Positions 1 to 64,000 of a DNA stretch of 64,000 nucleotides are shown piece by piece; positions within the stretch are counted from its first letter, which is position 1, and every line of letters starts with the position of its first letter. The notes under the pieces are model-generated. The model ran no database searches. It worked only from the letters and a program-made list of their open reading frames with translations, and had not been told where the DNA came from. Location: positions 434,001 to 498,000 of the forward strand of contig JAQGEQ010000343.1 of assembly GCA_034620365.1 (NCBI GenBank). The letters run 5' to 3'. Source of the stretch: Pegea sp. RAD2-039 (lineage: Eukaryota > Chordata > Thaliacea > Salpida > Salpidae). The position numbers and the translations under genes were made by a program.

Positions 1-3000
1 AATTTTTGCAGGTTCCTATGTACTTATTATGGATTTCTACATTTTTAACTTGGATTAAATTCAATTATTTTAAATAACTTAAAAAATGTTATTAATGTAA
101 ATATAATTTAGCCTGACTAATTTTTAAAATTTAAAATTGCTGTAAAACTTGTTGAATAACAAAGTTGTATACAAGCTAATAGTTATAAAACCATTTACAC
201 TACATAATGTTCTAACTACAAATTTGATATTGTATACTTGTAATCCTTTCAATATTCAGAACATGTTTTCAAGTTAGTAATATAAACTTTGAATTTTTTT
301 ATATTTTTAATGAACTTGCTGGTTAGTCTTTAAAAATATGAAAGATCAAATTAACTTTTATTTATTTTAAAATAATATTTTTTTTTTCTATTTTATTTCT
401 TTTTAATAATTTTTATTTATTTAAACTGAAAAAAACATTTTATTCATTTTATATTTCTAAATTATTTTTCAAAACTTTTTAACCAATAAGATTATTTTAA
501 AAAAATTATTTGAAAATTTCAGTTTAAAATTTCTATTTATATTTTACAAAAAAAAATTTTATAAATAAAATAAACAAAGTTCTGAATAATTGTCTAAAAC
601 TTTATATTTATTTTTTACTTTTATTTTAAAAAGTAAATTATTAAGGTTATTAACATTTTAAAGATTTTTTTCGCTTTAATGAATTTTGAATTATCGAAAA
701 AAAAAATGACTTTGCAAAATTCAATTATTTGAACTTTGTATTTGAACTTATCACTTAATAATCAAATTTTATTTTATTTATCATCAAAAATTAAACTATT
801 ATCTTTTACAAACCAAAAAATTCATCTATTTTTACAGAATTTTTTTTATTTCAATTTTTTTTTAATAATTAAGAATGTAAACATTTGAAAGTTTAATTTT
901 AAAAAAAATTAAAATAAGAAAATTTTTTGTTTTATTTTTAATCATAAATAGTTTTATAAATTTATTTAGAATAAAAATACTTTATTTAACTTTTAATAAA
1001 ATTAGTCTGTAAAACTGCTAACCATAAAATCATAATTTTAAATTTCAAAATCTTTTATTCTAAGTTTTGATTTTAATCCTAATATGGCTATTTTTAGAAA
1101 AATTGTTTTTCAACTATCAAAATTAAACAAAAAAATTGTTTTATATACAGAGCTTTTACAATTTATATTATCCTTAAATAAATAAAAACAAGATTAAAAG
1201 ATTATTTATTTTGAAATCATTTATCGTTCAAAAAAATCAATTCTTTGGTTTAAATTGATTTAAAACAAATTTTATTTTAAAAATATTTGTCTTTTATCAA
1301 AAAAAAACTAAAAAAAATGTCTAAAATCAAACTCTATGAACAAGTTGTTTTTATCAAGTTTCTTGAAATAATTTAAAAGTATTTTAATTAAAAAGTATTT
1401 TAGTGGTTGACTACTTGAAATTTTAAATAATAAAGAAATTGTTATCAAATTTGTAAAGATTATTAACCAAGTTGACTCAAAACGAATCAAATTTTTCAAA
1501 TCTTTTGATAGTTTTATAAGCAACAAAAAACGTTTTTACTTTTAAAATTATCAAAACAGAAAAAGCGTTTTAAGAAGTTTAAATTAGAAAAATGTTAAAT
1601 ATTTTCTTAAAAGATTAAGTTTAGATAATAATTTGAATATTTTATTTTCAAGCTTAATTTAAGTTAACTTTAGTTTCATCTGAATGACGTCAATATGATT
1701 TAAAATACTGGCTTTCCTGTCTTTCATATATTTTTCTGTTTTCAGGAAACTGTTCTTAAAACCAAAATATTTCCGGTTATTCTGTGGCATAAATAAGATT
1801 TTTTCTGTAAACTTAAAGTTTTAATCAGTTGAAGACTTGTTGAATTATTTTAATCTAACAAAATTTTCTCTTAACTCTGTTTTAATCTATACATGACGCA
1901 CTTACAATCTTTTAAAGGTTTCTCCTTAATGAGTTTTATTATTGGGAATATCCCTAATGAGAAAAGAAAGCTATAATCATCACTTATATTTAAATTCATT
2001 TTATAGAATGACTAGTTTCGTAAATAATATAAAGCTAAACGTTTATAGATTATAACATAAAATTTTTTTGTATATACTTACTTAAATATTTGTATAATTC
2101 AGATAATCTATTTACAGCATTCTAAATATTTAAACTAGGCTTTATTTTAAGTTTTTTTTTAAATCTATTCTTACATATAAAAAACTTACAGATCATTATC
2201 TGACACCAAACTGATAGAGTTAAAAAACTTTTGGTTTTAAGGAAGCAAACAAATTTGAAATCTGCTAAAAAATGAAAATATTTTTGTTTAAAAAAAGCAA
2301 ATAGAAACCGTGGTAAATTTCAAAGTTTATTTCTGTAGCAAAGTTTTAAAAACTTATTTATTTATTGAAGTTATAATCTTAGAGCTTTTTAAATTTGTAT
2401 TGAAATAGTACTAGGTTTAAAACTATTTGAAAATTGAGGCTGTTCAGTTTAAATGACTTTTTATAAATTAAATAATTTGAAATTTAATCAGTAAGTTGAA
2501 ACAGTAAAAAGAAGTTTTAAAAATTCAACTTAAATTTCATTTATTTTTATTAAAAAAGTTAATTATTAATAAAAGCTGGTTTATTATAGTTGATTTCAGC
2601 TAATATTTTGATGTAATAATTGACTAGACTACTAGCTATTGAAATTCTAAAAATTGTTTTTGTTTTCTTAAGAGAATCATATTCAAAAAATATTTACTGA
2701 TTAACTTGAAAAGCTTTTTGTTACAAGTAACTTATCTTTAAATAATTCTCCTTAGTATAAATTTGATTGTTTCATTTCGGTATAAACATTTGAATAAATT
2801 TCTGGTAAAAGAATTTATTAGTCATTTAGATAATTAAAAGGTTTTTTCTCTTTTATACTCACAATATTTAAGTCTATGTTCTAAAAAAAAACTGTTTTTA
2901 AATTGTAGGTTGAATATTTAATAGATCATGACGTCATCAACAAATATTTGTATAACAAAAGATTTGATTAAAAACTGTCGCGAAAAAGAAGAACTTGATT

Positions 3001-3400
3001 ATAATTTTAACTTTCAGTTAAATGACTAAAATTTGAAGTAATTTTGAGTTTAGAAAAGTTGTTTTTGGTTTTAATATTTAAGGTTTGTTTTCAGTTTAAA
3101 ATTGAACTATTGAAAGAAAATTATAAAGTTCAGATATTTATGAGTTTAATATTAGAATAACTTTCTTAAAATATTAGAAAGTTTATATCTGATTTTATAA
3201 ATATTATTTTAAGTTATAAAAGTTCTTTATAATTTATAAGATAGTTACTTAGCAAATTTTTAAGTTTCAAAAAGTATTTTTAACTAATAAAACAATATTT
3301 TCTCTTATAAAAAAGTCAACCACAAAAATTTTAAATAGAATTTTCAAAAAATTACAAAAAATTAAATTTGGGCGAATTGGTTTTCTAAGCAAATTTTCAT
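1..3400. other. AT-rich intergenic DNA
   Basis: No ORF with protein-like composition, RNA gene or tandem repeat was recognised. The stretch is dominated by A/T homopolymer runs. It holds two TGACGTCA palindromes (near 1684 and 2929). Confidence 0.6.
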
Positions 3401-3414
3401 CTTACAGTATTTAC

Positions 3415-3915
3415 CGCCATTTTCTCAACACCATTCTTTTTTTCTCTAATTTCTCTCGTTTTTATAGCTAGCAGTGCTTGCTAAGAAGTAAAACGAAGAA
3501 CTGAAAGCTTACAACGGCCGGTAGACTGATTATATACCAAGCTAAAAATAGATTTTTCTCTTTATCTTCTCCTCAGCAAACCCAATAGCCAATCAGAAAG
3601 CTCGGATGTGACATCATAACAGCAAAGCCTTTAGTGTAGAGCATAGAGCAAGGAAAACATTTTTCATTTGATTGTCGATTTAGTCTGTAGAAGCAACTTT
3701 AAATTGATCTATTTGCAGTTTCAATTTTTAAAAATTTGAATTTCTAAACAGAAAATGTTGTTGTTATTTTAAAAAAAGGCTTTGCAGTTTGAAAAACAGT
3801 TTCAAAGTTATTATTTGAAATGATTAATAATAGTTTCTTTATATAAATAATCAAATTTTTTTTTCTTTAGTTCATTAGATTAGATTTATTTTAGTAAAAA
3901 TATTTTATTTTTAAA
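3415..3915 (+). promoter_or_regulatory. Probable promoter/5'UTR region of the KLF gene
   Basis: Base composition becomes noticeably more mixed just upstream of the KLF start codon. The region holds a CCAAT-type box (GCCAATC at 3588-3594) and a CRE-like TGACATCA at 3609-3616. Both lie about 300 bp upstream of the ATG at 3916. No clear TATA box is assignable in this AT-rich context. The promoter role is inferred from position and these two motifs only. Confidence 0.35.
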
Positions 3916-5718
<1,803 letters not shown>

Positions 5719-8700
5719 ATGCACTTGAGCTGACTGGAAGCAAGCGGTGACGTCATCAGTGTGTGACGTCACACAGTCGAAGCGATCGACAAACCGCCGA
5801 AACTACGTAACCATGAAATATCTATCGAAGTAGTAAAAGCATTGCTGTGTTCTTCCTCCAGTCAGTGACGTCATCAAGACATTGATTACGTAACACACTG
5901 CCTCTGTTCCCGTCGGCAAGTCACGTGACTCACCACTAAATTTTCGACTAAGATTTTTTAGAGCGATGATGACGTCATCGTCATATGCAAGCTGAAAAAT
6001 GAGACGATTTTGGCGTTTTTTCAGTTTGGGTTTTTGCTTTTATCTTCTAATCATCATGTTAACACAACTCTACGGAGTTTTTCTTCTTGTTTTTCTTCTT
6101 GTTTATCATCTTTATATAACCTACATATCAAGTTGTTGCAATCATATCCCACAAACAATTAATTCCTTCTAAAAGTATTAATAGATTATTTTAATTGGAA
6201 AAAAAACTATTTAAAATGTTTTGAAGCCGCTAAAACCATTTAACGGTTTTTTTTTGCTCTTTTTAGCTGCCTAATTTAGATATTTCCTTATTTTTCCAAA
6301 AACCTTAAATTGTTGAAATCATGAAATTTATTAAATCTTTTTGTTCATTTATTAGATCGGGATCACATGATCTTATAAACTGTGAAGTTCTTTTTTAAGA
6401 CAAATTTCAAAAATTAGACCAAGCAACCGGTTTTAAAGACTTTTTTTTTTCTTATGTGATACTTTTTTATTATTTTCTTTATTATTTGATTTCAATTTTT
6501 AATGAGTTAATCAAGTATTAAAGATTTCAGGCAAAAATATTTGAATTAATCAATTAAATAATATTTTTTCCATACTAAACCAATTATTATAATAAAAAAA
6601 ATATAACAATCAAATATTTTGTTTCAGAATTTCATTTAAAATTTCAAAGAATAAAAAGTTTTTTGTAAAAAAGGAATTTTTTCAAATTCAAAATAATCTG
6701 AATATTTGAACCCTAAGGCAGTTATTAGTAAGACCTTGTCTTTTTTGAATCATTAAAATGAAAAAAATGAAAAGAATATTGTGAGAATAGTATGGTAATT
6801 AAGGATAATAATTATTTGAAAATAATATAAATTTTTAAAGTTTTAGTTTGTTTACAAATTGAATAAAATTTATTATTATTTTTTTAATTGTTTCAAAAAA
6901 TTGTTTTTTTTCTCTAATTTTTTAATTTCAAAATTGTTAAAATAATTTTTCGAAGTTTTTTTTTTGCTTCACTGAATTTGTTAAAAACAAAAAAAAATTG
7001 TAAAAAAAAAATGGAAGTATTTTCAAACTAATATAAAAAATTTAAACATTAATTACTACTTTAAACAAATTTCCTAAAAATTTCAACATCTATTTAATAA
7101 TAAATAAAATCCTTGCGATTAACTTTCAATTCAAATGTAATTTATTTGAAAGCAATTCTTAGCCAATCAAAATTGCTGAAATTGCTGAGTAGTGACGTCA
7201 TCACAGTTTGTAGTCAGCCAAGCATTCACAGGATTCCAATATCTTTACATCATTTAAATGACTCAAACTGGTTTATTTAATTAATTAGAGTTTTTAGAAA
7301 TGTTTTTTTGAGATTCTTTTAAAAATAACTTCAATTTAAATTTATAAAATTGATTAAAAAATTCGGATAACAAAATTTTTTGCTTTAATTTGCTTGTTGA
7401 TAAAATTTTGTTTTAATAATTAAATATTTATGGATAATAAAAGGTTAAAATATTCCAAGTGTCGATGACGTCATAATCGAACAAATGTAAAGTTGATGTA
7501 CGTTACGCTTGACTGGTTTTCAAGTTGGATAAATTTTGGAAATATCTGCATTGAAATGAAAAATTTGCAGAAATTGTTGAAACAATACACTATTGAAAAG
7601 CTTTAGAAATTTTGAAGACATCTTTTAATCTCTTCTAAGATTAAAAGCGTTTTCCAGCGCTTATTTTGTTGTTGTTTTTTTTCTTTAACTAAAACCAAAC
7701 TAATTGTTTCTCTAAAACTTTTATTTTCCAAAACAGCAAATCGGATGTGACGTCATCACGTATATTTGAAAGAACAAAAAAATTCTGAAATTTATTTTGT
7801 AAGTTTTAAATGAAGTTAAATAATCGAAAGCAATTAATTAAATAAAGTTATTGTTGAAATGATTAATTAAGATTATATTTTTTATTGTTTTATTTAAGTT
7901 TTAAATATTATAGTTTAAAAAAAGTTTGGGATATTTTGAATATTTGACAAAAACGTTTTTTTTGTTTAAATTGAATATTTTAATTAAATTCTTTGATTTA
8001 TAAATTAAATAATTATTATATGGATTCTTATATCTGTTAATTCTGTTTTAAATAATTTAAATTTTTCTCCTATTTTTATAAAAAAGAATTTCTTGAATTT
8101 AAACTCAAGAAATTTCTTTTTAAGTTCAAAGAAAATGTTTTTTAAAATTTCTAAATTTTTCTTATCTTGTAACAATAAAAAAAAACAACCCAAAAAAAAT
8201 AATAGAATTTAAATCATAAAAATATTTTTAAATTTAAATTTTAAAACCGATATTTCTATTTAAATTGAAAAATTCAATTACAATAATAAACTTTTTATAT
8301 TTTTTACAACATATGTCCAAAAATTATTTGCCGAATTTCTAACCTTGAATTTTATATCTATAGATTTTTTAATAGATAAAAACTCAATAATGATGATACG
8401 CTTGAATGACCACAAGTTGTCAAAACAATTTACGCTCCACTGCGCTTTAAGCATGTCAATGACTTTTAAGTAAAAAGCATCGCGTCTTTTGTGTAAAAAG
8501 AAAATATTTGAGAAGTTGAAAAAAGAATCTTGCTAAACGTTCAACTGCAATTAATTGCAAGTCATCGCATAATTGAGATGAAAATTATTTAAGAAAGTTT
8601 AAAATTAAAGCTTTTTTTGAGTTTTTGAAACAATTTCAAAACTGAAATCAATGATTTTAGATTTTTCATTTTGTTTTGATAATTAAACTTCAAAAATTTA

Positions 8701-8771
8701 AGAAATTTCTGTTTTAAAGTTTAAAAGATGATAACAGCGCCACCGAGTGGTTGAAATTAAATCAAAAATAC
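5719..8771. other. Intergenic DNA downstream of KLF
   Basis: The first 300 bp probably hold the KLF 3'UTR. They are dense in TGACGTCA palindromes (5748, 5764, 5865, 5969). The rest is AT-rich with further palindromes near 7193, 7465 and 7747. No gene was recognised. A 62-codon minus-strand ORF at 8005-8193 is K/F/I-rich and looks like chance. Confidence 0.5.
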
Positions 8772-11646
8772 AGGTGCTAGAAGCAAGTGAGGCTTCACCA
8801 CCTTCAACCACCAAACACAAGATTTGTTTGTAAGAGAAGTTATTATTGACTTGGTGGTGGTGGTCGAGGAGTTTTTACAAGTCAAGATGCTAGAAGCAGG
8901 TGAGTCTTCAGCACCTTCAACCACCAAACACAAGATTTGTTTGTAAGAAAGTTATTATTGACTTGGTGTTGGTGGTCGAGGAGTTTTTACAAGTCAAGGT
9001 GCTAGAAGCAAGTGAGTCTTCAGCATCTTCAACCACCAAACACAAGATTTGTTTGTAAGACAAGTTATTATTGACTTGGTGTTGGTGGTCGAGGAGTTTT
9101 TACAAGTCAAGGTGCTAGAAGCAAGTGAGTCTTCAGCATCTTCAACCACCAAGCACAAGATTTGTTTGTAAGACAAGTTATTATTGACTTGATTTGGTGG
9201 CCGAGGAGTTTTTACAAATCAAGGTGCTAGAAGCAAGTGAGTCTTCAGCACCTTCAACCACCAAACACAAGATTTGTTTGTAAGAGAAGTTATTATTGAC
9301 TTGATTTGGTGGCCGAGAAGTTTTTACAAGTCAAGGTGCTAGAAGCAAGTGAGTCTTCAGCACCTTCAACAACCAAACACAAGATTTGTTTGTAAGAGAA
9401 GTTATTATTGACTTGGTGTTGGTGGTCGAGGAGTTTTTACAAGTCAAGATGCTAGAAGCAAGTGAGTCTTCAGCACCTTCAACCACCAAACACAAGATTT
9501 GTTTGTAAGAGAAGTTATTATTGACTTGGTGTTGGTGGTCGAGGAGTTTTTACAAGTCAAGGTGCTAGAAGCAAGTGAGGCTTCACCACCTTCAACCACC
9601 AAACACAAGATTTGTTTGTAAGAGAAGTTATTATTGACTTGGTGGTGGTGGTCGAGGAGTTTTTACAAGTCAAGATGCTAGAAGCAGGTGAGTCTTCAGC
9701 ACCTTCAACCACCAAACACAAGATTTGTTTGTAAGAAAAGTTATTATTGACTTGGTGTTGGTGGTCGAGGAGTTTTTACAAGTCAAGGTGCTAGAAGCAA
9801 GTGAGGCTTCACCACCTTCAACCACCAAGCACAAGATTTGTTTGTAAGAGAAGTTATTATTGACTTGGTGTTGGTGGTCGAGGAGTTTTTACAAGTCAAG
9901 ATGCTAGAAGCAAGTGAGTCTTCAGCACCTTCAACAACCAAGCACAAGATTTGTTTGTAAGACAAGTTATTATTGACTTGGTGTTGGTGGCCGAGGAGTT
10001 TTTACAAGTCAAGGTGCTAGAAGCAAGTGAGTCTTCAGCACCTTCAACCACCAAACACAAGATTTGTTTGTAAGATTTGTTTGTAAGTTATTATTGACTT
10101 GATTTGGTGGCCGAGAAGTTTTTACAAGTCAAGGTGCTAGAAGCAAGTGAGTCTTCAGCACCTTCAACAACCAAACACAAGATTTGTTTGTAAGAGAAGT
10201 TATTATTGACTTGGTGGTGGTGGTCGAAGAGTTTTTACAAGTCAAGGTGCTAGAAGCAAGTGAGGCTTCACCACCTTCAACCACCAAACACAAGATTTGT
10301 TTGTAAGAGAAGTTATTATTGACTTGGTGTTGGTGGCCGAGGAGTTTTTACAAGTCAAGGTGCTAGAAGCAGGCGAGTCTTCACCACCTTCAACCACCAA
10401 ACACAAGATTTGTTTGTAAGAGAAGTTATTATTGACTTGGTGTTGTTGGTGGAGGAGTTTTTACAAATCAAGGTGCTAGAAGCAAGTGAGTCTTCAGCAC
10501 CTTCAACCACCAAACACAAGATTTGTTTGTAAGAGAAGTTATTATTGACTTGATTTGGTGGCCGAGAAGTTTTTACAAGTCAAGGTGCTAGAAGCAAGTG
10601 AGTCTTCAGCACCTTCAACAACCAAACACAAGATTTGTTTGTAAGAGAAGTTATTATTGACTTGGTGGTGGTGGTCGAAGAGTTTTTACAAGTCAAGGTG
10701 CTAGAAGCAAGTGAGGCTTCACCACCTTCAACCACCAAACACAAGATTTGTTTGTAAGAGAAGTTATTATTGACTTGGTGTTGGTGGCCGAGGAGTTTTT
10801 ACAAGTCAAGGTGCTAGAAGCAGGCGAGTCTTCACCACCTTCAACCACCAAACACAAGATTTGTTTGTAAGAGAAGTTATTATTGACTTGGTGTTGTTGG
10901 TGGAGGAGTTTTTATAAGTCAAGGTGCTAGAAGCAATTGAGTCTTCAGCACCTTCAACCACCAAACACATGATTTGTTTGTAAGACAAGTTATTATTGAC
11001 TTGCTGTTGGTGGTCGAGGAGATTTTAAAAGTCAAGGTGCTAGAAGTAAGTGAGTCTTCAGCACCTTCAACCACCAAACACAAGATTTGTTTGTAAGAGA
11101 AGTTATTATTGACTTGCTGTTGGTGGTTGAGGAGTTTTTACGAGTCAAGGTGCTAGAAGAAAGTGAGTGTTCAGCACCTTCAACCACCAAGCACAAGATT
11201 TGTTTGTAAGACAAGTTATTATTGACTTGGTGGTGGTGGTCGAGGAGTTTTTATAAGTCAAGGTGCTAGAAGCAAGTGAGTCTTCAGCACCTTCAACCAC
11301 CAAACACAAGATTTGTTTGTAAGACAAGTTATTGACTTGGTGTTGGTGGTCGAGGAGTTTTTATAAGTCAAGGTGCTAGAAGCAAGTGAGTTTTCAGCAC
11401 CTTCAACCACCAAGCACAAGATTTGTTTGTAAGACAAGTTATTATTGACTTGGTGTTGGTGGCCGAGGAGTTTTTATAAGTCAAGGTGCTAGAAGAAAGT
11501 GAGTCTTCAGCACCTTCAACCACCAAACACAAGATTTGTTTGTAAGAGAAGTTATTATTGACTTGGTGTTGGTGGCCGAGGAGTTTTTACAAGTCAAGGT
11601 GTTAGAAACAAGTGAGTCTTCAGCACCTTCAACCACCAAACACAAA
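8772..11646. repeat. 113-bp minisatellite, about 25 copies
   Basis: Tandem units of 112-113 bp. Each starts near GGTGCTAGAAGCAAGTGAG and contains the landmarks CACAAGATTTGTTTGTAAGA and TTATTATTGACTTGGTG. Units are about 90-95% alike. Variant units recur in blocks. A four-unit block near 10101 is repeated at 10552 (451 bp apart), and the opening variant near 8773 recurs at 9561 (788 bp, seven units), so higher-order duplication has occurred. The last unit decays at about 11646. The recurrent 60-codon minus-strand ORFs are a by-product of the periodicity. Confidence 0.95.
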
Positions 11647-11723
11647 ATCTTTTCGTAAAATTTATTCTTATTAAGAAATGATTCGATTTCTGAGAAGAAG
11701 TTTTATTTTGGGGCACAAAAAAA

Positions 11724-12244
11724 TCACATCTTTAAACTGAACCTCAAACCCGGGGCGGCATTCCCATAAAAGTTCCCTGTCCAATCTTGACCCTTATCAT
11801 CAGTAAAAACTCCTAAACCATCAAGTTTATTATCCACAAACTCGCCGTGGAAGACACAACCACTACAAGACGACGAACCATTCCACTGGTAACTTCCGCT
11901 TCCGTTAAAAGCATTTTGTTTAAAACTTCCGGTGAAAACATTTCCGTTCGGGAACCGGATCTCTCCTTTACCTTCCATCTTATCGTTCAACCATTGCCCT
12001 GTATACGTCATACCATCGTGTGACTTATGGGTCCCTGACCCACAACGACTAACTCTCCCTTGTGACGTCATCATGAAGTCACCTTCGTATTCATCTCCAT
12101 TTGGAAATAGAAATTTTCCTGTAAAATGGGAAATTTTGGAGTTTTTTGAAGCTTTTTGAACTTTTTCTGACCTTTTCGTAATTGAATTTTGGTGTTTTCT
12201 TCATTAATTTCCAAAACTTTTTCGTTTTCTTCAGATGAACTCAT
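11724..12244 (-). CDS. MORN-repeat protein
   Basis: Two exons on the minus strand (12244-12172 and 12118-11724) encode 155 aa. The start ATG at 12244 opens a short acidic leader (MSSSEENEKV). A 53-bp GT-AG intron splits the first MORN glycine codon. About four to five MORN repeats follow (for example GKFLFPNGDEYEGDF, YTGQW...GKGEIRFPNG, FTGSF...GSGSYQW, FHGEF...GLGVFTDDKG, WTGNFYG). MORN repeats bind phospholipids or act as scaffolds, often in cilia and sperm (family knowledge). No catalytic domain is present, so this is a small scaffold-like MORN protein whose orthology I cannot fix. A TGACGTCA palindrome sits in the coding exon (near 12062). Confidence 0.85.
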
Positions 12245-12408
12245 TGAACTAAGAAAAGATGTTTACTAGAAACAAAAATAGAGAAAGCATTAAAGTTTAT
12301 AAACAAATTTTGACATTTTAAAATTAAAATTTATATTAAAATATAATTTTGATTAATTAAAAAACGTTTTTTAAAGAATTTTAATTAAATATTTTCAAGA
12401 AAAAAATA

Positions 12409-12492
12409 TCCTTCGAGCCGGATTCGAACCAGCGACCTATGGATTTCAACGAACGCTACAGTCCACCGCTCTACCAACTGAGCTATCGAAGG
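12409..12492 (-). tRNA. tRNA-Tyr(GTA): tRNA-Tyr (GTA) with an 11-nt intron
   Basis: Minus-strand cloverleaf. The 7-bp acceptor stem CCTTCGA/TCGAAGG is perfect. A-box AGTTGGTAGAGC, T-arm GGTTCGAATCC and discriminator A are present. The anticodon loop reads CTGTAG followed by an insert, then the 3' stem TCCAT pairing with GTGGA. Removing CGTTCGTTGAA (11 nt, one base after the anticodon) leaves a 73-nt mature tRNA, the standard place for nuclear tRNA-Tyr introns. A run of T follows the 3' end on the minus strand (A-run at 12400-12406), a Pol III terminator. Confidence 0.96.
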
Positions 12493-14213
12493 CACTTGCT
12501 TATTAACAAAATAAATTAATTTATAGATAAACATAATTAATGTATAATTACTTAAAGTAGTTTTTTTTGGTATCGAGGCCTATAAATTGTATGAAAGTTA
12601 TTAATTATAAACTTATTATTTATATTTTAGTAGAATATAGAAGGTGTAATAGAAATCTGGTTTGATAAAATATATAATAAAATTGATAAAAACAAGTTCT
12701 AATAACAAGTTTTGGATAAAAATATTATTTTGAATTATTATAAGAATATTAATATTGGTTCAAAAGTCGAAATTTGGTTTAAACTTTGAAATCGTAGTTT
12801 TTTCCACTTTTTTAATATAACTGTTTATTACTGTATACAAAGTATTTAATATAACATTAATAAAAATAATAATTTTTTGAAATTTAATTACTTACCTTAA
12901 GTAAAAAAGCACAGTGAATTCTCAAATAGAAAATTAAAAAAAAATTACATTTAGAAACAATACTAAAAATATTCTAAAACAGAAAATAGTTTGAAGAAAA
13001 TGCTAAAATTAGTTTAGATATGTTTATTGTTTCACGGTTTAATGATTACAGCTTTTTGTAATTATATGGTAACCGTCAATCTAAAAATAACATTTTTATA
13101 CTTTTTTATTTACTTAAAATAATAAAAAATATAATGATTAGGTCTTTTTAATAATTTTTGTATTTATAAACTCTAATTTTTTGAATATTTATTAGTATTT
13201 ATATATAAATAAACTTTTGAGACAAACTTTAACCACTAGTAGTTGTCATAACAACATCAAAACGCTTCAAATGAAGTTAAACTAAAATCATCAAAATTGA
13301 ATTCTTTCAAATTATAAATTATTTAAATTTTTTAATAGTTTATTGTGGGGCAATTATATTATTAATAGATTTATGTAAAAAAAAAGGAAGCACTAAGTAT
13401 TTAATCTTTTTGAATTGAAATAGAAACTTTTATTTTAAGACTAATAGGTATTATTAAACAGTTTTCCAAATAAGCTTTCAAAATCGATTTTTCTAAAAAA
13501 ATTTGTGTGATGTAACTTAAACAAAAATTTATAAAACTGTTTTTAAGTAAAATATGTTTATTCCATTTAAATTTTGCTTATAAATAATAGAAAATATCTG
13601 AAATAAACTAAAACGTTTTTTTTTCGACTTGTAATATAAAATAAATGTTAAAAAGTAAATTTGCTTAAATTGTTAATTAAAGCAAAAAGGCTATTTTTAC
13701 AAATTATTAAAATATTTCCTTGTAAAGCTTACAAATTTATTTAAGTTAGTTCCTTATTTCAAAATATTTAAAATTGTTTAAAATTGTTTTTTAGATAATT
13801 TTACTATAAGATTTTTTGTAAAGTATTTCAATCTAAATATATATAATTGACTTTTAATAAGGTCAGTATAATTTAAAACAAATATTTTTTGACATTTAAA
13901 AACTTAGCTTTTTGTAAAATAAAAATTTTTGAAGTAGATTAATTAATTTGGATATTTTAGTATTTCAATTTTTTCATATCTTTTGTTGTTTTCTAATTTT
14001 TCACATGAAATAAAAAACCGTCTTAAAAATGTCTTATTAAACACATTTTTTAACTTTTTTAATACTTTTTTGGACTTATATGTATCTAACAAATATTAAT
14101 TTTTATTATAGAAACTGCAAAAAGAATAAAAATGGTTTAATTCTAATAACAGCAAATCATAAAGTTAGTTTTGGAATAAAAATCAACTTTATGAGGATAA
14201 TAAAGATATAAAA
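12493..14213. other. AT-rich intergenic DNA
   Basis: No gene recognised. The only structure noted is a short imperfect hairpin at about 13034-13076, with ACGGTT/AACCGT and ATTACA/TGTAAT arms. Confidence 0.5.
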
Positions 14214-17200
14214 ATGTTAAAAAAAGAAACCCAACTGGTTACACAACAACAAATACCATTGGTTCATCATATATTACCAGATGAGACCTCAAAATTGAAA
14301 TATGTGTGTAAAATTTATGGGTTTATTATTATTTGAAATTATAATTCATTTGTATTTATAGGAAATGAACTTAGGAAGAGTTATAAAGCTTTTAACAGAT
14401 CCTCATATAACAGATTTTGTTGAAAGACAGATCAGTGCTTTGTGTCGAATATCTAAAAAGTAATTTTACAATTTTGTTTAATTTGTTGGCTACTTTTCAA
14501 CTGGTGAATTTGTAGATATAAAAATGGGTTCTTGATGGGAGATTTAGTCCAAGTCTTCAAGATCATCAACATCTGTGCGGATAGGACCTTAGAAAATGAA
14601 TATTTTGTGAAACCTTTGTGTGAACTGATCCATATTTTCAGGTTTCAAACACAAAATTTCAATTTTAAAACAAAATTAATTGATGTTTAATAGATTACCT
14701 CTTTTGAAAGAAAAGGTCTCAGATGAAATCATTTATTCTCAAATTATGGTGGAATCAATCTCACAGTTAGGATATCTGATGAGAGTACCTCACAATGACG
14801 TCAGAAAAGTCCTTACAGATACATTATCTAAACTCTACACATATCAAGATGATCTCGCAGATGTAGATGTCGGTTTGATCTCCAATCACAAACATGTCTT
14901 TAACATCTTCATTATAGGGATTGAAAAGAGTCAGTAAAGATCTGATCGAGAAGAAGATTGAAGAAAGTGATCTTTCTGAGACCCTTGTTAAATCTTTATC
15001 TCTTCTAGCAGCTGATCCCAGCATCCAACTAAAAGTCTTGAAACTCATCAGCTTGCTCTCTTCATCAGCAGGTTTCTAACTTTCATCTAATTTCAAATCA
15101 TTTTAATAAAATCGTTTCTAGTTAACTGCCAACAGATGGTGAACAGCAACGCGGCCTATCAGATCTGTCGCGGTATGACGTCACAACGCTCAGCTGGTCT
15201 TTTCGTTTCCATAGAGATTTTATGGAATTTATTAGAACATGTCGAAAGCGTGACGTCATCACAGCTGGCAAATGTCGAATGTGTTACGTAAGCTGTGACG
15301 TCATCAAGTACAATTTTTAAATCTTTCAAATCATCAGAATTATCAAGAATAGATTTCGCGAGTTGATGACGTCATCAGCATCTGTTTCTGAACGTCAACT
15401 TCGAAATGATTTTTTGGTTATTACAACGTTTTTGGCAAAAAATCGTAGAAATAAACTCGTTGAATCAGGTAAGTGATGATGATGATGATGATCAATTGAT
15501 GAATTGATGCTGAGCAGGATTCGCGAAAGATCTGATCTTATTTGCGACTTTTCGAGAAGTAAAAAGTCATCATCCGTTGGTGAAAAATCTCAGATTTAAT
15601 CAATCCAGTGAAGATTTTGAACTGAAAAAACTCCTCATCAATATTTTGGCTCTTATCAGTAAAGATGCTGCATCTATATTAGTAAGTTGGATTATTGTGG
15701 TGAAGCTAGGTGCTGTGGTAGAAACAGGCGTCTTCTGAGCACTTAGAACTGTCGAAATGACATAAAATGGCTTTTTACTAAAATGGCTTTTTACTAAAAT
15801 GTCTTTTTACTAAAATGTTTTTTCACTAAAATGGCTTTTTACTAAAAATGCCTTTTTATAAAAATGTTTTTTTTACTAAAATGGCTTTTTACTAAAAATG
15901 GCTTTTTATAAAAATGTTTTTTTTACTAAAATGGCTTTTTACTAAAAATGGCTTTTTATAAAAATGTTTTTTTTACTAAAATGGCTTTTTATAAAAAATC
16001 GATTCAAATAATTTGAGTAAAAAGTTCGTGACAATTTATAATGGGTCTTGTGGCCTAAAAGCTTGCTGTGTAGCTTACATCTTCAAACACTAAGTACTGA
16101 AATTTATTTATCTTCAGCTGTGAGCAGAGAACCGATTTTGTTCTAACTGATCTTTTAGTGAAATATTAATGAGAAGCAATTAATAATTTAAAAATTTAAA
16201 AATGTGAAAGCAGAAAAAGTGAAAAATGTTTACCTCAAATGGTTTTAATCTGTTTAAAAACGAAATCCATCTTTACATATTTATAAAAAACTAAACTAAG
16301 AGCAACTTTTACTGCTTCAAAGACTTTTTCCAAAAAAATTAATTTAAAAATCTTCAATTTCAGCTATTCACTGAAGGAAAAGTCACTTTTGCACTTTTCC
16401 AGTTTCTAAAAGCAAACACAAATGAATCGATTCGTCGTGAATGGTCTCCTGCTCAATATGAAGAACTACAACTTCAAGCAATCTTCACTCTAACTCAAAT
16501 CTCTCCTTTACTCCTGGATGAGTATCTCACAAACCAAGGAAATGTCCGTCTCCTTATCTTACTAGAATGGTCATCTAATCAGGTCTACATCTAATCTTCA
16601 TCTTTAATCTGATGATTTATTTTTTAATTTTAGAATGATGCGTTTTCTGGATATGGAAATGGATTTTATAGTAGAGGTTGCAGAGGGACTAAAAAATCTC
16701 AGCTACAAATGTGTCTTAGGTATCTTCGAAGTCTTGTGTCAACTGGATTTTATCCGCTTATTCAAGATCTTTGTGATCAAGGAGTTATTTCTCAATTGTT
16801 ACGTAAGCAACGCGCTAAAGATCTAATTTTAGCTGATATTCGATAAAAATTTTTTTGAAATTATTTTTAGTTTAGAAAAAAATTCCCGGAAATTTCTATA
16901 AATTTTTGTCGATAAATTTTTAAATGTTGAACTTTTAGTAAATTTTCAGAAATCATTTTTTAAAGTTTAAAAAAAAATTTTAGAAAATTTCAAAATTTTT
17001 TGATAAATTTTTCAACAGAAATCCTCAGTAAATATCCAGAAGACGACAAATCGATTGATTTTGAGATACAAAGCGACATCTTTCATAATCTCTCGCTAAT
17101 CTGTGAAAATGATCTTCACAGGAAAGAGCTTTTTGGGATTCAAGTTAGAAATCTACATCTTTAACTTACAAATGAAAAATTGAATTTTTTAGGGAGTTGA

Positions 17201-19718
17201 AACTGTGATAAATTGTATCAAAAAAAATTTGAAGAAAATAGAATCAAGTTGTGATTACATCAAACTCTTGTTAGCATCTGTTGATGCTATTTGGTCGTGT
17301 ATCATTGGATGCTTTACAACAGAAGACTTCTTTTTTGAAAAAGAAGGACTTTTTCTTCTTCTAGATTTGCTTGAGGTAAAAATCTTCATCTGACCTCTAT
17401 CTGATCTTCTTCTTCTGATCTTCATCTTCTAATCTCTATCTGATCGTCATCTTCTGATCTCTATCTGATCCTCATCTTCTAATCACTATCTGATCTTCAT
17501 CTTCTGATCTCTATCTGATCTTCATCTTCTTATCTCTATCTGATCTTCATCTTCTAACTTCTATCTGATCTTCATCTTCTGATCTTTATCTGATCTTCAT
17601 CTTCTGACCTCTATCTGATCCTCATCTATCTGATCCTCATCTTCTAATCACTATCTGATCTTCATCTTCTGACTTCTATCTGATCCTCATCTATCTGATC
17701 GTCATCTTCTGATCTCTATCTGATCTTCATCTTCCAATCTCTATCTGATCTTCATCTTCTAATCTTTATCTGATCTTCATCATCTAATCACTATCTGATC
17801 GTCATCTTCTGATCTCTATCTGATCTTCATCTTCTGATCTTCATCTTCTAATCTCTATCTGATCTTCATCTTCTAATCACTATCTGATCCTCATCTTCTG
17901 ATCTCTATCTGATCTTCATCTTCTAACTTCTATCTGATCTTCATCTTCTAATCTCTATCTGATCTTCATCTTCTAACTTCTATCTGATCTTCATCATCTG
18001 ATCTCTATCTGATCTTCATCTTCTAATCACTATCAGATCTTCATCTTCTGACCTCTATCTGATCCTCATCTATCTGATCGTCATCTTCTGATCTCTATCT
18101 GATCCTCATCTTCTGATCTCTATCTGATCTTCATCTTCTGATCTCTATCTGATCTTCATCTTCTGATCTCTATCTGATCTTCATCTTCTGATCTCTATCT
18201 GATCTTCATCTTCTGATCTCTATCTGATCTTCATCTTCTAACCTCTATCTGATCTTCATCTTCTAACCTCTATCTGATCTTCATCTTCTGACCTCTATCT
18301 GATCCTCATCTTCTAATCTCTATCTGATCCTCATCTATCTGATCTTCATCATCTAATTTCTATCTGATCCTCATCACCTGATCTTCATCTTCTGATCTCT
18401 ATCTGATCCTCATCTTCTGATCTCTATCTGATCTTCATCATCTGATCTCTATCTGATCTTCATCTTCTGATCCTCATCTTCTGATCTTCATCTTCTGATC
18501 TCTATCTGATCTTCATCTTCTGATCTCTATCTGATCCTCATCTTCTGATCTCTATCTGATCTTCATCTGATCCTCATCTTCTGATCTCTATCTGATCCTG
18601 ATCTTCATCTTCTGATCTCTATCTGATCTTCATCTGATCCTCATCTTCTGATCTCTATCTGATCCTCATCTTCTGATCGTCATCTTCTGATCACAGACCT
18701 CTCCGCGTGGAATCCATAATCTAACTTTAGGATGTCTTTTGGAGCTGACAGAAAACCCCAAAACTCTGGCCCACTTGCTGACCTGGCGTGGAAGTAACGG
18801 AGAGGTTACTATAGGTCATTTGATGGCGGAAATGTGGAGAAAAGAAGAAGAAATATTAGGAGCAGAACGCGATTCGTCCGGTGGAATAGCTGACGTCAAC
18901 CACCCACTAGATGGTGCTGTTGCGAGTTGTCAGCGCTAAATTCAAACTGAAGTTCTTTCAGGTTCGTTACAGCGTCACCACGTGGTGACGTCACAACCGA
19001 CTGACACGTCATCACTTGCTATCGTTGATGTAAGTGAGAATCTGAGATCGAAGATCTACGCGGTCTTCACTCGTCTTGGATTCAGTGATTTGCCGGGATT
19101 GACGACAAGTGATTACGTCACACTAGCGCTGATCGAGAAGTATCTTGATCTGAAGATGGGAGAAGTTTGGAAAGAAGTTAAAGATGAACTGGGGTACAAT
19201 GGGGTCCGACCCATTACTCCAGATCAAGAAGCGATTGAGACAATCGAACGCGCGACGTTGGAACGATCACGTGGTGTCGCTGTGTTGCAGCGCGAGTTGC
19301 TAGGAGCCGAGAAGCAACAAGATTTGATTGATGAAAAAGAGTTGTATGTAGAAGTAAGTGAAGCGGATAAAATGGCGTTTTTCGATTCAGATTTCCCCGT
19401 TTTCAGTTGAAAGGAGTTTTTCAACAAAAAGAAAACGAAAACGCGAGAAGGATTGATCATTTGAAGCGAACTTCGAACTATCGCTATTTGTGCGCTAGTA
19501 AAAGACATCAATTGAAGTCAATCGAGTCTTCAAGATCAAAACCTCATTTTAGAAAGATGGAAACCTCATCGAGTCTTCAACATCCGACATTGATTGATGG
19601 ATTGAAGATTACAGTGAGTTTTAAAGTCACGTGACCAGTTTTTGAGGTTTTTTCTGTGAAGGTTTTTCCAGCAAGGAACTTAACAATTGATAGAAGTAAT
19701 GAAAAGGAAAGAGTCTAG
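14214..19718 (+). CDS. CFAP69: Cilia- and flagella-associated protein 69
   Basis: Armadillo/HEAT-like ciliary protein; the vertebrate counterpart works in the sperm flagellum midpiece and olfactory cilia. Sixteen exons: 14214-14303, 14362-14459, 14516-14641, 14694-14862, 14918-15071, 15122-15287, 15338-15468, 15518-15681, 16364-16582, 16634-16802, 17019-17143, 17193-17375, 18697-18913, 18962-19353, 19407-19613 and 19662-19718. Together they give 888 aa, close to the about 940 aa of the human protein. Diagnostic stretches matching CFAP69 are MNLGRVIKLL, GDLVQVFKIINIC, KDLILFATF, EDFELKKLL, IIGCFTTEDFFFEKEG, MWRKEEE and ENLRSKIYAV. The end of exon 4 is the least certain splice (GTAGAT donor preferred to GTCGGT). 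Several exons contain TGACGTCA in frame. Introns 8 and 12 are swollen by tandem repeats. An AATAAA lies near 19770. Confidence 0.93.
15763..15997. repeat. Tandem array in CFAP69 intron 8
   Basis: Repeats of about 17-18 bp built on AAAATGGCTTTTTACTA. The later half is arranged as a roughly 53-bp composite unit (GGCTTTTTAC, GGCTTTTTATA, TGTTTTTTTTAC in turn). It lies inside the 682-bp intron 8. Confidence 0.85.
17392..18692. repeat. GATC-rich minisatellite filling CFAP69 intron 12
   Basis: Degenerate repeats of about 24 bp on the theme ATCTCTATCTGATCTTCATC, with variants CTCATC, GTCATC and AACTTC. They occupy essentially the whole 1,321-bp intron between 17376 and 18696; the splice acceptor TCACAG follows directly. 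The same GATCTTCATC word recurs in other introns of this window. Confidence 0.92.
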
Positions 19719-19897
19719 TGGAAGATCTTCATCTGGAAGATCTTCTTTCGTTGATTTTATTGATCGAAAATAAAATTTGAATTAGAAATTGTACAAAAAA
19801 AATTTTCTATTAATTCGACGAATCGCGACAACTTTAACTTAAGCGCTACAAATGATGATCACGTGATTGACAGAAGCTATTTACAAATAATTGATCT

Positions 19898-21482
19898 TCA
19901 AATTGAACTTTGATCTCTATCACGATCAAATAAACGCGAGATTTCATCAATTCCTCTTCCTTTAGTCTCAGGAACTTTAAAGTAAGTGAAGATACAGAAG
20001 AATATGAGAAGAGCACTAAAGACTCCAAATGTGTATCCTCCAATTAAGTCCTTGAGAGGAAGATATCCGATCCCGACCACGAAGTTCCCTGTCCAGTTAA
20101 CCAGACCAGCCACACTGACCGCAGCTGGACGCGCTGATTGGTTGAAAATTTCAGCGGTAATAAACCAAGGAATTGACCCAGGACCACTTTGAAAGAAGAT
20201 GACAAACAAAAGGACGGCAACCACAGCAACAATAGCGGCCCACTTGAAATCGGTTGAAAGTTCAAGTGTGATGGTTAGAGCGATTGCACAAAAAGTCATT
20301 CCAATCAATCCGAAAAGATGCAGCGATCTTCTTCCTACCATTTCCATCAGTGGTATTGAAACGACACACATCACTACATTTGCAATCCCGACACCTAGTG
20401 TTATCAAAGTCGTTTGTGTCTCAGAGACTCCAGTTGCTAGGAACATATCTGCTGAGTAATAAAGAACCGCATTGATACCAGATAACTGTTGAGACATCTG
20501 CATCACTACAGCAACTATAAGAGCTCTTCTTAGAGAGTTATTAGAGATTAGCTCCCTGACTCCGACAAGTTGTTGTTCCTGAGATTGTTGTTGTTGAGCT
20601 TTTATATCTTTCATATCGATATCAACGTTATCATTCCCACGAAGCCATCTTAAAGATACATAAGCGTCACCTGGTTTGTTTTGTTGCACGAGATATGCTG
20701 GTGTTTCAGGACAAAAAGGTAAACACAAAACTTGTATCGCTGCAAACACCAACGGAACCCCAAGAAGTACAACCCAAAGAGAATTATTACCAAAAACATC
20801 AGGAAGACCCAGAATTTGTGAAAATAGAATCGACGTCACAATCCCCATCTGATTAAGGGCACCAAAAGCCCCTCGTAGTTTAATCGGCGCGATTTCAGTC
20901 AAGTACATTGGGGCTAGAGCTGTGTTTAGACCACAATTGACCCCAAAAATAAAACGAGAGACAATTAGAAGTTGGTAAGTTTTCAAAATCTTGCTTAAAA
21001 TCACTAAACCAACGGCAGCTACAACTAAAATGTTGTTTACTAGCATACTACGTTTACGTCCAAACTTATCAGCAAAATAACCAACAAAAAAAGAACCAAT
21101 CATTCCACCAATGGCAAAAATTGAAACTGCTGTTGAAAAAATAAGATTTATGGTGGATTCTGTGGGTTCAATTGTATACTGATGACTGTAGCTTGTATTG
21201 ATGAATTGTTTAAGGGCGTAGACTCCATTATTAACGACTCCAGTGTTATAACCAAATTGAAAAGATGAACCAATCACAGTTATGACAGCAGCAAATATAA
21301 GTTTCATGGTAAGCATCTGAAAAGTATTTGCAAGTTAACACAAATTGTTTACACCCACATAAAAAAAAAAAGTATTTTAAATTATAATTCTATAAACTAA
21401 CCTTATTTTTAGCTGGAATCATTTTAGCAGAGGACTCTTGTAAAAGATCATTTTGATCTTTAGTTTCATCACTATAGCTCAT
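19898..21482 (-). CDS. SLC2A: Facilitative glucose transporter, class I GLUT type
   Basis: Major-facilitator sugar transporter of the plasma membrane with 12 predicted membrane spans. Two exons, 21482-21402 (27 codons) and 21316-19898, give 499 aa, matching GLUT1-4 in length. Visible signatures are DKFGRKRS in the 2-3 loop, APMYLTEIAP before TM5, a PETPAYL variant of the PESPR motif, LRWLRG, QQLSGINAVLYYS in TM7 (the QLS triplet of class I GLUTs), GRRSLH, and PETKGRGIDEI at the end of TM12. An N-glycosylation site (NTS) lies in the first external loop. Nearly all the protein is one exon, unlike the many-intron vertebrate SLC2A genes and unlike its neighbours here. It converges on CFAP69 with only about 180 bp between stop codons. 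Which GLUT paralogue it represents is not resolvable. Confidence 0.93.
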
Positions 21483-22456
21483 GTTAAAAATGATAAAATA
21501 AATAGCCAATCACTATAAAAAATTATTCAAAAAATTAATTAAATATTTTGATTGCAAAATTAGAAAGATTTTTTTTATAAATTGATAATTATTTAATTAA
21601 TTTTATTATTTATTTATTTTATGCGCGGTGATTTTGATGCATAAAATAAAGCTGCTTTTATAAAACCTAAAATTTGGTTCATAAAACTGAAACCAGCAAA
21701 TAATTATTTGCAAAAATAAACTTTTGGAAAAATTATTGTTATTCATATTATAATAATTTTATAGAATTTATTCAGATAAAAACATATTTAACAAAAACAA
21801 CCGTTTTAAAATAAACAAAATAATTCTATAAAAACAAAACATGTTTTTATAAAATAGCAAAATATCTTGAAATAATTTGTAGCAATTAATAAAAATTATA
21901 ACTTAAGCTTTAGATTGTTGAGATTAAAAAATAAAAGCTCAAAAAATAAATGCTCAAAAAATAAATGCTTAAAAATTATAAGCAGCAAAAATTAAGATTT
22001 AAATAACTTCTCTTTAAAAATCCAAATCTTCATATTTAGTGATCTAAAATTTAGAAAAAATTTTTTAATTTTAACTGTAATTTGATCTTTAAAATTTTTA
22101 GTTATTTGTGTCAATTTTGACTAAAAAAATTTATTTATTTTCAACTAAATAAATAAAATAGAAATAAATTTAAAAATAGTTAATACTTTTTTAGAAAAAA
22201 ATAAGTTTTGAAGAAAAACTTTCAGAAAAAAAAAAATAATTAAACAAATAATTTCAAAAAGTTCCTTTAAAAATGTGAAAAAAAAGATTTTAATTTTAAT
22301 TTTATTAGCTTATTTATAAAATTTTTATCAACTTTCTTAACATGTAATTACTTAAATAATTTCACATTAAATTATCCTACGTAAAAACATATTTAAAATT
22401 AGTAACAGTTTAAAAAAAATTACTTAAAATCATAAATTAGGAATAATTTAACAAAC
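21483..22456. other. AT-rich DNA upstream of the transporter
   Basis: This should contain the transporter promoter, but no specific element could be picked out. No ORF of interest. Confidence 0.4.
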
Positions 22457-23745
22457 CTAAACTAAAACAACCAGTAACGGTCGCCAGAAAGGATATTATC
22501 AACATGAACAAGAAACCCTGAGATAAAATGATTAAGGGTTGAGCAATTATTGTGCAAACTAAAAAAAATTTAACAACAACAAACAATATGTAGTAAAAAG
22601 AATAATTTTTTTACTATTAGCTTCGTTTTCATATTACGATTTTTTCGTTCTAATATGTCTTTTTTTCTTAATTTATAAAATTAATTTCCTTTTTATACCA
22701 ATAAGTCTTTTTAAGGTAATTAATTTTAAAATTATTTTTTTATTAATTCAAATTAAATTGTTTAAAATTAAACATAAAAAGTAGATTAAATAAGTTTTCA
22801 AATAATAAAGATGTTTCAGCCAAATAACCAACTGAGCAAACGAATTGAAATTTTATAAACAGAATTTAAAATTTGCTGAGTTTGAATATCTCTTAGCTTT
22901 TTACTCAATCATTTAGTCATTATATCAGCTAATCTGAGACCTAATCAGATTTTTAAAACTTTTATTCTCTTTAATTAAATTAAATAGATGTATTTATATG
23001 TTTCTTGGCTAATATCATAATGAAATATTTACAGAATCTAATTGAATTATTTACTAAGATATTCTAAAATATAAAAAAATGGTAATTAACCGCAAGTAAA
23101 AATATAAACTCCTTAACTTGTTATGAAGCTTACAAGTGAAAGTCTATTCGAGAAGTAAGCTCGAAAAAATGTTTAGTTGTAATTAAGTTTGTTCAAATGA
23201 ATTTGTTATATGCTTGGCTTGCAGCACGGAATTTTGCAAACTAAAAAAGACATAAAGGTACTAAGAAAACATTTAAACTCAAAATAATCTTACATAAAAG
23301 TTTCTTAAACTTTGATTTTTATTCTTTTAAACAATCCTAAACGTAAAATCATTTCTACAAAGTTGTTCTTAATGAGAGCACACACAAAAAAGTTAATCAT
23401 TTTCAAAATAGCTTCAGAAATAAATAAAAACTAAAAGTAGATTTTTGACAATATCTTGAGTTAACTGCGTTGAGATTAATTATATTAGAACAAAATATTG
23501 CATCTCTACAAATATCTATCTTACTGAAATTGCCTGCGAGGCCTTAACACGTACTAGCTTTTTTATATTTTTATAAAATTGCGGTTCTACAATCTGTTTA
23601 TACAACAGAAAGTTCAAACCATTTAAGTAGCATTTAAAAAATTTTTAATTAAAATAAGAATTTATATTTATTCAAGTTTTGACGTTTATTTATGAACACC
23701 TCTTGAGCACAACCAATATGGCCATTCTCGGGTGAGGTAGGCCAT
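22457..23745 (-). CDS. Possible small multi-exon membrane-protein gene (incomplete)
   Basis: Three minus-strand segments look exon-like against the AT-rich background. (1) At 23745-23700 an ATG with a favourable context opens MAYLTREWPYWLCSR and ends at a GT. (2) At 23593-23525 an AACAG acceptor, an open 23-codon frame and a GTAAGA donor. (3) At 22558-22457 a T-rich acceptor, 33 codons including the hydrophobic run ILSQGFLFMLIISFLATV (a likely membrane span), and a GTTTGT donor. Phases do not join cleanly between segments 1 and 2 unless a weak donor is used, and no terminal exon was found. I do not recognise the product. It may be a tetraspan-type protein or chance. Confidence 0.22.
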
Positions 23746-25248
23746 TTTTGTACTTTTGTCAAATTTCTCACCTAATCATTAAAAGGTTTTGAGATTATTG
23801 GTTTCATACATGAACAAATTGGCTAAAAATCGATTTAAGATTTAAAACAAAATTAAAACAATTTTGAACACTAAGTTTTATCTAAAATAAAATCATGTTT
23901 AAAAAATAAATGATTTCAATCAATTTTCAATCAAAAAATGTGTTTTAAATTCTACTTAATTATTAAAAGCTGTCAGAGTTGTGAAGAACCCATTTTAGAT
24001 TAAAAAAATGAATTCTGTAAGTAAATAAATTAACAGTTAAATATAAATCCTATTTACTTAACTTTGAAAAATATAATTTTTTTAAACTTTATAAATTAAT
24101 AAATGTCAATACTAAAACTTTCCCTATTTAATTTTTATATTGAATTGACGTCATTTCGCTTTTAAGAGCGATTCTAGAAAAAAAATGAAATTAAATTACT
24201 GCTTTAAAATGAGGTTTTTCAACAAATTAAAAATGTAAATTTATTATTTCGAAAATAAAACTAGTTTTTTTATTTGGTTTTTAAGTTATTGTAAGTTTTA
24301 TTACAATTTATTTCCTTTCAAAATTATTTAATTGTGAAATTAAAAGTTTTAAAAAAAAAATTTAGAAAATTAATGGAGAAAAATTTACTTCAAATTATTG
24401 ATTTTTTAAATTTGAAGTTTTAATTTTTCATTTAGCTTATATTGGTTGTAGTATCGGAGATAAATATTATTAGAATATTTATTTGAAATTAATTAAATAT
24501 TTTATTTATATTAAATTAATAAAAAAAAAAAATTTTAAGAAAAAATTTTATAAAAAAATATTTAAAGAAATTTTTTTAAAAATTGTTTTTTTTATCTTAA
24601 AATCTTACGGGAGTCTTTCTAGAATTCTGTTAAATTTCAGTGTTTCAAAATTATAAATAGAAAAAAGAATTAATTTAAAATGTTTTCAGTTTAAATTATA
24701 TAAAAAAAATTTACAGCTAAAAAAAATGGTGAATTTTTTAAAAGGAAATTTTGTTTTTGTACAAAGTACAAAATATCATCAGATTTAAAGCTGATATTAA
24801 ACCTACAATTAAATATTGACTTTTCTATCTTTTATAACTGATTAAAGTAATATTCGGAAAAAAAAACAATTTATTTCATTATCAAGGTAAAAGCAGCCTA
24901 TTAAATAATCAATTCTAAAAGATAACTTTACAAAATTAATCTTTTTCAATTGCAAACTTCACTTATAAAAGTCACTTATGAAGACGTCACTTGATAAAAA
25001 AGCTTTGAATAAAAGTTATTTGCTGATTAAAGTAAAAAGCACAAATTAGAAAAATCTTTTTGTTGTTAGGTTTTTACAGAATTCGACCATTTTCGTCATT
25101 TTCAGTTTCATTGTTTGTAGTGAAGATTTTGTTGATTTTTAGAAAACTGCTTCATATGAAATATAAATAATTTCTGAAATGATAAAACCAACTGAAACTA
25201 TTTTGTTGGAGTCGGCAGTTAACTGAAGGGAGTCTATTGATTGAGATC
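23746..25248. other. AT-rich DNA including the RPTP 3' flank
   Basis: No gene recognised. It contains a TGACGTCA near 24146 and a short exon-like segment on the minus strand near 24612-24629 (acceptor AACAG, donor GTAAGA) of unknown meaning. The right end should hold the 3'UTR of the phosphatase gene. Confidence 0.4.
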
Positions 25249-28200
25249 TTATTTAAAATTGTAATATTCGTCCATTGAATCAATATATTCCAAAACCGCT
25301 CGGTAACAAAATTCATATTGTTCCTAAAACACCAAAAGTCTGTTAGATGGAGATACAAATATAAAGGACACAAACTAACTAGACTCTGAACCATATGTGG
25401 TCGCTGTAACCGCAAACATTTGACGATTTGAAACATATCAAGGACACTTTCAGCCTTGACTTGCTCCAATGCAGTTGATAAGGCACAAAAGGCCCCAGTG
25501 CGCCCAGAACCAGCGCTAAAAAGTCCATTTTAACCACATCAACTAATAAATATGTGATTTACCTGCAATGGATTATGATTGGACGATTTCCAGATGTTTG
25601 TTGTTGTTTTTGAACTTTATCGATCAATTCTATGATACTGTAACCAGACTCTGGTACTCCAGTGTCAGGCCAACCCAGGTACTGAAACTAACCGACCACC
25701 TCAGATCAGAACCAGTCCACTTATGACCACTAACCTGACGGACAAACTGTCTCCGTCCACTTAGATCTTGTGAAGAAGAGATGATAAAGTCTCTAGTGAT
25801 GTAGGAATTATTGATTTCAACTTCTCCTCGGTCAACAAGAAGGTTATCAAAGGTCATGACCCCATGTTCGGGCCAATACTGTTCGCATTTCACCTAAAAG
25901 TGGACCGGTGTTGATGAGGACACTTCTGGATGCAGAGGACTCACTTGATTGCGTTCTACAAGTTGAGTTAGCATCACTATGGAAGCGGATTTAGTATCCC
26001 AAACCATTCTCCAGAAGTCCTTGATAGTGTGAGAAAGAGGTCCTTGTGTAGCGATGTAAGTGTCACGTTGACGGTATCCCTGCAGAAGATCAGAAGAAGA
26101 TCAGATAAAGATCAGATGCAGAAGATCAGAAGAAGATCAGATGGAGAAGATCAGATAGAGATCAGAAGATGAAGATCAGAAGAAGATCAGATAGAGAAGA
26201 TCAGAAGAAGATCAGATAGAGATCAGATAGAGAAGATCAGATAGAGAAGATCAGAAGAAGATCAGATAGAGATTAGAAGATGAAGATCAGATGAGACTTA
26301 CATCTATATAAGATGCGTTGATATAATCTGAATTATCGATTGACGGAACAAACGGAATAATGACTCGATTCCAATCATCTACAAGACATAAAAAGATGAG
26401 ATGAAGATCTTTGAGACCTCAAGGATCTTACAAGGGATGCTGAGGACGACTCTGTTCTTCCTCATATTCGAAGGATGATTTCCAGATCTCATTTGCTCCT
26501 TTTGAACCGGAATGTTGGTGAGTTTCTGTAAAAGTAGATGGTTGCCATGGTTACCAACAAGCAAGCAAGCAAATGTAACTAGATGGTTGCCATGGTTACT
26601 AACAAGCAAGCAGATGTAACTAGATGGTTGCCATGGTTACCAACAAGCAAGCAGATGTAACTAGATGGTTGCCATGGTTACCAACAAGCAAGCAGATGTA
26701 ACTAGATGGTTGCCATGGTTACTAACAAGCAAGCAAATGTAACTAGATGGTTGCCATGGTTACTAACAAGCAAGCAGATGTAAATAGATGGTTGCCATGG
26801 TTACCTTAAACTCATGTTCCAACCCCGTGATGTTGCCAGGCATCTTTTTACTCAATTCTTCGACGTAAGCTGCAACTTCTGAAGCTTCTATTTCTGTGTC
26901 TCCATACAAATGATTTTCAAGGAGCGCTTGATAGATGAAAATGTATTGTTGCTATGGAAACAACTAGTTGTTAGCAAGGTAGTAGAAGTGATGACGTCAT
27001 CAACCTCAGTTTGAACCATCTCTGGTCGTTGACTTCTCATCTGAGACACGAATCCGAAAACATCAATCTTTTTTTCTCGCTCCATCATATCCATCATCGA
27101 GTCGATGCAGATGTAGGTCCCAGTTCTTCCGACTCCCGCGCTAGAAGATCAAGAGAAGATCAGGGGAAGATCAAGTGAAGATCAGGAGAAGATCAGGGGA
27201 AGATCAGGAGAAGACCAGAAGAAGATTAGAAGAAGATTAGAAGAAGATTAGAAGAAGATTAGAAGAAGATCAGGAGAAAATCAAGTGAAGATCAGAAGAA
27301 GATCAAGTGAAGATCAGGTGAAGATCAGAAGAAGATCAGGAGAAGGTCAGAAGAAGAAAGATAAAGGAAAATCAGACAACTAAGGAGCAACTTAAAATAA
27401 AAATAAAATTTTTAAGAATAAACTTAAGATTAACTGAAAAGACCAACTAAAAAAACAAACTGAAAAAGACCAACTAAAAAAACAAACTGAAAAGACCAAC
27501 TGAAAAAACAAACTGAAAAGACCAACTAAAAAAACAAACTGAAAAAGACCAACTAATAATAAATAAACTGAAAATAATATAAGAACAAATGAAGATCAAC
27601 TTAGGATCAACTTAGGATCACCTGAGGAGTTTTTTACAACTTACAAGTTTCTTTTTGAGTTTCACTGAAATATTTTTTGACAAATTTTATCAGCTGATAC
27701 AACTGTCCTGACCACAGCTGTCCTGACCACGGACACTCACCTGCAGTGGACCACAACTGCCCCATAACCAGATGGACTAGATTGTCGGACACGTCTCATA
27801 AACTTGAGAATACCAGAAGGAGACTTTGGAACCCCAAAGTCAGGCCAACTAGTGAAGTTGTACTGGAAGAGGTTTCGGGACATACTGATCTTCACATCCT
27901 GATCCTAAGATCAAAAGATCATGATTGGATGCAACTGGGAGCACTGATCTCACTTGAGTGATGTTGAAGGTCCTTATTGTGTAATCTACAAGATGGTCCT
28001 CATTTATTAAAGTCACAGACAAACCTTCATATTGGACAGTACCAGTTGATGGCCAGTACTGGGCACATTTAGTCTGTGGACAAGTGGATAGGTAGATTGG
28101 ACCACTTTTAAGGACCACTAACCTCTTTTCCTTCAACTAGATTGGTGACCATGATGATGACACTTACGTTTTGATCCCAAATCATCTTCCAGAAGTCATT

Positions 28201-31200
28201 GATCGTGTTATCTTTAGGTCCTTGAGCAGATATGAACTTGCCTTTGTGATTGTATCCCTGTGAAGATCTGAAGATGAAGATGTGATGACGACATATCGCG
28301 TCGTACTACGTCATCTATCGAACGCGGGAACTACAGAGGAATCAGCCCTGGTCGTAGGACCATCTAGGACAGTCTGAAACCTATGGGCCTCGTGGTCACT
28401 GTCCCAGGTTGCTGCCCCAAGCCTTTATTTCAAGCCACTGTCCCAGGCTTCTCTGTCCCAAGTTACTGGTCGTGTCACTGAACAGCGGGTCTAAGGAGTA
28501 GGGGTGGTTCAGCTGTCCCAAGCTACTGTCCCAGGTCATTGTCCAAAACTATCAAATAAAATGTGCCTCATCAGCCCTGGTCGTAGGACAATCTAAGACA
28601 GGTACAGTCTGAAATCTGTTGACTTCGTGGTCACTGTCCTAGGTCACTGGGCCGCGTCACCGAACAGCAGATGAGTAGGGGTGGTTCTACTGTCCACTAT
28701 AATCAATGCGCAGACAGATCTTCCATCTACTACTTCATATACTCAGTCAGTAAAAAGATGAAGATAAAGACTCACATCCACGAAAGATGCGTTGATATAA
28801 TCAGTTTCACTCGTATTTGTTGATTTCGGGAGGACAACTCTAGAATGATCATCTGAAGATGAAGAAGATCAGATGATGTAGTCTCATCAACAAGTATCTT
28901 ACATGGAATGATATTTGTGTATCTGTTCTTATCTTTGTTTTGAGGTTTCTCTCCTTGACTTCGAAGTCCTTTTCCTATTGGTAAACTCTAAACCAATCAA
29001 ATTTAATCTCGAGTCATCTACATCTTTCGGACTCACGCTGAACTCTTCTCGAAATGGTTTATTGTCATCAGATCTCCTTCTATTGAAATCCAACTCCAGT
29101 TTATCAAGTGGAATCGAATTATATTGTCGGTTGCCACTAGCAACTGGAATTAGATGCAGGAGCTCGTGATCTTCTCTCCGGTTATTGATTGAATAGAAAC
29201 TAACAACAACAAGAAGAAATTCAGTTTGTTGTTCGCTTGTTTAATGATCTTACTCTAAAGATGTTCCGTTTGGCATCAATTTATTTCGTTTATTCCTTCT
29301 TTTCATATAAACGATGGTTGCTATGACAACCACGATGAACAACAAACTGCCGATGATGATTAACATCAACGTCATAATCGAAGTCTTCTGGACATCCTGA
29401 TCTTCTTCTTGATCTTCTGATATGTTCTGTTTGATATTTGTCAAGTTGTTGTTAGCTTGTAGAGTATTGCTTGTTGGTTTATTGTCATTGGTTGACATGG
29501 TTGAAGTGATTTTCTCAATAACGCTTGAAGTTCCGATTATATGCAAATGAGCTGTTAAGGAAGTAACTTGTGAAGATATTAAAGATGATACAAGTCACTA
29601 ACCACATCGCGCTTTTTCTAGATTCGACCAAATACCGTCTTCACCACATTTAATTAATTTGTAATCAGCTTCAAATGTTTCATTACAAATCAGTCGACAT
29701 TCAGAATGGAAATGGTTTTCATTTGAACAATTCAATTCTCCATTTTCAACATTCAAAGGCCACTTACAGCTTACCTCTGTAAAAAATCAACTTCCGGTCG
29801 TCACGCATGAATGAACACAACCTTTGTGGTGCCCCACACCCCTAAAACTTACTTTTACAATAAGGAAGAGAGGTGTTCCATTTACCACCAGGCATACAAC
29901 GCCTAGCTGTACCAACTAGCTGGTAACCGGAACTACAAGTGAAAGAACAGATTGAATTGAGACCTGTATCTTTAGAACAATGCTTTATCAGATTATCATC
30001 TTCAATTTCATCATCAAAGCCGCATTGAATCTCTAAAAAAAGTCTTTTAAAATCCTTTGTAAGATCAAATGTGGGACCTACTTGAACAATAAGGACTTAA
30101 AGTTGCTGACCAGCCAGTACTGGTACATCTGGACTCATGTGGTCCTTCTAAGACAAACCCTTCAACGCATTTAAACAAACAAACCGAGTCAAATAAGTTC
30201 CGGTCACTACAAGTCGCCTCGCCGTTGCTAGGGTTACTATAATAAGGTTCACAATGTGATTCTGTAAATATAAAAAGGTGTATGAGACGCGCGCTTTTTA
30301 ATGAGAGACTTTTAGAAGAAAGAAGGTAGATAGTGAGATGTTTTTCTGTTGTCTCGTTTCATTAGTGAATAAATAGAAGGAAACAGTATTGAGCTTATTG
30401 AGAAAGTAGTAGATTGTGTTTGAAGTATTTAAATAATGTTTTTTTGATAATTCAATTTGTTGCAGTTAGTTTTTAGAAAGTTTTTTTTGCTGCGTCTTCA
30501 TTTTTTGTTGATTAGTTCACTTCAGTTTATAAAAATATTTATTTAAATCTAAATATTTATTAAAATGTTTTTCTTTTCAGATACTTTTCTAGAAAATTTG
30601 TTTGAAATCAGAAAATGAGAAATTATAAAATTGTTGAAGGTGTTCAGTACCAACAACCAACTTATCTAGGCTTCCTTCAAGATGCAGTCCATGCCCTGGT
30701 CACCTCATGGACAGACCGAGAACCTAATTGGATAGAAATTCAGATAAGTCACACCCATTTTAAGCCTATCTATATCTTGTTGGTTGTAATTTGTGGATTA
30801 TTTTGGACTTTAGCAAGGATTGTATCTTCAAAATACATCTTAAAGGTTTGTGTTGATGTAGATTTAATCATTTTTTAAATCTTTTATTTCAGCCTTTAGC
30901 TAGAAGAGCTGGTTTAGAAGATAGGATTGTGAAGAAGGTGACAGAATTGAGTTTTAATATGGTTGTTGGACTCGTTGCTTGGATTCATATCGCTTATTTG
31001 ACTTTGTATAAATATGAAATCTTCAATAATCCAACCAAGATCTTATACGGTGAGATCCTGTCTGCGCATGCGCATTCATCACAGTAGCGCGCTCTATAAA
31101 CGCTATTCGGTGACACGGCCCAGTGACCTAGGACAGTGACCACGAAGTCCATAGATTGTAGGTTTTGTGTTCACAAAGCTAAAACTGGGACAGTAGCTTG

Positions 31201-34200
31201 GGACAGTGGCCTGGGACATTGGCATGGGGCAGCAACCTAGGACAGTGACCTCAAGATTGCAGATTTCCCTGTCCTAGATGGTCCAAAGACCAGGGCTGAT
31301 GAGGCAAATCTGCCCAGACCCCCTGAACCACCCCTACTCATCCGCTGTTTGGTTGTCCAGTGACCTGGGACAGTGACCACGAAGTCAATAGGTTTCCCTG
31401 TCCTAAATGGTCCTACGACCAGGGCTGATTCCTCGTTCCCGCGTTTGATAGATGACGTAGTACGACGCGATATTAAAAGATCTTCCCATGAAGATGATAA
31501 AATGATCTTTACAGATTGGGACATCAATCAAGAAGCTGATCTTCATCAATCTTTCGTCTTCTTATATCAAACAGGATTCTACATCCACAGGACATACGCA
31601 TCATGGTTTGAAGATGAATGGAGGAAAGATTCCCCTGTTCTCATGGCGCATCATATCTTCACTTTCATGTTATTATCAACTGGTTACATCTACAGGTCTC
31701 TCATCATCGCGTCAATGACGTCATCAACGCTATTCTTCTTGTAGATATTACTATTGTGGCATCTTTGTGTTGTTTCTTCATGATATGAATGATGTCTTGC
31801 TCTCTGCATCCAAGATCTGTAATTATCTCACTAATAAAGAAGGGAACAACATCTGGGCGATCTTATCGCGATTGATCTTCGCGATCTTCGTCATCTTGTG
31901 GTGAGCGAATCGCGTTTTCGTTTCGATGACGTCATCACTTCTTTTTCAGGTATCTTTTCCGACTTCATTGGTTTCCACTTCTTCTCCTTCATACAACAAT
32001 TAATCTTGCAAAGATCATTTACAACGGAAGATATCCTCCAATGTTCTTCTTCAATAATACTCTTCTTATGCTTCTTCTATTCATGCATTTCTACTGGTTC
32101 AAGGTACAAACTACTTGTGACGTCATCAACGCGCGTGTCATCATCAACTATTTGTTCGCAGTTTATCTTGTCGGCTGCTTTTAAGATCATTACGAATTGT
32201 AAAGGACCAATCAAAGATGGTAGAGATTACGAGAAGAAAAGTGAATAAGATGAAGATGAAGAGATTTTTGTGTCTTTGGATGTATAAACAGAAAATTATT
32301 ATTGTTGTTGTTGAGATTGTTTACTTCTAATAAAAAGACTTTTGAAAGAATTTTGTGTTTTGTGACGTATATGACGTCATCAACACGATATCACTAGCAT
32401 ATGACGTCATCAACACGATATCACTAGCATATGACGTCATCAACACGATATCACTAGCATATGACGTCATCAACACGACATCACTAGCATATGACGTCAT
32501 CAACACGATATCACTAGCATATGACGTCATCAACACGATATCACTATCATATGACGTCATCAACACGATATCACTAGCATATGACGTCATCAACACGATA
32601 TCACTAGCATATGACGTCATCAACACGATATCACTAGCATATGACGTCATCAACACGATATCACTAGTATATGACGTCATCAACACGATAACACTAGCAT
32701 ATGACGTCATCAACACGACATCACTAGCATATGACGTCATCAACACGATACCACTAGCATATGACGTCATCAACACGATATCACTAGTATATGACGTCAT
32801 CAACACGATATCACTAGCATATGACGTCATCAACACGATATCACTAGTATATGACGTCATCAACACGATATCACTAGCATATGACGTCATCAACACGATA
32901 TCACTAGCATATGACGTCATCAACACGATATCACTAGCATATGACGTCATCAACACGATATCACTAGCATATGACGTCATCAACACGATATCACTAGCAT
33001 ATGACGTCATCAACACGATATCACTAGCATATGACGTCATCAACACGATATCACTAGCATATGACGTCACTCACGTTCACAATATGGCCAATTATCTTTT
33101 CGGCTCCATCTTCCATCCAAAAGACATTTTTGATGAAAACCTTCTTCATCTGGAAACAGATTATAACCTCGGTTGCATCTCACGTGACACACAGATGAAT
33201 AAAAAGATGAATCAGAACATTCAACAAATCCGTTAGTGATCTTTGGAGGTTGAGGACACTCCACTCCTACATCAGAAGATCAACATCAGAAGATTAACAT
33301 CAGAAGATCAACATCAGAAGATCAACATCCGAAGATCAACATCAGAAGATCAACATCAGAAGATCAACATCCGAAGATCAACATCCGAAGATCAACATCC
33401 GAAGATCAACATCAGAAGATCAACATCAGAAGATCAACATCAGAAGATCAACATCCGAAGATCAACATCCGAAGATCAACATCCGAAGATCAACATCAGA
33501 AGATCAACATCCGAAGATCAACATCAGAAGATCAACATCCGAAGATCAACATCAGAAGATCAACATCCGAAGATCAACATCCGAAGATCAACATCAGAAG
33601 ATCAACATCCGAAGATCAACATCCGAAGATCAACATCAGAAGATCAACATCCGAAGATCAACATCAGAAGATCAACATCAGAAGATCAACATCAGAAGAT
33701 CAACATCCGAAGATCAACATCCGAAGATCAACATCCGAAGATCAACATCCGAAGATCAACATCAGAAGATCAACATCAGAAGATCAACATCCGAAGATCA
33801 ACATCAGAAGATCAACATCAGAAGATCAACATCAGAAGATCAACATCAGAAGATCAACATTCGAAGATCAACATCAGAAGATCAACATCCGAAGATCAAC
33901 ATCCGAAGATCAACATCCGAAGATCAACATCAGAAGATCAACATCAGAAGATCAACATCCGAAGATCAACATCCGAAGATCAACATCCGAAGATCAACAT
34001 CCGAAGATCAACATCCGAAGATCAACATCAGAAGATCAACATCAGAAGATCAACATCCGAAGATCAACATTCGAAGATCAACATCAGAAGATCAACATCA
34101 GAAGATCAACATCCGAAGATCAACATCCGAAGATCAACATCCGAAGATCAACATCAGAAGATCAACATCAGAAGATCAACATCCGAAGATCAACATTCGA

Positions 34201-37200
34201 AGATCAACATCAGAAGATCAACATCAGAAGATCAACATCCGAAGATCAACATCCGAAGATCAACATCAGAAGATCAACATCAGAAGATCAACATCAGAAG
34301 ATCAACATCCGAAGATCAACATCCGAAGATCAACATCCGAAGATCAACATCCGAAGATCAACATCCGAAGATCAACATCAGAAGATCAACATCAGAAGAT
34401 CAACATCCGAAGATCAACATCGAAGATCAACATCCGAAGATCAACATCCGAAGATCAACATCAGAAGATCAACATCAGAAGATCAACATCCGAAGATCAA
34501 CATCAGATGAAAAAGTTAAAAAATTTTACTTCCGCAGGTTGGCGGTAAAGAGCTCCAAGTTTTAGATTTACTACAAATAGTAGATTGACCACCAATTAAA
34601 GAATAACCAACATCACAAGTAAATGTACATTGGGACAGATACAAACTGCCCTGGTCACAACTAACAGATCCATCCAGTGGTTCACGGACAGGTGGACAGG
34701 ACACAGCTATGGACAATCGATGATAAAACAAATATAAAAAATAAGAGATAAAACGGACGTTTACAGATTGGTTTTTGATCTAAATCCCATTGACCATTTG
34801 ATTGACATCTGACAATTTGTGGACCTTCTAAAGTGAATCCTTCTTTACAAGAGTAAAGACATTTCAATTTAGCTTGTCCTTCACCAGTACAATCCAAATC
34901 TCCATTTTCTGGGGCACTTAATTGAGGAATACAACTGACCACTAGATGGCGTATGTGAGTAGATAAAAAAGATGCTAGTAAGGGACTCACGATTACAAAG
35001 AGGAAGATATGAATCCCATCTTCCAAGGACACAACTAGATGATAAAGATCCATAGAGATTATATCCTTCATTACAAGTATAAGTACATTTAGAACCCTCA
35101 AAAACATCATCTGAACAAATCTCATTTAAATTTGGATCAATCTTTCTCACTGGACATTTTGATCCTGAAATGATGACGTCATCAACGCGATACTCATTTA
35201 CATATGACGTCATCAACTTACTTGTACATACTGCTGTATGATTGGTCCAATTACCACCTTTTTTACACATAATTTGTCCACTTTTACTAGATACATATCC
35301 ATCTATACAATTCAGAAGACATTTTGATTCATATTTGTTCGAGTTGCTGCATTCCCAACTTCCATTCTCAATTATTCCTAGATGAGGAAGACACAATTCA
35401 TCTGAAAGATAAAAATCAAAGATCAGAAAGTTTGATTAGAAAAATACTTGATTAAAAAGAACTATTAGAAGCAAATAACTACCATAGCAACAAGCAATTA
35501 GCTTCCATAGCAACCAGCAGTTAGCTACCATAGCAACAAGCAATTAACTACCATAGCAACCAGCAGTTAACTTCCATAGCAACAAGCAGTTAGCTTCCTT
35601 AGCAACAAGCAATTAGCTTCTATAGCAACCAGCAGTTAGCTACCATAGCAACTAGCAATTAGCTTCCATAGCAACTAGCAATTAGCTTCCATAGCAACAA
35701 GCAGTTAGCTTCCATAGCAACTAGCTTCCATAGCAACAAGCAGTTAGCTTCCATAGCAACAAGCAATTAGCTTCCTTAGCAACTAGCAGTTAGCTTCCAT
35801 AGCAACAAGCAGTTAGCTTCCATAGCAACAAGCAGTTAGCTACCATAGCAACTAGCAATTAGCTTCCATAGCAACTAGCAATTAGCTTCCATAGCAACAA
35901 GCAGTTAGCTTCCATAGCAACTAGCAATTAGCTTCCATAGCAACAAGCAGTTAGCTTCCATAGCAACTAGCAATTAGCTTCCATAGCAACAAGCAGTTAG
36001 CTTCCATAGCAACAAGCAATTAGCTTCCTTAGCAACTAGCAGTTAGCTTCCATAGCAACAAGCAGTTAGCTTCCATAGCAACAAGCAGTTAGCTTCCATA
36101 GCAACCAGCAGTTAGCTTCCATAGCAACCAGCAATTAGCTTCCATAGCAACTAGCAATTAGCTTCCATAGCAACTAGCAATTAGCTTCCATAGCAACAAG
36201 CAGTTAGCTTCCATAGCAACAAGCAGTTAGCTTCCATAGCAACTAGCAATTAGCTTCCATAGCAACAAGCAGTTAGCTTCCTTAGCAACTAGCAGTTAGC
36301 TTCTATAGCAACAAGCAGTTAGCTTCCATAGCAACAAGCAATTAGCTTCCTTAGCAACAAGCAATTAGCTTCCATAGCAACAAGCAGTTAGCTTCCATAA
36401 TAACTAGTAATTAGCTTCCATAGCAACAAGCAATTAGCTTCCATAGCAACAAGCAATTAGCTTCCATAGCAACAAGCAATTAGCTTCCTTAGCAACCAGC
36501 AATTAACTTCCATAGCAACCAGCAATTAGTTTCCATAGCAACCAGCAATTAGCTTCCATAGCAACTAGCAATTAGCTTCCATAGCAACAAGCAATTAGCC
36601 TCTATAGCAACAAGCAATTAACTACCATAGCAACCAGCAGTTAGCTTCCATAGCAACCAGCAGTTAGCTTCCATAGCAACTAGCAATTAGCCTCTATAGC
36701 AACAAGCAATTAACTACCATAGCAACCAGCAGTTAGCTTCCATAGCAACCAGCAGTTAGCTTCCATAGCAACCAGCAGTTAGCTTCCATAGCAACAAGCA
36801 GTTAGCTTCCTTAGCAACTAGCAGTTAGCTTCTATAGCAACAAGCAGTTAGCTTCCATAGCAACAAGCAATTAGCTTCCTTAGCAACAAGCAATTAGCTT
36901 CCTTAGCAACAAGCAATTAGCTTCCATAGCAACAAGCAATTAGCTTCCTTAGCAACCAGCAATTAACTTCCATAGCAACCAGCAATTAGCTTCCATAGCA
37001 ACCAGCAATTAGCTTCCATAGCAACTAGCAATTAGCTTCCATAGCAACAAGCAATTAGCTTCCATAGCAACTAGCAATTAGCTTCCATAGCAACAAGCAA
37101 TTAGCTTCCTTAGCAACTAGCAGTTAGCTTCCATAGCAACCAGCAATTAGCTTCCATAGCAACTAGCAATTAGCTTCCATAGCAACAAGCAATTAGCTTC

Positions 37201-40200
37201 CATAGCAACCAGCAATTAGCTTCCATAACAACTAGTAATTAGCTTCCATAGCAACAAGCAATTAGCTTCCATAGCAACTATCTATTAGTTTCTATAGCAA
37301 CAAAACTCGCCTTCACAGATAGGAAAGTCATCTGACCAACCAGATTCCAAACAAGTGATTGAAGATGAACCTTTTAAGACGAAACCAGCTAAACAAGTGA
37401 AACGACATTTAGAACCCAACAAATTATCCGTTTCACAAGTTCTTCTCCCTCCTAACATCTCAGGGACACGTTTACATCGATGTACTGAAACCACAAACTT
37501 GTTAATCAGCCCTGGCGTGTCTTTTCTGACTTACTTCTACATTTAGGGGCACCTTTGTCCCATCCTTCACTTGTACACATCAACTGATCGGGACCTTGTA
37601 ACAAATATCCTTCAGAACATTTGAAGGTACAAACTGATCCGAAAAAGTTATCATCAGAACACAAGACTTCTCCATCTAAAGGATCAGATAAAACACTACA
37701 AGTTTTTCCTGCGGAGAAAAACCTTTTGTTGCTAGTCACGTGTTTGTATTGTGTTTCAACCACAAAATTTTGACTTTAATGATTGAAACATAAAACAGTT
37801 TTTTTAGCGATATTTTGAAATATGAAAAAGATACTGACGTTGGCAGAATGGTGGTTCTGAGGACCAGACCACACCTAGACCATCTGGTCGAAGTTGGCAG
37901 GATATAGAACTTGGTCCAATTAACTTGTATCCACTTTTACATTCAAATTTGCAAATCGAATTAAGATGGAAAGATGAACAAGACATCTTCATCTTTTCAG
38001 GAGTTTCAATACTCTTACAAGACATCTCTACAAAAACAAAAAATTTTCGCGTTTTGAAACAATCAATTAATCGGAGATTTCTCCTTAGTCGTGCGCAGTC
38101 AAGCGTGACGAGGTATTCGAGAAATTCGAACAAAAAGTTAAAAAAAGAAGATTTGAAGACATATGTAAGTTGGATAAATCTAGAAATCTGCATCTGGTCG
38201 CGTCCCTAAGGTACATCATCCAATTAAAAACTCCCAGTAGATTTCAACAGGTTGGAAATTGAATAAAACTTACTTCTACAAGTTGGAGGAGTAGAACTCC
38301 AAGATCCGTTGTCAAGGCAACTGATCTCGTCGAATCCGACCACTTCGAATCCTTCTGGACAAGTATATTTACATTTTGACAAATAATTGTTTGAATTTGA
38401 ACAACTTTGACTGATATTCGGGTTTCTGTTTATAATTTCAGAACAGAAAACTTCTATAAAATGAAAAGATATAAAGATGAAGTCTTCAAGTATCTTCCAA
38501 CTTACTCTGACAAGATGGGAAGATAGAAGATGACCAGATCTTCTTCTGACATTTATTTGAAGTGATCCCGTTTCTAGGTTTGAATCCCGGATTACAAGTT
38601 AGAAGACATATAGAACCATCAAGGTTACTATTAGTACAAGTAACCAAACCATCTTCGACTGAAGTGAACTGTGGTTGACATTGAATCACTAAAATAAAGA
38701 TGATTAAAAGATGAAGATGAAGATCAGGATCAGACCTTCACATCTCGCATAAGTTGAACGAAATAAACCGTTCTTCATACAAACAGTTTTTCTATTTTTA
38801 ACCAACTCAAAACCATCATCACAAGAATATTCACATTCTGATGTAAAATAACTTCCAAAAGAACAACTGATACTTCCATTTAAAGGACTCTCTGGAAGTT
38901 GCTTACAAGGAAAAGCTGGAGATGAATCAATTTAACATTAAAACATCTAAACCTTAAAACTTACATTCCATCGAACGAAGACTCCCGCTTCCAATATCAA
39001 CAAGAGCATTCCATTGGCTACCAGCTGGATCAGAGACAACTTTCCCACTTATAGAATCGAGATAATTGTTCTCATGATACAAGGACACGTCTTCTGCATC
39101 CCATTTCAAGTTGATCTCATCTCTATCACAGTTGACGGTCATCAAATGATTAGTTGATGAGTTATAGGCAAGACACTGTCCATTATGGACGTTTAATAAA
39201 CGGTTTTCTGTGACACGTGACCATGTTTGGTAGTAATTCTTATAATCACAATCTTTTAGTGACACTAAAGCTGGATTTTGGAGATAGCTGCTCCCTTGTA
39301 AGCATCTTTTATCGCCAAGTAGGGATTGTAGCTGGAAATTTGGACCTATTGACGTATAAAATTGATGATGAGGTAAGTTTGTGTGTTTTATGTAAATAAA
39401 ATTTGTTGTTATTTTAAAGATAAGAATTGAATTTAATGATATTTAATGAAAGGAGAAAACTTCTAAATGATTTCAGCAATTTATGAAATTGAAGAATTTT
39501 TTAAAGATTTTTTTATGAATGGATAAAATTTGATGGTTTTAAAGATGAGAAAATATCCAAAAAAAAATGTTTCAAAACAGAAAAAAAAGATTTAAAAAAT
39601 TTATAAAAATTAATTGGAAACACTGATCTTATCTCAAATCAAATTATTGATAAGAAAGTTTTGAAAGATAAAAAACTTTACTCACCAATTGGTTTAGGAA
39701 TACAGTAACAACATTCAACCCTAATCTTGTAATCATTACAAAAAATCGAGCATCTAAGACCAGTTTGAACATCACAAACTGAAGTTTCATCACCCTTGGT
39801 TACCAACTACAAAATAAATACGAAATTCAAACTTTTATCATCTGTAGATGGTTCACAATTAAAGAGCATCGAAGATTTATCAATGAAAAAAAGAGATTTA
39901 TAGATTCAGATGTCATAAAATGATTAAAAACAGTTTTTAGAAATTTGTCTGAGGGGTTGTTGGAGACACTAAAAAGCTAGAATCAATTCTAGATGTTTTG
40001 AAGACTTTTATTGATTCTTAAATCGAACAGAAGTTGAATATTTTTAATTAAATATCAAAAATTAATTTTTAAAACATAAAAAAAGTAGAAAACTTACTTC
40101 ATTTGTGTTTATATTGAAACAATCAATATTAGTTGGTTTTTCACAAAACTGAAAACCACCTTCACGAAGGTCATGATAAGTTTCGAACAAAAAGTCCTCA

Positions 40201-40391
40201 TTTGGATCACCTAAATCCATCCAATCAGTCCATTCACATCGACAGTCTGCAAAAAAAAGGTGTCAAAAGGTCAAAGGTCACTCGTTTAAAATGGTCAATT
40301 CACTTTTTGGCCTTTGACTGCTGACTATGAAAGTAAACAAATAAATTGTTAAAAAGATAAAATTTAAGAAAGATTTTGATGAAGATTCCAT
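25249..40391 (-). CDS. Receptor tyrosine phosphatase: WxxW, ricin-type, 14 CCP, TM, PTP D1-D2
   Basis: A 34-exon gene. The assembled CDS is 5,379 nt (1,792 aa) and every intron phase agrees. Order: signal peptide (1 to about 26, start at 40391), WxxW module (about 30-119), ricin-type beta-trefoil (120-246), 14 CCP modules (247-1086), stalk, one membrane span (about 1145-1169), PTP D1 (from about 1241, catalytic Cys about 1433) and PTP D2 (Cys about 1722). It ends in DEYYNFK. D1-D2 and the C-terminus match the PTPRA/PTPRE (R4) class, whose mammalian members have only short glycosylated ectodomains. The product should remove phosphate from phosphotyrosine at the plasma membrane under control of a large carbohydrate- or complement-like ectodomain (inference). 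CerS is nested in intron 15 on the other strand. The alternative is two adjacent genes (CCP protein and RPTP); it is disfavoured because exon 15 (phase 1 out) joins exon 16 (phase 1 in) and no start exon was seen near 30.3-30.6 kb. Confidence 0.85.
26084..26299. repeat. GAAGATCAG repeat filling RPTP intron 29
   Basis: Irregular array of AGAAGATCAG, AGATAGAG and related 8-12-bp words occupying all of the 222-bp intron between exons 29 and 30. It belongs to the same GATC theme as the CFAP69 intron 12 array. Confidence 0.85.
26534..26808. repeat. 41-bp tandem repeat carrying X-box-like palindromes
   Basis: Nearly seven units of about 41 bp, each containing GTTGCCATGGTTAC followed by a CAACAAGCAAGCAG-type spacer. 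They fill RPTP intron 27. On the coding strand the palindrome reads GTAACCATGGCAAC, and the first copy is itself the splice donor (exon AAG, then GTAACC). GTAACCATGGCAAC fits the RFX X-box consensus. Confidence 0.9.
27143..27360. repeat. GAAGATCAG-type array in RPTP intron 25
   Basis: Irregular repeats of AGAAGATCAGG, AGAAGATTAG and AAGTGAAGATC directly 5' of exon 26, on the + strand immediately after AG/CGCGGG. Confidence 0.85.
27431..27570. repeat. Short array of ACTGAAAAGACCAACTAAA units
   Basis: About five copies of a 26-29-bp unit, alternating AACAAACTGAAAAAGACCAA with A-runs, in the same intron 25. Confidence 0.8.
28285..28735 (-). mobile_element. Dispersed repeat with internal CTGTCCC array, copy 1
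   Basis: In RPTP intron 22. It is the reverse complement of the copies at 31052 and 42796. Shared landmarks are the outer ATATCGCGTCGTACTACGTC and CAGCCCTGGTCGTAGGAC at one side, and GTAGGGGTGGTTCTACTGTC and AATGCGCAGACAG at the other. Between them is a variable run of CACTGTCCCAGGT-type units. No ORF or clear target-site duplication is visible, so this is a non-autonomous element of unknown class. Confidence 0.65.
28776..29551 (-). other. RPTP exons 19-22: stalk, membrane span, juxtamembrane
   Basis: Exon 19 (29551-29254) encodes a Thr/Asn-rich stalk with an acidic SEDQEEDQD patch. The span [20 protein letters not shown] follows, then the stop-transfer sequence KRRNKRNK. Exon 20 (29199-29037) ends FREEFS and exon 21 (28987-28903) resumes SLPIGKG, with KNRYTNIIP. 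This reconstructs the REEF...LP wedge and the KNRY phosphotyrosine-recognition loop of D1. Exon 22 (28852-28776) gives YDHSRVVLP and DYINASF. The single unspliced frame through 28915-29169 on the opposite strand is a shadow. Confidence 0.85.
30615..32248 (+). CDS. CERS: Ceramide synthase (LAG1/CerS1-like), nested gene
   Basis: Multi-span ER enzyme that N-acylates sphingoid bases with fatty acyl-CoA (family knowledge). Six exons: 30615-30845, 30893-31049, 31515-31695, 31745-31900, 31950-32103 and 32162-32248, giving 321 aa with consistent phases. The TLC/Lag1 core is clear: [28 protein letters not shown] with the paired histidines, and [18 protein letters not shown] corresponding to the conserved Lag1p motif. 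Length and the lack of a homeobox-like region favour a CerS1-type enzyme. It lies wholly inside RPTP intron 15 in the opposite orientation. Intron 2 holds copy 2 of the dispersed repeat. Introns 3, 4 and 5 each contain a TGACGTCA. An AATAAA at 32329 follows the stop. Confidence 0.92.
31052..31478 (+). mobile_element. Dispersed repeat with internal array, copy 2
   Basis: In CerS intron 2. It starts CCTGTCTGCGCATGCGCATT, runs through GGTGACACGGCCCAGTGACC and a variable array of CAGTGACCTGGGACAG units, and ends CCTACGACCAGGGCTGATTC then GTAGTACGACGCGATAT. Compared with copies 1 and 3 it shares both ends and the order of blocks but differs in array length. Confidence 0.7.
32371..33069. repeat. 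30-bp satellite built on TGACGTCA, about 23 copies
   Basis: Almost perfect 30-bp units, each CATATGACGTCATCAACACG followed by ATATCACTAG, with single-base variants. The array starts about 35 bp after the CerS polyadenylation signal. It ends inside the splice donor of RPTP exon 15 (coding strand GAAC then GTGAGTGACGTCATATG). Long ORFs on both strands here are artefacts of a unit length divisible by three. Confidence 0.97.
33271..34506. repeat. 15-bp satellite filling RPTP intron 14, about 82 copies
   Basis: Units of AGATCAACATCAGAA or AGATCAACATCCGAA, differing at essentially one base (A or C, rarely T). One 1-bp deletion occurs near 34418. The array occupies nearly all of the 1,263-bp intron between exons 14 and 15. 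A 440-codon plus-strand ORF across it is a periodicity artefact. Confidence 0.97.
35465..37303. repeat. 23-bp satellite filling RPTP intron 10, about 80 copies
   Basis: Units of about 23 bp of the form AGCTTCCATAGCAACAAGCA plus ATT or GTT, with variants ACTAGC, ACCAGC and CCTTAG. They occupy nearly the whole 1,909-bp intron between exons 10 and 11. On the coding strand each unit contains GTTGCTATGG, half of an X-box-like palindrome. Confidence 0.96.
38965..40391 (-). other. RPTP exons 1-4: signal peptide, WxxW and ricin-type modules
   Basis: Exon 1 (40391-40304) encodes [10 protein letters not shown], then a hydrophobic run ending in VSSQ, a typical signal peptide; its GTGAAT donor leaves phase 1. 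Exons 2 (40246-40098) and 3 (39806-39686) encode a cysteine-rich module with [21 protein letters not shown] and DYKIRVECC. This is the Mucin2/CILP WxxW pattern. Exon 4 (39345-38965), 127 aa, begins with RCLQG and has [29 protein letters not shown] and SQWNAL. These are the repeated QxW-type elements of a ricin-type beta-trefoil, as in R-type lectins. The second, about 57-bp intron is unusually short. Sugar binding by the trefoil is not shown by sequence alone. Confidence 0.8.
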
Positions 40392-42496
40392 TTATGTCAT
40401 CGATTTTTTACTTTTTATTTAATTTTTTGTTTTTCAGTGATTCAGAAATTTAAAAAAAAAATTTAATCTTTTTGAAAAATAACAAAATTATTGAAATTTT
40501 TTCAATTAAAGTAAATAAGTATGAAAAATATTATTGAAATAATTTATTCTTTTTATTTTTAAGTTAATTATTAAAAATATATTTTAGAAATAATCTTAAA
40601 ATATAAAAAAATTACTTCAAAAATTTCAAATTATTATTTTTTTTTTATAAAATTTTTAGAAAAATGAATAATATTTCCAACTTGGAATAAAAAAATAATT
40701 ATTAGATAATTAATAATATAATAAATCAATAAATAAAATAATTATATTTAGTCAAATAAGCTGTTATTGTTTATAAACAATTCAAAATAAAACGTGTAAA
40801 AATTTCTAAAATAATTGAATTTGTAAAATTTCAAAATTTCTGAAAGTTTAAATTTTTTCAAATTCAAAGTTTCAAAATAAATTGAAATTATTGTAAAATT
40901 GAAATCAAAAAAGTTACATTTCTAAATCTTTCAAATCTTTAAAATAAAAAGGAACTTCTAAAAACTTTTCTAATTTTAACTTTTAGTATTTAGACTAAAA
41001 AAACTTCTAAACTAAACTAAATTTAAAAGCAATTTATCATCTAATTCCTCAAAGTAAAAGTAGAAAATTGTTTCTATTTAGTTCTATGTAAATGTAGTTA
41101 GTTGTAAAAAGTTAAATTTAGAAAAATCTTAATCAAACTTGAGTAAAAATAACTGAAATTTTTTAACATGAGTTTTAACTTGAAATTAATTTATAAATAT
41201 CACATCCTCTATAGCGCCACCACTGGCCACTTCCAAGTTCGTTTGGAGAAATTCAAGTATAGTGCGATAATATGGCTTCTGACTATAAAGGTTTAACGTC
41301 AACATTTTTATAAACTAGTTTCATTTTAGAAAAATATTTATATCAATAGATTTATTGTTAGAAATTTTGATATTGTCTTTTAATAAATTCATGCAATTAA
41401 TTAATTGAAGCAAATAATTTATAACTTCAAAACATTTCAAAATACTGGCTTAGATTAAATAACTTAATAATATAAATTATTAAAAGTTATAAAATGCTTT
41501 CAACATTTCAGTACATGTGAATTTCATTTTTGAATTTCAAAATAAATTGATAAAAAAATAACCTAACATAACTATTTCTTAGATATCAGTCGTTGTAACA
41601 TCTCTATATATGGAACGTTAGCGAGAAACACATATATTATGAATCAACTCTCGACTAAAAAGAAATGTAATTGAATAATAATAATGTATTTACGTTTATT
41701 AAAACTAAACGGGCCCTTAAATATATTTGAATCAAATCTAGAAATTAGTGATCAAAAAATGGACTGTTTCTAGCAGTTTAATATTTATCTGTTTGTTCTT
41801 TGATAGAATTAGAGAGAGTTTGAAAAATTCAGAAAACTGTTTTTTAAATAAAATATAATTTTTTTTTTTTTTAATTTATGTTTTGTAGTGAATTCAAAAA
41901 CTTAAACTTTTAATTCATATCATTTTGGGTTTAGTTTTCATTTTGTTTTTTACTATCTTTATTAAAAACTAAATGTATATAAAACTGATAAATATTTAAT
42001 TGTTATCTATATCACTGTATATCTATTTAAGTTGTATATAAATATTTCTTTAATAAAAGTTTTTTTGAAACTGATAATATATAAAATTCTAAAATAAATA
42101 TTTACATGAAAATTGACAGTTTTTATTTTCGAATGTCGAATTTTAAAACAAAATTTTATTTTTAAATTTGTACAAATTCTAAAATTAATTATATTTAGTT
42201 TTTAGAGTTAATAATTAACAAACATTCATTCAGTTTTTAGTTATTTAATAAAAATATATTTTTTATTTGTTTTGTAGCTTTGAAAATAATTTTTTCAAAA
42301 TATAATTCAAATTCTGTGGTATTCTGTTTAAGTTTTAAAATTTTATGATTAAATTTAAACTTAATTCTATTTATTATAAATTAAATATTTGGTTTATATT
42401 TATTATGATGAAAAATAACTTTTAAAATTAACTTTATCTATTAAAAATTTAAAATTATTTTTTCATGTTTCCAAACAGATTTTTAAAATTTTCATC
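40392..42496. other. AT-rich DNA between divergent RPTP and sulfotransferase genes
   Basis: Should hold both promoters, but none can be drawn with confidence. A more mixed-composition patch at about 41205-41290 contains AGCGCCACCACTGGCC (CTCF-like). A second patch is at about 41580-41700. No gene recognised. Confidence 0.4.
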
Positions 42497-43818
42497 ATGA
42501 AAGTTATCTATGTAGGGTTCTCAAAAACTGGAACAAAAACCATGGCTTCAGCTTTTAGAATACTTGGATTTAAATGTTATGACAGTTTAGAATATTATAG
42601 TTATCAAAAAGATGAGTGGAAGATGATCTTTCTAAAAGGAGGGAGCAAAGAAGACTTCAAGAAGATGTTAGAAGATGTGGATGCAACAACAGACGTTCCC
42701 GGATGTTTTTATTGGGAGCAAATCTTGGAAGCGTTTCCAAATTTAAAAGTTAAAATTTCATTTTTTTCTAAAAAAATTATTTTTTAATTATTTCCTGTCT
42801 GCGCATGCGCATTGATTATAGTGGACAGTAGAACCACCCCTACTCATCTGCTGTTCGGTGACACGGCCCAGTGACCTAGGACAGTGACCACGAAGTCAAC
42901 AGATTGTAGGTTTTGTGTTCACTTCATTCTTTCGAAGCGACCACAAAGCTAAAACTGGGACAGTAGCTTGGGACAGTAGCTTGGGACAGTGGCCTAGGAC
43001 AGTGGCCTGGGACAGTGGCTTGGGGCAGTGGCTAGGACAGAGAGGTCTGGGACAGTGGCTTGAAGCATTGGCTTGGGTCAGCAAACTGGGACAGTGACCC
43101 ATAGGTTTCAGACTGTCCTAGATGGTCCTACGACCAGGGCTGATGTCCGTCTTCCATCGGACCTTTTTCTTGCAACTTGTTTTCAGTCCGGTGACTTCTT
43201 GATCTTGTAGATCGTCTATGGAGAAAGATCTTCAGAAGATGAATGGTGGAAGAGTATGAAGAAGCAAGTAGAATCAAATGATAATTTAATCTGGAAGCTC
43301 ATCTCATCTTTATCACCGACTTCCTACTCTTTCGACAACTGGTTCTTCCATCTCAGTGAGTCCCTGCCTCATCTTTAACTCCTTCATCTTCATCTTTAAC
43401 TCTTTCATCTTCATCTTCAGTCAGATCCGTATTTCATCTGGACTTCTACAAACCTTTGCTGGGTAAAGTCAGATACAACGAGACACTCCTTCGAAAATCT
43501 TACAGACGTCACAACAGCTACGTCATCAAGGTCTTCCTGTTTCCTAGCAACTAACCAAACTAACTTCCATTTAAACAGAAAGCTCCGAAGGATCAACTTT
43601 TAAAGTTTCAATTTGATCAAGGATGGGGACCTTTGTGTCAATTTCTGGATCTTCCAGTGCCCCAGACCCCCTTTCCTCATAAAAACAAGAACGCGAGCGT
43701 TATAGAAGACTTGATGGCTACAAATCCGACTGTAATCCGAATGAAATATGAGATGATGACGTCAGCTTGCTTGTTAGTTTGTTTTTGTGGATTTGGAATA
43801 TATAAAATCTTCTTTTGA
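42497..43818 (+). CDS. P-loop sulfotransferase-family protein, copy A
   Basis: Member of the P-loop sulfotransferase-like family that is large in marine invertebrates (substrate unknown). Four exons: 42497-42748, 43211-43355, 43421-43530 and 43579-43818, giving 248 aa. The N-terminal nucleotide-binding loop is GFSKTGTKTM; DVPGCFYWEQ and SSEDEWWKS follow. FDQGWGPLCQFLDLPVPQTP near the C-terminus is the family's KFLG.P.P..PFPH region. A hydrophobic tail (ACLLVCFCGFGIYKIFF) suggests C-terminal membrane anchoring. Intron positions and phases (0, 1, 0) are identical to copy B. Intron 1 contains copy 3 of the dispersed repeat. In exon 2 the usual RD before the DEW motif is RS, a possible loss of a cofactor-binding residue. 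An AATAAA follows at 43834. Confidence 0.85.
42796..43144 (+). mobile_element. Dispersed repeat with internal array, copy 3
   Basis: In sulfotransferase A intron 1. It starts CCTGTCTGCGCATGCGCATT, continues through GTGGACAGTAGAACCACCCC and GGTGACACGGCCCAGTGACC, has an internal array of GGGACAGTGGCTTG-type units, and ends GGTCCTACGACCAGGGCTGA. It lacks the outer ATATCGCG block seen in copies 1 and 2. Confidence 0.7.
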
Positions 43819-44742
43819 TATTTAAAAATCTTTTCAATAAAATTTACAACTTTTTCATATTTTTCAAATCACAGAAATTGGAAATAATTCAATTTTTACA
43901 TTTTCTGATTTATTAATTAGTAATCTAATATCACAAAAGTCAATAAAATGTTATTTTTAAACAAATAAAGCTTCGAAAACCTCGAGAAAGATCCACAAGG
44001 GTGAACTCCAAGCTTTTATCTTAAAAAACTTAATATTTTTAGAATTAAAAACAAATATGCAAATTAGTTTTGAGTAAAAGTTATATTTGTTTTTATTTCT
44101 TAATTTTAATTATTTAATTTGGAATTATGACAAAGTTTATTGTTTTCCAAGTTTTTGTGACAAAATGGGTTTTTTTAATTTGGTTTTAAACTATTCCAAA
44201 AAAATAAATTTTTTGTCAAATGATTTTATTAAAATTTAGAAATAATCATAAAACAAACACTGACTTTTATGTTAATCTTTTGAAAGGATCTATTATCTTC
44301 TTTTTGTTACAATTTTATTGGTTTAGAAATTCAAAGCTTTTTTTATCAAGTCATTTATGTAAATAATTCTTTGTTTTCAGATTTTATTTATTTTTCGTTT
44401 TTTCTTTTTCTGAAGTAAAGTAAATTTTTCTTTAATATTTTGATGATAATATAATAATAAATAATATATTTATAATGTAACTTAAAATTTAGCAAATTTA
44501 ATTATTTCAAAAATAACCGTTAATTATTATTTAAATTATTAAAAAATTATTATTTTTATTTTAAAAACTTTCAAACTTTTTTTCGTTAAAAACTGAATCT
44601 TTAAAGAAATTTTTTTATTGATTTTAAATCAAAAATTTTCTAAACTTTCGAAACGATTTTAATTTTTCAAAAAACTAAAAATTTTAAAAAATTTTTAAGA
44701 AACACCAAAAAAATCAAACTTTATTTTTATTGATTTCTTGAT
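43819..44742. other. AT-rich DNA between the two convergent sulfotransferase genes
   Basis: Contains the 3' ends of both genes. No further feature recognised. Confidence 0.5.
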
Positions 44743-45775
44743 TTATTTAAACAACTGGATTAGATTATTGGGAACATTCAGGACCCATCTCCAACCCAAA
44801 TTATTGTGCATCTTATAAACTCCATAAGAAATCCCACCTAAGATCAGAGATAAAGACACCAATGACTCAATACCGATCCTTCTTAAAGTTGGGTTCATGA
44901 ATCTAATATCATCCCATAAAGACGCGTTTTTATTAAGATGTGGAAAAGGTTTATCTGGGACTGGGACCCCCAAAAATTTACAAATCGGTCCCCAACCATC
45001 TCCAAATCTCCAAATGAGTAACTTATCTTTTGGGGCGTTCTATAAAATTAAAAGTTTGAAATTTTAAAAGTTTATTTTGAAGTTTACTTGTAGGAGGTAG
45101 TTATTATGTCTTCTGTACGCCATTCTCATCCTAAGTTCGTTACATTTGACTGATCTGAATAAACCGTCGTCTAAGTGAAGCCCAAAAACGCAAACAGCTG
45201 AAAATAATTCAAAAAAAATTACTAAAAAAACAGAAGAAGGAATTATTTAAAAACAAACAAATTTACACCTTTCAAAACAAACATTAAAAAAAGTGTTTCC
45301 AAATAATAAATTTAAAAAAAATTAATCTTACAAACTGCTTGAATATAATTCCGAAAAATCCAATAAGTTGGAGATAATCTTCCAAATAATTTATCACTAA
45401 ATTTATCTGCCGAATTTAATTGCCTCTCCCAACTTTTAAACCATTCATCTTCTGAATCACGTTGACAAAAAATCACCTAAAAAAAAATCCTCAAAAAAAA
45501 TTTGGAAAAAAATTTGGAAATACCTTTGATTCTGGAAATGCTTCTAAGATTTCCTCCCAAAAAAAATTAGCTGGTACATCTGTAACTGCGTCTACATCTT
45601 TAAATATCTCTTGAAAGTCTGTTTTAGTTGCTCCTTTCAAAACGATGTCTTTGAATTGACTCCCACATTCTTCATATTGTTCCATAAAATCATACACTTT
45701 AAAATCAAATTCTCTGAAAGCAGCCGCCATACTTTTTGTTCCACATTTTGAATAACCAGCAAATATAACCTTCAT
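44743..45775 (-). CDS. P-loop sulfotransferase-family protein, copy B
   Basis: Four exons: 45775-45524, 45476-45332, 45197-45088 and 45039-44743, giving 267 aa. The first three exon lengths (252, 145, 110 nt) are identical to those of copy A. The N-terminal loop is GYSKCGTKSM; CQRDSEDEWFKSW keeps the RD residues; FGDGWGPICKFLGVPVPDKP and FPHLNKNASLW follow. A hydrophobic segment (LVSLSLILGGISYGVY) near the C-terminus suggests a membrane anchor. I chose the ATG at 45775 because it aligns with MKV of copy A; an in-frame ATG 11 codons upstream (45808) also exists. The gene is inverted relative to copy A, with facing 3' ends. Confidence 0.85.
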
Positions 45776-46694
45776 ATTTAAAAATTGATACAAATAAACT
45801 AAAAACAATTTATTTAAAGTTTTTTAAACCCAAACTGAAATAACCTTTTCTAATTTTGGTAAAAGTTTTTGGTGTTTTTGCGATTATGAAACACTTTTAT
45901 TTTTTAATTGCTCAATAGCACCACTAGCGGAATTCTGAATTTTTTTTAATTATCAAAATTTTTTTTGACTAATTGAATTAAACTTCTTGTATTAAATTAT
46001 TTAAAGATTTTTTTATATTATATATGTTAGAATATTTGTAGAAAATAATAAGAAAATTGTTTATTCTGAATTTATAAAATCTATTTTTGTGAATAATCAT
46101 TTTAAAAAATACCAAATTCATAATATTTAATCAATTATTAGATTTTGATAAAATGGTCCTTTTACGAAATGGTTATAAAATAAGTGTTTAAATTTTTTAT
46201 AAATTTTTTAGATTACTTAAAAACAAAATTTCTATTAAACTATAAATGACGAAAAAGTCAAAATTTTGAATTTCCAAACTATAAGTAAGAAATTTAAAAA
46301 AGAAATGTAAATAAAAGTATCAGTTTCTGCAGTCAATAATTTACTTAAATTGATTACAGTGACAGTAAGTAGTTCACTGTGTTCAGTGCTGTTGTTAGTC
46401 GCCTTTTACAAATAAAAAAAACTCTATATAAAGGTGTATTCTCATTACAATGTATTTATATCATAACTGCTTTGTAATTTCAAATCTAATATTTCATAAA
46501 ATCGAAGCCAATTTGGTTTTAGGACATTTTAGGACATTTTTTATGAGGTTTTGGTAGTCAACTGGTTTTAAAGGCTTTTAAAAATGTTTATAAAACTAAA
46601 AACTAAATTAAAATTTATAAAAAATCAATTATAAACTCATAAAAAACTCAATAATTAATCATTTTTATTTATTTGCTTTTTTATTGGCTACTTT
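45776..46694. other. AT-rich intergenic DNA
   Basis: No gene recognised. A CTCF-like CACCACTAGCGGA lies near 45910. An AATAAA-type signal for the histone-like gene (minus strand) lies at about 46665. Confidence 0.4.
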
Positions 46695-47291
46695 TCAAAG
46701 TTTATTTTTTCTAGGCCTTGTTTTCTGAGTCTTCTTCCTACAGTTTCTTTTATTCTTTTTCAATTTCTTGTTCTTTTGATTTCTACGATTTTTACAATTC
46801 TGTTTCTTACTTTTTTTAGCTTTTTCAACTTTTTCAGCAGCATTTTTTCGTCTCTTAACAACAGCGCGCTTTCTAACACGAATCAAATATTTCCCTTGAA
46901 AGTTCCTTCTGATTATATTCCTTCTTAAAAGCCAATCAATCGAATTTTTGATGGCAAAATTATCATTTAAATGAAAACAGTATTTAATACAATGACTAAT
47001 AGCTTTAAAAGTGCAACCTTTGCCTTGATTAATAGTTTTTATAGCTTTTAATGCTGCTACAGAATATTTATGTCGATTATATTGTTTTGAAAATGCACTA
47101 AAACCAGGGATTGCTTTATCAAGAAGCTCTGCTTCTTCTAGAGAAGTCTTAAGCTTTTTATCAAGATCTAACATCTTATTTCCACTTGATTCTGTTAATT
47201 GAAAGCTTGTGTCTTCATCAGAAGATGAGTATTCTGTTTCAGAAGCTGTTTTTGCTTCATTACTGGCTTTAGAACTTATTTCAAAGTTCAT
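46695..47291 (-). CDS. Linker-histone H1-like / protamine-like protein
   Basis: Single-exon ORF of 198 aa. Residues 1-60 are acidic and Ser-rich (SSSDEDTSF). Residues about 75-140 resemble the winged-helix H15 fold of histone H1 (YSVAALKAIKTINQGKGCTF, then KNSIDWLLRRNIIRR and GKYLIRVRKR). The last 60 residues are almost pure Lys/Arg/Asn, a DNA-compacting tail. This plan fits an H1-type linker histone or an H1-derived sperm protamine-like protein. The extra cysteines in the globular domain and the unusual acidic head favour a specialised paralogue over a somatic H1. No histone 3' stem-loop was seen; a poly(A) signal on this strand fits polyadenylated mRNA. Confidence 0.65.
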   Translation of the reverse strand: MNFEISSKASNEAKTASETEYSSSDEDTSFQLTESSGNKMLDLDKKLKTSLEEAELLDKAIPGFSAFSKQYNRHKYSVAALKAIKTINQGKGCTFKAISHCIKYCFHLNDNFAIKNSIDWLLRRNIIRRNFQGKYLIRVRKRAVVKRRKNAAEKVEKAKKSKKQNCKNRRNQKNKKLKKNKRNCRKKTQKTRPRKNKL

Positions 47292-48106
47292 TTTTGTTAC
47301 TTCTGCTTAAAAACTATTTTTAAAATGTTCTAATTTAAATTTCAATCATTTAAAACTGATGACGTCATAATGTCTTTTTAGTGTTTCATAATAGCTTTGA
47401 TTTAAAATTCAAATTTGAAAAATTTTAAAGAAAATTTAAAACTTAAAAAAGCTTTTTCTCAAAAATATGTTTAATTTAATTTTAAAATTTCTAAAAGCTC
47501 CTAATTAAAAGGCTTTTATTTGAGTTTATTGTGAGAAGTTATTATTAAATTCATAAAATAAAAAGATGTTTTTGTAACTTTTGATAAAAAAATTTGGAAA
47601 CCTCTAAAAGTAAAACTTTTTTTTATTCCATAAACGAAAAGGAGGGTTCACTCACAAAAAATATAATTTATTTTTATTTTAGAAAAAAGTATTTAATTTA
47701 ATAAAGTTGTTTTCACAAAATATAAAATTTTAATAAAAATTAGAAACAATATTTTTTTATTAAATAATTTTAGAAATTTAATATTTTGATAAAAACAAAT
47801 TTTTCGCAGCAAATTTTTCAATTTAAAATAAAAGATTTTGAAACACTAAAAAGTCAACTTTTTAGATAAATCACCTAAAAAGCATTTGGCAAGTAAAAAG
47901 CACCAAAAAAATTTTGTAATTAATTACTTTTTTTCATTTTGAAAATAAAAATTGTTTATTTTGTTGAGATTTGTTTAAATTAAAATCAAATTTTCGATGT
48001 GTAAACCCTGTTTATCATCAAATATAATTTGCATAATCCACAAAAACGACTAAAATGGCTTTTTTGAAAATTTAGGTAAAAACATAAAATCCCCGAAATC
48101 GAGAAA
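47292..48106. other. AT-rich intergenic DNA
   Basis: No gene recognised; one TGACGTCA near 47361, just upstream of the histone-like gene. Confidence 0.5.
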
Positions 48107-49501
48107 TTAGAAGATCTGAGACACAATCCGACTTCCGAATTCTGCATATTTCTCTGCATCCACCATTAGATCTTCTAAATGATCACATTGATCTCCTAAA
48201 ATTGAACCTCCAATCCAAGCTGCATCACTTCCACACTCCGCTCTTCGGACGCGCGCGTCTTTGATGACGTCATCAAGTTCATCTTGAAGTCTCTCAGCCA
48301 ATCCTGGCAATCCACATCCAACAGATCCACATAACAACACTTCAATCCCATTTCGCGACCTCAACACGTCATCAGGGACCCTGTGACGTCATAATAAGTC
48401 GATGATGACGTCATCGCGTCTAACCTTCGAATGGAATCGATGATTAATTGAGGAAGAGAGGAAGAAGACGATCCTATAAGATGAGGATCAAAAAGAACTT
48501 CTGAACATTTCCACAATTCGTCTCCTAGCAACAAGGATCTCGCATCCGGAAGTTCAACTTCTTGAGGTTGTTGTGGCAACGCTCCTTCTAAACAATGACG
48601 TCATCAACGCGAAGTCATTGAAGCGTAACGAACTTGTGATGACGTAAGCGAGATTTTCTTTGATGGAATTGATTACTTCCTTTTCAGCGACGCTATTAAA
48701 CGCGATTCCGCGATTCGATCGAACTTCCCGCCTCAGCACCTCGTTCATAACCTCGCCGCCAACTTCCAGCTGCTCAAAATTAAATTTACAAAAAAAATTT
48801 GGAAACCCTGAAACTCACAGAATTTGCTGAATAATTCAATTGGTAACCCTCGTACACGCCGACCACTTGGCTACCATGGTAACCACAATTAACCACGACA
48901 CCGGTTTCCAACTGCTGTGACGTCATCGCTAATTGCGCTTGACTACGCAACAAAACTCCACCGAACCGTAACGACTCAATTAACACCTGATGACGTCATC
49001 AGCACCATCATAGAAGTCGTGACGTCATCATACCTCTAAGGTTCGCTCGCGTTGTTGTCGACTCGCTAGCACTGGCTCACTCATGATGACGTCATGATCT
49101 GAAACATCGACTTCGAGATGATCTTCAAAGACATGAGTCCAAAGATCACAAAGATCTTTCCAATTGACGTCATCAGCTCCTGATGATGAAGATCATTTAG
49201 ATGAAGATCAATTAGAAGATGAAGGGACCTTTGATTGGATGTTGAAGTTGGAGTTCATGATGATTTCGAAGCGCGAAATCTCCAAACTCTTTTCTCTCTT
49301 CCGCCACCTGGTGGCCAACTAAATTTCTCATTTCACAAATTGGTTCAAAAAAACCAGATAAACCCGCGCGAAGCTTATATGAACCGTTGTCAATGACAAC
49401 CGCTCTCTTCTCCGATTTACTACTCTCTTCTGGAGTGCTGACATCACTGATGACGTCACTGATGCAATATTCCGTGTCTTCTTCTTCTTCTAATTTCAAA
49501 A
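48107..49501 (-). CDS. Divergent actin-related protein (5' exon missing)
   Basis: Six exons were traced: 49501-49229, 49179-49034, 48986-48819, 48769-48634, 48587-48425 and 48380-48107, with introns of only 44-49 bp. They give about 386 residues plus an unresolved first exon; conventional actin has 375. Actin-fold signposts in order: RAVVIDNGSYKLRAG (phosphate loop 1), HPIKG, NWKDLCDLWTHVF, MSEPVLASRQQRERTLE, ETGVVVNCGYHGSQVV with YEGYQLNYS (phosphate loop 2 region), and LLCGSVGCGLPGLAERLQDEL, then WIGGSIL near the end. It lacks the HRKCF terminus and differs at many ATP-contact positions, so it is an ARP/ACTL-type protein of uncertain subclass. The exon at 49501 starts with an acceptor and has no in-frame ATG, so the start lies upstream. 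TGACGTCA occurs in several introns and in coding positions here. Confidence 0.8.
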
Positions 49502-50466
49502 CTGAAATTTTTAACTTTTTTCATTCTGATCAGATTTTCGATGCGATGACGTCATCACTTCTCGTCAAAACTTGTTCTCGAGCTGAGAATTTGATGACGT
49601 CATCAGAAAATTAATTCGCAGAAACTGTAGCTGCTGAAGCAGAAAGCCTCGAAGCTATCGAAGCAACATGCGGTAGTGACGTCATAATTAGTAAACACGT
49701 GATTAACTTTTAGCCTTGGGCCAAGAAGTGTTCAATTTGGGGGATTTTTTTGTGAGAATTTTTGTCACGTGATTAGATTGGTCGTGATTGACTGAAACGC
49801 GATTTTTTGAAAGAAGCAAAAAAAATCTATATTTTCAAATTTTATTCAAATTTCGAGAAAAAGAATTTGTTGCAAAAAGCGAAGTACGAAAATGTGACGT
49901 CATCAACGACGACAGCGACTTCTAGCGAAAGTACGCTTAAATTAAAAATGCAAATTTGTCGAAAAGGAAAGAAAAATCAATCAGCCAATCAAAAGCCTCC
50001 ATTTCGATTTACCGCCAATCGTAAACCTTTCACTGAATCTTTTATTCTTCTTTTACTTCTTAAAATCGGTTCTTCTAGATCTAATGACGTCATATCCTCC
50101 ACAATAGTCGAGTCTCCTTTAGCGGCAAATGACGTCATTAGTCATCGCTTAATTAGCATGCGACTTTTTTTGATTAGCAACCTACATGCAAGTTACCATG
50201 CCAACAAGCAATCGTGTTTTCGCGTTTTTATTCTAGTATGACGTCATTCAAACATGAAAGTTGAATGCAAGCAGTAGCAGCAGAAAGGCAAGCTTGTTGC
50301 TATGGCGACGAAACATCAAGTTCAAGGTCGTGCGTGATTATTGAAGGCGTGATTCACGTGATCAACGATCCATGACGAGAAAATCATTGAAGCGTAACAA
50401 AATCTAAATGATTGAAAAAGTGGAAAACGAAAAACGACGAAAAAAGTTGTGACTAAAATGGAACTT
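49502..50466. other. Palindrome-rich spacer with ambiguous coding signals
   Basis: Should contain the first exon of the actin-related gene (minus strand), which I could not fix. The plus strand also has exon-like segments (49622-49672, 49714-49751, 49814-49893, 49926 to stop at 50241) whose phases are mutually consistent and include KPPFRFTANRKPFTESF. One implied intron is only 32 bp and no start was found, so no gene is called. Seven TGACGTCA sites lie here. Confidence 0.3.
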
Positions 50467-52186
50467 TTAATTTTTGGCACCTGTATCAGAAATTTTCATT
50501 TTCAAATTTTCTTCATGCTGCTTAGTGACGATGACGTCATTACTATTTTCTTCCTGTTTCTTAGTGACGATGACGTCATTACTATTTTCTTCCTGTTTCT
50601 TAGTGACGATGACGTCACCACTAATTTCTTCTTGTTGATTAGTGACGATGACGTCATTACTATTTTCTTCTTGTTGCTTAGTTACGATGACGTCTTTACT
50701 ATTTTCTTCTTGCTGCTTAGTGACGATGACGTCATTACTATTTTGTTCTAAGGACTTTTTTTTCTCATCTTTTTCTTCTTCGGCAGTTTTGTTCCGCGAA
50801 TGTGACGTCTTTACAGTGACGTCATCACACGCTTGAGTAATATCAAAAAATGACGTCACGCGGGTATTATTTAAACTTTGAGATTTGTCCAATTCTTCAA
50901 AAACCAAGTCTGAGAGACTTTTTCCTGTTTCTTCAACTGGATCTTCCAAAGGTCGATTTACAAAGTCATCAACAACAGCGGTGGTGGTGACGTCACTGTT
51001 GCTCGGTTGTTTCACGATGACGTCATCATATGCTTTGTTTACAATTCCTGCAAAACAAAGTCATTTAATGATGACGTCATCGCTAAATTGTTTTTAAACT
51101 GATGACGTCATTAGTTTTGATTCATTTGTTTTGAAAGAAAATTGATGATTGATTACGTCACGTGATACGGTTTTGGAGACTTGTAAACAAAAATGGCTTT
51201 TTACTTTTATGGCCGAAATGTTTAAAAAAGAAAATTGCTTTTTGGTGTCACTATCCGCTATTTTTTCTTTATATTTTAAATCAAGCGAAAAATAGTTTTA
51301 TTTTTAAATAAAGTCTTTTTTTATTCAAGTTAAAAATTGTAGAATTATTGTTTAAAAATTTATTTCCAATTTGAATTAATTTTTTGAAATATTTGGTTAA
51401 AAAATTGCCTTGAGATATTTTCAAAATTTTTTAAAATTTTTTATTCAGATTTTAGAACACTTTTAAAGTAGTTGGGAAAAAAACATTAGATTTTGACCTT
51501 TATTATTTATAGAAAAAAAAAACAAAATCTTCTTTTTTCAAATTTCTTTTCAAAATAAAAAAAAATCGTTTTTGAAACATTTTAATTCAAAAAATCCAAA
51601 AATTTTTTCGATTTAAAAAAATTAACTCAAAATACATCAAAACGGAAGAGATGACGTCATCGACTCGAAACGCTATAAACGCGGTCACGTGAGCAACTCA
51701 CCGTTCATAGAAGGAGACATGATGTCATAGACGACGACAGCTTCTGCATCTTTTCGTTCAAAACTGTTGTCATCTGTAAAAATCAAATTTAGATCCCTAG
51801 AAACGGTTGCCATGGAAACTAGATCACGTGATCAACTTTACGATGGAGTTTCTAGACATGACGTCATCACTAATTTTAACTATTTAATGACGTCATTGTT
51901 TCAGGAAGTCTTTTGTTTTGGTTGACTTTTTCACGCTGTTTAATTGACACCAGCAGAAGTGACGTCATCAGCAATCGCGAAGTTTTAATTTTTTTTTAAT
52001 CAAAACAAATTTTTCGGAATTTTTTTCAATTTCAATTCTTGAAGAAACAACAAAATCCTTTTTTCCCAGACTTTTTGTGTCTTCTGCATCTTGTTTGTTC
52101 TTCATCCACTCCTAAAGACTTCCTCTCTTGAACAAACAAATTCCATCTCGCTACAAATTGCAACAAATTCTCTCACCGGTCGCCAT
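50467..52186 (-). CDS. Acidic protein with 13-residue repeats, function unknown
   Basis: Three minus-strand exons: 52186-52177 (only ATGGCGACCG, in strong start context), 51773-51702 and 51047-50467, giving 220 aa with consistent phases. I do not recognise the protein. It is hydrophilic and acidic. The N-terminal part reads DNSFERKDAEAVVVYDIMSP. Residues about 130-205 are six to seven tandem copies of a 13-residue unit (NDVIVTKQQEENS and variants), likely helical or disordered. The coding repeats are 39-bp DNA repeats, and most copies contain TGACGTCA, read as D-V-I. No signal peptide or membrane span is seen. The 10-nt first exon is inferred from its good donor (GTGAGA) and phase; an alternative ATG at 52105 has a poorer donor. 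Confidence 0.55.
50523..50745. repeat. 39-bp coding repeat with TGACGTCA
   Basis: Six units of GTGACGATGACGTCATTACT plus a TTTTCTTC-rich spacer on the + strand, inside exon 3 of the acidic repeat protein. One unit has GACGTCTT in place of the palindrome (50686). Confidence 0.9.
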
Positions 52187-54793
52187 GGCAACAAATAAAC
52201 ACAATTTTGTTGTTTTTTTGGTGTCAAATCACGTCACGCTTGAGTGAACACAAAGAGTTTTAACCGGAAACAACTAAACGATTATGGCGCCCGACAATTT
52301 TGTCACTAGCGCCCACACAACTGGCTTCGAATTAAGTTTCAGCAAATTATCGAATAAATTAAAAATTAGAAACGAACTTTTTTGGCTTTTTACTGAATAG
52401 CAACAGCATTTTTCTGTAATCCAACGCTTCATCAAGAAAATAATGAATTGTTTTAGAAATAGAAAATAATTTCAATTAAATAGAAGAATAACAGCTGAAA
52501 ATAGAAGATAAATTAAAAAAGTTTCACGAATATTTACGAATTTTTGATTTATAACTTTTAGTTTCAAAGACCTTATAGGAGTTAACTGATGTAATTATTC
52601 ACGCTTCGCTGATTTTCATGATCTTTTATATTTCTGAGTTTGGGCGTTCATTTAGTTGGATATTTAGTCACGTGACTATTTCTAACGCTTTAGGCGAATA
52701 ACATTTTTATTATTATTTTTCTTATAAATACCGATTAATTCTTTTTTTGTAATTGGAAACCTTTTTTTTCGCTATTTTTTTAAAAAATAAACTTTTTTTT
52801 AAAAAACTATTTTTATAAAAATCACAAAATAATTTTGTTTTTGTCATCATATCTCGAAAAATGAAATTTAAATATTTTATTTTTAACTTTAAAACTGAAG
52901 TTTAAATTTTATTTACTCTAAAAATAAACTTAAAATATAAATAATTATTATGAATTTATTATTTTACAAAAGTAAATAATAATCTTTTATAATTTCATCT
53001 TCTCTGTCAGCTATTGAACAATAGAAAAAGTTTTAGAAACAGAACTGGTCAACAAAAAACCCTTTCATAAAACTTCTTAAAATAAAAAAGTTCTGGAAAA
53101 AAAAACTAAAAAATATTTCACTTTTAAATTAATCAAATCTGAAATTTTCTATTTTAAACATTTTAAATTGAAATTAAAATATCAGATTTTGGATTTTTCA
53201 AACTTTCTTGTTTTTTCTCTTTTTTCAATTCTCTCATATTTCTTAAGATAGATAATTTGCAAATATTTGCAATTTTATTCTAAACACGTAATCGCGTTCG
53301 CGAAGTTCTATTGATAAGTTGACCAAATAGTTACAAAAAATCCAATATTTTAATTTTATCGTGACTTAAATACAGTTTAAGGTGCTGTTTACTAGAAACC
53401 GATTATGATGTGCAGTGATGCGTGACGACTGGCCAATTACTTAAGTTTAATGTTTGTGGGTAAATAAAACGTTTGTGACAATTTCAAAGATAAACAGAAA
53501 CCATAGCGAGCGAAAACGCTTTTAAACTAGCTATTATACACGAATAAAGTAATTATCTAATTATTATTTGTTGTAAAATGTTTAAAACTGTTAATAAGAG
53601 TTTTTACAGCAAATATTGTCAACTTTATTTTATACAAAGTTTATTTTATTAATTAATTGAAATACTTACATAAGATTAAGAAATAAATTGATTTTTAAAC
53701 AAGCTAGAAATAAAAAAATATTTTTACTTTATTCAATACTCACAAAAAAAAAGGAATTTATTCATTTAAAGCTTAAAATATTAGTTTTAAAATTATTTTT
53801 TTGTGTTTTAAGTAACACCATAAATAACAATTTAACTTTTATCGTAAATAGCTAAGAACTAAAATCAGTCATGCGTGACGATATTTAAAATAAATTTATA
53901 TTTGGCGCCAACTTTTAAAAAGTACATAAAAGTTGATATTTTATAAATCTTACTTTAAAGCGAGTTCTAACTAAATTTGTTTACTAAAAAGATAAAAGTT
54001 CATAATAATAATAATATTTATAATTAGTTCAAAGTCGAAATTTAGTAAAAATAAACAAATTGGTTAATATCTAGAAAAATAATCTTATCAGCACTTTTAA
54101 ACAAAATTATCTAATTTAAATCTTATAAAAATAAAACAAAAAAATCTTTTAAACAAATTTTTGATTTCATTTTAATATTTTCAACGAAATATGTTTATTT
54201 TTTATCGTTTTAAAATAATCTCTAAAAAAGATATCAAAAAGAAAATCATTTTTAAACTAAATGCTTTTAATAGTTTTATTACAAATATTTAAACCTTTAT
54301 AATTCTATTTTTGTAACTTTGTTTTGTAATTTTATTATGAAACTTCAAATATTCCTGTATTAGATAAAATATATTTTTAAATTTATTTTTGAGTATTTTT
54401 AGCAGCGAATTTTTTATTTAAAAAACTATTTTAAAAACTAAAATAAACTTTTTCTAAAATTCTGTTTAAAAAAATTGCTTTTGAAAAATAAGGAAATTTA
54501 TTAAAAAGACAGAAAAGTCATAAAAACAGTTTTTTTAAATTCATCATTAATTAAATAAATAAACAAATAATTTGAAACGTTCAAAACTTATTCAAAATTA
54601 AATCTTCAAAAATAATAAAATATTCTTTTCTCCAAAATACTTTAAATTTTACAAATTTCTTCGCCAAATTTTCAGAAATCTTTTTTTTATATTTCATTTT
54701 AAATAAATTTATTCATAAAAATGAAGAATAAAAAGTAATTTTCAAAAATTTCAACTTTCTGTCTTTTTTCCGAAATGGCCCAGCGAGCCTAGA
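52187..54793. other. AT-rich intergenic DNA
   Basis: Probably holds the promoter of the acidic-repeat gene. A mixed-composition patch is present at about 53280-53540. No gene, RNA or tandem repeat recognised. Confidence 0.45.
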
Positions 54794-54931
54794 TTAGTTG
54801 CTAGAAGATGAAGGTCTTGATGGTGGAGGTAGTGGCGGAGGAGGGGGTGGAGGTTGAACTGGAGGAGTTGGAAGCGGACATGGATTTGGAGAGATTGGAG
54901 GATCTTCTTTAGATTTTGAAACTAAATTCAT
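54794..54931 (-). CDS. Proline-rich micro-ORF (45 aa)
   Basis: ATG at 54931, stop at 54794. The product begins MNLVSKSKEDPPISP. Its middle is poly-proline (VQPPPPPPPLPPPSRP, a WW/SH3/profilin-type ligand pattern) and it ends in a Ser run. Its G+C-rich, strongly biased composition stands out from more than 2 kb of AT-rich flank. An AATAAA on this strand lies about 90 bp downstream. It may be a genuine small protein, the last exon of a longer gene, or a fortuitous purine tract. Confidence 0.35.
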   Translation of the reverse strand: MNLVSKSKEDPPISPNPCPLPTPPVQPPPPPPPLPPPSRPSSSSN

Positions 54932-56735
54932 TTTTTATCAAAAAAATTTTCAAAAAATTTGAAGCTTTTTAGTGTCTCCAGAAAAAATTATTTAAATTTA
55001 ATTTTCACGAAATAAAAACTGAAAAATACAAAATAAATAAACTCAATTTATATCTACAAACTATTACTTCAAAAATTACAAAATTTTCTTTTTAAAACTA
55101 AAAAAATATATGTTAGTTAAAATAGAAATTAAAATGATGTAAACTTTTTCAACGTTTTTTCAACTTCCGGAAATAAGTCAGAAACTACTAATAGTTTTAA
55201 TAAAATCACAAACTTGTCACTTCAAATGTATTTTTAGTAAAAATTTCAATAGATAATTAACATTCAAATTATATTCAATTGTGTAATAGGCTTTCAACTT
55301 AAAGTTTAAATTAAAATTATTAATCGAAAAATTTAAAAGTATTTTTCTAGATAACTTTTGTTAAATCTTTATCTTTATATGTAAATTTTGTTGAAGTTAT
55401 TTCAACTTTATCTTCAAATTTCAAAAAGTGTTTTGCGTCGTGTTTCCGATTAACATTTTTAGAAATTTTTTAATCATTTATTAATTATGATTTTTAAATG
55501 TAAAATAATTTTCTTTCAACTAATTCTTAAACTTTTTTTAATAATTTTTTATATCACGAAACACTTTTTTAATTGAAATTATTTATTTATTTTCCTGAAA
55601 ATTTTTTTATTTATTTTTATTTCAAAAATTTATGAAAGATATTTTTCAATTCAAAAGCGATAAAAAGTTAAAAAATGTAGAAAAGAATATTTTAAATGAA
55701 ATTAGTCAATTAATTTACAAACTTTAATCATTATTTAATCACTAGTCAATTAATTAATTAGTCAATTACTTTATGAACTGAATATTTAGATGTTAATTAT
55801 ACAAATTAAATTATTTAAAAAGTTTTCTAATAAATTTCTTTTATTTCTTTTATTTTTATTTCTACCGCTAGGTGTCGTAAGAGAACCGATTTTTAACAAA
55901 TAAAGCAAACAATGAATGATAGTAAAGTTAATTTGTCATCAATATTTGATGTCTAAAATGGTCGATTTTCGAATATAAACATCTAATTATAAATACATAT
56001 TTAATATTTGAATTCAAATTAGTTTAATTATATTTATCATTTATTTAAAAAAATACAATTTTTTACAACACAGTTATTTCTTCCTAAGTGATATTATTTT
56101 TTGCTTCTTTATATTGGTTATACTATTTTAATAAATAGTTTTATTACTAATTCAATATCTGCTTGAATAATATAGAGGTCATCAAAAAATAAACTTACAT
56201 TTTAAAATGAGATAATTTTAACTATAAACTCATCAAAATTTTAAATAGAACTTTATTTCTATTTTTTTCGTTTTAATAGATATTTTTACTTGAATATTGA
56301 CATTTCTTTTTCTAAATTTTATCTTTTTCCAAAAACTTTTGATAAGAACACTTTAGGGGAATCCCAATTCTTTGACAAGTAAAAAAAATTGTTTTTAAAA
56401 TTTGGCTTTTACTAAAAACTTTTAACAATTATTTCCAAATTAAATATTTTGATTGCAACATTATTATTAAATTATTTTAAAAAATTATATAGCGTCAATT
56501 TAAAGTTTTTTAAAATATATTAATTATCTAAATTATTTTCGTTTGTGAATAAATTTTATTCTTTAATTTCAGCTTTAAATTTTGTACTTTTTTATATTTA
56601 ACTTTTAATTCTTAACTTTGAAAATGTAAATAAATTCACTCAACAATTTATATATTCCATAAAATTAAAAATTTGAATCTATTTTTTAAAAGAAATTAAA
56701 TTTTGAATAATTAATTTAATTCAAAATTCAAAAAA
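54932..56735. other. AT-rich intergenic DNA upstream of PIGV
   Basis: No gene recognised; the PIGV promoter should lie at the right end. Confidence 0.5.
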
Positions 56736-59098
56736 ATGTTTTCTTTTTCCAATTTGAACCCCAAAAGAAAAATCTGTTATCTCGTTCTATTATCAAGAAG
56801 TCTTATATTTATAGCACAGGTAAAAATTCACTTTTTATATAAATTAATTTGAAATAAAACATTATATAAATATTTAAATTTATTTTTCAGCTAATTTTTA
56901 ATCTGTTACCTGATCACAAAGTTGATGCCTTCAATCCTCAATTTCCAAGACCTAAAACTTCTACAGATTATTTTATTTCTTTTACTTTAGATGGTTTCAC
57001 AAAATGGGACTCTAAATACTTTTTATATATTTCAAATTTCGGGTAAATCTTGATCTTCTTTTTCAATTTTTGATGAGGATCATTTATAGGTATCAAGAAG
57101 AACATTTTTTCGCTTTTTTTCCTTTATTTCCTCTTTTCATTTCAACATCATCTCAAGTTGCTCTGATCTTCCTTAAATCTTTTGTATCTTTTCATCATAT
57201 GTGTCTTTTAATTGGATGGATTCTCAACAACATCTTCTTTTTAGGTAAATGAAATCACCTTAAATTAGAAATCAACTTTTTATTTTTAAGGTGCTACTTT
57301 GAAGTTATTTAATTTGACAAAGACACTTTTCAAAGATCTCAATTTCGCTTTCCTCACTTCTGTCATCTTCTGTTTTAATCCTGCTTCCATATTTTTCTCT
57401 TCTTTATACACGGAATCTTTATTTTCATTTCTCGGTGAGTTTTTACATTTGATAGATTTCTGTTTGCTTCTTCAGGAATTTTCGGAGCCAGACATCTGTT
57501 GACCTCAAAGTCATTGTCCTAGGTCACTGTTACATATCACTGTCCCAAGCTGCTGTCCTAGGTCACTGTCCCAAGCTACTGTCCCAAGTCACTGTCTCAA
57601 GTCACTGTCCCAAATCACTGTCCCAAGTCACTGTCCCAAGCCACTGTCCTAGGTCACTGTTCCAAGCTACCGTCCTAGGTTACTGTTACATATCACTGTC
57701 CCAACCTACTGTCCTAGGTCACTGTCCCAAGCCACTGTCCTAGGTCACTGTCCTAGGTCACTGTCCCAAGCCACTGTCCTAGGTCACTGTCCCAAGCTAC
57801 TGTCCTAGGTAACTGTCCAAGTCACTGTTCCAAGCTACTGTCCCAAGTCACCGTCCCAAATCACTGTCCCAAGTCACTGTCCCAAGCCACTGTCCTAGGT
57901 CACTGTCCCAAGCCACTGTCCTAGGTCACTGTCCCAAGCTACTGTCCTAGGTCACTGTCCCAAGCTACTGTCCTAGGTCACTGTCCCAAGCTACTGTCCT
58001 AGGTCACTGTCCCAATCTACTGTCCCAAGTCACCGTCCCAAATCACTGTCCCAAGTCACTGTCCTAGGTCACTGTCCCAAGCTACTGTCCCAGGTTACTG
58101 TCCCAAGCCACTGTCCTAGGTCACTGTCCCAAGCCACTGTCCTAGGTCACTGTCCCAAGCTACTGTCCTAGGTCACTGTCCCAAGCTAGTAGCTGTTAAA
58201 TTTAAAATTTTCCTAAAAAATATTTTTGTTTAAAAAACTCTAAAAAAACTAATCTCAAAAATTTCATTTTTCAGTTTTCGCTGCAATCTCAGCTCTTGCC
58301 GAATCTCAAATATATCTTTCAACTTTCTACTTCATCTTGGCGAGTCTTACAAGATCCAACGGAGTCGTCAACTCTGCTTTTATTCTTTATTATTTCGTCG
58401 CTCAAAATTATCAATCATTAAAAAACAAATCTCTCGGATTTTTTACTTCAATCAAACAATTTATCATTTGCTTCATCCTTGCTTCTAGTATCTTCCTCCC
58501 TTTTATCATCTTCAACTTTTTTGCTTTCTGTCTTTTTTGTGTCTCTAACAACCAACCTCCTGTTTGGTGTGAAGATCAGATCTTCCCTAATGTTTACAGT
58601 CACATCCAAAAAGTCCATTGGGGCTTGGGACCTTTTGCTTATTACCAATTTAGAAAACTCCCAAATTTTTTTCTTGCATCTCCTGTAGTGGTCTTGATTT
58701 CTTCATCAAGTTTTTACTATTTAAAGACTCGCGGGTGGAAGGAAGTGAAATTTTTAGGCTTTCCGACATTTTTAGAGAAATTAGAGGAAAAAAAAGGAAG
58801 TTTAAAGTTTATTTCACGAAATATTTTCGTGTTCGTTATTCATATTAATTTTCTTCTTTTATTTTCACTCATATTCATGCATGTCGAGGTGACGACAAGA
58901 ATGATTTTTTCAAGTTCCCCGTTCCCTTGTTGGATTGTTGCTTCATTCTTATCACGTGACATAAAAAAATACGAAAAAAAATTTAATTTTAAAAACTGGA
59001 AACATTATTCATCAATTACTCGATGTTTAATAATTTATTTTGTTGTTTATTTCTTTTTAGGTTGCTTACTTCACACAAATTTCTTACCTTGGACATAA
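56736..59098 (+). CDS. PIGV: GPI mannosyltransferase 2
   Basis: ER membrane enzyme adding the second mannose to the GPI anchor precursor (family knowledge). Five exons: 56736-56819, 56891-57042, 57090-57244, 57291-57434 and 58275-59098, giving 452 aa against 493 in human. Family signposts are FTKWDSKYFLYIS in the first luminal loop, PASIFFSSLYTESLFSFL, LASLTRSNGVVNSAF, and the C-terminal HVEVTTRMIFSSSPFPCWI. Multiple hydrophobic spans are evident throughout. Intron 4 (840 bp) is swollen by a CTGTCC-type array. Confidence 0.92.
57488..58195. repeat. CTGTCCCAAG/CTGTCCTAGG array in PIGV intron 4
   Basis: About 700 bp of 16-19-bp units such as CACTGTCCTAGGTCACTGTC and CACTGTCCCAAGCTACTGTC, preceded by ATCTGTTGACCTCAAAGTCA. 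These are the same units as the internal array of the dispersed element at 28285, 31052 and 42796, here expanded and in the opposite sense to the host gene. Confidence 0.92.
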
Positions 59099-61085
59099 AA
59101 TTTTTCTGCGAATTTTAAAGAAATTTAAATTATTTTTTTCGTAATTTTTGTGGAAATTCTTTTTTATCAAACTTAATAATTATTTACTTTTGAAACATTT
59201 AAACAAAAATTAAAGAATAAATCCAATTTATCTTAAAATAAAAACATTTTAAATTTTTTGACAAGTAAATAAACAAAAACAGTTTTTATAAAAATAAATA
59301 AAACCAACCAATTTTATCAAGTATGAATGACTAGCTTTTGAATTTGACAAGTTTAAAATAAAAAAACTTTATTTTCTGTTTGATTTATTTGTTTATTTTA
59401 CTTATAAAAGTTTGAAATAAAATTATACAACAACTTAAATATATTAAGTGAAAATATATTGATGTTAATAAGTAGAAAAGTAGTGTTTGAATAATAAACC
59501 AAAAATAAAAATTATTTTAAGAATATTTAGTAACTTTTAGATTAAAAAACCTTTAATTTAAAATATTCTTATTTTAAATTAATTTAAAAAGTTCATTTTG
59601 TTAATAAAAGAAATGATTTTTTAAAAATCAAAGTTTTAAACCTATTTTATTTAAAGTAATGTCAATAATTTTTGTAACATAATCACTAATTTTAATTTCT
59701 TCATATTTTAGTAGCAATAAACTAATTTTTCAAACAAATTATTTAGTAATGAAACCGATAATTTTAATTTCTAATAAAATTTCGAAGAATTAAATTAATT
59801 TTTCAAGATTTTGAATACTTTTTTATCTATCTATGCTTTTATCTGTTTTTGTAAAACTAAAATTTTTTTGTAAAAGAAATCTTAGAGTTTCTTAGAATCA
59901 TAAAGATAACTTTTCAGTAAAAAGAATTTACTAAATTTTATTGAAAAGTGTTCTTTTAAGTTTATGTAATTCACAAATATAAATTGTTGTGAATTACAAT
60001 CTTTAAATAACATTTGTTTAATGTTTAATTGAAACACAATAGCTTCTAATTAGCTTAAAGAAGTTAAAGACTTTATTAAAGCTTTTTAACATTTTTAGAT
60101 TTTTGTTGGCAATGAAATTACATTTGAATATAAAAGTCAACTTAATTAAATAAAAGGAATACTTGGAAACGTTAATTTTCAGTTAATTTATCATAAAATA
60201 TTAAAATAAAAATCATTTTATTTATTTATTCTACAAATTAAATATTTTTTTTTCGATTTCAATAATTGTAAATTTTATAAACTTAAAATAAAATCTTTTT
60301 TTTTATGGTTAATTAATAAAACTAATATCAGAATTATTCTTAATAATTTATTTTGCTCGAAAGTTTAAAAAATACCATTTTTAGGTTATAATAGTAAATT
60401 TATTATTAGTCAAGTTATAAGATAAAAAATAATTTTAAATTTATGCTTTTAGAATTCACCAAATTATACTTTCTTTCTAAAAATACTTTTTAAACAAAGA
60501 AAAATTCTTAAAATATCAAAACTAGAAATAGTTTTGAAAATTATGTAAAAAAATGTTTTCCAAACAATGAATTTATTTAAATTTAGATTAAAAATCATTT
60601 TTATCAATTTGAAGAAAATTATAAATTAATGATTTTAGTAAATCAAAAATTTCGTAAAAATCTTCGCTATTTTAATTACAATTTAATATTTAAATTAATT
60701 TTTTCTCACAAAAAAATACATCGCGAGCTTTAAAATGTGAGATTTAAGACTTTTTAAAGAGTGTTTTTTGAAGAGTTCAACTTGTTTAGATAAAAATAGA
60801 AAGAAATTATTTGATGTGGGTTAAGTGGTTGAAAGAACGATTACTTTACAAGTTTAATTGCAAAAAGAGTTTATTTAAACTAATTAAACAGTTTTTTTAG
60901 GCATTACCACTCATTAAATTTATTGAAATTTAGAAAATAAACCACTAATTTAAGATGAAACCGAAATATTTTTTGTTTTATTCAATTTTGTTTTGATGAA
61001 AGAGAAAGTTGAATATAAAATTTACATTTTTTGAAAGAAAAAATTTTCAAATAATTTACAGGGACTAAAAAAGCTTCGAGTTAGA
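59099..61085. other. AT-rich intergenic DNA
   Basis: No ORF, RNA gene or repeat recognised. Confidence 0.5.
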
Positions 61086-61446
61086 GAAGATGAAGATCAG
61101 ATGGAGATGAAGATCAGATGAAGATGAGGATCAGGTGAAGATCAGGTGAAGATGAGGATCAGATGAAGATCAGATGAAGATGAGGATCAAGTTAAGATGA
61201 GATGAGGATCAGGTGAAGATGAGGATCAGGTGAAGATGAGGATCAGATGAAGATCAGGTGAAGATGAGGATCAGATGAAGATGAGATGAGGATCAGGTGA
61301 AGATGAGATGAGGATCAAGTGAAGATGAAGATCAGGTGAAGATGAGGATCAAGTGAGGATGAGGATCAGGTGAAGATGAAGATCAGGTGAAGATGAGGAT
61401 CAGGTGAAGATGAGGATCAGTTGAAGATGAGGATCAAGTGAAAAGA
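61086..61446. repeat. GAAGATGAGGATCAGGT array
   Basis: About 20 irregular copies of a 17-bp unit (GATGAGGATCAGGTGAA with variants), lying 3' of the TBC1D24-like gene. It shares the GATC theme of the intronic arrays. Confidence 0.9.
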
Positions 61447-61523
61447 TGAGATTGGTCTTTAATCTGCTTCAGAAGGTCACAGTAAAGTTGGCTTCAGAAC
61501 ACCAGCAGCAGCAGAGAGCAAGA

Positions 61524-61650
61524 TGTGACGTCATCAGTCGACGTGTGACGTCATCAGCCGACATGTGACGTCATCAGTCGACGTGTGACGTCATCAGCCG
61601 ATTTGTGACGTCATCAGCGACGTGTGACGTCATCAGCGACGTCAACAGCC
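61524..61650. repeat. 18-bp TGACGTCATCAG tandem repeat at the TBC1D24-like stop codon
   Basis: Six to seven copies of GTGACGTCATCAGTCGAC and close variants. The last copies overlap the stop codon of the minus-strand gene, so its final residues (TVGC) are coded by repeat sequence. Confidence 0.9.
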
Positions 61651-63639
61651 GACCGTGGAATCGAAAGCAAACACTTCAACAACTGAACAGTTGAAATGAT
61701 GTCCAGGAACCAGTGGTCGGTTATTGAAGGTCTTGCAGTGGTCAGAGGTCCCCTGATTGAGGGAAGAGTCGATAAAGATCCCGAATCCTCCACCTCCTCC
61801 TCCGATTGTGATCCCATCTTCATCCGCCATCATAAAGAGATCATCCAGAGGAGTTTTGTGTGAAGATGAAGGAGTTTGAAGATCTGGATCTTTTGGGAGC
61901 TTCAAAGATCCCGGATGCGATTCAGTTGAAGATGAAGAAGATGAAAGATTTCTGGAAGAATCGAAGATGTTCTCGATTGCTGACGTCAGAGGAATGTCTT
62001 CGGGAAGATCAGAGAAGCGACGCGATGCGCGATATCCTTCTTCAACTAATTTCGCTTTCGAGAAGTCGTGATTTGGAGACGTGATGACGTCATCACTCTC
62101 GATGGGCTTCGAGTCACGTGACACGATAGAAGGAAGGATGAAAGGCGAAGAAGATTTAGGACGCGATGGAGTCACGTGATTTCCGAATTGTGTGATGATA
62201 TGAGGAAGAGAGAAATTATGATTCTGAGAAGACGACGATTCCGCGATTGTCGGGGCGTTTGAAGCGCGATTCGAAGCTTCTAAATAAATCCAAGGATACA
62301 TCCGAGTTTGAGGGAGCAAAGTGAAGATGAATGTCTCCCCTGTTCCGAAATAGAAGCTCCCATCTCCTCTTTGATCCCAAGATGACGAACAGTAAGCTCC
62401 AATCACATGATCCTCCGTGGTTTTGATGAGTAGCAGTGTCGGGGATTCCCCCTCGACAAGGGAATAAAAAGTCCTCAGGAGGTATCCGTTAGTATTTGTC
62501 GAGAAGATGAGTTTTGGGGAGAGTTGAGAGATTCGTTCCGGAATCCAGGAATAAATCTCCGACATCTCAGTTTCAGAAATAATCTCAGATTGAAGATCTC
62601 TTACAATCCCTAAATAATCCCAAGGATTCCGACTCGGAGGTTTTCGGATGAGATTAAGATCAGAAAAGTGGATGAGAGTTGATCTGTGGAGTTTTACGAT
62701 CTCTTTGGAAGACGGGAGTTTGAAGTTGAACGCTTTTCGGAAGAGAGTTTCAAGAGAGACCTTCGATTCGATGTCTTGGACGAAGTTAAAGACATTCTGC
62801 ATAATATTATCAGGACTCGAGATTCCAGATTTACGATAAAAGCGAAGAATCGCGAGTGAAACGCGATAAAGCGCTTTATAGCCTTCTAATAAATACATAT
62901 CAAAAAGGACAACGATAAAAGAAAGAGGTAACCCAGAAAATAAACATCTTAACCAATGTCCATAAACTTCATCAGGTGATGTGGTTAGATTTAGAAGACT
63001 TTTATGGGAGCCTGATGTGTATCTTTCACTTAAATCTCTTAAAACTTTCGTTGAAGCCACATTTTCTGCATCTGTTGTATCTAAATACTGAAAATATCTT
63101 GAATTTGCAAATATAAGTCGACAGACATGAGAAAATACTTGAGATGAATTATCATCATATAATAAGAACATTACAACAGCTACAGGTAGTAAAGGACTAT
63201 ATGTAATATGTGGGAAGTTATGATGCACACAAGCAAGTATTTTGTTAAGTTCTTCTTTGCCTTGTGGGTTTAAACAGAATAATGGAATTATTTCAGGCTC
63301 TACAAAACTTGGAAAAGGCATTTTTGAAAGATCTGTTTTAGCAGGAAAGTTTTCTTGCATAAATGTTTCAAACATTATTCTATTAAACATATTTTTATTA
63401 CATTCAACTCTTTGTACAAGTCTCTTATAGAGAACTGAACGTATATCATGGTTTGCTGGGAATAATTTTTCACGCAGATAGTTTTTAAGAAGTTTTTTGT
63501 TGGCCTCTGAAGGTAGTGTAATTAAATTTGTGATAGTTTGAGGTGATGGGTTCCGATTTTGAACTGGAAGAACTTCTGATAACATTTCATTACTAACATA
63601 TTTTGAAAAAGGGCTTGTTGTAATATCATTTTCACTCAT
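61642..63639 (-). CDS. TBC1D24: TBC1D24-like protein (Rab-GAP TBC plus TLDc)
   Basis: Single-exon ORF of 665 aa. The N-terminal half (about 40-330) is a TBC domain (for example YSPLLPVAVVMFLLY, VYGHWLRCLFSGLPL, FDMYLLEGYKALYRV). It lacks an evident IxxDxxR arginine-finger motif, as in TBC1D24, so GAP activity is doubtful. The C-terminal half is a TLDc domain: TLLLIKTTEDHVIGAYCSSS, DGSFYFGTGETFIF, YPWIYLEAS, then a Ser-rich insertion of about 150 residues (about 452-605), then IGGGGGGFGIFIDSSLNQG and CKTFNN with VVEVFAF. TBC1D24/Skywalker acts in endosomal and synaptic vesicle traffic. The absence of introns contrasts with its neighbours. Two TGACGTCA sites lie in the insertion. Confidence 0.9.
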   Translation of the reverse strand: MSENDITTSPFSKYVSNEMLSEVLPVQNRNPSPQTITNLITLPSEANKKLLKNYLREKLFPANHDIRSVLYKRLVQRVECNKNMFNRIMFETFMQENFPAKTDLSKMPFPSFVEPEIIPLFCLNPQGKEELNKILACVHHNFPHITYSPLLPVAVVMFLLYDDNSSQVFSHVCRLIFANSRYFQYLDTTDAENVASTKVLRDLSERYTSGSHKSLLNLTTSPDEVYGHWLRCLFSGLPLSFIVVLFDMYLLEGYKALYRVSLAILRFYRKSGISSPDNIMQNVFNFVQDIESKVSLETLFRKAFNFKLPSSKEIVKLHRSTLIHFSDLNLIRKPPSRNPWDYLGIVRDLQSEIISETEMSEIYSWIPERISQLSPKLIFSTNTNGYLLRTFYSLVEGESPTLLLIKTTEDHVIGAYCSSSWDQRGDGSFYFGTGETFIFTLLPQTRMYPWIYLEASNRASNAPTIAESSSSQNHNFSLPHIITQFGNHVTPSRPKSSSPFILPSIVSRDSKPIESDDVITSPNHDFSKAKLVEEGYRASRRFSDLPEDIPLTSAIENIFDSSRNLSSSSSSTESHPGSLKLPKDPDLQTPSSSHKTPLDDLFMMADEDGITIGGGGGGFGIFIDSSLNQGTSDHCKTFNNRPLVPGHHFNCSVVEVFAFDSTVGC

Positions 63640-64000
63640 TTGAATTTAGTAAAGTTGTTTAAATTCAATAACACCTATTAAACTAGTCTAAAAAATGTAA
63701 AAAAATTTATAAAAACTATTTAGAAGAATTTTATGTTTTTAGTTTAGTAATTAATAATTTTAAAAAAGAAAACAAAAACATATAATTACATAATCAAATA
63801 ATTTTAATTCAAATTATAAAAATGTTTTGATAATATTAAAGTTTAATTAAAAGCAAATTTAATTTTATTAAAGATTTATAAAAGAGTTAATACATAAATA
63901 AATTTATTAAAATAATTAATTATAAATACTAATTAGATATTTAAATAAAAAAATTTAATTTAAATTTATTCTAAAAAGACATAAAAATAAATATTTAAAC
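63640..64000. other. AT-rich DNA upstream of the TBC1D24-like gene
   Basis: Probably 5'UTR and promoter of the minus-strand gene. No specific element recognised before the window ends. Confidence 0.4.

Follow-up and report, generated by a model that had tools for sequence, protein, structure and literature searches.

A predicted salp receptor with a lectin-like, multi-sushi ectodomain on an R4-type tandem tyrosine phosphatase module

The R4 receptor tyrosine phosphatases of vertebrates have short, disordered and glycosylated ectodomains, for which the portion of the source drawn on here reports no ligand and allows that they may bind none (PMC10815196). On the cytoplasmic side, PTPRA dephosphorylates Y527 of Src, rendering the kinase active, and its phosphorylated Y789 brings Grb2 and Src to focal adhesions (PMC7959691, PMC9333306, in excerpt), the requirement for pY789 in Src activation being disputed (PMC9333306, in the same excerpt). 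In tunicates, sushi (CCP) modules are known from membrane proteins such as fester and FcoR of Botryllus and vCRL1 of Ciona; within the excerpted accounts of these proteins, no phosphatase-bearing member was found (PMC12065747, PMC9265791). Likewise, open-access titles and abstracts yielded no description of an R4 phosphatase whose ectodomain carries sushi or lectin modules.

Here we describe a minus-strand gene of the salp Pegea sp. RAD2-039 that appears to join these parts. It lies in a window of 64,000 nucleotides (contig JAQGEQ010000343.1, positions 434,001 to 498,000; coordinates below are those of the window), and exon-by-exon reconstruction places its 34 exons between a start codon at 40391 and a stop codon ending at 25249. 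The encoded protein has the domain order signal peptide, WxxW, CysR/R-type module, 14 sushi modules, transmembrane helix and D1-D2. The preliminary description had reported the same span (40.4-25.2 kb), exon number and single frame, and the reconstruction returns the same start and stop; against its frame length of 5,379 nt, the reconstructed frame has 5,400 nt as first drawn (1,799 aa), or 5,388 nt (1,795 aa) if exon 19 uses an alternative acceptor at 29554, which gives an intron 18 of 48 nt against 36 nt otherwise. There is no internal stop, and 32 of the 33 introns are GT-AG, intron 10 being GC-AG. The open frame and the domain set are real gene features, far beyond chance. An assembly artefact or a pseudogene is a very improbable explanation: minisatellites in three introns could have permitted misassembly, but all 34 exons are read without stop or frameshift, the splice sites are canonical and the catalytic motifs are intact.

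A Pfam scan of the whole protein detects Mucin2_WxxW (E 2.2e-10), 14 stretches of Sushi (E 1.2e-83) and two of Y_phosphatase (E 1e-167), so that the domain search proposed in the preliminary description recovers its combination of WxxW and 14 sushi modules on a phosphatase. Exon 1 (40304..40391) supplies the start codon and a signal peptide of 29 residues, with a Kyte-Doolittle maximum of 2.37 (10-residue mean) and a donor of 8.1 bits. The WxxW module occupies exons 2 and 3 (40246-40098 and 39806-39686, together spanning 39686..40246; PF13330, 46.1 bits against a cut-off of 22.4). The lectin-like module of exon 4 (38965..39345) had been described as ricin-type; its R-type signal stands, and it is more exactly a CysR module of the mannose-receptor family. 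In the whole-protein scan Ricin_B_lectin falls under its cut-off (25.4 against 29 bits), while exon 4 scanned alone matches both CysR_MRC2_N (PF24562, 34.7 against 27) and Ricin_B_lectin (PF00652, 32.1 against 29), and its best nine PDB matches are all chains of mannose-receptor-family proteins (E 0.0014-0.016). AlphaFold2 run on the single sequence with no alignment gave no usable fold for it (pLDDT 30.9). An N-terminal CysR/R-type module is shared with MRC2, LY75, PLA2R and the yolk sac IgY receptor; these, however, continue with FN2 and multiple C-type lectin domains and lack the phosphatase tail seen here, and no FN2, C-type lectin, EGF or Ig domain was found in the salp protein by Pfam up to E 1.

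The sushi array begins with modules 1-11, one per exon, in exons 5-15 (33075..38915) and resumes with modules 12-14 in exons 16-18 (29603..30261), downstream of the 2,813-nt intron 15. Every one of the 14 CCP exons begins and finishes in phase 1, and every module has six cysteines. The array finds CR1 as its top PDB match (502 bits) and, like those of CR1/CR2 and factor H, is long, whereas the modules of those proteins that we inspected lack the two extra cysteines and the proteins lack a membrane anchor carrying a phosphatase; the four-cysteine module that defines the CCP proteins regulating complement is therefore absent from this array. Sushi modules with six cysteines occur in selectins, and E-selectin was matched at 49 bits. 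With selectins the protein shares a lectin module on a sushi stalk, but theirs is a C-type lectin accompanied by EGF, in place of which it has an R-type module, no detected EGF and a phosphatase tail. Exon 19 (29254..29566, possibly starting at 29554) reads as a stalk, a transmembrane helix of 25 residues and a basic stop-transfer segment, and exon 20 (29037..29199), which as coding context is single-copy, as the juxtamembrane segment.

Phosphatase domain D1 and the linker are encoded by exons 21-27 (26805..28987), and D2 and the tail DEYYNFK by exons 28-34 (25249..26525), each domain being marked by a stretch of 21 residues. D1 retains KNRY, WPD and a further ten-residue motif, and D2 has WPD at the position of the PTPRA WPE. 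In PDB the D1-D2 region scores 743 bits with PTPRA, 667 with PTPRE, 555 with PTPRS and 424 with CD45; identity is 311/541 aligned positions (57.5%) to PTPRA and 252/530 (47.5%) to PTPRS. The C-terminal YYNFK aligns with YANFK of PTPRA, with the Y789-type tyrosine present, and D1 and D2 share an exon structure of 77/77, 135/135, 284/284 (differently split) and 136/136 nt. A signal peptide, one transmembrane helix and cytoplasmic PTP domains with HCX5R together characterize classical receptor-type tyrosine phosphatases, and all are present. Pairwise scores, identity and the YxNFK tail support assigning the cytoplasmic half to the R4 (PTPRA/PTPRE) type, in line with the earlier reading of a PTPRA/PTPRE-type module down to the NFK ending. 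Like PTPRA and PTPRE, the protein has tandem D1-D2 domains, the active-site motifs, the tail and type I topology; unlike them, it has a modular ectodomain of about 1,120 residues (WxxW, CysR and 14 sushi) and WPD rather than WPE in D2. Since this ectodomain is neither short nor disordered, we speak of an R4-type cytoplasmic module and not of an R4 receptor as described in vertebrates.

Whether exons 1-34 constitute one gene turns on intron 15, in which a complete ceramide synthase (TLC domain) gene of six exons is nested on the plus strand (30615..32248; PF03798, 42.0 against a cut-off of 24.6), with a 321-aa open frame, GT-AG introns and AATAAA at 32329. The preliminary description singled out this intron as the vulnerable join but mentions neither the gene within it nor the six cysteines of the sushi modules. 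The same intron holds a minisatellite of 23 copies of a 30-bp unit (32369..33069). Two adjacent genes could be envisaged here, one for a secreted protein with WxxW, lectin and 11 CCP modules (exons 1-15) and the other (exons 16-34) for a phosphatase of the R4 type bearing three CCP modules: the gap contains an entire gene, and read-through past the exon 15 donor gives CERE and then a stop, so that a secreted end is possible. Nor does phase decide the matter. The lack of phase conflict noted in the preliminary description stands as regards a single open frame, yet carries little weight for the join of exons 15 and 16, because every CCP exon is phase 1-1 and compatibility is automatic. The splice sites of intron 15, however, are strong, scoring 10.2 (donor) and 8.2 (acceptor) against gene medians of 8.1 and 5.6. 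CCP12, the first module after the gap, matches nothing else in the whole genome as closely as CCP5, which precedes the gap (53%, E 5.6e-13, with E 2.9e-9 for the next place), although a tandem-duplicated neighbour would fit this too. Of only seven ATG-to-donor candidates for a first exon in intron 15, six do not resemble a signal peptide; the seventh (31546-31417) does so weakly, with a hydrophobic mean of 2.09 (exon 1: 2.37) and a 3.3-bit donor, and it overlaps the ceramide synthase in antisense. The 352 nt that separate exon 16 from the start of the ceramide synthase gene yielded no candidate. Loose terminal-exon candidates are many, and every one that carries a poly(A) signal lies inside or next to the stretch occupied by the antisense ceramide synthase. 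Large introns filled by minisatellites are moreover a feature of this gene, which we count in favour of a single gene: in intron 14, 1,263 nt long, 88 copies of a 14-bp unit (33269..34504) take up 1,236 nt, and in intron 10, 1,909 nt long, 80 copies of a 23-bp unit (35469..37303) take up 1,835 nt. Because of the strong splice sites, the likeness of CCP12 to CCP5 and the single weak first-exon candidate, the one-gene model of the preliminary description is very probably correct, and two genes are an unlikely arrangement.

In the assembly, which represents one haplotype, the gene is single-copy, and no second gene equally close was found in the genome. Of about 26 phosphatase places, eleven besides this one (12 loci) were set against PTPRA, PTPRS and the present gene: the phosphatase on C8 is LAR-like, and most of the others score nearly equally against PTPRA and PTPRS, the sums being rough because overlapping pieces were counted. 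A distant R4 relative may therefore be present elsewhere in the genome; the closest phosphatase place apart from this gene and its fragments is on C4 (59% over 56 residues). Four places at which exons 21-22 recur in 79-90% copies were considered as a paralogous receptor family and rejected as a dispersed repeat, the 357-bp fragment (28726-29082) being embedded in a repeat of more than 5 kb with copies 95-98% alike. A fragment resembling exon 29 (28 aa, 75%) was seen at C3:3343056. The juxtaposition of WxxW and sushi at C8:1.694-1.710 Mb, examined as an ectodomain paralogue, proved to be a VWD/EGF/sushi mosaic and not a close relative; its sushi segments are seldom good matches, with six cysteines in none of 16. 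Arrays of the six-cysteine type do occur in this genome on C57, at C8:1.808 Mb and on C71, where 22 of 30 matched segments have at least six cysteines; unlike the present gene, they have no phosphatase match nearby among the 150 of 638 Sushi candidates scored, and in that set the closest other sushi-phosphatase pair, on C8, has its members on different strands and about 45 kb from each other. With regard to the assembly at large, one exon matching GH6 cellulase, a gene that in an animal genome points to a tunicate, is just over its cut-off (27.5 against 27 bits), with neighbouring frames that look GH6-like by eye; COX1, sought for its mitochondrial code, was not found.

As to function, we lean slightly towards a type I receptor for adhesion or glycan sensing, in which the lectin/sushi ectodomain is coupled to an R4-type D1-D2 module acting on Src-family kinases. 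It would most likely operate at cell-cell or cell-matrix contacts, where the tip (lectin module, WxxW and distal sushi modules) would bind a glycan or protein in trans; ligand binding would place, cluster or exclude the phosphatase, D1 would strip the inhibitory C-terminal phosphate from Src-family kinases, and phosphorylation of the YYNFK tyrosine in the tail (at the PTPRA Y789 position) would allow it to recruit Grb2/Src. The Src-family substrates and the tail function are suggested by homology, the sensing role and the ligand effect by the architecture itself. A stronger version, in which a lectin-like tip and a six-cysteine sushi rod truly read surface glycans or proteins and switch Src-family kinases at contacts, with an unusually active WPD-bearing D2, is rather unlikely. 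It is similarly doubtful that the ectodomain acts chiefly by size, its rod of some 14 modules barring the phosphatase from tight contacts in the manner suggested for CD45 and CD148, with the ligand of little importance. Sushi modules are roughly 3.5-4 nm long each, and 14 of them make a long rod. CD45 and CD148 are size-excluded from dectin-1 contacts, according to the excerpted source (PMC10815196). On the other hand, R4 phosphatases activate Src-family kinases, so that the sign of the effect could go either way, and the tip carries conserved modules, WxxW and lectin, which point to a specific ligand.

The locus might also yield several products, namely the full-length receptor and secreted or shorter ectodomain forms made by alternative splicing or 3' ends. 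We rate this as a realistic possibility, somewhat short of even: the CCP exons are symmetrical, so any one could be skipped in frame, and ectodomain exons of Botryllus fester and FcoR show genotype-specific splicing in the excerpted account (PMC12065747). Such products would be compatible with the single receptor that we consider the best explanation. An allorecognition or pathogen receptor, in which self or microbial ligands would bind a polymorphic CCP array, is improbable. The R-type module is of the mannose-receptor type, and polymorphic sushi-bearing allorecognition molecules such as fester exist in tunicates; however, as far as the excerpt describes them, fester and FcoR are multigene, with Ig domains and short or tyrosine-motif tails (PMC12065747), whereas the salp gene is single-copy, shows no Ig domain by Pfam and has a phosphatase tail. 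Nor do CCP modules by themselves imply such a role, because vCRL1, a variable sushi receptor of Ciona initially put forward as an allorecognition molecule, was subsequently linked with the formation of the blood system and not with self-sterility, as the excerpted source relates (PMC9265791).

What appears to be new here is the WxxW/CysR/sushi ectodomain on an R4-type module, both that module and sushi arrays being of known kinds. Its importance would drop sharply if two genes were involved, or if the architecture were common in tunicates and already annotated there. Otherwise, a relative with an ectodomain of recognition modules would show that ligand control of the R4 signalling module is possible or existed in the past, and would offer a tractable system for asking how a ligand controls it. 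It would also place a direct phosphatase among the tunicate sushi receptors, whose known members work via co-receptors; and, were the sensor reading true, it would represent a chordate receptor class that links CCP/lectin recognition straight to a phosphatase rather than to ITAM/ITIM tyrosines.

An exon-by-exon rebuild of the candidate receptor phosphatase gene on the minus strand (40391-25249) yielded 34 exons in a single frame, 5,400 nt as first drawn and 5,388 nt (1,795 aa) with the better-spaced exon 19 acceptor at 29554, which gives an intron of 48 rather than 36 nt; 32 of the 33 introns are GT-AG, and intron 10 is GC-AG. The whole protein matches Pfam WxxW (E 2.2e-10), Sushi in 14 stretches and Y_phosphatase in two. 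Together, rebuild and matches bear out the preliminary description of a frame coding for WxxW, ricin-type, 14 sushi and tandem phosphatase modules. This WxxW, CysR and 14-sushi ectodomain differs from those of vertebrate R4 phosphatases, which are described as short and disordered and as having no reported ligand (PMC10815196, in excerpt). Among the titles and abstracts listed in our search of the open-access literature, none describes a lectin/sushi ectodomain joined to an R4-type phosphatase; the architecture may already be annotated in tunicate protein databases or genomes.

Against PDB chains the D1-D2 phosphatase half scores highest with PTPRA (743 bits), followed by PTPRE (667), PTPRS (555) and CD45 (424), and is identical to PTPRA at 311 of 541 aligned positions and to PTPRS at 252 of 530. 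D1, the first domain, keeps KNRY, WPD and a 10-residue motif; D2 has KNRV as in PTPRA, WPD and a 10-residue motif, and the terminal YYNFK aligns with the PTPRA tail YANFK. The two domains have an exon pattern in common (77/77, 135/135, 284/284 and 136/136 nt). PTPRA itself has WPE at the corresponding place in D2, and its D1 activity is reported to lie four to five orders of magnitude above that of D2 (PMC9333306, in excerpt); the WPD could raise D2 activity here. Outside the window and short fragments, no phosphatase place in the genome is as close to this D1-D2, the best reaching 59% over 56 residues; 11 others were compared with PTPRA and PTPRS by rough scoring rather than by a tree. Equal-scoring phosphatase matches at C19:254-257 kb, C77:303-306 kb and C19:459-462 kb are perhaps duplicated or uncollapsed sequence. 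The segment 28726-29082, a 357-bp piece with exons 21-22, the end of exon 20 and introns, recurs at 93-96% identity within a dispersed repeat. Four or more copies of the repeat (L029, L030, L031, L032), which share 95-98% identity across stretches exceeding 5 kb, contain it; it is a piece of the gene that a dispersed element carries. Another stray fragment, at C3:3343056-3343139, consists of 28 aa flanked by stops and is 75% identical to the region of exon 29.

The ricin-type match of exon 4 is weak in the whole-protein scan; scanned alone, the exon clears two Pfam cut-offs, scoring higher (34.7 vs 27 bits) for the CysR module known from the mannose-receptor family, whose chains fill its top nine PDB matches (E 0.0014-0.016). 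The WxxW-CysR part occurs once in the genome, the sole other match being a weak WxxW on contig C88. Six cysteines are found in each of the 14 sushi modules and a tryptophan in 13, and 11 N-glycosylation sequons lie within the first 1,130 residues. Selectin sushi modules are of the six-cysteine form. Modules of CR1, CR2 and factor H, as printed by HMMER, are without the two extra cysteines. Elsewhere in the genome there are further arrays of this six-cysteine form: by counts that are approximate because segments were cut with a fixed margin, at least six cysteines occur in 22 of the 30 segments that matched on C57, at C8:1.808 Mb and on C71, but in none of the 16 sushi segments of the C8:1.69-1.71 Mb mosaic. 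That large region (L042 and L043, 1.693-1.7105 Mb) combines four-cysteine sushi exons with WxxW, VWD and EGF-like domains named by eye, and at C71:568 kb (L049) four consecutive near-identical six-cysteine sushi exons mark a recent expansion. In the match lists, for which 150 of the 638 Sushi candidates were scored, sushi and phosphatase matches elsewhere are all more than 40 kb apart.

The weak point named in the preliminary description is intron 15 (2,813 nt, between exons 15 and 16), where two neighbouring genes might be split. It contains a 701-nt minisatellite of 30-bp units (32369-33069) and a ceramide synthase gene of six exons, complete and nested antisense (30615-32248; 321-aa frame; TLC domain 42 vs 24.6 bits), followed by AATAAA at 32329. 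The frame is indeed unbroken over all 34 exons, as had been claimed; the claimed absence of phase conflict is no proof across exons 15/16, because every sushi exon is phase 1-1. A single gene is favoured by the intron 15 splice sites (10.2 and 8.2 bits; gene medians 8.1 and 5.6) and by the other two large introns, likewise swollen by minisatellites: 1,835 of 1,909 nt (35469-37303, 23-bp units) and 1,236 of 1,263 nt (33269-34504, 14-bp units). The three introns are filled by three different minisatellites. Furthermore, CCP12, the first module past the gap, has its nearest relative in the 105.7-Mb genome in CCP5, before it (E 5.6e-13; next place 2.9e-9), although modules in common also fit a tandem neighbour. 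A split would also accommodate the one of seven first-exon candidates in the intron that is weakly signal-peptide-like (31546-31417), the plentiful loose terminal-exon candidates, and the stop met immediately on read-through past the exon 15 donor. Weighing these, we consider it very probable that exons 1-34 form one gene.

Elsewhere, the window holds a tandem array of about 25 copies of a 113-bp unit (8772-11645). The genome has a GH6 cellulase exon barely above cut-off, with GH6-like neighbours, as would be expected of a tunicate; COX1 was not found in the assembly.

PTPRA removes phosphate from Src at the inhibitory tyrosine and, through phospho-Y789, brings Grb2 and Src to focal adhesions (PMC7959691, in excerpt), a requirement for pY789 being disputed in the excerpt of PMC9333306. 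The Pegea phosphatase would act on the same substrates. From the architecture, the receptor tip may bind a ligand, either glycan or protein, that belongs to the matrix or to a neighbouring cell, and the long sushi rod would place the phosphatase at contacts or exclude it from them, comparable to the size exclusion proposed for CD45 and CD148 (excerpt of PMC10815196). The receptor might also serve to recognise self/non-self or pathogens, a reading over which the available text on vCRL1 (PMC9265791) counsels caution.
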